Shown: piece by piece, positions 1-64,000 of the stretch
How the letters are laid out: every line of letters starts with the position of its first letter
Numbering within the stretch: position 1 is the first letter of the stretch
Source: Paratrimastix pyriformis
Taxonomy: Eukaryota; Preaxostyla; Paratrimastigidae
Assembly: GCA_027972325.1 (NCBI GenBank)
Contig: JAPMOS010000107.1
Span: forward strand, 1 to 64,000
Length of the DNA: 64,000 nucleotides
Direction of reading: 5' to 3'
Translations under genes and position numbers: made by a program
The notes under the pieces: model-generated
The model's database searches: none
What the model saw: the letters and a program-made list of their open reading frames with translations, nothing else
Told to the model about the DNA's origin: nothing

Positions 1-246
1 CCCTAACCCTAACCCTAACCCTAACCCTAACCCTAACCCTAACCCTAACCCTAACCCTAACCCTAACCCTAACCCTAACCCTAACCCTAACCCTAACCCT
101 AACCCTAACCCTAACCCTAACCCTAACCCTAACCTAACCCTAACCCTAACCCTAACCCTAACCCTAACCCTAACCCTAACCCTAACCCTAACCCTAACCC
201 TAACCCTAACCCTAACCCTAACCCTAACCCTAACCCTAACCCTAAC
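1..246. repeat. Telomere repeat tract (CCCTAA)n
   Basis: About 41 head-to-tail copies of CCCTAA (TTAGGG on the other strand) from the first base. One unit near 133 is short by one base. C-rich strand at the 5' end is the orientation expected for the physical left end of a chromosome. Confidence 0.98.
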
Positions 247-937
247 GTACCAGACATAACCCTAACGTACCAGACATAACCCTAACGTACCAGACATAAC
301 CCTAACGTACCAGACATAACCCTAACGTACCAGACATAACCCTAACGTACCAGACATAACCCTAACGTACCAGACATAACCCTAACGTACCAGACATAAC
401 CCTAACGTACCAGACATAACCCTAACGTACCAGACATAACCCTAACGTACCAGACATAACCCTAACGTACCAGACATAACCCTAACGTACCAGACATAAC
501 CCTAACGTACCAGACATAACCCTAACGTACCAGACATAACCCTAACGTACCAGACATAACCCTAACGTACCAGACATAACCCTAACGTACCAGACATAAC
601 CCTAACGTACCAGACATAACCCTAACGTACCAGACATAACCCTAACGTACCAGACATAACCCTAACGTACCAGACATAACCCTAACGTACCAGACATAAC
701 CCTAACGTACCAGACATAACCCTAACGTACCAGACATAACCCTAACGTACCAGACATAACCCTAACGTACCAGACATAACCCTAACGTACCAGACATAAC
801 CCTAACGTACCAGACATAACCCTAACGTACCAGACATAACCCTAACGTACCAGACATAACCCTAACGTACCAGACATAACCCTAACGTACCAGACATAAC
901 CCTAACGTACCAGACATAACCCTAACGTACCAGACAT
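247..937. repeat. Telomere-associated 20-bp tandem array
   Basis: About 34.5 near-perfect copies of a 20-bp unit made of GTACCAGACATA plus AACCCTAAC-type telomeric sequence. Each unit keeps one telomere motif, so the array looks like telomere repeat regularly interrupted by a 12-13 bp insert. No coding potential. Confidence 0.97.
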
Positions 938-1137
938 CCCGCTCACCAGACATCCCGCTCACCAGACATCCCGCTCACCAGACATCCCGCTCACCAGACA
1001 TCCCGCTCACCAGACATCCCGCTCACCAGACATCCCGCTCACCAGACATCCCGCTCACCAGACATCCCGCTCACCAGACATCCCGCTCACCAGACATCCC
1101 GCTCACCAGACATCCCGCTCACCAGACATCCCGCTCA
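938..1137. repeat. Subtelomeric 16-bp tandem array
   Basis: 12.5 copies of CCCGCTCACCAGACAT. The last eight bases (CCAGACAT) are shared with the adjoining 20-bp array, so the two arrays are related and the junction is seamless. Confidence 0.96.
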
Positions 1138-1480
1138 TTCACCCCCTTCTTTCTCCCCCCACCTCGATTCGAACTCTGGACCTTTTCCTCGGCAAAAACT
1201 TCTTTCTCCTCCTAGACCACGCCTATCTCGGACATGCTCGTGAGCAGGGAGCGTCATTCTTTTCGAAGCCTTGGCCGCGAAAGAATGCCAATCATCACCG
1301 CTCGATGTGAGCATTGAACGGTTCGGGGAGGAGGAGTGGGAGGGGAGGGGGAGGAGGGGAGGGGGGAGGGGGAAGGTGCTCGATTGGTGAAGAGCACTTG
1401 TCTGATATTCCCGTTCGCGTCGACCGGCTGCAAGGTGCCTGAAAACCAGCATCGACGTCAACCCGCAACCGACCATCTTG
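1138..1480. other. Gap between subtelomeric arrays and first gene
   Basis: No gene seen. Holds a purine-rich stretch (1325-1375) and, on the minus strand, a weak tRNA B-box-like GTTCGAATC near 1166-1175 that does not fold into a tRNA by eye. It probably includes the 3' UTR of the minus-strand RalGAP gene. Confidence 0.5.
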
Positions 1481-12969
<11,489 letters not shown>

Positions 12970-14537
12970 AGCCCACCCGCGAGAAGAAGTGGGGAGAAGC
13001 TATTGAACCCGAGGAGGAATTTTGACAAGGCCACGTCAGCCCACCCATTCAGTTTCTGACACGGGTGGGCCTCATGTTTGATCAAACGCACTCAGAAAAG
13101 GAGGAAATTGGATGGGGAAAAAGGAACATAAACGGAATCAGAAAAAACCCATCATACACCAAAACCCCACACCCACACCCTTAAGTTAAGTTAAGTTAAG
13201 TTAAGTCAAACCCTTGCGGGTGTTCTCATCAGGCGTGCCCAGCCATAGGCCTTAAGGCTTCAGGCTGCGCTCTACCCGTGAGACATTCCGCGCCTTCCTC
13301 AGCCCACGACCCGCAGCCTTCGCGCGCTGTCTACGTCTCGCCTTTCGCCCGCTCATTCAACTCCTTCAGCCGACCCAACTCGCACCTCCTCCAGCCTTCC
13401 TTCCACCCTCCACCTTCCACTCGGCCTCACCCCCTTCCATTCCTTCCGTCCATTCCGCTCCATTCCAGCTCCTCCATTCCTTCCTCCATCCCTTCTTCCA
13501 TTCCTCCCCGGTCGTCTGGTCCACAAGCCCGCACGCCGCCGCCACTTGCCCCGCCTCCCAGTCAACATTCGCCGTATTAGCCAGCCTGTTCCCCACCCTG
13601 CACACCCAACGCTCCATGTCGCCGCCATCCCATCCACTGTCGGCCTCCACCACCCCACACAGCTGCCTCCTTCCGCGGTGGGTACAGCATCCGCGCCCGG
13701 TCATTCTCGTACAGCCCAAGCCACCAGCCATCAGCCTGCAGCCGTCGCTGAGTCGGCACTCCTCCCCAGTGTGCCTCTTCCCATAACACCAATGCCCCAG
13801 GCCGTATTCCCCACCACGTTGCCCTGAGCCCCTGCACCTCCCACCCTGGCTTCATAGCTCTCCGGACCATCACCGCAATTCGCACCGGGAACGTACCAGG
13901 CACCCCGCCCGCCAACCCTTCCCGCATCAGCTTCTCCGCGTTGCAATTGGGCCCAACCAGCGCCATCAGCGCCCTCCCCGGAACGGGCCACGTCTTGCCA
14001 CCCCGCGTGCAAACAATCCGGCCGAACATCGGATTCATCTCCCCGAGCACATCCGTCGCCATCTCGTCTAAGCGCAACGCCTGCATGAGCCACACCCACA
14101 CCCACCCCCCACACAAAGGCTTCAGCCGGCGGCCACCCTCACCCGGGACTCGAGGAGTGGTGTCTTGCGGGGCCTCCCTGGTCACGGCGCGGGTGATCCT
14201 CTCGGTGGCCATGAGCTGTAGATCTCGGGCGGCCACTGCGGCAGAGGCATGCTGGCACCAGTTGCAGCTCATCCGGACGAAGACCATGGAGAAACGGGCG
14301 AGCCACCAGCGCAGTTTCTGATTATTTTTTTTTTGCCTTTTGCCTTTTTCATCCCATGTTTGCTCGCCCCGGGCCGCCACGTAGATATTACGTGCTTGGG
14401 CTTTCTGACCAACACCCGCCCATCATCTGGGCAAAAACTCTAAGGTTCGTGACCCACCAAGAGAGAAAAGTGAGCTCATAATCAGCGGTGGTCGTTGTGC
14501 CCCGACGTGTTTCAAAGCCGAAAACGAAGCCGATCGT
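12970..14537. other. Spacer with unassigned minus-strand open frame and (TTAAG)n
   Basis: 12970-13180 is AT-richer sequence upstream of RalGAP. At 13181-13205 there are five TTAAG units, which read (CTTAA)n on the minus strand. Upstream of that tract on the minus strand, two frames are open over about 14380-13370 (Trp- and Arg-rich; for example GWWLGLYENDRARM). I recognise no domain. An open frame ending in a short tandem tail would suit a 5'-truncated LINE-like element, but I see no reverse transcriptase or endonuclease motif. It could equally be a lineage-specific gene. A T-rich stretch lies at 14326-14350. Confidence 0.35.
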
Positions 14538-16473
14538 TCAGCCAAACCTCCAGTCATCATCGGCATCCTCATCGTCGTCATCACCATCGTCATCACCATC
14601 GTCATCGTCGAATACCTTCTCCTTGCCCTTTACGGGCAAAGGGGGCGGGATGGGGAACGGAGACAGTCCAAACTGGCGCGACTGGGATTGGATGGAGAGC
14701 GCAAGCTCCTGGACGGCGGGGATGGTGCTCTCCCCCAGGATCCGGAGCTGGGGTGGGAAAGCGGAGGGTGGGACACTGTAGGGAACCGGGCCACCTCCGC
14801 CCCGACTCCGACCCGAGGCCCCTGGGTGCGGTGCGGAGGGCGGACCATGTCGATGACCTCGTCGGCCTTGTAGAAGGGCCTGATGGCCCGGTAGTCCGAG
14901 TGGCGCAGGAGCCCGTCGAGGCACATGAGCAGCTCGAAGGCGGTCTGCGGGCGGCCAGCCCGGCAAGGGCACCATGAGGGAGAGGAAGGGCGAGCGGGGA
15001 GGCGCCAGACATCATCGGTGGGCTCAAGGGCCCCCAGGCGCCGGAGCAGGATGTCGACAAGCAGGGTGGTCGTGTTCCGAAAGCAGAGCTTGGCGCAGAG
15101 CTCCGGGTGGTTGAGCATCCGCCCGAGGGTGGCCGTCGTGCCCGGGACTGCGGGTGGGCGGAAGGGCGGGTGGGGGTGGGCCGGTGGGCCGCAAGTGGGC
15201 AAGCGAGCGGGCGGAGGCGAGTAGGCGGAAGCGAGTAGGCGGAAGCGGGTGGACGGAAGCGAGTGGGCGGATCGCAGAGCGAGCGATGTGGGTGGGTGGG
15301 CCAGGGCGTGGCGGACCATCGGCGTTGAGGGCCTCCAGGAAGCCCTCGAAGAAGATGCGCACGTTCTCGTGGAGCTCGAGCATCCCCGGCAGCGGGTCCG
15401 TGGCAGAATCGAAGCGCCTCGAGACGGCGATCTGGCGGATGGGTGGGGCGCGGAGGGATCGGCGAAACCGAATGATGCGCGAGGCCCGTAAAGCAAACGG
15501 ACCAGCAGGGCGCACGCATGCGAAGCCAGCGGCTCAGCCGTGTCGACCAGGTCGAGGACCCGCGCAATGACGGCCACCTCGTGGCCCGCCTGGGGGGGCT
15601 CGCTGGGGACCCTACCCGGATCGGGCCGGTCGGTGATGACCTGGGCCTGTCCGCAGTGAGGCATGAGGGAATGGAAAGGGGCGTCCGCCATAATGGTGGG
15701 TCCGGCATCGGGGAGGGGGACGCGAACCGGAGGGGCGAGCACCGGAGGCAGGATACGGAGCAGCGACTGCATGTCGATGGATGAAAGCCAGGCCACCGGG
15801 GCGCCGGGAGGAGGAGGAGGAGGAAGAGAGGATGTTGGGTTCTCCAGCGATTGGAGAGCGGGCAACGAGAGCGGGAGATGGGATGGCAAACCGCCCAGGG
15901 CAGTGAGGGGGGAGTTGTTATTACCCAAGGATTGGGCGCCCAAAGGGCCGGCTGGGGGTGGGGGAAGGGGAAGGGGAAGAGGAGGAAAAGACAGGGGAGG
16001 AAGCGGGGGCGGGAGAGGCGGCGGCGGTGATGGTAGTGGCGGCGGTGGTGGCGGTGGTGGTGGCGACGGTGGTGGCGGCGGCTGTGGGAAGGGGGTGGTC
16101 GTCGTCGTTTGGGATGGGGGCGAGCCGGAACGCGGTAAAAAGATCCGGAAGCAAAGGTCATCGGGGATGACGCCCTCGGAAACAAGGAGGGTAAGCAGGT
16201 GCACAGCCAGACAAAGCGTCTCGCCTGGGGGGGGGGGGGGGGGGGGATTGACAAGAGCAAACAAGAAGGCGACTAACCTTCGTCGATGTTTTGACAAAGG
16301 ATATCGACAAGAAACGAGCTCAGCGCGCCGACAGGACAGAGTTCGGCGATCGATTTGGGGCGTGAGCAGATGGCCAGAAGAGATCTCAGGATAGGAACCC
16401 GATCGGCCGAATTTCCGGCTTCTGGATTTTGTGCAAAAAAAGCTGAGATTTCTTCATCCGAGCTCAGGTCCAT
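14538..16473 (-). CDS. SPIN90/Dip1/Ldb17-like leucine-rich-domain protein
   Basis: Probable member of the WISH/Dip1/SPIN90 family, which activates Arp2/3 complex to seed linear actin filaments. The first exon (from ATG 16473) is acidic and helical and ends FLVDILCQNIDE. A GTTAG donor then joins ETLCLAVHLLTLLVSEG. A long proline-rich segment follows (about 15800-16150), then armadillo-like helices: ARVLDLVDTAEPLASH, NVRIFFEGFLEALNAD, and the family-like pair MLNHPELCAKLCFRN and TLLVDILLRRLGALE, followed by YKADEVIDMV. The C-terminus is an Asp-rich tail ending at 14538. The match to the family is by pattern, not alignment; another armadillo-type protein is possible. It diverges from NAA15 with a 154-bp spacer. 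Confidence 0.5.
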
Positions 16474-16627
16474 CCTCGAGTTCGGTCGGACCCACGCCGA
16501 AAAGGAACACGAAGAGCCCGAAAAAAGGGCGAGTCCGCTCTGCCAAGGCGATCCAGACCGTTTTTGTGGGTCTGTTTTGACTTTTTCCTTTGCTGGGGTG
16601 ACTGGCCTGGGTTTCAGGGTGAACCAA
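16474..16627. promoter_or_regulatory. Bidirectional promoter region, SPIN90-like / NAA15
   Basis: The 154 bp between two divergent start codons must hold both promoters and both 5' UTRs. No TATA box. It contains T-rich runs around 16560-16590. Inferred from gene layout only. Confidence 0.5.
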
Positions 16628-19600
16628 ATGATGGATTCTGCGGCTGCGAAGCTTCCTCAGCGTGAGGGGAGCATCTTTAAGGGCATGATTGTCTGCTCGC
16701 ATGACCGCCGTGCTCCCGCTGTTCCTACACAGTTCTCTTCTTAGAAAGCGTATGACGATAAGGAGTACAAAAAGGCTCTGAGCTCTGCTGATTTGATCCT
16801 GGCTGGATTCCCCAATCATGCCGAGACCCTGGCCATGAAGGGTCTCATTCTCAGCTCCCAGGATCACGCTGCCCACAAGAAGGAGGCACTGGATCTCGCC
16901 AAAGAGGCCATCAAGCAGGACATTCGTAGCCTTCTCTGTCTGGGCTGCGTTTTTTCGGGCACGGTCATTCTGTGTCGTGATGCCCATTAGGCTGGCATGT
17001 CTTCGGTATGATCCATCGCACCGATAAAAACTACACTGAAGCTGCTCGTTGTTTCCAGGTGGCCATTCGGAGCGATCCTGTCTGGTGTCTTCTCTTTCTC
17101 GCCCCTCCTCACCGCGCCACCCACCCCCACCCCCCCAGAGCAACCTTCGTATCCTCAACGACCTGGCCCAGTGTCAGGTGCAGATCCGCGATTACCCCGG
17201 GTTTTTGGTCTGTCGGGGGGTCCAATGGTCGATCTCGGTTTCCCGCCCGTTGGAGAGATCCTCTCAACCCGCTCGCTTCCATGCCTGGGGCCTTCTCCCT
17301 GGCGGGGTTGTCCAGCGGACCCGCCACGCCCTGATGACGGCCCAGCCCACCCAGAAGCAAAACTGGCTGGGCTTTGTGGTGGCCCTGCATCTGGTGGGCC
17401 AACGCCAGAAGGCCCTCGAAGCCTGCAACGCCTACCTCGGCACCATCCCCGCGGTGCGTCTCATGCCCACGTTCCACCCCTGGCAGGCTCTCCCCTTGCC
17501 CTGCCTTGCCTGACCTCCTTGGTGGATATTGTTTGGACGGCGGGGTGACGGGACGATTGTTCGAGGGGAGCTTATCGACCCCACCCACCCACCCACCCAC
17601 CCCCTTGGGGCAGACCAAGAAGGAGCTGCCCCCGTCCAGCGAGCCCGACGTCGAGCAGAGCGAGCTCTTCCTGTACAAGGTGCAGCTGCAGGTGGAGCTG
17701 GAGCGGTGGGCCGAGGCCTTGCAGACGCTCGACCAGCAGGAGGCCGACATCATCGACAAGCCCGTCTGGCTCCAGCAGCGCGGTCCGTCCCTCCGGCCCC
17801 TGCCCTGCCATGCCATGCCATGCCCTGCCCTGCCCTGCCCTGCCCTGCCCTGCCCTGCCCTGCCCTGCCCTGCCCTGCCCTGCCCTGCCCTGCCCTGCCC
17901 TGCCCTGCAGTACCGAGTTGGCTTGCGAGGCCTCATGTCGGGCTTTGGGCATGGCCCTCCCCCTCCAGCCCTGGTCCTGTTCAAGCTGGGCCGCCTCCAG
18001 GATGCCGAGGTGTGCTACCGCGAGCTGATCGACTTCAACTCTGAGTGCCACGCCGACCACTACGGGCTCCAGGAGGCCCTCGGCCTCAAGGGGGGTCCGT
18101 CCGGCAGCGTTTGGTCGGATGCATCGATTTGCCCCTGACCCGCTGCCCTCGTCTGGTCTCTGGTCTCGCCGCCCCACGACAGATCTGACCCCCGAAAAGG
18201 CCGACCGGATGGCCGCCCTCTACCAGGACCTCCGCCAGAAGCACCCCGCCTCGATCACCTGCTTCACGATGCCACTCATCGCCCTCCCGGCATGTCTGTC
18301 CCTGCCCCTCATCGCCCCGCCTGGCCCGGTCTGGCCCCGCCCGGCCCTGCTCTGGCCGGATGGGCGGCTGTTCGGCGCCCGCATCACCTGCCCATCACCA
18401 CCGCCCGGCTGCTTGTCCAGCGCACCCGTCCTTCCGGCCCACCCTGGACTGCTTCCTCCGGCGCTGCTTCGTCAAGGGCATGCCGGCGGCCTTCATCGAG
18501 GCCAAGCCCCTCTACGCGAGCCCCGAGAAGGTTGCCGTCATCGACGAGCTCCTCCGCGGATACGTCGAGGGCCTCACCTCTCCTGCCCAGCGCTTCGCCG
18601 GTGGTCCGTCCTCACGGGAGCCATGCCAGGCCCTGCCGCCCGGGCGGATCGGGCGGGTACCGTGCTGCCCCGCGGCCGACTTCTTTCCTCGGGGTTGTTT
18701 CCTCGGGGTGCCTCCGCTGACTCTCCTCCGCCCCTTCTGCTGCCGCGCTGCCCCGCCCCTCCCACGGCAGACGACCACGAGGCGGGCGCGGCTGTGATCG
18801 TCTTTGTGTGGCTCTTCCAGGCCCAGCACCTCGACCGGCGCGGCCTCTTCCAGGAGGCGCTGGCGGTCATCGAAGGGGCCATCAGGCACACGCCCACCAT
18901 GCTGGACCTGCTCGCGTGCAAGTCCCGCATCGCCAAGGTCCGCCTTCGCATTCCTCGGGCAGGCGGCGGTCTGCACCCGCGAGCGGGGACCCATCGGTGC
19001 CGGCTTCCTCTCCCCGCCTCGTGCCGCGTGGCGCCCTCGCGCAGCACTGCGGCGATGTCAAGGCGGCCGCCCAGTGGATGGACGCGGCCCGGCGGATGGA
19101 CCTGGCCGACCGGAGCGCCAACACCAACTCGGTCAAGTACTGGCTGCGAGCCGACGAACCCGTCGTCGCGGCCCGCTTGGTGGCCCTCTTCGCCAAGCAG
19201 GACAGCGAGGCCCACGAGCACCTGTGCGACATGCAGTGCATGTGGTACTTCCTCGAGAAGGGACGGGCCCACCACCGCATGGGCGAGTACTCGATGGCCC
19301 TCAAGTCCCTCCGGCTCGTGGACAAGGTCGGTCTTGGTTAGGGTTAGGTTCGGGTTAGGGCCCTTAGTTTCGCCGGCCGGGCTGGAGAGGGGTGGGGGGA
19401 GGTTGGGGCGCCCAGCCCGGCTCATGGTGGGGATCTTCATGAAGCTCTGCTCGAGCCGGGTCGGCTCGTTCCACTCGGCTCACCCCGCACTCGCCCTGCC
19501 CTCGCCCGGCCTTCCTCGACCCCGCGGGGGGCTGCAGTTCCTGGGGGAGATGATCGACGACCAGTTCGAGTTCCACAACTACTGCCTCCGCAAGTGCACC

Positions 19601-21454
19601 CTGCGCGCCTACATGCAGATGCTCGACCTCGGCCAGTCCATCTACACCAACCGCTACTGGATGGCCGCTGCGGTGGAGCTGATCAAGGTCGGCCCGGGCA
19701 GCCCCCGCACGGTGGGCCATCCTCAGACCTTGCCTCGGTCTTGGCGCGGGCGGGCAGGTTTACTGCGACCTGGCCGATCGGCCCGAGCTGCGCACGCCCC
19801 GGAAGAGCCCCGCCGAGCTCGCCAGGGAGGCCGCCGAGGAGGCCGCCAAGAAAGCCCAGGGTCCGGCACCTGCCCCCTTTGACTTGGACTTGGACTTGGA
19901 CTTGGTGTGCCCTGCCCGGCAACGGACTCATTGGGATGGGGTCATTCCGATGGGGGCGGTGGGGCGGTGGGTGGTCGCCGTCGCCGCCTCGCCAGAGGAC
20001 CTGTCGCCCGAGGAGCGCAAGAAGGCCAAGCTGCGCGCCAAGCAGGCCGAGAAGCGCAAGGCCAAGAAGGAGGACCACGACACGGCCGCCACCGCCGCTG
20101 CCGCTGCCCTCTTGGGTCTGGGTGCCCTCCTGGCGTCCGTCGTTCGGGGTGACCTGACACCTGACACGGGACCTTGGGTGGCCGGTGTTGGCAGAGGAGA
20201 GCTCCCTCAAGACCAGCAAGACCGACGAGGATCCCTACGGGCACAAGTTGCTGGCCCTGGACCCCCTGGCCGAGGCCGCCCGGCTGGCGAAGCTGCTCGA
20301 GGAGCACTCGCCCCGCTCCCTCGAGGCCCGGCTGGCAGCCTTCGAGGTCAGCCTGCGGCGTGGTCCGTTCCTCTCGCCCTGCTGCTTGGTGGTGCGTGGC
20401 TCGTCCCCCCTCGACACCGGCACCGGCACCGGGCACCCCTAACCCCTCTTCGACTTTCCCCTGGGGCTGTTCGTCTAGGCAAGTACCTGCTGGCGCTCCG
20501 CTCCGTTCGGGGTGCCCTTGCCGTCGCCCCGGAGAGCCCCGATGCCCACTGCGCCCTGATCCGCCTCTTCCATTCCGGTCCGGCTGCTTCGTGCCCCCCT
20601 CGGCTGCTCATGCCCCGCTGGTTTTCCTGTTTCCCTCGGCAGTGGACCAGGCCAGCCCAGCCGTGGCCGGGCGGGTGGCGGAGCTGCTGGGTCCGCATCG
20701 GGCCGAGCTGATGGGCCAGCAGAGCCTCGCCCAGTTCAACCGGGCCTGGATGGGCCGTCACGGCACCTCCATGCCTTCCGTCCTCGCCGGTCTGCGCTGC
20801 TGCTGCAGATGCTCCGCCCGGGCGAGCGCCCCTGGGTGGTGATGGGTCGCCGTGCTCATGATGGCAACTTGGCGCTGGCGGTGCCCCCCTCGGTTGTGGG
20901 CAGGGCTGCGCATGGTCGGGCTGGTCGAGGCCGAGGCCGAGGCGGCTGCTCTCGGGCAGCTTGTCGCCCCTGAGTGCACCTCCCCCAAACTGGCGGTCTG
21001 TCTCGCATCCCCTGATCCCCTCCTGACCCAACCCGACCCGTCCTCCACTCGGCGCCGTGTGTCTCACGGACGCGCTCTGTCGGGTTGCTGGTTGCTGGTT
21101 GGCCCACAGGACTGGCGCCACGCGCACGCCTACCTCGCGGGCCTGGGGACTCGCGGTGCCGCTGCGCTGCAGGAGCTGGTGGCCCGTGGGGCGGCCCGGT
21201 TCCCCATGGCGCCGCTCTTCGTGGCGGCCCGTGCGGGCGCCCTGACCGACGACCTGCTCGTCCTCGAGGGGCTTCCCTCCGGCTCGACCGTCGCCCCCGG
21301 CCAGACGCCCCCGGAGGAGGACGACGACGCCGACGAACCCCCCGAAGAGTACATCCCCATCTCGGCTCGGGGCCAGGCCGTGTACGAGCGCATGCAGGCC
21401 GCCAAGGCTGCTGCTGCGGCGGCGGCGGCGGCGGCGGCGGCGGGTTCCTCTTGA
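16628..21454 (+). CDS. NAA15: N-terminal acetyltransferase A auxiliary subunit NAA15
   Basis: Auxiliary, ribosome-anchoring TPR subunit of the NatA complex, which acetylates nascent protein N-termini with catalytic partner NAA10 (not in this window). Matches run in family order along the whole gene: GSIFKGMI then KAYDDKEYKKAL, ETLAMKGL, CWHVFGMIHRTDKNYTEA, NLRILNDLAQCQVQIRD, DCFLRRCFVKGMPAAFIEA, EKVAVIDELLRGYVEGL, AAQWMDAARRMDLADR, MQCMWYFLEKGRAHHRMGEY, DDQFEFHNYCLRKCTLRAYM, and a Lys/Ala-rich coiled segment (20010-20100). The C-terminus is acidic with a poly-Ala run (GCG repeats, 21408-21440). Start is the first of two Met codons. More than a dozen introns, most opening GTCTG or GTCCG. Very GC-rich from the second third onward. 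Confidence 0.95.
17808..17910. repeat. (CCTGC)n microsatellite in NAA15 intron
   Basis: About 18 CCTGC pentamers after three CATGC variants. Flanked by a GTCCG donor near 17783 and a CTGCAG acceptor at about 17909, so it fills a NAA15 intron and forms a C-rich tract up to the 3' splice site. Confidence 0.93.
19336..19360. repeat. Interstitial telomere-like repeat
   Basis: Three TTAGGG-like units with one base inserted (GGTTAGGGTTAGG then TTCGGGTTAGGG) inside a NAA15 intron. The G-rich strand is on plus, opposite in sense to the terminal tract. Confidence 0.8.
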
Positions 21455-21676
21455 GATGATTTATTTGGACGGGCCCCAAGCCCCCCACACCAAACATGTT
21501 CTCTTCTTTTCTCCGCGGTCCCATCCTGGGCCGCCGGGTGTTTTCCAACAACGGTGCTTGCCATCGCCCCAATGGAGCAGGGTCGGGCCCCGGCAGGGGT
21601 TCGGGTTTCGTTTTGCGAGGAAAAAAGGGTTACTGTCTTCGGGTTCGCTTCTTCTGTGTTGGGGGAGCGCCTCGCC

Positions 21677-24600
21677 TCAGGGCCGGGCCCCGGCAGGCTG
21701 CTCGCTGCTGGTGCCTGTGTCGCTCCTGGCGGGCCGTGCAAGCCCCAACGGAGCCGACGGAGCCGACGGGGCGGCTGGGGATTGGGGTTGAGGTTGGGGT
21801 TGGGCCCACTTTTGGAGGAAGTCGGCCGGCAGGGCGGACAAGGGGGCGCTCCAGTACTGGAAGCTGTTGAAGACCTCGCTGCTGCGGGTCTGGGGCTGCT
21901 CCACAGGCGGGAAAATCTCGTCGGCCAGCGCATTCAGGTCCCAAAGCCTGTGGTGGGTGTGTGTGCCTGTGAGTGGGGCCCCGCGCAGGGAGGAGGGTGG
22001 ACAGACGAGCCGAAGGACGTGTTGGCGGCCCAGACGTGGCCCGTGGGGTTGATCAGGAAGATCTTCCCCGCCGGCACGCCCACAGCTCGGTAGCTGAGGA
22101 AGTCCGTTTGCCTGTTGCCGAAGCCCCCGGCGAGTGCGCCCGGATCGGGGAAGCAGGCCAGCAGCTCGCGCAGGCAGGGGATCTTGAAGTACTCCGGGTG
22201 TCGGAGCAGCACCTGCCGTGCCCGCCCATGCCCGCCGCCAGACGTGGACAAGATGACGACGGCCATGAGCAAGAAGATGACGACGGCCATGAGCAAGAAG
22301 ATGACGACGGCCATGAGCACGGCCATGAGCAAGAAGATGACGACAGCCCGTGGGCGGCAGGCCGGCAGGCCGGCAGGGCGGGTGGGTGGGCAGACCTCGC
22401 GTGTGAAGGAGGCCAGCAGGCGGTCGGGACTGGTGATGACGGGGCCCGTCGGGAGCCTGTCGAAGGGGCCGCTGGGGATGTCCGTGGCTGTGGCGGCGGC
22501 GGGGGTGGGGCCAGCGGCACCACGAGGGGGCACCTCCTCGAAGGAGGGCAGCCCGGCGGGGGTGGGGGGCAGGGGGACCGATCGCGGCTCGGCAGGCGCG
22601 GAGCAAGGGACTGACAGGGGCGAGGGAGGCGAGGGCGAGGTTGCCGGCTCCCCGCCGGTGGTCGCGGTGGCCGTGGCGGAGCCCGAGGCGACCTGGGCCG
22701 GCCGCTGGGGATGGGGGCGGGCCTCCTTCAACAAGGCGCGGTGCCACGGCCGCAGCTGCTTCTGCAAGGCTGCGTGCAAGGCCGCCTCCTCGCGCAACCG
22801 GAGCCGCTGTCGGGCCTGCACACGGGCCACGGCGCTCCGGGCCAGCAGCTTCGCCCGCCGAGCCGACTGCGGGTCGGCCGAGGGCACCGTCGCGGAAGCG
22901 GGGCTGAGGCTGAGGCTCGCGCTGGCCCCGCCGGAGCCCCGGGCGACGGGAGCTGCTTCGGGCAGCTGTGGGGAAGGGGGCCGCCCGGCTGGACCGGCAG
23001 CGGGTGGTGCGAAGATGGGGGGGGGAGCGGGTGGGAGCGTGGCGTTGGGAGACAGGCTGGGGCCAGATGGGGCGCCTTCCCGCAGGGGGGTGGGCGAGCG
23101 CTGCCGGCCAACAGCCTCGCCACACACCGGCGTCGGGGCCGGCGTCGGGGGCGGGCCGATGGCGCGGCCGAGGAAGGACATCCGGGCCAGCGTGGCCGTG
23201 GGGGGCGTCGGGTAGCAGGTCGGCAGGGCGGCCGTCTCGAGGCCGCGCCCCGTCAGGCCCGCAGGGGGCGTGGGCGACAGGGCGAGCGGGTTCGGGGGCA
23301 GCGGGGGCACCGGCGTGGCGCTGGACCGGCCCTCGGGCCCCGGGCCGGCAGCCCCGAGGGGGGCGTGGGGGCTGGGAGACCCGGACGGGGTGGGCGAAGG
23401 GGCGGGCGCCAGAGAGGCCGACAGGTCGCTGAGGCTGACCAGCCCCAGGTGGGCCGGCCCGGCCCCGTCGAGGGGGAGCTGGTGCACCCGCTGCAGGAAG
23501 CGGCGCGTCCCCTCGGCCTGGCCGATGCTCCGCGAGGTGATGTACACGAACCGGTACCCGCTCCGGGCCAGGTGGGTGTACAGTGCGGCCACCCCGCGGT
23601 GGGACCAGTCCTGGGTGCCGGCCCCACCCAGCCCAAGGACAAGGGCAGCACGGACAGGCGGCAGCAGGGAAGGAAGGTGACTTTCCCCTCCCGGCAGGAG
23701 TGCCTGGCGGTCCCCCCCCCACTCCCTCCCTCCCGCTCCCCTTCCCGAGCCCCCACGCACCTCCCCCAAGAGGTCCCCATGAACGGGGGACCAGCCGGCG
23801 CCGGGAGCAGCTTCAGCATCCCGAGGGGCGGACCTTGCCGAAGGCCGGGAAGAGCTGCCCGCGGACGTCGGACCGGGTGATGGTCCCGTCGACGTCGCTG
23901 ACGATGATCCGGTCGGCGGCGCCCCAGAGGAAGATCGAGGCGCTTACCTGGGCGGACCCCCTCGCCACGAAGCGCACCCGGTTCTGGCCCTCCCGGAGCG
24001 GGAGCCCCTCCAGCTGGGCCGCACTGGGGTACCGGGTGCGGCGCAAGGGCGGCACCACCCCCGGTGGGGGGCGCTGGAGGCCCACGGAAGACACCGACAC
24101 GGCCGCGGCAGGCTTCGGTGTCGAGCGGGCCGCCCCGTCAGCAAGCGGAGCCCCCGACGGACGGGCCTGCAGCGGGAGCGGGAGCGGGGGCAGCGGCACG
24201 GGTGGTGGGGCGAGAGCCTCATCTCCATCCCCCGGCTGCGACCGACTGGCGGGGGGCGAAGGTGCGCTGGTGGAGAGGGCCGGCGAGGAGAGGAGGCGCG
24301 AGGACGCTGGGGGCGGGCTGGGCAGGATGGGCAACGAGCCGGCCTCCGAGGGCGCCTCGGCCTCGGCGGGGCTGCCCGGCGACGGCTGGCGATCGTCCCG
24401 AAGGGCTGGCGGAGCGGCCATGGTCACCCGTGCGGCGCTGCGGCCAGGGGGCGGTGCCGAGGAGGCAGCAGCATCGGCGGGGGGCGAATCGGCATCGCTG
24501 CAACGAGGCAGATGAACGCGGGGACGACCGGGTGATGGAAACCGCCGGGGAGCGGGCTGATAATGCTGCGGACCGTTTCCTGCCGCCCCAGAAGTGGAGC

Positions 24601-26530
24601 TTGCCGAGCCAGGCTCGCCTGTGGCCGCCCGGAGGCATGCCGCCCTCGGGCGGAGCGACCTGTGGCGAGCCGGCCGCAACAACACCCGCACCCGCACCCG
24701 CAACAACACCCGCACCCGCACCCGCACCCGCACCCGCACCCGCACCCGCACCCGCTCGGCCGGGGATGGGGGGCAGCAGCCGGGGCAGCGGCACGGTCGG
24801 TGGCGGGCGGGCCTCGTCGTCAGTGACCGGCGAGATGCCCGCCGGGAGCGCGGAGCCCGATGAGGTGGTGGCGGGAGGTGGCGAGCTGGCCGAGGGGGAT
24901 GAATCGAATCCGCCCGAAGAAACGGGGGACAAGGAGCCATTCGTGGGGCTGCCCATGTCCGTGGGGGCGTCCATGTCGGTGGTCGGCCCTTCATCCCCGT
25001 CCTCATCCTCGGCGTTTCCCCAGGGCACGGGCGCCGGGTCGGGCACCTCCAAGGCCGTCGGTGGTCGCTGCTGCTGCTGCTGCTGCTCCTCCATGACGCG
25101 CCTCCGGACCGCCAGCCATGTCTGCCAATCCTGATGCCGCTTCCGGTGGGCCTGTGCCGAGCGCATCTTTGCGTCTCGCACAAGGGTCTTGGGCAGTCGC
25201 CCCACTCGGAGCGGGTCGGCCCCCGGGCCCCGCTCGGCGGCTGCGGCGGCGAGCCTTTCGAGGGCCTCGTCGAGGCCGTCATCGAGGAGCCGCTCCTCGT
25301 CCATCATCCCGGTCGGCCCCCGATCCTGAACGGGATGCACTCCGCGGGGCTCCGAGACGGACCGCCGCGGGGGGGCGGCCGGTTCCGGGGCTTTGGGAAG
25401 CGATGCCGGCGCCTCTTTGGCGGCTCTTTGCCGCCGCGAAAAGGGCCACCAGGAGCGGGGCCGGTCCCCGGTTGGGCGGTCCCCAGGGGCCGGAGCGGCT
25501 TGGGCCGACGTGCCCATGGCCTGATCTGGGTCCGTCAATGTGCCGGGCCCGCGGAGCGGGACCACATCGGGCCCGTTCCACTCAGCCCCCATGGTGGACG
25601 GGAGTGGGCCCTTGACGCCCATCTGGCCGGGCCCCGACAGGGTCGTCCACGAAAGACTCGCAGCAGACGAACCGGGCACCCCCGAGGAAAATGCATGTAG
25701 AGGGCTGGGTGTAGCCAGGGCTGCCGAGGTGGAGGCAAAGGCAGTGAGCAAAGCGCAGCGAGGGCGGGGGGCGGCCACAGACGGGGCAGGGCGGACGTTC
25801 GTGGGTACGATGGCGTCCCAGAGGCATGCTGGGGTGGGGACAGCCGAGCGGTGGCGGTGAGAGAATGAACGCGGGTGTGTCAGGACGAGTGTTGATCGAT
25901 GCAGATGCTGGACCCTCCCTGGGTTCTCTTGCGGGAGGGAGGGAGGGAGGGAGGAGGAGGGGGGGGGGGGGGGGGGGGGGGGATACCAGACCAGCCAGAG
26001 ATCCACGCGAGAGTCGTCCATCTTTCCCTAGAAGAAAATCAGTCCACACCGCGCGAGGGGGAAGAGTCGGCGGACCTCCATCACGAAAAAAGCGATTCCG
26101 TCGCTGTCGATTGACATGGTGAAATCGGGAATAAGTTGATCATTGACATAGATTTGCACCTAAGAGTGTGCCATCCATTGCGAAAAGTTCACAAACATAA
26201 TTGTGCAGAACCTACCTTTTTTTCGTTGGATCGAAACAGTTTCATCTTGCCGAACCGCACATTCCAAGGGGTGCTGCGCAAAGACCCGTCTTTCTGTTTC
26301 ACTACAATGATATCTGTGCTCCCTGTACGAGTAGCCGCATTGTAGTCCAGCGCATGACCCACGCCCGCGAGCAGCCGCTTGATGATTCCCTTCTGGGTCT
26401 GGGATAGAGAAGCAACCCCATTGTTTGGAGCGATTAGATCGGAGAGATCGTCGGGCTCAGGTTCTGTCCGAGGCTGTGCCGTGCGCGCGGAGTCTTTGAC
26501 AAGATGAACAGCCGCAAGAGCCTGGTCGCT
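21677..26530 (-). CDS. LPIN: Lipin, Mg-dependent phosphatidate phosphatase
   Basis: Converts phosphatidate to diacylglycerol at the ER/nuclear membrane (Pah1/lipin family). The N-LIP domain is at about 26430-26110: GSTDIIVVKQKDGS, WNVRFGKMKLFRS, then IYVNDQLIPDF after an intron. A long disordered Ser/Pro-rich middle follows. The C-LIP/HAD domain starts with RIIVSDVDGTITRSD near 23880-23920, which carries the DxDxT catalytic motif, then DWSHRGVAALYTHL, YRFVYITSRSIGQAEGTRRF, LPTGPVITSPDRLLASFTRE, HPEYFKIPCLRELLACFPD, and GFGNRQTDFLSYRAVGV. Between FLQRVHQ and LPTGPV lie about 330 extra in-frame residues. It ends with the family-like SSEVFNSFQYWSAPL. No in-frame ATG precedes the N-LIP exon back to a stop near 26531, so a tiny upstream 5' exon is likely and the start is unresolved. 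Divergent to the S28 peptidase. Confidence 0.9.
22255..22345. repeat. 21-bp minisatellite in lipin intron
   Basis: Units of about 21 bp (AAGAAGATGACGACGGCCATG-like), four or five copies with one partial. It lies between the GTCTG donor after FTRE and the acceptor before VLLRHPEYF, hence intronic. Confidence 0.8.
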
Positions 26531-26535
26531 TCAGG

Positions 26536-28608
26536 ATGATGCGCTTTTTGACTGCGTTCCTCTGTTTTTCTGTGGTGTTAGGTGTAAGGTCGGCCTTCTC
26601 CCGAGCTTTGTTCTAAACCATCGAATTAGCCGCACCAAGCAACACTTTCAGACCCTGCTCTGGCAGGAGGCCGAGGGTGAGGCTACCAACGGCGCTGCTC
26701 CCGAACTTTGGTTCACTCAGCAAAAGCTGAACCACTTCGACCTCTCCGATAGCCGTACCTGGTCGCAGAAATATTATGTCTGCATCTTGGTTCGCTCCCT
26801 TTTTGATGCATTGCGTTTTTCTTCAGGTGAACGATTCTTTCTGGGGAGGTCCTGGCAGCCCTATCTTTTTGATGCTTGGTGGTGAAGGACCCGTGAATCC
26901 CAACTGTGTCGGCGGACGTTTCGTCTTTGCCGATTGGGCCCAAAAATTCAAGGCCATGGCCATCTGCGTGGAGCATCGGTTTTACGGCAAATCCATTCCC
27001 ACCAAGGATGTTTCGACTGATTCACTGAAGTATCTTTCAAGCGACCAGGCTCTTGCCGATTATGCCCTCTTCCGGCAATTCATTGCCCAGAAATACAATG
27101 CCCCGGTCTGCATCATCTTGGGGTTGGTTTTGCGCTCTCATCCCCACGCATCTCACGCTGGCGCCACGGTGTTGGAATAGGCCTCGAAGTGGATTGCATT
27201 CGGCGGCTCTTATTCCGGATCGCTTGCCGCCTGGCAGCGCATCAAGTACCCCCACCTTTTTGCGGGCGCCCTGGCCTCGTCGGCCCCCGTGTTGGCGAAG
27301 GAAGATTACCCCGAGTACTTCGACGTCGTCCAGAAGAGTCTCGGCCCCGCCTGCGCCTCGAGGGTTCAGCAGGCCACCGCCAAAGTTGACGCCCTCCTCG
27401 ACACCCCCGCCGGCCGCCGCCAGCTTGAGGTCCGGGCCGACTGGCGGGGCGCCTTTGGGTTCCGCTTCTTCCTGGTTGGCCTGTTCACCATCCCATGTCC
27501 CCCCTCCCCTACCCCCTACCCTACCCCCAGCAACTCTTCGGGACGTGTGACCCCATCAGCAGCGACCAGGATGCCCAGCAGTTTGCCGAGTCCATCTCGG
27601 ACCCCATCTGCGGGGTGGTCCAGTACAACCTCGACAACAACGGCCATAAGATGAACATCGGTCCGAGGCTCGCCCCCGCCCGAACCCCGTGGGTGAGCGC
27701 CCTTGACCTTGGGCCTCACGCTTTTCCTCTGCTTCCCGTAGACCAAATGTGCAGCCTGCTGACCGCCGGCAGCGATCCTCTCCAAGCCTACGCGAACGCC
27801 ATCCAGGTCGTCAACAACCAGACTGGGGTCCGCGGCTGCCCTCGGCTCCCTCCCTCTCCTGCCCCGGGCAGTCGGGGCTGCCATTTTATGCGGCGGCTGT
27901 GCCCTTGGCGCGCAGGGGAGTTGCATCGACTCGAGCTACCAGGCCATGCTGCGGCAGATGCGCGACACCAGCCCTAGCTCCGAGTTCCTCTCGTCCCGCT
28001 CATGGACCTACCAGACATGCATCGAGGTTTGCTGGCCCGCCTTGGCTTCCATTCGGCTTCCATCTCCTCCCTTCCTTCCTGCTCACCATCCCCCCCCCCC
28101 CCCCCCCCCCCCCCCCCCGCTCCGTCTAGTTCGGCTACTTCCAGCGCACCAAGGACGGCATGTCGCCTTTCTCGACCCGCATTACGCTGCCTTTCTTCGA
28201 GCAGATCTGCAAGGACGTCTACGGGGCTCCCCTCATCCCCGACACCGCTTGGATCAACACCTACTAGTCTGTCCTGCACGGCGCCCACCTTGTTTATCAT
28301 GGTCTCCTCCCTGCCTCCTCCAGCGGTGCCACCCACCCCGTGGCCACCAATATTGTCTACCCCAACGGTGGCGTGGACCCTTGGCATGTTCTCGGCGTCC
28401 TGGAGGACATTAGCCCCGAGCAACCCCATTATCTCATCCAGAACACCGGTCTGCCCCGAATCACGATCAACATAATGCTGATTTTACTCCTTCTCACCCA
28501 CCCACAGCCCACTGCGCCGACCTTTATGCCCCACGCGACAGCGATGATGGTCAGCTGAAGACTTTCCGTCAGCAGGCTCTGATGCTGCTCCAAAAGTGGC
28601 TCGCGTAA
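26536..28608 (+). CDS. Secreted/lysosomal S28 serine peptidase (PRSS16/Pro-X carboxypeptidase type)
   Basis: Serine exopeptidase of family S28, expected in lysosome, vacuole or outside the cell. It begins with a signal peptide (MMRFLTAFLCFSVVL, first ATG at 26536). Then come WFTQQKLNHFD, FWGGPGSPIFLMLGGEGPVN, ICVEHRFYGKS, LADYALFRQFIAQKY, and the nucleophile motif GGSYSGSLAAW (Ser in GxSYxG). The Asp is in VYPNGGVDPWHVLG and the His in AHCADLYAPRDSDDG, so the whole catalytic triad is present. Introns were placed by frame: GTCTG donors after WSQKYY and after YNAP, and one at about 28268-28323 that joins WINTY to YGATHPV. One intron carries a C homopolymer (28089-28118) just before its 3' splice site. 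Full length for the family; ends KWLA. Confidence 0.92.
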
Positions 28609-29172
28609 ATACAGTTTTCTCCTCAACAATAACAGCAATATCTGATCTCCCTTTTGCCTTGGGGGTGCCGGCTCCAGGGGATTTCCGTGGCGGCTCGTGG
28701 CAGGGCATCATACCCCACTCCCTGGAGCAAATTTATCTTTGAAAAGTCTGTCCCGCGAAGAAATCCCCGACTATTTCTCGAGTCCAGCTGTCTGAGAAAA
28801 AAGAAAAAATATCGAAGACCGGCATTCCGGTGCTGGACAAAAGCAGCCAATATGGACCGCTGGTCCTTCAAAGAGCGAGGAAGTTTCGGAGTTTTCTCGA
28901 GGAATGTGCTGCCAGCAGGATGTTGGTGCAGGTTTGTGGATGATCTTGAATTCCACGTTTCACCCCGCGGTTCCACGGCCGTCCAGTTTGATCCGAGAGA
29001 AATGCTCCAAAATTGGGAGGTCTGTCTGGCTTGACTCTCTAGCACGAGAAATTTATTGTTTGGCCTCAAGGAAATCCCCGCGGAAAAGTCCGAAGAAAAG
29101 GAAAAGTCCGGAACTTCATCAACACGCGGGAGGCATCCCACGACTGCTGCCGCGCTCCGTGACACTTTGTAT
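28609..29172. other. AT-richer spacer with competing open frames
   Basis: Between the S28 peptidase and the Kelch gene. A plus-strand frame (about 28654-29034) and a minus-strand frame (about 29165-28623) are both open over most of it, and neither resembles a family I know. It probably holds the peptidase 3' UTR and the Kelch promoter and 5' UTR, or one small unrecognised gene. Confidence 0.4.
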
Positions 29173-32019
29173 ATGATGGATTATGTCGAAAATAATTCGA
29201 GCCAGATCAGACCAGATGGTCATTATCGTGATTTTCTCCTTCTCTCGCATATTTTTTTGTTAGATGGCTCCATGCCTCGGCGCATGAAGGCGCGACCTGG
29301 TCTGTGGGCTCCGCCTTTTCCTGGCAGCCGGATCGGCGTCCTTCCCCGTCCCTGTCTCCACCTCCCTTGCCCCCCGCCTCGTGGGCTTTGTGGCCCTGCA
29401 GATCTTCCCCTGGGCTCGTCGACCCCCTGGATTGCCCCCGGTGACCCGGCCTCGGAGCCGGCCGGTGGGTGCGCCTCGGGGAACCCCAACCCGTTCGTGG
29501 GCATCCCCCTGGGCATTGGGCGCCACTCGCATCAGCGGTTCCTCTTCGGGGCGGCAGGCTCTCCCATGTCCCCGGTGGCCATGGCCATGGAGAGCAAGCC
29601 CCCCGGTGGGAGCCTCACCACGGCCACGGCCACCCCCCTGCCAGGCTCGCCCTCGGCCCCGCCTTCCCCGGGGTCGTTCTTCTCGCCCTCGCCCTGCCCC
29701 CCGGCGGGCCCCGCGACCCCGACCCCCGCCGCCGCGGCCCCCCTCCCCCTCCCGCTGGCCCTCCCGCCCGCCATGAGCCCCGCCTCGGCAGGGGCGGGCG
29801 GCTCGCTCTCGCCCCCGTCGCCCCCTAAGGGCGGGTCGGCATCGGAGGCCCAGCTGGCCTCCCTTCGGGCCGCCCCTGCCGAGCATGCAGCCACCGCCCT
29901 TGCGTCGGCCTTCTCCGAAGTCGGGTGCGGGCGGGTCTGTTCACAGCAGCCCGTCCGGGACGCCCCTGGAGGCCGTCAGCTGGCAGGGAGGGGGGCTCAT
30001 CCCTGGGGCTGCCTCCGCGTCCAGCCTGTTCACTGGACCCCCGGCCCTCTGGCCGCTCGGTTATGCCGCCCGATCGCAGGAGGGGCCCTTGCTGCTGAGC
30101 GTGGCCTCGATGGGGCCGCTCATGGGCTACCCCGAGGCCCCGGTGCCGCCGCCCTTCCAGTGGCGCAAACTGGACTTCTTCCAGACGAGCAGCTCCCTGC
30201 CCCCGGCCCTGGCCGGCCACGCAGCCGACCTTTGCGGCTCGCAGCTCCTCGCCCTGGGCGGCCCCTGCGTGGGTGGCGTCGTCGAGGTCTGCCCCGCACC
30301 TCCGTATCCCTTTGTGTGCCCTGCCCCCCTTGGGCCGTGGCGGTTCCTCCTCTAGATGGTCACGGGGGGAGGGGGGGGGGGGGGGGCATGGTCATCATAC
30401 CACTTCTTTCCGCTCCGCGGGGGCCGGGGCAGGACGATCACAACGTGCACATCATCGACATGCTCCAGGAGCGCTACGAGACGCGCAACATCGGCTACCA
30501 CGGGGTGGCCTCCCCCACGGGGTACTTCCGGGCGACGGTGGTCACGTGGCCCGCCGCCCCCGCCCAGGGGCGGGGCAACGCCATGCTGGTCTTCGGGGGC
30601 CAGTCGCCCCGCGACCGCAAGTTCTCCGACAACCTCTACCGGATCGACCTGGGTCTGCCCGCCACAGCCGCCTCCACAGCCGCCGCCACAGCCGCCGCCA
30701 CAGCGACGACCTCGAGCGGGCCAGTGGGCTGCTGTTGGCGGCTCTTCTCACCCCAGGGGACTCGCTGCTCGGGGCGGGCAGAGAAATGGACGTGGACCCT
30801 GCAAGAGACCACCGGCACGCGGCCCTCGCCCCGCTGGTCACACAAGGCCCTCGTGTACAAGAACAAGATGTGGGTCTACGGCGGCTCCACCGACGAGGGC
30901 CAGTCCAACGACCTTTACGCGCTCGATCTTGGTCCGCCCTCCCTCGCAGATGGTTCCGGTTCCGGTTCCGGTTCCGGTTCCGGTTCCGGTTCCGGTTCCG
31001 GTTTCGGTTTCGGTTCCGGTTCGGGCCTGGCGGGTGAAGGCCACTCCTTCACTGGCGGTGCCCTTGGGGCGGGGCGGGGCGCAGACACGTGGGAGTGGAC
31101 CCGGGTACTGCTGATGCCGCGGCTGCGCATCCCCGACCAGGCCGCACCGGGGGCGGGCTTCTTCAAGGCGCCCGTCCTGCGCGCCAGCCCGATGGGGCCG
31201 CACCCCGGGGTGGCCTCCATGCCGGGCGGCCTGGCGGGCAGCTCCATGCCGGGGATGCCCATCGCCCCGGGGATGCCCGCCCTGGCGCCCCTCGCGGCCG
31301 GGACCACCCTGCCCGCCCTCAACCTGCCCGCCATCCACCCCCACCCCCACCCCCACGCCCTGCCCGCCATTCCCTCCACACCCCTGCGCCCCTTCGTGGC
31401 CACGCACCCCCAGCTGCAGCAACAGCCACAGCAGCTGCAGCAGCAGCCACAGCAGCAAGCGGGAGGTCCCGCCCAGGGGCCCCTGCCAGTGCTTGTTGGA
31501 CCGGGCGGGTTGCCCTCGCTGCCCTGCAGCTCGTCCCCCTTCCGGAACGCCCACTCGATGGTGCTGTACGGCCACAAGGCGATCGTCTTCGGGGGCTGGA
31601 ACACGTGCGACTGCAACGACACCTTCGAGATCGACCTGGACTCGTGCACCTGGGCCCCCATCGACACCACCGGGCCCCTGCCCCCCTCGCGGAACGCCCA
31701 CACGGCCGTCCTGTACGGCGACTGGATGTGCATCTTCGGGGGCCACCACGCGGGCTACTACCTGAACGACGTGCACGCCCTCAACCTGGTCAGCCGCCAG
31801 TGGCACTCCATCGCCGCCCAGGCGCCTCCGCCCGCCCGGTGCGACCACGTGGCCGCCATCCAGGGCCCCAAGATGCTCGTCTTCGGGGGCGGCCAGAATC
31901 CGCCCTACCGCTTCTCCGACGCCCACGCCCTCGACCTGAGCGGCCTGGCGGCCTTCCTCCCCCCCGTCTCTCCGGCCCCAGGCCCGGCCCCATCGATGGC
32001 CGGCCACCCGAGCAGGTAG
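29173..32019 (+). CDS. Kelch-repeat beta-propeller protein
   Basis: Contains Kelch repeats with the usual hydrophobic-GG and spaced Tyr/Trp pattern: NAMLVFGGQSPRDRKFSDNL, WSHKALVYKNKMWVYGGSTD, NAHSMVLYGHKAIVFGGWNT, NAHTAVLYGDWMCIFGGHHA, VAAIQGPKMLVFGGGQNPP. The N-terminal third is Ser/Pro/Ala-rich and probably disordered; a Gln-rich stretch lies near 31410-31460. Introns at about 30285-30430 (with a G run), 30650-30780 and 30931-31086 open GTCTG or GTCCG and excise low-complexity sequence. Role unknown: a scaffold or substrate adaptor is typical. No BTB, F-box or other partner domain seen. The start is uncertain: ATG-ATG at 29173 with a possible intron at about 29219-29264, or ATG at 29272. 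A frame switch near 29890-29930 is unexplained. Confidence 0.75.
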   Translation: MMDYVENNSSQIRPDGHYRDFLLLSHIFLLDGSMPRRMKARPGLWAPPFPGSRIGVLPRPCLHLPCPPPRGLCGPADLPLGSSTPWIAPGDPASEPAGGCASGNPNPFVGIPLGIGRHSHQRFLFGAAGSPMSPVAMAMESKPPGGSLTTATATPLPGSPSAPPSPGSFFSPSPCPPAGPATPTPAAAAPLPLPLALPPAMSPASAGAGGSLSPPSPPKGGSASEAQLASLRAAPAEHAATALASAFSEVGCGRVCSQQPVRDAPGGRQLAGRGAHPWGCLRVQPVHWTPGPLAARLCRPIAGGALAAERGLDGAAHGLPRGPGAAALPVAQTGLLPDEQLPAPGPGRPRSRPLRLAAPRPGRPLRGWRRRGLPRTSVSLCVPCPPWAVAVPPLDGHGGRGGGGGMVIIPLLSAPRGPGQDDHNVHIIDMLQERYETRNIGYHGVASPTGYFRATVVTWPAAPAQGRGNAMLVFGGQSPRDRKFSDNLYRIDLGLPATAASTAAATAAATATTSSGPVGCCWRLFSPQGTRCSGRAEKWTWTLQETTGTRPSPRWSHKALVYKNKMWVYGGSTDEGQSNDLYALDLGPPSLADGSGSGSGSGSGSGSGSGFGFGSGSGLAGEGHSFTGGALGAGRGADTWEWTRVLLMPRLRIPDQAAPGAGFFKAPVLRASPMGPHPGVASMPGGLAGSSMPGMPIAPGMPALAPLAAGTTLPALNLPAIHPHPHPHALPAIPSTPLRPFVATHPQLQQQPQQLQQQPQQQAGGPAQGPLPVLVGPGGLPSLPCSSSPFRNAHSMVLYGHKAIVFGGWNTCDCNDTFEIDLDSCTWAPIDTTGPLPPSRNAHTAVLYGDWMCIFGGHHAGYYLNDVHALNLVSRQWHSIAAQAPPPARCDHVAAIQGPKMLVFGGGQNPPYRFSDAHALDLSGLAAFLPPVSPAPGPAPSMAGHPSR
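30955..31022. repeat. (GGTTCC)n hexamer
   Basis: About eleven hexamers. Read through they would encode Ser-Gly, but they lie between a GTCCG donor after LYALDLG and an acceptor before DTWEWTRV, so an intron is likelier. Confidence 0.85.
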
Positions 32020-32466
32020 TCCATACCCGCCAGGCCAGGGTGCCTGCCACTTGTTTTCGGGTCGCGAGGCGCCCGCGCAATTTGCGTCCCGGAGCCCCTC
32101 GCGGCCCGGCACTCGCGGCCCGGCATCGCCATTCGCCGCGTGCCCGTGCCTCTGCCCTGGCCGCATCAAGGGGTGCGCCCCGCCACTCCCATCTCGCGGT
32201 CCAGAGTTCCTTCTTTTTTGCTCGTTCGTTCAGAGCCAGTTTTCTCTACTTCTTCGCATGTTGCGGCACGTGCCATTATTATGTGTGTATGCATGATGTA
32301 TTCATTTGGGAGCTTGTTTGGTCTACTGTTCAGATCCATTGCTGTTTCCTCCGAGGCGAGGCATCCATGCTGCCCCATTATCCTTCGCCGGCGGAGAGCA
32401 CCTCCCACCCTGCTCGGAGCAGACAGCCGTGGTGTCAGACTTGACCTTGGCGATAAGCAAAGCGGG
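32020..32466. other. Spacer between Kelch gene and DTD
   Basis: No gene seen. The first half is GC-rich. Base composition falls sharply from about 32200 (T-rich), as at other 5' ends in this window, suggesting the DTD promoter. Confidence 0.5.
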
Positions 32467-33565
32467 ATGAAAGTCGTTATCCAACGGGTCACAGGCGCTT
32501 CTGTGACTGTGAGCGGTGCGATTGTGGGACAGATCGGACGAGGGGTTTGCTGCCTAGTGGGGATCGAGGAGAACGACACCGCTGCAGACAGTGAGTATAT
32601 CTGCAGGAAGATCCTAACAACCCGCCTCTGGGACGACGATGGCGTTCCTTGGAGGAAGTCGGTCATGGACATTCTTGGAGGAGTGCTTCTGGTATCGCAG
32701 GTCCGCAATCCGGGAGCGTTCAAGACAGAGGACTGACCTAGGAGCAGTTTACGCTTCATGCTGTGCTGAAGGGCACCAAACCGGACTTTCACCGGGCCAT
32801 GGGGGGACAGGCGGCACATGATATGTGGGCCCGCTTCGTGGCTCTGGTCCGGGGCTCGTACGGGAGCGCGCCGCCTGATCGGGTTCAAAGTCTGCTGCCC
32901 CCTCATCCGGCCGTATCTTTGATCCCTTCTCTGCTGCTGCTGGTTCTGTTGTGGGGGACAGCGGGCGCCTTCGGGGCGATGATGCAGGTGGCCATTGCCA
33001 ATGACGGTCGCTCATCCTTCTCCCATCCCAAGCCTGGGCGATCTGCGGGGAGCCTCCGCCACCAGCCCTGACCCCCTGATGACCCCCTGACCCCCCCGAC
33101 GACCCCCTGACCCCTTTGATTCCTCCTCCCCGCGCAGGCCCGTGCACCATCTGCCTGGACTCTCGGTCGATCGGCCTGACGCCCGTTGGTGCGGCCCTGG
33201 CGGCCAAGCAGCAGCACCGCGACAACACAGGGGTCCCCTCGCCGGCCCCTTCCACCCCAGGGGAAGGCGACTCACCTGCCTCCACCCCCCCGATCGGCGC
33301 CGCCAGCGCCCCGCCAGCCGCCGAACGGAGCAACGGGGCCATGCGGACCGCCGCCCGAAAAGCCGAGAAGCGCGCCGTCCAGGCCGCCCAGGCCGCCCAG
33401 CGAGAGGCCCGCGAGGCCAGGCGCCCCCAGAGGCCCGATGGAGCCACCCACCCAACCGGCGCGACCGGCGCCCCGCCCCCACCGGGACCCCCCGAGGAGG
33501 CGCCCCTGGCCCAACAAGCCGAGCCCCAGCCACCCCAGGCGCCGAGCTCGCCGGTCGGGCAGTAG
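32467..33565 (+). CDS. DTD1: D-aminoacyl-tRNA (D-tyrosyl-tRNA) deacylase
   Basis: Chiral proofreading enzyme that hydrolyses D-amino acids mis-attached to tRNA; cytosolic homodimer. The N-terminus MKVVIQRVTGASVTVSG is typical. KSVMDILGGVLLVSQ is spliced (GTCCG donor) to FTLHAVLKGTKPDFHRAM, restoring the SQFT motif. A third exon gives GAFGAMMQVAIANDG, spliced to PCTICLDS. This reconstitutes the active-site NxGPxT loop as NDGPCT, with Cys where Val is usual. Four exons, introns about 40-100 nt. The protein ends with a roughly 130-residue Ala/Pro/Arg-rich tail, longer than bacterial DTD and comparable in position to the charged tail of animal DTD1. Start is the first ATG. Confidence 0.93.
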
Positions 33566-33780
33566 TAGCAGCAGCAGCAAGCAGCAGCAGCAAGCAGCAG
33601 CAGCAAGCAGCAGCAAGCAGCAGCAAGCAGCAACAGCAAGCAACAGCAAGCAGCAGCAACAGCAAGCAGCAGCAAGCAGCAGCAACAGCAAGCAGCAGCA
33701 AGCAGCAGCAACAGCAAGCAGCAGCAAGCAGCAGCAAGCAGCAGCAAGCAGCAGCAAGCAGCAGCAACAGCAAGCAGCAG
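33566..33780. repeat. CAG/AAG-rich imperfect repeat
   Basis: Starts immediately at the DTD stop codon. Alternating AGC, AAGC and AAC units, like the AGCAAGC microsatellite at 12208. Confidence 0.9.
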
Positions 33781-34304
33781 CGCAGCGCCCCGGAGAGGAG
33801 GCGATCGTTCGGTCGGCCCCAAAAAAGTCGCGGGGGCAACCATGAATGTCTGGTTATTCCGAAAGAGGTGATCAGATCAGAGAGGGAGGGACAGGAAACA
33901 AACGGGGACGCCACCAGAGACGGAGCCGTCAGGCGCGACAAAGAAGGCGGAGGGGGGAAGAGAAACGCGGGGGAACGAAAGAAGGCGGTGACAACAACGA
34001 TGGAAGACAGCCCGAGGCATACGAAACGACAAGGCCAATACGAATAGAATCGTACGTACGCATACAATCGAACGAATACTGCGGAGACTTGGCACGAAGG
34101 CGAAGAACCCAAGCGGAAGGAAAGGGTGGGGGCACTCGGGGCAGGCAGGAGGAACTGGAGCCGAGAACGACGGCAAACCCGGACGAGGACGAGGACAAGG
34201 AAGGCCATCAAGCAGCCGCCGGTCCGGCCGCTTCCGACGAGACATGGACATGAGACATGAGACATGAGACATGGACATGAGACATGAGACATGAGACATG
34301 AGAC

Positions 34305-34388
34305 AGGGGACGGGACGGGACGGGACGGGACGGGACGGGACGGGACGGGACGGGACGGGACGGGACGGGACGGGACGGGACGGGACGG
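34305..34388. repeat. (GACGG)n microsatellite
   Basis: About 17 perfect pentamers, inverse complement of the CCGTC tract at 7612. Preceded by GAGACATG units. Confidence 0.95.
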
Positions 34389-34889
34389 AGAGGTGCTCGG
34401 CTGGGGGAAGGAAGCGGCCATGGCCAACGAACGCAGGCCGAGCAGCCCCGGTCGAGGAGACAAGGATGGGGGGGTGGGATGCGGGAGGAGGGAGTTGTCA
34501 ACGGAGGAGGAGGAGGGGGTTCGGATGAGGATGAGGACGAGCGAGGGGCAGCGCACCGCGCCCCCAAGCCGGACGGCCCGACGGGCCGGACACCAAAAAC
34601 ACGAAGAGCGTGCAGCACCATCAGCAGCACCATCACCACCAGCACCATCACCACCAGCAGCCAGGCCAGACCCATCCGCACAGCGCAAGCCGCTTACCGC
34701 CCATTGGACAGCGGGACGGCAGACGGCTGCTGGGGCGGACATGAGCGCCAGGGGGCCACCAACCCACCAAGAAGGCACCCCGGCCACGGCATGGCGGACA
34801 CCCAGAAAAGGGGACGAAAGGAGAAAGGGGGAAAAGGAGAAAGGGGGAAAAGGAGAAAGGGGGACGAAAAAGGAAGACGCAAGGAGAAA

Positions 34890-34984
34890 GGAGAAAGGAG
34901 GAGGAGGAGGAGGAGGAGGAGGAGGAGGAGGAGGAGGAGGAGGAGGAGGAGGAGGAGGAGGAGGAGGAGGAGGAGGAGGAGGAG
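34890..34984. repeat. (GGA)n microsatellite
   Basis: About 31 GGA triplets, complement class of the TCC tract at 10973. Confidence 0.95.
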
Positions 34985-35065
34985 GGGGTGGGGGAGGAGC
35001 AGGGGGAGCGGGGGATGTCCAGACGGGCATGGGCCGATGAAGAAAACGGGAATGGCCATAAGGCG

Positions 35066-35330
35066 CACATGATCGACGCACACAGGAGCGCACACAGGCG
35101 CACATGATAGACGCACACAGGAGCGCACACAGGACACATGATAGACGCACACAGGAGCGCACACAGGACACATGATAGACGCACACAGGAGCGCACACAG
35201 GACACATGATAGACGCACACAGGAGCGCACACAGGACACATGATAGACGCACACAGGAGCGCACACAGGACACATGATAGACGCACACAGGAGCGCACAC
35301 AGGACACAGGAGAGACGCACACACGACACA
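35066..35330. repeat. 34-bp minisatellite
   Basis: Seven or so units of about 34 bp containing GGAGCGCACACAGG and ACACATGATAGACGCAC, degenerating at the right end. Confidence 0.92.
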
Positions 35331-35448
35331 GAGAGGCACACACACAGGACAGACGCACGCGGACCCATACTACAGGAAAGGAAGGAAAGGGAATGAAGGG
35401 CTCTATGGACATGCATCCACCAGGTGCCGAGAGTCGAGCGGGAAGGGC

Positions 35449-35516
35449 GAGCGGGAAGGGCGAGCGGGAAGGGCGAGCGGGAAGGGCGAGCGGGAAGGGC
35501 GAGCGGGAAGGGCGAG
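35449..35516. repeat. 13-bp minisatellite GGGAAGGGCGAGC
   Basis: Five copies. Differs by one base (A for T) from the 13-bp unit at 4526-4800. Confidence 0.93.
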
Positions 35517-35667
35517 CGGATTGGAGCCAAAGACCAACACCAGGAGCAGAGAAGCGAATGATGGGCGGCCGCGGGTGGGGATGACCGGGCAGCCGTGCCG
35601 GGGCGATGGGTGGCGCGCCCAGTGCGGTCATAAGGCGCCCAGTGCGGTCATAAGGCGCCCAGTGCGG

Positions 35668-36927
35668 TCATAAGGCGCTTCCCGAGGAGGAGGGACGCGG
35701 GAGGGACGGGACCGCGCCCGGCGCAAGAGCGGCGAAGTCGCCTCCCACCAGGGGCGGCAGCCGGGTGACCCCCGAGTGGTGGTGCTGGGCGGGTCGGGAC
35801 CGGGGGCTGCTACCGTTGCCACTGCCCGTGGCCGTGGCCGTGCCTGTGGGGTTACCGCCTGCGGGACCCGTGCCTGTGGGGCTGGGCGGGCCGGTCCGGG
35901 TGCGGCCCGGGGATGTGGCCGGGTGGCGGGCGGCTCCGTGGCTGGCGGGCCGAAAGACGGCCGTCGGGGAGTTGGGCGGGCTGGGCGTGCCCGGCCCCGA
36001 GGCCGAGGCGGGACCCCCGCCGGCAGGGCCGCTTGTGGATGTGGGGGCGCCGGGCAGCGAGGCCGAACCCACGGCCAGCCCCAGCGGGGGCAGAGAGGAG
36101 AGCGACGAGGGCCTCCGCATGGCGTACGCCGCCGGGGCCGCCGGGGGCGGGAAGGGCGACGAGGCCGTGGCCGCAGCCGTGGTGGAGACCGTGGCCGAGG
36201 CCGTGGCGCTGGCGGTGGTGCCCTGGAAGCGGGGCCCCAGGGGCGGCGACGGGACTTGGCCCGGGCCCGAATGTCGGGGCGAGCCCGCCCCACCCGGGGC
36301 AGCCACTGGAGGGGGGGGCGTGGCCACCAGGGGGTGGCGGGCAGGGAAGGTGGGACCGGCGCGAGGAGGGAGGATGTGCTGGACGGGGGTCGGGGGCCGG
36401 CGCAGGTTGGCCCGGTCGTGCCGCATGGCACCCTCGAAGGACGACAGCGCTGCGAGAGCGGGGCGTGGGGGCCGGGGGGGCGGGGCGATGCCAACGTGAG
36501 GGCGGGGAGCCGCGGGTGGCCTGACGGCAGACCGTCGCGAATGGCCTGCGGGCCGCGCGAGAGGAGGCCCCGGGGGATGACCCCGTCGGCGAACCCCTTC
36601 AGGGCGATGATGGCCTCGCGCTCTTGGCTGTCCGACCGACGCCAACAGCCGCCCACCCAGCCGCCCGCCCGCCCAGGTCCACAGGCATGCGGTGAGTCCC
36701 GGCCACGGCGCGCCGAGGGACGGAGGGGAAGAAGGCACGCGGCTGGGCGGGCGGTGACCGACGGACCGCAGGGTGGTGAACATGCGCAGGAGTGTCCCGA
36801 TGGCCATCACCTTGAGCCGCATCTCGTTGCGCCGCTTGACGGCGGCCGCGTCGTCCTCGTCGTCCTCCCGCTGGGCCTCGCACCACTGGAACATGGTCAG
36901 CAGCATGTGCGTCGCTGCGGGGCACAC

Positions 36928-37001
<74 letters not shown>

Positions 37002-37982
37002 CCCAGGGTTAGATCGACTATCACACTTTTTTTCGTCCAGTCCGCTTCATTCCATGGAGGATGAGGCGGATTGTTTTGAAGAAGGAGACGATGCCGCTCG
37101 AGATGATGATTTCGTAGAATTTGATGAGGAGAATGCCGATCCCGATCCAATTGATGAGACACACGATCATTTCACTGATGTCCCCAAGAATGGGACTGAC
37201 GCTCAATGCCCAATGTGCAAAGACTCCGCCAAGTTCCGTGCATATCCTTATCGTGCCGAAGTTTTCTGCCGTCGGTGCGCAGTCAAGGAGTCATTCTTTA
37301 TGCCAGATGCTGATCTCAAACTGGTTCCCGTTCCGCATTGGCCTAACATCGCGTGGAATGCCATCATTGGAGGGGATTATCATTTTCTACCGACGCCATG
37401 CCTTCACGTTCGATCGCCCACTGCAAGTGTTCTGGCCGAGCCCGAGGATGAAGCATTCTTTGCCTTGCCCGAGCGACTGGAGAAGTTCTTCCTCACGGGG
37501 ACCGCCCCCCCGAAGCAGCAGGCCAAGCCCGTCAACCGCCGTGCCCATCGTGCCAAGCGCTCCGCACGAGACCCGCTCGCGACCGCGACGTCCCCCGTCC
37601 CGATCTCTCCCGAAGAGTGTGAGGCTAGGGATATAACACAAACAACTCCCGCTTTAAGCCTCACCGCCTCGAGGGGTGGTGATCAGGAACGTCTGGATGT
37701 CCCCGCCGTGGCCCGCCTCGATGCCCTGCACCTGACCGACGTGCCGCCCACCACTGCCCACCCTGGCAAGTGACCAGGGGGCGGCCCGGGGTAAGCCCCT
37801 GGCACCCAGGTGAACCCCGGTAATCTATGTACCTTTCTCCCTTCTGCCAACTGTTTGTGCGTTGGGTGATTTCCTTTCTCCCCCCTTTCCCCTTTTACGG
37901 GCCCCGGTGGCTCGGTTTTCCGGAATAGAGAGAGAGAGGTCTTCGTGTTCCCTTTACGGGCCCCGGTGGCTCGGTTTCCGGA

Positions 37983-38040
<58 letters not shown>

Positions 38041-39017
38041 CCCAGGGTTAGATCGACTATCACACTTTTTTTCGTCCAGTCCGCTTCATTCCATGGAGGA
38101 TGAGGCGGATTGTTTTGAAGAAGGAGACGATGCCGCTCGAGATGATGATTTCGTAGAATTTGATGAGGAGAATGCCGATCCCGATCCAATTGATGAGACA
38201 CACGATCATTTCACTGATGTCCCCAAGAACGGGACTGACGCTCAATGCCCAATGTGCAAAGACTCCGCCAAGTTCCGTGCATATCCTTATCGTGCCGAAG
38301 TTTTCTGCCGTCGGTGCGCAGTCAAGGAGTCATCCAGATGCTGATCTCAAACTGGTTCCCGTTCCGCATTGGCCTAACATCGCGTGGAATGCCATCATTG
38401 GAGGGGATTATCATTTTCTACCGACGCCATGCCTTCACGTTAGATCGCCCACTGCAAGTGTTCTGGCCGAGCCCGAGGATGAAGCATTCTTTGCCTTGCC
38501 CGAGCGACTGGAGAAGTTCTTCCTCACGGGGACCGCCCCCCCGAAGCAGCAGGCCAAGCCCGTCAACCGCCGTGCCCATCGTGCCAAGCGCTCCGCACGA
38601 GACCCGCTCGCGACCGCGACGTCCCCCGTCCCGATCTCTCCCGAAGAGTGTGAGGCTAGGGATATAACACAAACAACTCCCGCTTTAAGCCTCACCGCCT
38701 CGAGGGGTGGTGATCAGGAACGTCTGGATGTCCCCGCCGTGGCCCGCCTCGATGCCCTGCACCTGACCGACGTGCCGCCCACCACTGCCCACCCTGGCAA
38801 AGTGACCAGGGGCGGCCCGGGGGTAAGCCCCTGGCACCCAGGGGTGAACCCCGGTAATCTATGTACCCCTTTCTCCCCTTCTGCCAACTGTTTGTGCGTT
38901 GGGTGATTTTCTCCCCCCTTTCCCTTTTACGGGCCCCGGTGGCTCGGTTTTCCGGAATAGAGAGAGAGAGTCTTTCTCGTGTTCCCTTTTACGGGCCCCG
39001 GTGGCTCGGTTTCCGGA

Positions 39018-39073
<56 letters not shown>

Positions 39074-40047
39074 CCCAGGGTTAGATCGACTATCACACTT
39101 TTTTTCGTCCAGTCCGCTTCATTCCATGGAGGATGAGGCGGATTGTTTTGAAGAAGGAGACGATGCCGCTCGAGATGATGATTTCGTAGAATTTGATGAG
39201 GAGAATGCCGATCCCGATCCAATTGATGAGACACACGATCATTTCACTGATGTCCCCAAGAACGGGACTGACGCTCAATGCCCAATGTGCAAAGACTCCG
39301 CCAAGTTCCGTGCATATCCTTATCGTGCCGAAGTTTTCTGCCGTCGGTGCGCAGTCAAGGAGTCATCCAGATGCTGATCTCAAACTGGTTCCCGTTCCGC
39401 ATTGGCCTAACATCGCGTGGAATGCCATCATTGGAGGGGATTATCATTTTCTACCGACGCCATGCCTTCACGTTAGATCGCCCACTGCAAGTGTTCTGGC
39501 CGAGCCCGAGGATGAAGCATTCTTTGCCTTGCCCGAGCGACTGGAGAAGTTCTTCCTCACGGGGACCGCCCCGAAGCAGCAGGCCAAGCCCGTCAACCGC
39601 CGTGCCCATCGTGCCAAGCGCTCCGCACGAGACCCGCTCGCGACCGCGACGTCCCCCGTCCCGATCTCTCCCGAAGAGTGTGAGGCTAGGGATATAACAC
39701 AAACAACTCCCGCTTTAAGCCTCACCGCCTCGAGGGGTGGTGATCAGGAACGTCTGGATGTCCCCGCCGTGGCCCGCCTCGATGCCCTGCACCTGACCGA
39801 CGTGCCGCCCACCACTGCCCACCCTGGCAAAGTGACCAGGGGGGCGGCCCGGGGTAAGCCCTGGCACCCAGGGTGAACCCCGGTAATCTATGTACCCTTT
39901 CTCCTTCTGCCAACTGTTTGTGCGTTGGGTGATTTCCTTTCTCCCTTTCCCTTTTACGGGCCCCGGTGGCTCGGTTTTCCGGAATAGAGAGAGAGAGAGG
40001 TCTTTCTCGTGTTCCCTTTTACGGGCCCCGGTGGCTCGGTTTCCGGA

Positions 40048-40109
<62 letters not shown>

Positions 40110-41093
40110 AGGGTTAGATCGACTATCACACTTTTTTTCGTCCAGTCCGCTTCATTCCATGGAGGATGAGGCGGATTGTTTTGAAGAAGGAGACGATGCC
40201 GCTCGAGATGATGATTTCGTAGAATTTGATGAGGAGAATGCCGATCCCGATCCAATTGATGAGACACACGATCATTTCACTGATGTCCCCAAGAACGGGA
40301 CTGACGCTCAATGCCCAATGTGCAAAGACTCCGCCAAGTTCCGTGCATATCCTTATCGTGCCGAAGTTTTCTGCCGTCGGTGCGCAGTCAAGGAGTCATC
40401 CAGATGCTGATCTCAAACTGGTTCCCGTTCCGCATTGGCCTAACATCGCGTGGAATGCCATCATTGGAGGGGATTATCATTTTCTACCGACGCCATGCCT
40501 TCACGTTAGATCGCCCACTGCAAGTGTTCTGGCCGAGCCCGAGGATGAAGCATTCTTTGCCTTGCCCGAGCGACTGGAGAAGTTCTTCCTCACGGGGACC
40601 GCCCCCCCGAAGCAGCAGGCCAAGCCCGTCAACCGCCGTGCCCATCGTGCCAAGCGCTCCGCACGAGACCCGCTCGCGACCGCGACGTCCCCCGTCCCGA
40701 TCTCTCCCGAAGAGTGTGAGGCTAGGGATATAACACAAACAACTCCCGCTTTAAGCCTCACCGCCTCGAGGGGTGGTGATCAGGAACGTCTGGATGTCCC
40801 CGCCGTGGCCCGCCTCGATGCCCTGCACCTGACCGACGTGCCGCCCACCACTGCCCACCCTGGCAAAGTGACCAGGGGGGCGGCCCGGGGGTAAGCCCCT
40901 GGCACCCAGGGGTGAACCCCGGTAATCTATGTACCCCTTTCTCCCCTTCTGCCAACTGTTTGTGCGTTGGGTGATTTCCTTTCTCCCCCCTTTCCCCTTT
41001 TACGGGCCCCGGTGGCTCGGTTTTCCGGAATAGAGAGAGAGAGAGGTCTTTCTCGTGTTCCCTTTTACGGGCCCCGGTGGCTCGGTTTCCGGA

Positions 41094-41153
<60 letters not shown>

Positions 41154-42060
41154 CCCAGGGTTAGATCGACTATCACACTTTTTTTCGTCCAGTCCGCTTC
41201 ATTCCATGGAGGATGAGGCGGATTGTTTTGAAGAAGGAGACGATGCCGCTCGAGATGATGATTTCGTAGAATTTGATGAGGAGAATGCCGATCCCGATCC
41301 AATTGATGAGACACACGATCATTTCACTGATGTCCCCAAGAACGGGACTGACGCTCAATGCCCAATGTGCAAAGACTCCGCCAAGTTCCGTGCATATCCT
41401 TATCGTGCCGAAGTTTTCTGCCGTCGGTGCGCAGTCAAGGAGTCATCCAGATGCTGATCTCAAACTGGTTCCCGTTCCGCATTGGCCTAACATCGCGTGG
41501 AATGCCATCATTGGAGGGGATTATCATTTTCTACCGACGCCATGCCTTCACGTTAGATCGCCCACTGCAAGTGTTCTGGCCGAGCCTGAGGATGAAGCAT
41601 TCTTTGCCTTGCCCGAGCGACTGGAGAAGTTCTTCCTCACGGGGACCGCCCCGAAGCAGCAGGCCAAGCCCGTCAACCGCCGTGCCCATCGTGCCAAGCG
41701 CTCCGCACGAGACCCGCTCGCGACCGCGACGTCCCCCGTCCCGATCTCTCCCGAAGAGTGTGAGGCTAGGGATATAACACAAACAACTCCCGCTTTAAGC
41801 CTCACCGCCTCGAGGGGTGGTGATCAGGAACGTCTGGATGTCCCCGCCGTGGCCCGCCTCGATGCCCTGCACCTGACCGACGTGCCGCCCACCACTGCCC
41901 ACCCTGGCAAAGTGACCAGGGGCGGCCTGGGGTAAGCCCCTGGCACCCAGGTGAACCCCGGTAATCTATGTACCCCTTTCTCCCCTTCTGCCAACTGTTT
42001 GTGCGTTGGTGATTTCTCCCCCTTTCCCTTTTACGGGCCCCGGTGGCTCGGTTTTCCGGA

Positions 42061-42096
<36 letters not shown>

Positions 42097-44515
42097 GTGC
42101 CGCCCACCACTGCCCACCCTGGCAAAGTGACCAGGGGGGCGACCCGGGGGTAAGCCCCTGGCACCCAGGGGTGAACCCCGGTAATCTATGGACCCCTTTC
42201 TCCCTTCTGCCAACTGTTTGTGCGTTGGGTGATTTCCATTTCTCCCCCCTTTCCCCTTTTACGGGCCCCGGTGGCTCGGTTTTCCGGAATAGAGAGAGAG
42301 AGCAGCCCATCGGCCCATCAGCCCATCGGCATCATCAACATCAGGGAACAGGTCAACAGCATCCTACCCCCCCCCCCCCCCCCCCCCCCCCCCCCGCCAC
42401 GTACCACAGAACGGGACGGTACTCACACCAGAACAAGGGGCAGGGACAGGGGCGGAGAGCAGAGTTCCGCACGGATGGCATCTGGCCGTTTCGGGTCAGA
42501 AGATCCAATAACACAGACGGACGCCACCCTCCTCTCTGCGTCGCTGCGGGGCGCCCCGGGGGAAGCGTCCAAGAGGGCAACCCACCAGCAAGGGGCGGCA
42601 AGGGGCACCAGCAGGGCACCAGCACCGGGGGCAGCAGGCAGCGCCGGGACGGACTGTTTTCGGCGACGAACGGGAGCGACCACTGGAAGACGTCCAAGAA
42701 GTTGGGCAGGTAGTACTGCCGGCCCGCCCCAGCCCAGCGCCCAAGCAGAGCATGGCATTGGCAGGGCAGGGTTGGGCAGAGTGAGCGCCCAAGCAGAGCA
42801 GAGCAGAGGTTGGGGCGGTGGGGCGATGGCAGCCGGGGGATCAACAGACAGGATGCGGGGAGGGCCCGAACTGGCGGAAATGCACCTTGTCGTTCTTGAT
42901 GAGCAGGATGGCGCCCTGAGCGACGCCCGGCCCCGGGAGGGAAGTTGAAGTTGAAGTTGTGGGTGGTGGGTGTGGGTGGTGGGTGGTGACCAGGAGGCTC
43001 AGGACGGGGTGCCGTGGGACTGGGCGGACCTGGTTCTGGAAGGTGTCGACGTAGTTTGGGGCCGAGAAGACCGTGATCACCGTGGGGAAGCTGCTCTCGC
43101 CCGTGCGGCGGTAGTGCATCTCGTAGCTGGACCGGGACCGGGACCGGACCGGGGGCACCGCACAGGCAATGTGAGACCGCCCAAACAGCGGAGCATGCCC
43201 CACCCCCTTTGTGCACAGCTCCCAGGGCTGGGGCAGACCCCTTCGCCTTGGCCTCGTGGGCCCGAACGATGGCCACGAGGCTGTTGTCCCGCAGAAACTG
43301 CCGAACAGCACCCCCTCTGCCAGACAAGTGACAGCAGGCAGCCGAACCCGATGAGACGGGGTCAGAAGGCAGCCCCAGTGTGTGTGTGCGCGTGGGGGAG
43401 GGGGGAGGGGGGAGGGGAGGGGGCAGGGCAACAAGGGGTCGCGGGCAAGCGGCCGACCCGAAGAAATAGCCACAGTTGCGGGTGCTGTTGGGCACGAATG
43501 TCGTCACGCCGCTCTCATCAACCGCCAGCGGATCCGACCAGAGCAGGTCGCTGCACGACAGCCAGAGACCGGGCGGGAGGGCGGAGGAGGCCACCGTCAG
43601 TCCGGCAAAGGGCAGCCGGAAGGTGGCCAGACCAGAGGGGCCCACTCTCGGGGACTTCGCAGAAGCGGTTGATCTTCCCGATGTCCTCGATCTGCGTGGG
43701 GGTCCAGTGGAGCGGAAGGTGTCAGCACCCCCCAGGGATGCCGCCCGCGGGGCGGGACAGGCCTTCTTGATGTCGGGCGAGAGGCCCCCGTGGACGCAGA
43801 AGAAGCGGCGCTCCCCACAGAGGGCCGCGATGGGCAGGCAACAGAAGGCCCCCAGGATGGCCTCGTAGATGTGCAGGTCGTACTTGTAGAGACACTCTTT
43901 CTTGAAGTTGAAGTGGTCCGTCAGCTGGGCGCTCTCGTGGTTCCCCCGCAGCAGAAAGAAGTTATCCGGGTAGCTCACTTTCAGGGCGAACAGGTGGATG
44001 ATCAACTCCAGGCCGAACGACCCGCGGTCCACAAAGTCCCCTGGATGTATGGGCGCGTCAAAATGAATGGGTGTGTGTGTGGGGGTTACCCGGAGCACGA
44101 GCAGACCCATGAAAAGGTAGGAGCAACTGGGGGTTCCAGGGTCGCCGCCGACTTCGAGCAGTTTCAAAAAATCGAAGTATTGGCCATGAAGATCGCCACA
44201 TACCCGTGTCTCACCGGAAAGAACCACAACATTCGGTTCTCTTCGGAAGGCATCCGCTGCAAGACGGACGAGCTTCATAAGAGCTTCCTTTGAGAGTTTC
44301 CCTTCATGAGAAAGATGGTCTCGGAGAAGCGCCAAGTTGACACATGGCTGAATGGGCGAATGCGTCGAAGTGATGAATAATTCGGATTCGGAGAGGGTGT
44401 TCCGAGCGATATTGGGACAATCTGGGACCGGCCGTAATTTGGGATCAACTCCCAATATTTCTTTTGGGGGCTCTGATGTCGGCTCTGTTTGCTGGTTTGC
44501 GGCCAGTTCTCACAA
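35668..44515 (-). CDS. PPP3C: Calcineurin A, catalytic subunit of protein phosphatase 2B
   Basis: Ca/calmodulin-dependent Ser/Thr phosphatase. Catalytic exons at about 42657-44515: DPKLRPVPDCPNIARN, LLRDHLSHEGKLSKEAL, VCGDLHGQYFDFLKLLEVGG, FVDRGSFGLELIIHLFALKV, FLLRGNHESAQLTDHFNFKK, FFCVHGGLSPDIKK, SDLLWSDPLAVDE, IVRAHEAK, VITVFSAPNYVDTFQN. Metal ligands of GDxHG, GDxVDRG and GNHE type are present. The calcineurin-B-binding helix YYLPNFLDVFQWSLPFVAEN is cut by a 5.74 kb intron (36915-42654; donor GTCCG, acceptor GCAG). It resumes as TTHMLLTMFQWCEAQ, in phase. Then come the calmodulin-binding-like RLKVMAIGTLLRMFTTLR, ALKGFADGVIPRGLLSRG, autoinhibitory-like SFEGAMRHDRANLRRPP and a Pro/Ala-rich tail. 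The start is unresolved: no in-frame ATG between the first catalytic exon and a stop near 44515. Confidence 0.92.
37054..37773 (+). CDS. Acidic zinc-ribbon protein, array copy 1 (intact)
   Basis: Open frame of 239 residues from an ATG right after the conserved leader. The N-terminus is strongly acidic (MEDEADCFEEGDDAARDDDF). A zinc ribbon follows: CPMC, 16 residues, CRRC (CX2C-X16-CX2C). Then a conserved-looking segment DADLKLVPVPHWPNIAWN and a basic, Ala/Pro-rich tail (NRRAHRAKRSARD). I know no family with this arrangement; nucleic-acid binding is a guess from the ribbon and the basic tail. The stop (TGA at 37771) is unique to this copy because one A of the GGCAAAGTG seen in other copies is missing. 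The 5' half is AT-richer than the surroundings, like true gene starts here. No intron is needed, though one of about 40 nt near 37620-37665 is possible. Confidence 0.65.
   Translation: MEDEADCFEEGDDAARDDDFVEFDEENADPDPIDETHDHFTDVPKNGTDAQCPMCKDSAKFRAYPYRAEVFCRRCAVKESFFMPDADLKLVPVPHWPNIAWNAIIGGDYHFLPTPCLHVRSPTASVLAEPEDEAFFALPERLEKFFLTGTAPPKQQAKPVNRRAHRAKRSARDPLATATSPVPISPEECEARDITQTTPALSLTASRGGDQERLDVPAVARLDALHLTDVPPTTAHPGK
38093..38805 (+). pseudogene. Zinc-ribbon array copy 2, frame disrupted
   Basis: Nearly identical to copy 1 but lacks eight bases after the ribbon (around 38334). The frame from the ATG ends shortly after the second CX2C (ESSRC, stop at 38342-38344), while the rest of the protein stays open in the +1 frame. 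The ribbon itself is intact, so an 83-residue acidic ribbon protein could still be made. Confidence 0.7.
39126..39835 (+). pseudogene. Zinc-ribbon array copy 3, frame disrupted
   Basis: Same eight-base loss as copy 2. In addition it lacks three C in a C run near 39570, a change shared with copy 5 but not with copies 2 and 4. First frame 39126-39377 encodes 83 residues. Confidence 0.7.
40159..40871 (+). pseudogene. Zinc-ribbon array copy 4, frame disrupted
   Basis: Same eight-base loss; keeps the longer C run like copies 1 and 2. First frame 40159-40410 encodes 83 residues. Confidence 0.7.
41206..41915 (+). pseudogene. Zinc-ribbon array copy 5, frame disrupted
   Basis: Same eight-base loss and the short C run of copy 3, plus a private substitution (GAGCCTGAGG near 41585). 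First frame 41206-41457 encodes 83 residues. Confidence 0.7.
42062..42303 (+). repeat. Truncated sixth array unit
   Basis: The (GA)n tract runs straight into the 3' end of the unit (GACGTGCCGCCCACCACTG), so the whole ribbon gene is deleted. The trailer and a final short GA run mark the array's right edge. Confidence 0.9.
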
Positions 44516-44564
44516 AAAGGGCGCACGAGGAACTCGGCGGAGCTTGTCTGGTTGCACCGGGTGA

Positions 44565-45360
44565 TTGGGACGCGTGCCGGACGTTGCCCTGTCAGCCAAT
44601 CAGCAGCCGACAGAGCGGGTCGTTTGCGCTGAAAGATGGGAACGCAATGAAACCATTAAAAACAGTTTGACTGATATTCCTCACGTGTTTGTTCGTGAAG
44701 GATCCCCTTTTCCAGTCGACTTCCAAATTGGGCCCATTGGCGTGTTTTACGTGGATGAAGAGTGCCTTCTTGCTCCGCACCAAACTCTACAAAACATCAT
44801 TCCTCGGATTCTGGAAGCGATGACTTCTTGTCGGCGGCGAGTTGTCTTCTTTCATGCCAATGGACATCCTCTTCTCTTGGAACGCTTGCAAACCGATCTG
44901 GTTTTGGAAGGCTGCTCGACATTTCCCGTTGCTTCTGTGACTGAGTTGGGTTCTCTGATTGGGCAATTGTTCCTTCAGACCAAGCGGGTTCACCAGGTCT
45001 CGTCGCCGATCCTTTTCCGATCGCGACCATTTCGAGCCTCATGCAGGCTCTAGGCCTCCGGGCAGCCCCTGGACAACCTTTTCAAATGCACCCTCCAACT
45101 ACGCTCGAGACTCCACGTAAAGAGAAACTGGTTGCCGCTGCGAAGGCGATTCCGACACTCTCTGATGTCAGGGCCCGTGCTCTGCTGGACGCCTTCGGAA
45201 GTCTGTGATCCCCAGTGGCTCATTTCTCGATCAATGATCTCCTCGCCCCCTAATCTCAGGTCTCGAGTGTCTCTCACTCGCCACAAGAAGTCAACTGCAG
45301 GACACCCAAGGGATCGGAGCCAAAACCGCCGAAACGGTCGCAACTTTCCTCCAAGGTTGA
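44565..45360 (+). CDS. FAAP24: FAAP24 homolog (Fanconi anaemia core-complex associated)
   Basis: FAAP24 pairs with FANCM, binds branched or single-stranded DNA and recruits the Fanconi core complex; it has a nuclease-like ERCC4 fold without catalytic residues plus tandem helix-hairpin-helix motifs. Visible in order: RVVCAERWERNETIKNSL, VDFQIGPIGVFYVDEECLLA, RRRVVFFHANGHPLLLERLQ, TFPVASVTELGSLIGQLFLQ. A 52-nt intron (GTCTC to GCAG) then leads to KLVAAAKAIPTLSDVRARALLDAFGS. A 59-nt intron (45201-45259, GTCTG to CAG) leads to the second hairpin, QDTQGIGAKTAETVATFLQG, and stop. These align along the whole of human FAAP24. No in-frame ATG follows the stop at 44562, so the first exon lies upstream (ATG at 44476 is a candidate) and overlaps the calcineurin 5' region. 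Convergent with the calmodulin-like gene. Confidence 0.82.
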
Positions 45361-45564
45361 ACCGAAACGCACTGCAGCAATCGGACCTTCTCTCCTTGGC
45401 TTCAGCGATTTCTTTTGACCCTCCATACGGGGGGGGGGGGGGGGGGGGGGGGGGTGGATGGGAGACGAACAGCAGGCGGATGTTGTGCGAGAGGGTAGAG
45501 GTAGGGATACAAATTGCGGTTGGTTGGGCCGAGGACGGGCAGTCCATGTGGCGTCTTTACGGGA
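45361..45564. other. Convergent spacer with G run
   Basis: Holds the 3' UTRs of FAAP24 and the calmodulin-like gene, with a run of about 24 G at 45429-45452. No gene. Confidence 0.5.
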
Positions 45565-46324
45565 TCACTTCCCGTTGCCCAGCATCATCTTCAGAAATCT
45601 GCGGATTCAGGGCAGAAATGTGTCGGGTCGGGATGTGCAAACATCATGGAACGGACTCTTCCAGGGACACCTTGGAATCGGAGTCGCAGTCGGCCTCGCG
45701 GATCATCTCGTCGACCTGCAGCCGGGAGGGTGAGGATGGCGGGGGCAGGATCGTCGGACCTCCTCATCGGTGAGCTTTTCGCCCACCTGAGTCAGCATGG
45801 CGCGCAGCTCGCGGGCATCCACGAAACCCGTGTGGTTCTTGTCGAAGCACTGGAAGGCTTCCTGGGAGGGGGTGCGCAGGGGGGAGGGGGGGGGGGGGGG
45901 GAGGGGAGGTGCGAATGGTGTGAGCGGCGAGGGTCGGGTTTGTGCAGTCGTATCGGCGGGCCTTGAGCTCTTCCTCAATGTTCAGCGAGTCTTGAAGTTT
46001 CTTCAAGGCCAATTGACAGAAAACCGAGAAGTCGATGAGCCCGGTGTTTCCGGGATCCACATCGCGCACCATGGCGCGGAGCTCTGCTTCGGTTGGAGCC
46101 AGACCAAGAGAACGCATGACTGTCCCCAGTTCTTTTGTGGTAATGTTCCCATCTTGGTCTTTGTCGAACAGGGCAAAAGCCTCACGGTATTGCTCAACCT
46201 GATCCTCGCTCAAGGTGAGCCGGATCTCATCGGCGGGAACTGCTGTGACTGGAACTGAAGTAGTTGTGGCAGTCGGTGCGGGATCTGCCTCGGTTGTGGC
46301 GAGTTCAACGGGAAGTGGCTCCAT
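45565..46324 (-). CDS. Calmodulin-like four-EF-hand protein
   Basis: Calcium sensor related to calmodulin. After a 40-residue Thr/Pro-rich extension come the first EF hand [20 protein letters not shown] (complete loop D-D-D-N-T-E), a second degenerate loop [15 protein letters not shown], a third loop [15 protein letters not shown], then [20 protein letters not shown] spliced (GTCCG donor) to [10 protein letters not shown] and stop. The second loop lacks the final Glu and may not bind calcium. The extension separates it from true calmodulin; troponin-C-like or calmodulin-like is the safest name. The central intron shows no GT donor: AAG is followed by GCCCG, and the acceptor is CCCAG before EAFQCF, suggesting a GC-AG intron of about 100 nt with a C-rich tract. 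Divergent from GRHPR, 64 bp apart. It could bind calcineurin A, but nothing here shows it. Confidence 0.85.
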
Positions 46325-46388
46325 GATTTCAAACCGAAGGAAGAGTGTGAAACTGGCCCCGGGTCATAAAAGTTAACAGACCCTCACA
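46325..46388. promoter_or_regulatory. 64-bp bidirectional promoter, calmodulin-like / GRHPR
   Basis: Two divergent start codons 64 bp apart. Contains CATAAAAG, a weak TATA-like match on the plus strand (46364-46371). Inferred from layout. Confidence 0.45.
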
Positions 46389-47861
46389 ATGGACGCGGCG
46401 AGAAAGAGAATTTTTGTGACACGTCGGCTGCCTCGCGAGGCTATGGAGATCCTCGAACGCGATCCTCATATTGAGTTGCGTGTCAACTCCGAGGATCGTG
46501 GCTGTACTCGGGATGAACTTGTTTCCGGCTTCCAATGGGCCGACGGCGCCTTGACAATGCTGAGTGATAAGATCGACAGAGAGCTTCTCGAGGTGGCTCC
46601 CCGTCTCCGAGTTGTGGCGAATTATGCTGTGGGATACAACAACATTGATCTGACCGCTGCGAATGAACGCCATGTTGTAGTGACGAGTCTGTCTCCATCT
46701 CGGTTGCGTCTCATATGATCGATTGCGATTCAGATACCCCACATTGTTTGGCCGAAGCCACGGCAGATTTGACGATGGGACTTCTATTGGCGGTCGCGAG
46801 ACGCCTCGTGGAGGGGGACGGCCTGGTGCGGGCTGGCCTCTTCAAGGGCTGGGCGCCCGAGTTCCTGCTGGGGATGGACCTCCATGTCTGCCATGAAACC
46901 CCTTTGATGGAGATCGCCTCACCGGACCCGCTGCCTCCATCGCCCGGATGAGCCGCTGCTGTGTCCTCATCCTCCTCCTCATCCGCCAATCAATCAATTG
47001 GGTTTCTCCATCACCGGGTGCAGGGCAAGACCTTGGGGATCATCGGCCTCGGTGAGATTGGGTCCGCTCCTGCACCTGCCACCGGCTTCGCGAGCTGTAG
47101 CCCTCCGCAACACTTGCCCACCTCGCGCTCCGTTCCTGGTTCCCCGCTGGGTGGCGCAGAACCTGCGTGGCCCGGAGGGCGCGCGCCTTTGGGATGCGGA
47201 TCGTGTACTGCGCTCGGCACGAGGCCCCCACGGCGAGCGAGCTCCAAGCGGAGCGGGTGGAGCTGCCCGAGCTGCTGCGCCGCTCGGACGTGGTCTCGCT
47301 GCACTGCCCGCTGACGGCCGAGACCAAGGGCATGCTGGGGGCCGCCCAGCTGGCCGCCATGAAGCCCACCGCCTACCTAATCAACACCGCTCGGGGCGCG
47401 TGCATCGACGAGAATGCTCTCATCGAGGTCCGACCTCTCGGCCCCCCGCCCGGCCCCCCGCCCTCACTGCTTTCCATGGCCCCTTTGGTGTCGCGTTGGC
47501 GTCTTTTCGTGGTGCGTTGGTGTCTTTTTCGTGGTGCGTTGGTGTCTTTTTCGTGGTGCGGGGTGCGTGGCGCGTGGTGCGTGTAGGCTCTCCGCACGCA
47601 TGCCATTGCTGGTGCCGCGTTGGACGTGTACGACGGGGAACCCAACGTCAAGGCCGGCTTCATGGCGCTCAAGAACGTCGTCTTGGCCCCGCACCTGGGC
47701 AGGTCCGCCCCATCCTAGCTGCTTTGGGCACTCATCGTCGTCTTCATTCTTCCCGCCGCCACAGCGCCGCCACGGAGACTCGGGTCACCATGGGCCATGT
47801 GGCCATCTCCAACATCCTTGCCGTGCTCAATGGTGGCATTGCCCCCAATCCGGTTAACTAA
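46389..47861 (+). CDS. GRHPR: Glyoxylate/hydroxypyruvate reductase (D-2-hydroxyacid dehydrogenase)
   Basis: NAD(P)H-dependent reduction of glyoxylate to glycolate and hydroxypyruvate to D-glycerate. Begins MDAARKRIFVTRRLPREAM. A GTCTG donor within VVVT joins NTPHCLAEATADLTMGLLLA. The nucleotide-binding loop is TLGIIGLGEIG, spliced (GTCCG) to TCVARRARAFGMRIVYCARH. SDVVSLHCPLTAETKGML and AYLINTARGACIDENALIE carry the catalytic Arg. After a GTCCG intron, AGAALDVYDGEPNV carries the catalytic Glu and NVVLAPHLG the catalytic His. The end is AATETRVTMGHVAISNILA to stop at 47861. All catalytic residues are present. At least four introns were placed by frame and all have GTCYG donors. Full length for the family. 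Divergent from the calmodulin-like gene. Confidence 0.92.
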
Positions 47862-48587
47862 AATGGTTTGCCGTTTCCAATCCTGCGAATCCTTCAAATG
47901 CCTGTTTCGACCGGTTCCCCCCCCCCCCCCCCAGCCGCCGCTCTGTCAACGTCGTATTACGTGTGCTCGTTTCTCACAAGGGCAGGGCAGGGCAGGGCAG
48001 AGGGTCAGTCTGACCAGGATCCCCTCCCATCCATCGGGGGGATGTCGACTGCATTTGCTGGCCGACCTCGGCGTGGAGTCTGTCCAGGAGATGCATCGGG
48101 ACTGGGAGTTGGGGGTGGACGTGACACTGGCGGTCGAGATTTCTCGCCAATGAAGTTCTCTTTTACCTTTGTATCGCTCCCACGAGGCTGCACTGACACG
48201 AGACTTTGACCTTCACCGAACGTGAACACTTCTGGTTCCCCAGGAGACCCACTCAGACGCCGTCCTGCTCCACTCCAAGCACAGCACGGCTGGGTTCAGT
48301 CGCCTGTGTCAAGTCTCCGTCCCATCATCCGCGATTCGCGCCCACCACATCGACGGTTCAATGCCACTTCTCCAAATGCCCCCAAATCTGTGAATCTTTT
48401 CATTCCTTTAATCACCACCTAAGCTCCCAACCCCCTTTTTTCGTCGTCCTTTCCGTTCCCTTATTACGTTCAACATGACTCGGGCACCACTCTCCTCACG
48501 GACAATGAGCCAGTTGACCTCGCCGTGATTCCGGCGGTGGGTGTCGACACAGAGGTACGGCTGCATTTTGTGGTCGCGTGTCAACCG
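47862..48587. other. Spacer with unresolved short open frames
   Basis: A C run at 47928-47942 follows GRHPR. At 48042 an ATG opens MSTAFAGRPRRG, followed by a GTCTG donor-like site, and further on THSDAVLLHSKHSTAGFSRL is open near 48250-48310, preceded by CCCCAG. These could be exons of a small gene or 5' exons of the next gene. I recognise no family. Confidence 0.35.
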
Positions 48588-49820
48588 ATGAGCGAGCCGA
48601 CCCCCGTGCCTATCATCGGCTCGGACTCTGCCCAAATGGGTGGAAGCGCATCAACTACGGCCCCAGTGTTGCCGGCCCCGTCCCAGGTTGCCACCGCCTC
48701 TCAAGACAAGCTCAAAGAGCAGTTCACTATTGCAGCGAATGCAATCACCCAAGTCTGTTGGTTGATGTGTTAGGGGTTGATCACCGTCCCCCTCTTTTGG
48801 TTTCGCTTTCTTTAGATGTATATCTCAGCACAACAAGCCGAACGGAAGGTCTTCCAGCGGGCCTACAAAGCCGCCCTCGCCAACGTCATCAAATGGGCCG
48901 AGCGGAACGCCTATCAGGGATACATTCCGGCCACGTCCTTGCTGGCCTTCTGCCAGACCCAGGCCCAGATGGTGACCTCCATCGACACGCGCCGGGTGGC
49001 CACCTCGGCCTCGGCCTCGGCCTCGGCTGCGATCGAAACCATTCCCACGCCGCCGACGCCCCCGCCCCCTGCTCTGGCCCCCGCCCCCGTGGTTCTCCCC
49101 TCTCTGGAGTCTCCGCAGCACCATCTGAACCCTTTCGCATTCGCATTCTCGGACGATTTTCTCCCGCTTCCGCCGGTCGCGCCCTGCACGGCACCCGGGT
49201 CCGCCGGCCTGCCCCCGGGGCCGCCACAGCCGAGTTGCCCCCTGCCCCAGCCCCCGAGTGCCATCCCAGCCGGACCGGGGCCGCTCGCGGGGGCCCACCT
49301 GACCGAGACCCACTCACACTGCTGTGGGCTGGCCGGCCGCAAACGCGACCGGAAGGTGGCCGCCGCCCGAGCACTGGCTCCGACTCCCGCCCCGGTCCCG
49401 GTCGCGGCCCCCTCCGATGCCACTTTTCCAATCAGGCAGCTGGGCCCCCCCGACCCCCCGCTGCCGCCCGCACTACCGCCCGCACTACCGCCCGCACTAC
49501 CGCCCGCACTGCCGCCCGCACTGCCGCATCGGGTTGCCGAACCCGAGAGCAGCGATGCGGCTGGCCCTCCCTCTTCCCTCGAGGCAGGCAGCGCAGCCTC
49601 GACGGACGTCACGAGGCCTTCTTTCGCCCTTTTCGCAGCCCCGCCCCGGGGCGAGTCACCTCAGGCGAGGCCACCCCACCCAGCGCCGCCCTTGGCTCCC
49701 TTTGGGGCCGATCCACCCGGGCCACCCCTGCTGACTGAGGGCGGTTCCGACGGGCTCGCGGCCTTCATCCTGCCGCCGCATCTGCCCAAGCGGGGCCGCC
49801 TCGGTCCGGACGACGCCTAA
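48588..49820 (+). CDS. Unknown protein with helical N-terminus and disordered Pro/Ala-rich body
   Basis: Not confidently recognised. A first exon (48588-48756, start at ATG 48588) ends IAANAITQ. A GTCTG donor and TTTAG acceptor join it to MYISAQQAERKVFQRAYKAA, giving one long amphipathic helix region (KLKEQFTIAANAITQ on to LANVIKWAERNAY and LLAFCQTQAQM). This helical pattern faintly recalls the DUF4588/HAPSTR1-type stress-response proteins, but I would not assign it. From about 49000 to the stop the protein is Pro/Ala/Ser-rich with short repeats (PALPPALPPALP near 49470-49530) and ends KRGRLGPDDA, a possible nuclear-type basic patch. Role unknown. Confidence 0.6.
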
Positions 49821-50048
49821 TCCCACCCCACCGGCCCAAAGAGGGGTACGCTGGACGCCTCACTCCCCTGTTGTGTCTCGGTTGGACCAAGCACAGAGGG
49901 GGTTGATATGCAAAAAGAAAGAGGTGTCACAGATCAGGATAGAGTTACAGGCGGGAGATAAATGCCACAGGCAAAGGCAAAGGCGATACGAACACGGAGA
50001 AGAAGACAGAGAAAGGGTTCTGCACCGATGGGGATGGTGCCTGGCCGA

Positions 50049-50731
50049 TTAGGCCTCAACCACGTGCTGGGAGCGGCGCCGGGCAGGCTCGGCGGCGGTG
50101 TGAGCCACCTTCGGGTCGGCTGCGGGGGCGTCTGCCTTCTTGGACTCGGCGGGGCGGCGGCTCTGGGCGGCCCACGACTTGAGCAGCACGCCGCACATGA
50201 TCACGGGGGCGACGATCCAGATGGACGAGGGGAAAATAAAGCCAGTCCAAAATTGAGCGGGAGTGCAGTGTCCAGTGTATTGATAGCCGCTCACAATTTC
50301 GATGCCGAAATAAATCACCGTCTTCCAGGCGGTCAGTAAAGAGCAAGAGAATCCGAGGACAAATGCAGTCGCCCCCGACGAGAAGAGGGCCATGAGATAG
50401 ACGATGTTTTCAAAGAGATTCAGATACGACTGGGTAGCGACCCATGCGTCATTCACGTCGCCATACCGACGATCCATGGTAATATAAAGCGCTAAGATAA
50501 AAAAGATAGCAACATTAGTCTGGATTGTGTGATGAAAGGACCGTAGGGCTTCCAGATTTGGTGCCACTTGCCGCCAGGGAGGGAGTAGGGGCGCAGAAGA
50601 ACAAAGGAAGCATCCCATGTGCAGATGATCACAGTCAGGAGGAACCAAATCTTGGCAAAGGTGGGAAGTTTGGGGACCGCCATGTGCTTATATGAGGGAC
50701 AGTCGAACCAAGGCGAACGAGGCAGAGCCAT
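50049..50731 (-). CDS. EXPERA-domain (emopamil-binding-like) membrane protein
   Basis: Multi-pass ER-type protein of the EXPERA superfamily, which includes sterol delta8-delta7 isomerase EBP, TM6SF and sigma-2 receptor. Four hydrophobic helices are visible: FAKIWFLLTVIICTWDASFV, NIVYLMALFSSGATAFVLGF, AWKTVIYFGIEIVSGY and IFPSSIWIVAPVIMCGVLL. The short motif LLRPYSLPGGKWHQIWKPYA resembles the subgroup common in fungi and algae rather than EBP itself, so substrate is unknown. One intron (donor GTCCT) joins KPY to ALYITMDRRYG. The tail is Lys/Ala/Arg-rich. The start may be ATG 50731 (MALPRSPW) or ATG 50683 (MAVPKLPTF). The former overlaps the SAE1 start codon on the other strand. Confidence 0.72.
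50684..50729. promoter_or_regulatory. 46-bp bidirectional start region, EXPERA / SAE1
   Basis: If the EXPERA protein starts at 50683, only 46 bp separate the two divergent start codons. Contains CTTATATGAG, a TATA-like core. Confidence 0.4.
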
Positions 50732-53226
50732 GTCCACGAGCTCAGCGAGCTTCGGGGTCGCCGCGAGCAGCACAAGCAGCACAAGCACACTCTCTCGAGA
50801 TGACGCAGAGGTGTATGACAGACAAATACGAATTTGGGGCCCTGAAGCTCAACAAAGGTTCGCCAGTTTCATCTCGTCGTTCCCGTCATTTGCGGCTAGA
50901 ATTCGGAAAGCCCGGGTTCTCTTTGTTGGCCTTGGGGGACTCTGTAGCGAGGTACTGAAAAACGTGGTCCTTGCTGGAATCGGGTCGGTCACCCTCGCCG
51001 AGGTTGACGGCGATGCCCATCCGCCGGTGTCCCGTGAGGACCTGGCGGCTCAGATCTTTCTCCGCGAGAGCGACGTCGGGGCCAACGTCTGTGCCTGGGT
51101 TTCGAATCGAATCGAATTGCATCGCCGCCTCATGCCAATCTCCAGCGGGCCCTGGCCAGTGCGCCCCGGATCCGGGCGATGAGCATCAACTGCGAGGTTC
51201 TCTACGACCCGCGCCCACTTGCGGACATCCTGCAGGCATCCAAAGCCAAGGATGTCCAGCCCACCGCCGGGGAGCCCACGGCAGCTCCGGCCCCCGCGGG
51301 TCTGCCCCCCTCCACCCGGCTTGATGTGGGCTTGGGCTCGTATTGAAGTGGGCTTGGGCTCGTATTGAAGTGGGCTTGGGCTCGTATTGAAGTGGACTTG
51401 GACTCGCATTGGAGTGGGCTTGGGCCGCGGTTTGCTTGGTGGGCTTGAACTCGGGTTTGAGGGAGTGGGCTTTTGCATCTGGCGGACCGGGCTTCGTCTC
51501 GTGTCTCATCCGCACCGCCCCGGCCCGCTCTCGGCAGGCGCGGTTCGGCTGTGCCGCGACTCGCTGGCCCAGTACGGGGCCCTCTGCGCGACGGGCTGCC
51601 CCTTCCCACTTCAGGTCTCGCGCCACCCCATCGCCTGCCGCCCATCGCCTGCCGCCCATCGCCTGCCGCCCATCGCCTGCCGCCCATCGCCTGCCTTGCC
51701 ATGCCTAGGTGGCTCTGGACGAGTACTGCCACGCCCGGGGGGTGGCCTTCTTCACGGGCGATTCCTTCGGGACGCGGAGCTTCTTCTTCTGCGACTTCGG
51801 GCCCGCCATGACCTGCCTCCTGTCCGTCTGCGCCCTGCCTCCTGTCCGCCATGACCTGCCTCCTGTCCGTCTGCGTCCTGCCTCCTGTCCGTCTGCGTCC
51901 TGCCCGCCCCGCGTCTTGCCGCTCGTGCTTGTCCGCCGCCCATCGCCCATCGCCCATCGCCCATCGCCCATCGCCCATCGCCCATCGCCAGGGAGCAACC
52001 CGGGGGCGGGGCGAGTGCGGCCGCGCTCCCAGCCGCGGCCCCTGGTGCTCCCTCAGCCGCGGCGGGCCCCGCGAGGGCCGAGAGCAGCACCGGCAGCGGG
52101 GCACCCGGCATGGAGCGGCACCCAGAGAAGGCCGCCGCCGAGGCGGGGAGCGCAGCCGCCGGGGCGGGGGCGGGGGCCGCTGCGGTAATCGACCTGGTCG
52201 CCGACGAGGACGACGACCTGGCTGAGATCGCAGCCCCGCCCCCGCCGCCCCCGCCCCGCCAGGCCGCACCAGCCTCCGGGGCCGCCGATGGGGGCGCATC
52301 ATCCGGCCCTCGAGCCCGGCCGGCCGCACCCACCCCTGGCCCTGCCCCCGCGGCCGGGAGCGGGAGCGGGAGCACATGCGCCTACCATTTCCTCCCGCTG
52401 GGCGCCCTCTGGGGCCCCGCCGCCCGGGCGACCCCCGGGCTGCCCACATGGACCCAGGCCCTGCCGCCCCGGCCCAGGCTCCTCCGGGCCATCCAGGGTC
52501 CGTCCCGACCCCTCTCGAGCCCTCCGTCCCGGACCCTCTCGGCCCCGGGCTGGGGATGGTCGGAGGCGACCGTGTCTGACCTTCTGCACGGGCGGGCGGC
52601 GGGCTGGTGGCGAACAGCCTTCTACGAGGGAACGGCCCTGCTGGGCCGGGGCGCTACGGCCGAGGGTCTCCTCGAGGCAGCCAACGCACTGGCCGCCCAG
52701 CAGGGCGCCCCTGCCGCCTACTTCCGCCTCCACGAATTCCAGTCCGCCCCCGCCCCCGCCCCGCCCCGCCTGCTGTCCCCGCCCCCGCCCCGTCTGCTGT
52801 CCCCGCCCCCGTCTGCTGTCCCCGCCCCCGCCCCCGCCTGCTGTCCCCGCCTGCTGTCCCCGGCGCATGTTGCCGCCTGCCGATGGCTCACGGCCCCTCT
52901 CCGTGTGTCGGCCCCGCTGCAGGACGCTGCTGCGGACCCATGGGCGGGACCTGAGCCCCGTCTGCGCAGTGGCGGGGGGCTTCCTGTCGCAGGAGATCAT
53001 CCGGGCCTTCAGCCGCAAGGGGGTGCCGCTGCGCAACATGTTCACCTACGACGCGGCCCTGGTGGCCGACGACCCGGACTTTGCCGAGCCGCCCGGGCCG
53101 CCACGGGGCCGCCGCAACCGGCCCCCCAACACGGCCGGGGCGGGCCTGGCCACGGTCTTCATGCCCCCCAACACGGCCGCCGATGGAGCCCCGGCCCTAC
53201 TGCCCGCCAAGCACCCCCGGCAATGA
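50730..53226 (+). CDS. SAE1: SUMO-activating enzyme subunit 1 (AOS1)
   Basis: Adenylation-domain half of the SUMO E1, acting with UBA2 (not in the window). Start ATG 50730. Visible: DAEVYDRQIRIWGPEAQQR, then VLFVGLGGLCSEVLKNVVLA and GSVTLAEVD, DLAAQIFLRESDVGAN, EVLYDPRPLADIL, VALDEYCHARGVAFFTGDSF, and the C-terminal LSPVCAVAGGFLSQEIIRAF with RNMFTYDAA, all in family order. A roughly 250-residue Ala/Pro-rich, low-complexity region interrupts the usual order between FFFCDFG and VSDLLHGRAAGWWRTAF; part is intronic minisatellite, part may be coding. After the family's natural end a short Pro/Arg tail runs to 53226. Introns carry several minisatellites. Confidence 0.9.
51326..51430. repeat. 22-bp minisatellite in SAE1 intron
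   Basis: Units such as GTGGGCTTGGGCTCGTATTG, four to five copies, decaying to the right. A second, 14-bp CCCATCGCCTGCCG repeat lies at 51627-51690 and a CCCATCG heptamer at 51935-51990, both also between SAE1 exons. Confidence 0.88.
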
Positions 53227-53296
53227 GCCGCCGCCCTGTTGGCAGCACTTGTTTGCAGTGGGCAGGGGGGTGGACAGGGTGGGGCTGCTGGAAAAT

Positions 53297-55071
53297 TTAC
53301 TGTGGTGGTGGCGGTGACAAGTCCGAAGCAGGGGGTGTGCTTTGGCCGTCGGTCGGCCGGTGGGGCTGCGGGGGCGCGGTGGAGGCAGCGCCGGTGGCGG
53401 GCGGGGCGACCTCGAGGAGGCGGGCCAGGTAGGTGGCCAGCTCGGCCACACGGGTCCCGGGGAAGCGCACCGCAAAGTCATACCGGGTCCGCGGGTCATC
53501 TGCACACCCGAGGAGGCGGTTCATGACATCACGAGCAGGGGGCACGAGCAGGGGGCACGAGCAGGGCAGGGGGCACGAGCAGGGCAGGGGGCACGAGCAG
53601 GGCAGGGGGCACGAGCAGGGCAGGGGGCACGAGCAGGGCAGGGGGCACGAGCAGGGCAGGGGGCACGAGCAGGGGGCACGAGCAGGGGGCACGAGCAGGA
53701 GGGGGCAGGGGCAGGGGGTACGAGCAGAGCGGGCGGACTGATGAGGGGCAGCCGGAGCATGCGGAGGCGCACCTCGTCCTCGGTGAGACAGCAGGCGGAC
53801 TTGGGGTCGCCCTCCTCCTCCTCGTCCTGCCACTCGTCCCCCGCCGCCCCCAGGACGCCCCCGTCCGGTCCGGGGAGGGAGGCCTGGCCGGCGGGGCCCT
53901 CGGCGTGGGGCCCCGAGGCCCCCAGGTCCCCCAGCAGGGCGGGCGTGGCGTGACGGCGGAGGAAGTCGGCCAGCAGACGCAGGTCGAGCTCCTCCCGCAG
54001 GACGGCCGTGTGGTGGGGGCACCGGAAGATGGCAGCCAGCAGGGCCGGGAAGAGCACCATGCGCAGGCTGGCGGGGAGGGAGGGGCGGAGAGGATGCAGG
54101 CAGGCAGGCAGGCGGAAGCGATGAAACGGGAGTCGACGGGACGGGCGGGAGAGGCGGACCGGTCCTCGTGGAAGTACGGGTAGGGCAGCCAGCAGAGCTT
54201 CTGCAGAAGGGTCGGCGCCTGGCGGGAACGGGAAACGCAGCACACGGGTAATGGCGAGGCAATGGATGAGGGCCGGGGCGGGGCGGCAATGGATGAGGGC
54301 CGGGGCGGCAAGGGCCGGGGCGGCAAGCAAGAGCCGGGGCGGACCTGGCCCCAGCCGAGGATGTGCTGGTTCTCGGGGTGCAGCAGGATGGCGTGCTCGA
54401 TGAGCAGCACGGACTCGTGCAGCACGTGCTGGACAGCCTCCAGGGGCAGGGCCCCCCGGGGCAGCCGCCACAGGAAGGGCGCTTGCATCCAGGGCCCGGC
54501 CAGCAGCGAGTTCCGGTCCGCGAAGGGGCCCAGCGGGCTGCCGAAGAGCGCCCCGGCCGGCCCGCCGACCTCGGCCCCCCCGGACCCGCCGGGGGCCGCC
54601 AGCAGGCGCATCGAGACGGGCGTCAGGACCAGCAGCTCCTGGTAGCCCAGCCCTGCAGCCCACAGGAGCCGCCCCACGCCGCAAGGGTGAGCAGCCCCGA
54701 AGCCAAAGGAGAAGCGAGGAAGGGGGAGGGGGGGAGTTGCTACGATCCTGCTGCTGCCGGCCGAAGAGGAGGGGGCAGGGGCGGACCCGCGAGGGCCGAG
54801 TCGGCGAGCTCGGGCAGGGGCGGCGGGGCGGCCAGAGTCACCAGGGCCCCGCCCAACGGGAGGGCCGAGGCTCCATCGGCTGGGGCGGTGGGCGGCTGCG
54901 TGGCGGCCGCGTGGAGGAGGAGCCCGTGGTAGGGCTCGACCAGGGTGAGCAGGCTGTAGGCCACGTGGAGGAACTGGAACTGCTCCAGCGGCGAGGAGAG
55001 CGCCCGCTGCCAGCCGAAAGGGCGGTGGGGAAAAAGGGGCGGCGATGGGGCGCCGTCCGCCAGGGAAAGCA

Positions 55072-55131
<60 letters not shown>

Positions 55132-58041
55132 CAGGAGCAGCAGGAGCAGCAGGAGCAGCAGGAGCAGCAGGAGCAGCAGGAGCAGCAGGAGCAGCAGGAG
55201 GAGGGCACCGATCGGACCTGGAAGGCTCCGAGATCGAGCGGGGCGATGGCGTTGAGGAGCCCCAGCAAGGAGAAGGTGAGCGAGAGGGCCGTGGAGGGTG
55301 TGGCCGGGGCCCGGTTGCCGCCCGTGGCCCCAGGCTGGGGCTGCCCCTCGAAGAGCCGACGACTGCGCTCCCGGTTGGCGGGGCTCGGCAGGAAGGCCGC
55401 CAGCAGGGCCGCCATCGGGTGGTCCGAAGCGAGGCCGCCGCCTGGCTGTGCGACCGGGGAAGACGAGCTTGAGGCGGAGGCGGCGCCACCGGGAGGAGCG
55501 GCGGGGGCGGAGGAGCCGGCCGGGTCACGGCTGACCAGGGAGCCCTGCAGGTGCAGCAGGGCCAGCAGCCCCGTGGCGAGGGGCACGGCCATGGCGCAGA
55601 GCCACTCGACCACCAGCCGGACCGAGAACTCGAGCCCGTCCAGGGACGGGGCCGGGGTGCTGGCCGAGGGGAAGCTGCCCAGGTGCACGACGCCCTGGGT
55701 GGTGGAGGCTGACGAACAGGAGACGCCGCGATCCTGCGAGGAGACGCTGGGCGCCCGCGGGCACTCAGGGGCCGCCGCGCTGGAGGGGCCCGGAGCCTGG
55801 GGGGCCTCGGCACCGAGGGCCGCCGGGGAACTGGCCGAGATCGGTGCTTGGGTGGCGGCCGTGTAGAGGGAGAGCGACCCCCCGCTCAGGGCGCGCCGAT
55901 GGGCGGGCGACGAGGGGCACTGCTGGTCGTCAGGGGCGGGTCCAGGCCCCGACCTGCCCGTGTGGGGCGAGGGGAGCGAGGCGTGCGAGCAGGCGGCCGG
56001 AGAGGAAGCCCCGTCGCCCAGGGCCCGCAGGCGCTGGGTGAGGAGCCCGCATGAGTAGGTGATCCGGCCCGTGCGGACGAGGGTCGTGGCGCAGTGGCCC
56101 ATGACACCACTCGTGGCGTGGAGCAGGGCCAGCATGTGCACCATCAGCAGCCGCTCGCCCATCGAGCCGCCCGTTGCGGGGCTGCCCTCCGCCAGAGGCG
56201 CTACGCCACATCGGTAAGCGACGCAGGGGAGGAGGGAGAAGAAGAGGACGTTGAGCAGGCGCGACAGGAGGCGGACGGAAGTAGGGAGGGGAGCGCAGAC
56301 GGACAGGTCATACAGCTGACCACCGAGCGGAGCCGCTCGAAGGGGCCCGAGAAGAGCAGACACCTGCCGGTCGGGGAGGGTGCAAGGCAGGTCAGAAAGG
56401 GGGGCAGGTTGGAAGGGAGGGCGGGTCGGAAGGGGGGAGAAGACGAAGACGGAAGCCGCATGGCTGGCCGACGAGCGGACCCCTGGAGAGCGACCGTGCC
56501 CATGGCGAGCCTCGCCAAGGGGGCGGAGGCCTTTTCGGCGGTCCCCTTCGCCAGCGCGGCCGCGGAGCCGAGGCGGTGCGAGACGGCGTTGAAGAGGCGC
56601 GTGAAGGTGTCCAGAATCTCGCAGGCCTTCTGCCATCCCCAACGTGCCACGTCGGCCACCCAGGGGGTGCGTGAGACGCACGGAAACAAAGGGCGTGAGG
56701 CGCACGGAAACAAAGGGCGTGAGGCGCACGGAAACAAAGGGCGTGAGGCGCACGGAAACAAAGGGCGTGAGGCGCACGGAACAAAGGGCGTGAGGCCACC
56801 ACGGAGCCCAAGGACCAACGGTGGAGACGGAGCGAGGGCGGCGGAGACAAACCACGGGCTCGCGCAGACGGCCCAGAGACTGGGGCTGCGAATCATCGTC
56901 CGCCCCTCCCCCTCGCCTCCCGGGGCGAGCGGCGGGCTGTGGCTGCTGCTGCTGCTCGGTGGCCTGAGCTTGGGCCGGGGCCGGGGCCGGGGCGTACAGG
57001 GCCAGCAAACCCTCGGCCCAGTGGACCCACTCGGGACGCAGCACCAGGGCGTCCACCAGGGCGTCATGCGGGGCGGTTGATGGGGACGAGGGCGACAGCG
57101 GCGGCAGCAGCAGTAAGGCCACGATCCGGGCCAGACATTGCATAATGCTGTACATAGCGTGGAGTGGAGTGACGAGGTGAGTGCCGGAGTGGCGGAGCGA
57201 CAGTGATCGAGTGGGGCGAGCGTGCGGGAGGGGGAGGAGGGGAAGGAGGAATGCCAGACGTCGCAGCCTTCGGGTCGGCGAGTAGAGGATGCGCCAGAGG
57301 TCGGAGGACAGCCTCCAGGAGGGCTCCTCCCTGTGGTTTCTCACTTCCGCTCGCTCCGGGGATCCCGTCCACCTCGGCTTCCATGAGCGCCGAGACATAG
57401 GCGCGGTCGGGATCCGCCTAGAGGGCCGAGCAGGAAAACAAAATGGGCGCATGTCATCGTGACGGGTGCCGTGGGATGAGGCGTGGCTGAGGCGAAGGAT
57501 GCGCGCGAGAGGCATGCGTGAGGCATGCGTGTGAGGCAAAGGCAAAGGGCATGCGCCGGACCATCCAGTGGCGGCGCAGGTCGGTCATGAGCCGCTTGAG
57601 ATCACGGGCGCCAGGCCGGGTCTGAAGGCGAGCGAGGGCCGCCTCACAGCGCTCCCTCCAGAGCAGCAGAGCCTCATCCTCGGGTGGCTCCGGCTCGCCG
57701 GCGGTTGGCTGAGGCCCAGCAGAGGGCCAGACAACAGGGGGCAGGGAGGAGCTGGCGGGAGGGGGCGAGGAAGGGAAAGGAGACTCGGGGCAGGGCGACA
57801 TGGCTCCCCGCGTTCCGCTCGGACCAACAGGGGCGGCCTCACACAGAGGCCCCATCAGCCGCACGAAGGCTTGCAGGGCAGCCACAACGGATTTTCCGGT
57901 CATGGCCGCAGGTCTCGAAATACCAGGGCGGCAGGGAGTCAACGTCTCCGCGTGGATCACGAGGGAGAAGAGTTGGGCGAAGTGCAAGGCACGCTCCTGC
58001 CGTAAGATCTCTTCATTCCACTCGTCATCAAGATTTTCATC
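53297..58041 (-). CDS. SCAPER: SCAPER, C-terminal half
   Basis: SCAPER is a large ER-associated regulator linked to cyclin A and cilia in animals; its C-terminal half is an all-helical domain. Visible in family order: [20 protein letters not shown] (56370-56300), [16 protein letters not shown] (56150), [14 protein letters not shown] (55250), [30 protein letters not shown] (54360), [58 protein letters not shown], then a Pro-rich tail to 53297. Donors are GTCCG at several junctions. The first exon begins at 58041 (acceptor GCAG) with [20 protein letters not shown] and has no in-frame ATG at its start. Only 142 bp separate it from the uL11 stop, so it should be spliced from upstream exons. Confidence 0.85.
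53524..53705. repeat. GGGGGCACGAGCAGGGCA minisatellite
   Basis: About ten units of 13-19 bp built on GGGCACGAGCAGG, in an intron of SCAPER between [14 protein letters not shown] and DVMNRLLGC. Confidence 0.9.
55076..55200. repeat. GAGCAG hexamer / GAGCAGCAG nonamer repeat
   Basis: Nine GAGCAG hexamers followed by eight GAGCAGCAG nonamers. Unit lengths divide by three and all frames stay open, but it sits right after the GTCCG donor that follows LGAFQ, so it is probably intronic. Confidence 0.9.
56668..56790. repeat. 24-bp minisatellite
   Basis: Five units containing GGCGTGAGGCGCACGGAAAC and AAAG, the last one base short, in a SCAPER intron. Confidence 0.9.
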
Positions 58042-58104
58042 CTGCGGCAGAACCCCAACAAAGAATTCGATTTTTTTAAAGAGTGTTTGTCCAGTCTTTA
58101 CCTT

Positions 58105-58136
<32 letters not shown>

Positions 58137-58183
58137 CAGGCAATGAGAAGGAAAATGGGACGCCCGGGAATGTATTCAGTCGC

Positions 58184-58794
58184 TTAAGCAGTGGGGATCT
58201 CGTGCTTGCCCTGGGAGATCTCGGCGAGCATATCGCGGGGGGACTTGCCCTCAACAGTGCAGCCAACGGAGACGCAAGTGCCAAGAATCTCGCGAACACC
58301 GCCAACGAGAGTGCGAGCAAGAGAACGGGGAGCCATCTGACGAGCAATCTTAATGACATCATCAAGGGAGATGTTGCCATTGTGCTTCACTATAAGCGCG
58401 AAACGGGATTTATGGGTGAGGATTTGCGAGGAGCCCAAACAAACCGTTCTTATCCTTCTTGCGATCACGTGGGGGCTCGTTAAGAGCGCGGATGACGAGA
58501 GAGGCAGCGCTGGGAACAACAGAAACCTCGGCAACGCGGTTCTGAACCTTAAGCTGGACAGTCACCTTCAGGCCCTTCCAGTCCTGGGTGTTCTTGGCAA
58601 TATCCTCACCAACCTTCTTGGGGGACTGTGAACCCAAGGAGTCGACATCCAAATAGGTTCATGGTGATGATGAGAAGACAGACCAGGCCGATGGGACCCA
58701 CCTTAGGGGCAAGAGTGGAGACGGCGGCAACCTCACCACCGACGGCACGGATGAGGACGATCTTGACTTCGTTGGGGTCGAACTTGGGAGGCAT
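58184..58794 (-). CDS. RPL12: Large-subunit ribosomal protein uL11 (L12e)
   Basis: 60S ribosomal protein of the GTPase stalk base. Starts [20 protein letters not shown] at ATG 58794. [16 protein letters not shown] is spliced (GTCTG donor, CACAG acceptor) to [20 protein letters not shown]. Then [30 protein letters not shown], an intron near 58395-58465, [40 protein letters not shown] and GCTVEGKSP to the stop at 58184. Full length and highly conserved. It lies on the same strand as, and between, the two SCAPER halves. Its start has AT-richer flanks, as expected of a separate promoter. Confidence 0.95.
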
Positions 58795-59473
58795 AGTATG
58801 AGGTTTCCTCGGGCGGCGGGAAGCGAGCGCGATATCGACTGGGGTAGTTCACCCTAACTCCCCCTTCGTTTTTTCGCTCGTTCGTCTGGCTGCGACCGGC
58901 TTGGCAAGGACATGACGGACTCATGTGTTTCTATATATCGAAAATGTGTGATGAAAACATCCATCTCGGAGAATCGAGCGAGAAAGGAAGTCCTCCATCC
59001 CAAAACCAATTGGGTTCAGGCAACTTTCCCGATCCCGGACACACGCAAAGAATCGAGTGCCTTCGCATGCTGTCTTTATCCGGTGACCGACGATGTGATG
59101 CTTCGTGGGAGAAGATGCATTAAAATGTTGACAAATTAGAGCAGCTCGAATCTCTTTGCCTGAATCACACAATCACGTTTGATTTTCAACTGAAGACGGG
59201 TATCGACAGCTACGCTCAGTCCGACGTCGTGCGTCTGAAGCCGTTCGAGGGCCCGACGATAGCGTGCACGCGAAGGTTCGTCTTCCCAAATTCTGACGCA
59301 GCCGCAACTCCAACCCTCCTGGGTGACTAGTTTGGCCTTTTCACAGCCCCCCAAGAAAGTGGAATGTGCAGAGTGGAATTGTGGGTGTTGGTCACAAACT
59401 GGGAACTGGGAACTGGGGAATATGGGAGAACCTCAACGGAAATGAACCGATCTTGTGCAGCACACCTCCTCGA
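58795..59473. other. Interval between uL11 and SCAPER N-half with overlapping candidate frames
   Basis: AT-richer. On plus, ATG 58912 opens MTDSCVSIYRKCVMKTSISE and a later frame ends PTLLGD at about 59329, joinable by a short intron near 59107-59141. On minus, 59345-59136 is open and ends QAKRFELL. Both look coding and cannot both be judged by eye. A possible small gene, or SCAPER exons. Confidence 0.35.
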
Positions 59474-62400
59474 TTAGCTCTCGCTCTCTCTGTCCGTGCT
59501 TTGACGCTCGCGGTGGCGCATCGAAAGCGCCGACAAGCAACATAACACGGAACGGCTTTGGTGAGCATGCAACAGGATGGATGGTCGAGCTAAGATACGC
59601 TCGGAAAAGTTATGGGATGTCGCGGACCTTGGGTCGGCGTTTTTCAAGGCTGCCGGCCTGGGGCTTCTTGCGGCGCTCCTCGAGGCGCTGCTGGCGGCGG
59701 CGCTCGGCTTCCTGGAGCCGCCTCTGGAAGGAGCTGATCTGGTCCTCCTTCTCCAAAGGCCCCCTGTTGTGACAGAAGGAGGCACCAGTGAGGGTTGGAT
59801 GTGGAGTGGCTGGCGGCCGGACAGGATGCGGTGGATAAAGGAGACTTCTTTGACTCGGCTCAGCTCGGCGGCGGCCTTGTCGTGGATCTCTCGCAGCCGA
59901 TGGTCGTGCCGCTGCGCGGGACCGGGAGGAGGGGAGACCATCGGTCAGCGAGAGGCAGCCGGGTGGGAGTTGGCAGGACCTGGTGGGCGCTGTCGAGCCG
60001 GGAGCGGTAGCTCTGTTGCTTCGATTGGAGGGTGTGCTGCTTGGTGGCGGCTGTGGTGGAGATCTTCTCCCAAGTGCTCTGGTGCTGCTTCCGCTTGGCC
60101 TCCACCAGCCGGTCGCGGATGGTGCGGGCCTTCTCCTGCACAGGCAGATCGCGGCACCCACATCATCCACCGTGAAAAAAGAAGGCGAGAAGGAGGGGGG
60201 GGGGGAGGAAGTGGAGGAGGAAGGGGGGGAGGAAGAAGTCGGGGCGACAGAGAGCGGCGGGTGGGAGCAAAAAAGCACAGCGGACTTGTTTTTCCTCCTG
60301 CTTCCGGAGGGCGGCTGCAGGGTCGAAGGAGGGTAGCAGAGTCGAGAGCAGCTTGGTGTGGATCTTGCTTCGGGTGGGTGAGGTTGGGTTGGCGGCGAGC
60401 AAGAGGGCTTCGGCATCCCCAGGGGAGGGCGACTTAAATATGGCGACAGGCGCCGGGGTGGGCGGGGTCTGCGGGGGCGGCGCCGCCCGGGCGGGGGAAG
60501 GCGAAGGAGTCCGCGGCCGTTCCGCTGCGGGGGGTGGGGATTGCCGGGCCGTGTTTGGCGACGGCTCCGAACCTTCGAAATGCAGGGCCCTTCGAGCACT
60601 GCCGCTGCGGGAGATCCCCTTGCGGGGTGGTGGCTCAGCCGCAGCGTGCTTCGGCGCTGCTCGAGAGACTGCGGGCTTTGGAGGGGCGGGTCTCTGGGCA
60701 GCCGCGGGATGCAGCAGGGGCTGGGGAGCTGTGGGGCTGGTTGGTGAAATGGGTGGCGTTGAGACGGCTGACTCCCCGTCCACCGAGGATGGCGTGCCGG
60801 AGACCAGGACCGATGAGATCTTGGATGGGGTGGAAGGAGGGGAGGCGGGTGGCACGACATGCCGAGCCGGAGCAACCTGTCCACAAGATTTTGGCGCCCT
60901 TCGCGTGAGTCCACCCAGACCCGTGGCCGCGCCATCCTGGCCGCCCGCCCGCATCGGGGGAAGCGGGGAAGCGGACCGCAGCGAAGCGGCCGCTTTCTGC
61001 GAATAACTTGGTTTTGCAGGAGGAAGGCGATCAGGTGGGGCCGATGCGCGAGCCAAGTCGGGCAAATGCAAACCGGCACAAGCAGGAGCAGCAGCGTCCG
61101 AGGTGCTGCGGACTTGGGAGGAGACACGCTGAGGTGCGGTTGGCATGGCGGGCTCGCGTGCTACGAGCGGGGCTGGGGCATGCGCCGCTGGGGCAGGAGC
61201 CGCTGCCGCTGGGGCAGGAGCCGCTGGGACTGAGGTGGGGGAGTGAGCGGCAGGGGGCCGTGTCACGAAGGGGTGCGGGACAAGTGCAACGGGGTGGTGA
61301 ATGGCTGCAACGGTCACAGGAGCGGCAAGCGGCGCAGGCGGTGCCACCGGGTGCTGAGCGCCGGGCATCAAAGCAGGAGTTGCAGGGGTAGGGCTCAACT
61401 GGAGAGCCGCACGGGTCTGGCGAAGCGACGACCAGGAGGGGGGAGGGTGGAGGAGGGGGAGGGTGGAGGGAGGGAGGGAGGGAGGGGCTGAAATCACAGA
61501 CGGATAAAACAAGGGCAGACCTTGGCCGATTTTGGGGGTGGAGAAAGGCCGAGGTCAGCTGAGCGAATGGGAGATGAGAACAACGATTCGGGGATTGGAA
61601 AGGCGAGGACCTCCTGAGATCGAGCTTGGCTTGGGGCTGGAGAACCCGGTCAGGACAGGAACTTCATCTCGGTCGTGGATCCCCGGCCTGACGGGCGCGA
61701 GACTGGGACCCTGACTCGGAGGTGGGGCATCGTCCGGTGGTGGCGTGCTGGGCGGGGCGGCGGGCTGGAGAAGCACATCGGAAGCCGATGCCGGATTCGA
61801 CGGAATCACAGAAACTGGGAGCGTTTTGGCGGACGAAGAAACGGCGGGAGGTTGGTGTGGCGCGGCCTCATTCCCATTCGCCGCAGCTGGCATGGCCCGG
61901 GCCGCGTTTGACCGCGTTGCTGCTTTACGGTCGTCCCCTGTCGCCACCATTTTGGCCTCCATCTTCACCTGCTCCTGCTCCTGCTCCACCTGCTCCTTCT
62001 TCTTCTCCTGTTCCACCTGCTCCACCTGCACATCTTCCTCTTCCACCACCACTACCTCCTCCTCCTCCTCCTCCTCCTCCTCTTCTTCTTCTTCTTCCTC
62101 CTCCTCCTCCTCATCACCACCCCCTGAATCTCCGGCGCCTAGCTCCTTTGCCGCCGCATCTCTGGGGGTCGCGGTGCCGGCCCCAAGCTCTGTACTGGCA
62201 GGCAAAGTCGCCCTCGCAGGGGGACTTTGAGGAGGAGTGGCGAGAACCGAACCGGGACTGCCGTTCTGTGGCACTGGGATGAACGGGGCGAAGAGCTGTG
62301 CCGGCGGCGAGGTTTTCTTGCTCTGGAAGAGGCATGCTTTGAATGGGAGCGGTTGCGACAAGCAGACCTCCCATACCCACGGGCGTCTCCCGGCAGAATC

Positions 62401-62947
62401 ATCCGCGCTGAGACACATGGCCTCCAGCTACTCAGAGGGTGAGAAGGTTCGGACCAGACCACAAACATCACGTCGACAAACAAACCTTCTCGAAATCTCG
62501 GTTGTTGGCGTCCAAAATCTCTCGTACCTGGCGACAACCCTCGGAACTCGAGTGAAATTCGCAGATCATGTAGAGCTGGTCCAACACGCTGGGAGGGGGG
62601 GGGGGGGGGGGGGGGGGGGTCGGAGCGGTGTGCCTTGAAGCCATCAGAGCGTCCAAACCTTTTCAATGAAACAAGGAGGTGCCCCCAATAATTCACAGAT
62701 GTCTTTTCTTTTTTCTGGGGGAGAGAATCATTGATGTGAGAAAAAGGATCTGAAGGCAGACAGGAGAACCGCGAGATGGACTGGTAGCCAATGATGGCTT
62801 TGCGCTGGTACCTTTTTTCGCCTTTTTGCGATGGGTCACTTGTGGACGAACGGGAGAATGGGGCGCGACATTTACAATCGTCCTATGGGAGCCGGTGTGG
62901 GTTGTGCACAGAATAATGGCAGACCATGAAGGATGTTTAGAGTCCAT
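59474..62947 (-). CDS. SCAPER: SCAPER, N-terminal half
   Basis: Matches the SCAPER N-terminus: start ATG 62947 (MDSKHPSW), a 47-nt GTCTG intron after SPSRGSP, then VNYWGHLLVSLK spliced across a C-run intron to SVLDQLYMICEFHSSSEGCR and REILDANNRDFEKV. A low-complexity stretch with poly-Glu (CTC/CTT repeats 62050-62115) follows, then SARRALHFEGS, as in the animal protein. A coiled-coil region comes next: KARTIRDRLVEAKRKQHQ, LREIHDKAAAELSRVKEVSF, RRLQEAERRRQQRLEERRKK. The last clear exon ends LEKRRPK at about 59624 with a GTCCG donor. One possible terminal exon ends RHRERQSTDRESES at 59474. The C2H2-type zinc finger that follows the coiled coil in animals was not found. Divergent from RAD6, 157 bp apart. 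Confidence 0.78.
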
Positions 62948-63104
62948 TGTCAAACCACGAGGAACCCGGAAGACGCACGCCGGCGAGTGTTGACCGGAAA
63001 TTGTAGCCAACCAGGACAGGGTTCTTGTTTGAATTTTGAAGTCCGTTCGTTCGTTGGCAGTCCTGGTTTTCTTGGTTGCTCACTTCTCGCGCCTGTAGGG
63101 GACC
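62948..63104. promoter_or_regulatory. 157-bp bidirectional promoter, SCAPER / RAD6
   Basis: Spacer between divergent start codons; AT-richer than the gene bodies. No strong motif seen. Inferred from layout. Confidence 0.4.
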
Positions 63105-63740
63105 ATGTCAACTCCGGCAAGACGGCGTCTGATGCGCGACTTCAAGAGGTTGCAGGAGGATCCCCCAGCGGGCATCAACGGGACCCCCATGGAAAATAAC
63201 ATCATGATGTGGAATGCAGTTATCTTTGGGTCTGCTCTTCTCCTCAGCATATTTACACATAGTTTGCCGTTTCCATCTTGCTAGACCCGAGGAGACACCT
63301 TGGGAAGGCGGTCTGTTGTCATTATTCGCTGTATCACCACCTGACTCTGGATTTGAACGACTTTCTGATTGCAGGCACGTTCCGTTTGACTCTCCAATTC
63401 ACAGAGGAGTATCCCAACAAGGCACCCGTGGTCAAGTTCGTGTCTCGAATGTTCCACCCGAATGTCCGGAGACCGCTCACTTCTCTTTGCGTCATTCTCA
63501 CCTTTCCCCGTGTCCACCTTACAGATTTATAATGACGGTGGCATTTGCTTGGATATTCTCCAGAATCAGTGGTCTCCCATCTATGATATCTCTGCCATCC
63601 TGACCAGTATCCAGTCTCTGCTCACCGATCCCAACCCCAACTCGCCCGCTAACTCCGAGGCGGCTCGTCTTTACGCCGTCAACCGCCGCGAGTACGATCG
63701 TAAGGTGCGGGAGGTCGTGGAACGAAGCTGGACAGCCTGA
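63105..63740 (+). CDS. UBE2A: Ubiquitin-conjugating enzyme E2, RAD6/UBE2A type
   Basis: E2 enzyme for histone H2B and PCNA ubiquitylation in transcription and post-replication repair. N-terminus [20 protein letters not shown] is the RAD6 signature. MMWNAVIFG is spliced to PEETPWEGG, then to [20 protein letters not shown] and FVSRMFHPN, then to [16 protein letters not shown] with the catalytic Cys. [11 protein letters not shown]-like [20 protein letters not shown] and the end [10 protein letters not shown] complete the fold. All three introns open GTCTG or GTCCG. Full length (about 150 residues) with no acidic yeast-type tail. Confidence 0.96.
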
Positions 63741-63946
63741 ACTCCAAACCGTTTTTTTTCTCCTCCCCGCTCCCTCCCCCCCCCCCCCCCCCCCCCTATC
63801 TGTTGTGACTGGCGCGTCTCTGTCTGTCCAAGTGGGTGCCATTTGCCCCACGCCTGGATTTTTTCTCGAAGTGGAAGTTCCCCGCTCGACCGCCGCCAGC
63901 CCAGGTAGACCCGTGGGCCTGAATGATGTTTGAAGCGGGGGAGGGG
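63741..63946. other. Convergent spacer
   Basis: RAD6 3' flank with a C run (63778-63796) and no gene. Confidence 0.5.
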
Positions 63947-64000
63947 TTACGCCAGGTGGGCCTCCATGAAGGCCAGGAAGCGGGCCGCATACTTCTGCGG
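63947..64000 (-). CDS. Partial gene, last 17 codons
   Basis: Minus-strand frame from the window edge, PQKYAARFLAFMEAHLA then TAA at 63947-63949. The amphipathic end resembles the C-terminal helix of alpha/beta hydrolases, but this is too short to assign. Confidence 0.4.
   Translation of the reverse strand, partial: PQKYAARFLAFMEAHLA

Follow-up and report, generated by a model that had tools for sequence, protein, structure and literature searches.

A tandem array lying antisense to calcineurin A in the genome of Paratrimastix pyriformis most probably (at a rough probability of 0.75) consists of copies of a non-autonomous, protein-coding non-LTR retroposon, element A, that relies on borrowed LINE machinery, and not of a working set of genes. 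The array was analysed within a window of 64 kb, which is the whole stretch of DNA studied. Element A spans ∼0.93 kb and comprises a short leader, a single zinc-ribbon ORF, a unique 3′UTR and a tail of ∼60 nt ending in (GA)n. It occurs dispersed in the genome with a common 3′ end, variable 5′ starts and frequent boundaries at GA tracts, and four of the array units share a deletion.

Five full units and a truncated sixth were found on the plus strand, the calcineurin gene being on the minus strand (Table 1). The starts of the full units are spaced 1033–1047 nt apart, in agreement with the antisense array of five full and one truncated units of 1.03–1.05 kb described in an earlier note on this DNA; its claim of a (GA)n tract for each unit also holds, since a GA tract precedes or follows every one. 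Outside the array, (GA)8 is present at one place only in the window, and none is expected in shuffled sequences. In units 1–4 the A element is followed by a 5′-truncated copy of a second, LINE-like type of element (C). The truncation is the same at the four junctions of this composite unit, small indels apart.

Table 1. Features of the array, its host gene and distant relatives of the C element (positions refer to the window unless a contig is named)
Feature	Position	Strand	Remarks
Calcineurin A exon following the array intron	36767..36914	-	TTHMLL...MFTTLR; calcineurin-B-binding helix
Calcineurin A intron	42654-36915	-	5,740 nt; phase 1; GT-AG; based on in-phase join and homology
Calcineurin A exon preceding the array intron	42655..42715	-	YYLPNFLDVFQWSLPFVAEN; its own 5′ edge approximate
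(GA)35 tract	36930..37000	+	5′ of unit 1
Unit 1	37002..38040	+	Full-length A element, 5′-truncated C element and GA tail
ORF of unit 1	37054..37773	+	Sole intact array ORF; 239 aa (P0001); C52-X2-C55-X16-C72-X2-C75
A-type 3′ tail of unit 1	37868..37938	+	...CGGGCCCCGGTGGCTCGGTTTTCCGGAATA(GA)n; left edge approximate
5′-truncated C-type (LINE-like) element	37939..38039	+	Last ∼45–50 nt and GA tail
Unit 2	38041..39073	+	A element with 8-nt deletion (frameshift at ∼38334) and truncated C element
Unit 3	39074..40106	+	8-nt deletion at ∼39367
Unit 4	40107..41153	+	8-nt deletion at ∼40400
Unit 5	41154..42063	+	8-nt deletion at ∼41447; without C element after the tail
Unit 6	42094..42302	+	5′-truncated A element from element position 737; own tail
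A-type tail core, units 2–6	38930, 39957, 41003, 42034, 42262		
Tail core of the truncated C element after units 2, 3 and 4	38992, 40022, 41068		
Distant C-ORF-end matches linked to RVT_1	C124 (frame 1118), C495 (frame 856), C101:195814 (frame 1478)		

The units had been taken for a private array of the calcineurin locus, a reading that did not survive a search of the genome. The unit leader plus ORF gave 21 matches, 9 of near full length (5 in the array and the others in contigs C311, C394, C101 and C477) and 12 partial, and 5′-truncated copies are present. The tail core followed by (GA)n was found at 302 genome sites (≤2 mismatches), against 0 for the reversed pattern, and this tail is common to two other element types, B and C; frameshifts in four of the five full units also speak against that reading. 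In all three types the 3′ end is constant and the 5′ truncation variable, as in LINE-type retroposition: starts were located at element positions 1, 4, 10, 506, 710, 737, 742 and others in A, at 556, 573, 586, 607, 627, 723, 729 and 745 in B, and at 20, 200, 220, 247, 261, 288, 312, 327, 373 and others in C. Of 57 rows, including 9 for array units, 43 had the 5′ boundary within a GA tract, by a count made without a shuffled control. Among the 14 rows starting outside a GA tract, four are cross-type and lie within the element of another row, one marks the edge of the B reference, and the others are misses, either real or unclear; cross-type rows also occur among those in GA tracts. With (GA)n in the target as well as in the tail, target-site duplications are not distinguishable.

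Two further candidate carriers of the tail, at window position 15785 and at the RT (reverse transcriptase) locus L044, proved on reading to be chance fuzzy matches. The structure of the tail RNA was dropped as proof: the fold was better than that of shuffled sequences for B (z = −3.10) and C (z = −2.70) but not for A (z = −0.83), and essentially no covariation was present in the alignment of the hairpin (term 0.05).

B and C have a related ORF end, by which both of these 5′-truncated types are LINE-like; their copies were read as far as that ORF end, none through to an RT. Searching with the C ORF end rendered at least 148 matches (150 of 232 candidates scored). In contigs C1–C137, 23 of the 28 matches with ≥43% identity were followed on their own strand, at ≤300 nt, by a tail core, while 0 of the 23 with lower identity had a listed tail core downstream; this comparison covers exact cores at 100 of the 302 sites, excludes the 10 array sites and may be incomplete for its last contig. 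Distant matches (31–38%) were located downstream of RVT_1 hits, sharing their strand and lying in a frame of equal length (Table 1); the tail was not observed in these RT-linked relatives. No RT was seen within a GA-tailed element in the copies examined, and the B/C domain was absent from 30 of 30 RT loci (∼1.5 kb on either side of the RT). The LINE that adjoins the tail in C311 and C394 (L009 and L010), which has an RT-like frame (RVT_1, E = 6.6e-5, below the cut-off), was rejected as the partner: in 84 rows (40 of 683 candidates scored) no other copy runs on through the tail, and its long rows end at query positions 1,114–1,318 of 1,561, in or before a (GT)n stretch. A zinc-ribbon relative in C484, which follows an RT-containing frame of 3,263 codons at a distance of ∼400 nt, was also discarded as a LINE ORF, since a 97% copy in C47 has no RT nearby among the matches listed and the 3′ end differs; it is treated here as a separate dispersed element.

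The same distribution might alternatively stem from a zinc-ribbon gene of the host that was copied and relocated through DNA-level exchange at GA microsatellites, with no reverse transcription and with the tail hitch-hiking between GA tracts. DNA-level duplication is indeed clear in places: the array and three identical truncated B copies in L011 are plainly tandem duplications, C311 and C394 have a collinear block (LINE + C + B + A) in common, and the failure to find an RT in a GA-tailed copy would fit as well. This origin is nevertheless unlikely for the elements as a whole, as it accounts neither for the many 5′ starts that accompany a constant 3′ end in three types of element, nor for a tail shared with elements that are distantly related, by their coding end, to RT-bearing frames.

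An acidic protein had been assigned to each unit, yet the 239-codon frame is present in unit 1 only. In units 2–5 a common 8-nt deletion right behind the second CX2C pair shifts the frame and splits each ORF into two fragments (residues 1–81 and 79–239); it is missing in unit 1 and in the copies in C311, C394, C101 and C477. The description of the protein as zinc-ribbon-like and without a known family was borne out, no match exceeding the Pfam cut-off, and the family is an orphan. The one Pfam match obtained up to E 0.1 (Zn_Ribbon_Prim, E = 0.0084) was sub-threshold and was rejected as a homologue; a PML fragment from the PDB search (E = 0.08) was not accepted either, and neither Pfam nor PDB sequence searches revealed Gag homology. 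Comparison of the ORFs of unit 1 and C477 gave dN 0.045 and dS 0.114 (dN/dS ∼0.40), which for this one pair suggests some past constraint on the ORF between copies of element A. Such constraint, the intact ORF of unit 1 and the orientation antisense to calcineurin could also be expected if the nested genes formed a functional array and its antisense transcription adjusted the splicing or expression of calcineurin. A role of this kind is very improbable, given the frameshifts in units 2–5 and the dispersal of array elements elsewhere in the genome; moreover, the deposited protein PAPYR_9589 (P0005), which spans two array units, leaves out the broken stretch, and this points to a forced prediction.

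The host gene encodes a catalytic domain followed by a calcineurin-B-binding helix, as calcineurin A (PPP3C) does, and the best match of its 5′ reading frame among PDB sequences was 9b9g, protein phosphatase 3 catalytic subunit alpha (E = 1.9e-69). The calcineurin A intron of 5.74 kb proposed in the earlier note stands. With donor GTCCGTCCC and acceptor CCGCAG, the exon join VAEN/TTHMLL keeps the phase, and the joined peptide is gap-free at the junction when aligned to the solved calcineurin A 4orb (PDB) and to the Blattamonas orthologue (P0010; 49% over 103 aa). In a six-frame search with this orthologue the array locus was the best match, other loci matching in parts only. We infer that calcineurin is spliced across the array. 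Introns of this genome had been described as usually below 100 nt; the five others placed in this gene, which has further introns beyond these, are all short (66, 82, 143, 114 and 139 nt), but three exceed that limit. The deposited calcineurin model (P0009, 396 aa) ends within the 5′ part of the array intron and lacks the calcineurin-B-binding helix. The donor lies 352 nt past the end of unit 6. On the calcineurin strand the (GA)35 tract reads (CT)n and ends 15 nt before the acceptor; the element ends are thus not at the splice sites of the array intron, unlike those of an introner. An assembly artefact affecting unit number or position is very improbable. Homopolymer-length noise is seen between units, and the assembly was built with Canu from Nanopore and PacBio data and polished afterwards (PMC10703272); against an artefact, the units carry specific variants, units 5 and 6 end differently, the flanks are unique on both sides and in phase with calcineurin, and the element is present at unlinked places.

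If the array is made of retroposon copies, element A, having no reverse transcriptase, would be served by a LINE of the B/C kind, which would copy A RNA by target-primed reverse transcription; LINE machinery is the most likely agent because the A tail is common to the LINE-like B and C. GA/CT microsatellites, in many cases the tails left by earlier insertions, would receive the (GA)n end. A single A copy would have inserted antisense near the calcineurin intron acceptor, in a stretch rich in CT, and a 5′-truncated C copy would then have landed in its tail; after the frame-breaking deletion, the A+C composite would have multiplied by tandem duplication, through unequal exchange or slippage at GA tracts. 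A second antisense case was found in C485, where an A relic (71%) with a C-like tail lies on the strand opposite to an NRPS AMP-binding domain, between AMP-binding profile positions 236 and 237 (the second domain piece has E = 0.00013, below the Pfam cut-off); this older copy probably lies in an intron of the NRPS gene. In a survey of host genes, long ORFs were sought at 11 loci, and of the six scanned with Pfam only one (L016) gave matches.

More tentatively, A may belong to a two-part metamonad retroposon system, in which an RT-less element with a Gag-like zinc-ribbon protein would ride a LINE via a structured tail, its (GA)n would pair with GA/CT microsatellites, and antisense intron insertions would stay spliceable. 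The protein would help the RNA of its own element. Introns have CT-rich polypyrimidine tracts, which is why targeting of this kind would put the element antisense inside them; the host would thereby gain a (CT)n at the acceptor, and insertions could remain spliceable and grow to several-kb arrays without killing the gene.

Some SINEs have a 3′ tail in common with a partner LINE, a recognition of the stringent type (PMC3747384). A resembles them in being non-autonomous and RT-less, in ending in short tandem repeats and in having its last ∼60 nt in common with LINE-like elements of the same genome; unlike them, it encodes a 239-aa protein, and no known SINE head was found. In positions 36800–42800 ARAGORN detected 0 tRNA genes and Rfam 0 matches up to E 1 that might indicate a Pol III-type head, and the 239-codon ORF separates A from SINEs, which have no long ORF. 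Nor is A an autonomous LINE, its 0.93 kb containing one long ORF and no RT. HeT-A, from Drosophila telomeres, is presented in PMC5537684 as a non-LTR type of element without an RT, which depends on RT in trans and forms head-to-tail arrays, and A would share all these traits. It differs from HeT-A, as there described, in its acidic, zinc-ribbon-like protein with no Gag relation found, in a target consisting of GA tracts and not chromosome ends, and in an array that appears to have grown by composite-unit duplication. The telomeric LINEs GilM and GilT of Giardia encode their own RT and sit between subtelomere and telomere repeats. They form head-to-tail, partly 5′-truncated non-LTR copies in a metamonad (PMC5537684, in part), as the A array would do in another; the latter, however, lies within a gene intron, and the telomere at the left window end is ∼37 kb away.

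A would be a variant of a known theme (SINE/LINE tail sharing, HeT-A), in which the new feature is a protein-coding, RT-less retroposon with a tail common to LINE-like elements, now added to P. pyriformis, a free-living metamonad; a search of the open-licence literature showed no paper on the mobile elements of this species among the titles listed. Two deposited proteins become doubtful, namely calcineurin A of the array locus, which has lost its regulatory half, and PAPYR_9589, which derives from two broken element copies. If true, antisense polypyrimidine-directed insertion would offer a simple way for large insertions to be maintained in compact introns.

The frame at the calcineurin locus of the window (coordinates of all features in the table) matched calcineurin A (PDB 9b9g, E 1.9e-69), and when the Blattamonas protein was used in a six-frame search this locus was the best match (63%), the remaining loci rendering partial matches only (e.g. 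contig C251, 45% over 94 residues). Manual placement at GT-AG borders that preserve the phase gave six introns, of 66, 82, 143, 114, 5,740 and 139 nt, the gene having further introns outside this count. The longest houses the zinc-ribbon array, and the exons flanking it do join in phase, linking VAEN to TTHMLL, as the earlier note had claimed. The peptide joined over this intron aligned through the junction with two other calcineurins, a solved calcineurin A (PDB 4orb) and that of Blattamonas (49% over 103 aa); the donor, GTCCGTC, is also the start of the next calcineurin A intron. The deposited gene model (P0009) gives the splice no support, since it ends within the array intron and lacks the binding helix. 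The same model treats at least one other placed intron as coding. The window is the initial 64 kb of contig C10, opens with a telomere, and belongs to an assembly of 56.06 Mb. Matches to the proteins PAPYR_8793, PAPYR_13233 and PAPYR_9589 assign it to P. pyriformis, a free-living metamonad with a genome obtained from long reads by Canu assembly and polishing (PMC10703272).

Location of the array, its host gene and related features
Sequence	Position	Strand	Feature
Window	1-1137		(CCCTAA)41, then subtelomeric repeats of 20 nt (retaining a telomere-like piece) and of 16 nt
Window	7106-8270		Degenerate GT-tailed LINE copy, 70-84% identity to the L009 LINE
Window	37002, 38041, 39074, 40107, 41154 (starts)	+	Array units 1 to 5
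Window	42094-42302	+	Truncated array unit
Window	42654 to 36915	-	Array intron
Window	42353-44455	-	Frame matching calcineurin A
Window	42423-44278	-	Deposited model P0009
Window	43551-43632	-	Placed intron treated as coding in P0009
C101	575728		Zinc-ribbon relative
C484 (locus L060)	11000-12500		Distant zinc-ribbon relative
L009 (locus in C311)	1290-5382		LINE whose copies end at a (GT)n tract; also in L010 (C394)
L009	6526-9840		LINE-like frame with GIY-YIG and reverse transcriptase
C1	430297-432072		As above
C484	74488-76422		As above

The array was found, as previously described, to consist of five units and a truncated piece. An acidic protein had been attributed to every unit; an unbroken frame was present in unit 1 (239 codons) but not in units 2-5, in which a common 8-nt deletion directly after the second CX2C pair shifts the frame. 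Common to these four, too, is a change from CGA to AGA, which neither unit 1 nor the copies in contigs C311, C394, C101 and C477 carry. The deposited protein PAPYR_9589 (P0005) is a single chain read from two broken units, with the damaged stretch skipped. Behind units 1, 2, 3 and 4 alike come a remnant of a C element (about its last 45-50 nt) and then a long GA tract, the truncation point of C being the same in all four, small indels aside. The near-identity of these composites and their common broken frame mean that the array grew through duplication of one composite unit, not by repeated landings. Seen from the calcineurin strand, the GA tract ahead of unit 1 is (CT)35 and stops 15 nt short of the splice acceptor; it may be the original landing site.

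The anatomy reported earlier is real, but at its core is a mobile element cluster, and the element is dispersed instead of being confined to this array. Genome matches to a unit's leader and reading frame numbered 21, those to its 3' part far more. The core of the tail, CGGGCCCYGGTGGCTCGGTTT, occurs at 302 genome sites with at most two mismatches, and the reversed pattern at none. The window and 13 loci, 14 sequences in all, contained 48 tail sites; a slightly looser rule again gave 48, assigned by upstream sequence to A, the zinc-ribbon unit (15), B, whose frame ends in ...KKMLLPGAA (11), and C, ending in ...FDANLLVRAR (14), with 8 unassigned. The tail alignment spans GTGATTTC...GGAATA(TG)AGAGAG. 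Copies of all three types have many different start points and one common tail end. The start lay within a GA tract in 43 of 57 rows, which are non-independent (nine are array units, and cross-type hits occur in both the 43 and the 14); elsewhere in the 64 kb (GA)8 occurs at one other place, and in shuffles at none. Varied 5' starts, mostly in GA tracts, together with a fixed tail are what LINE-type retroposition would leave if it targeted GA tracts, the tails of earlier copies among them.

The 95-aa frame end of C had at least 148 matches (the best 150 of 232 candidates being scored). On contigs C1-C137, 23 of the 28 matches of at least 43% identity had one of the exact tail cores listed no more than 300 nt downstream on their own strand, mostly at 135 or 145 nt; none of the 23 matches below 43% did. 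In C124, C495 and C101, distant matches of 31-38% follow hits to the reverse transcriptase domain RVT_1 on the same strand at a distance of 1.2-1.4 kb, match and hit sharing an open-frame length (1118, 856 and 1478, respectively). B and C thus look like 5'-truncated relatives of LINEs. The RT-bearing cousins in C124 and C101 had no tail core among those listed, the B/C frame-end domain appeared in none of the 30 RT loci examined, and no GA-tailed copy was seen with RT. A first partner candidate, the LINE beside the tail in C311 and C394, was rejected because its other long copies, among 40 of 683 candidates scored, stop in or before (GT)n. In several copies of this LINE the 3' ends are in tandem about every 98-104 nt. 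L009 also bears a LINE-like frame with a GIY-YIG domain upstream of the reverse transcriptase, followed in another frame by an RNase H domain (E 2.5e-9); further GIY-YIG/RT frames, paired by equal open-frame length for both domains, occur in C1, C484, C458, C476, C266 and C222. A GIY-YIG domain preceding a reverse transcriptase that is accompanied by RNase H seems an uncommon combination.

Contig C485 has a second, older case: a relic of A (71%), its tail C-like, lies antisense within an NRPS gene. The AMP-binding domain is broken around it, between profile positions 236 and 237, the short second piece (E 0.00013) falling under the Pfam cut-off; the break would represent an intron, not damage. 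The host-gene Pfam scan gave matches at one of six loci, C485 only, and antisense placement is suggestive from this case and calcineurin A, two cases being no statistic.

The zinc-ribbon family, unfamiliar to the earlier reader, matched no Pfam family at its cut-off in a profile search, and a PDB profile search gave a single weak match (E 0.08). Searched twice against 5.8 billion proteins, under length limits that excluded long ones, it had 3 and 5 matches, the second search scoring the best 8,000 candidates; all named matches are from P. pyriformis, and the remaining one (P0004) is 98% identical to the array frame. Both CX2C pairs are kept in relatives in C101 and C484. The C484 relative is itself dispersed, with partial copies in C47, C124, C112 and C74, and its 3' end, GTAGTAGTAATAAAT, differs from the tail. 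In a genome-wide protein search, residues 1-239 were stop-free in three of nine near-full-length copies (unit 1, C311 and C477). A comparison of unit 1 with the C477 copy gave dN 0.045 and dS 0.114, values by which the protein was probably useful to the element or the host.

SINE/LINE pairs (PMC3747384) and HeT-A (PMC5537684) are close in logic to this element, but the features tested do not show it to be a member of either. Most likely, it is a protein-coding retroposon that lacks a reverse transcriptase, has its tail in common with LINE-like elements and inserts into GA tracts.
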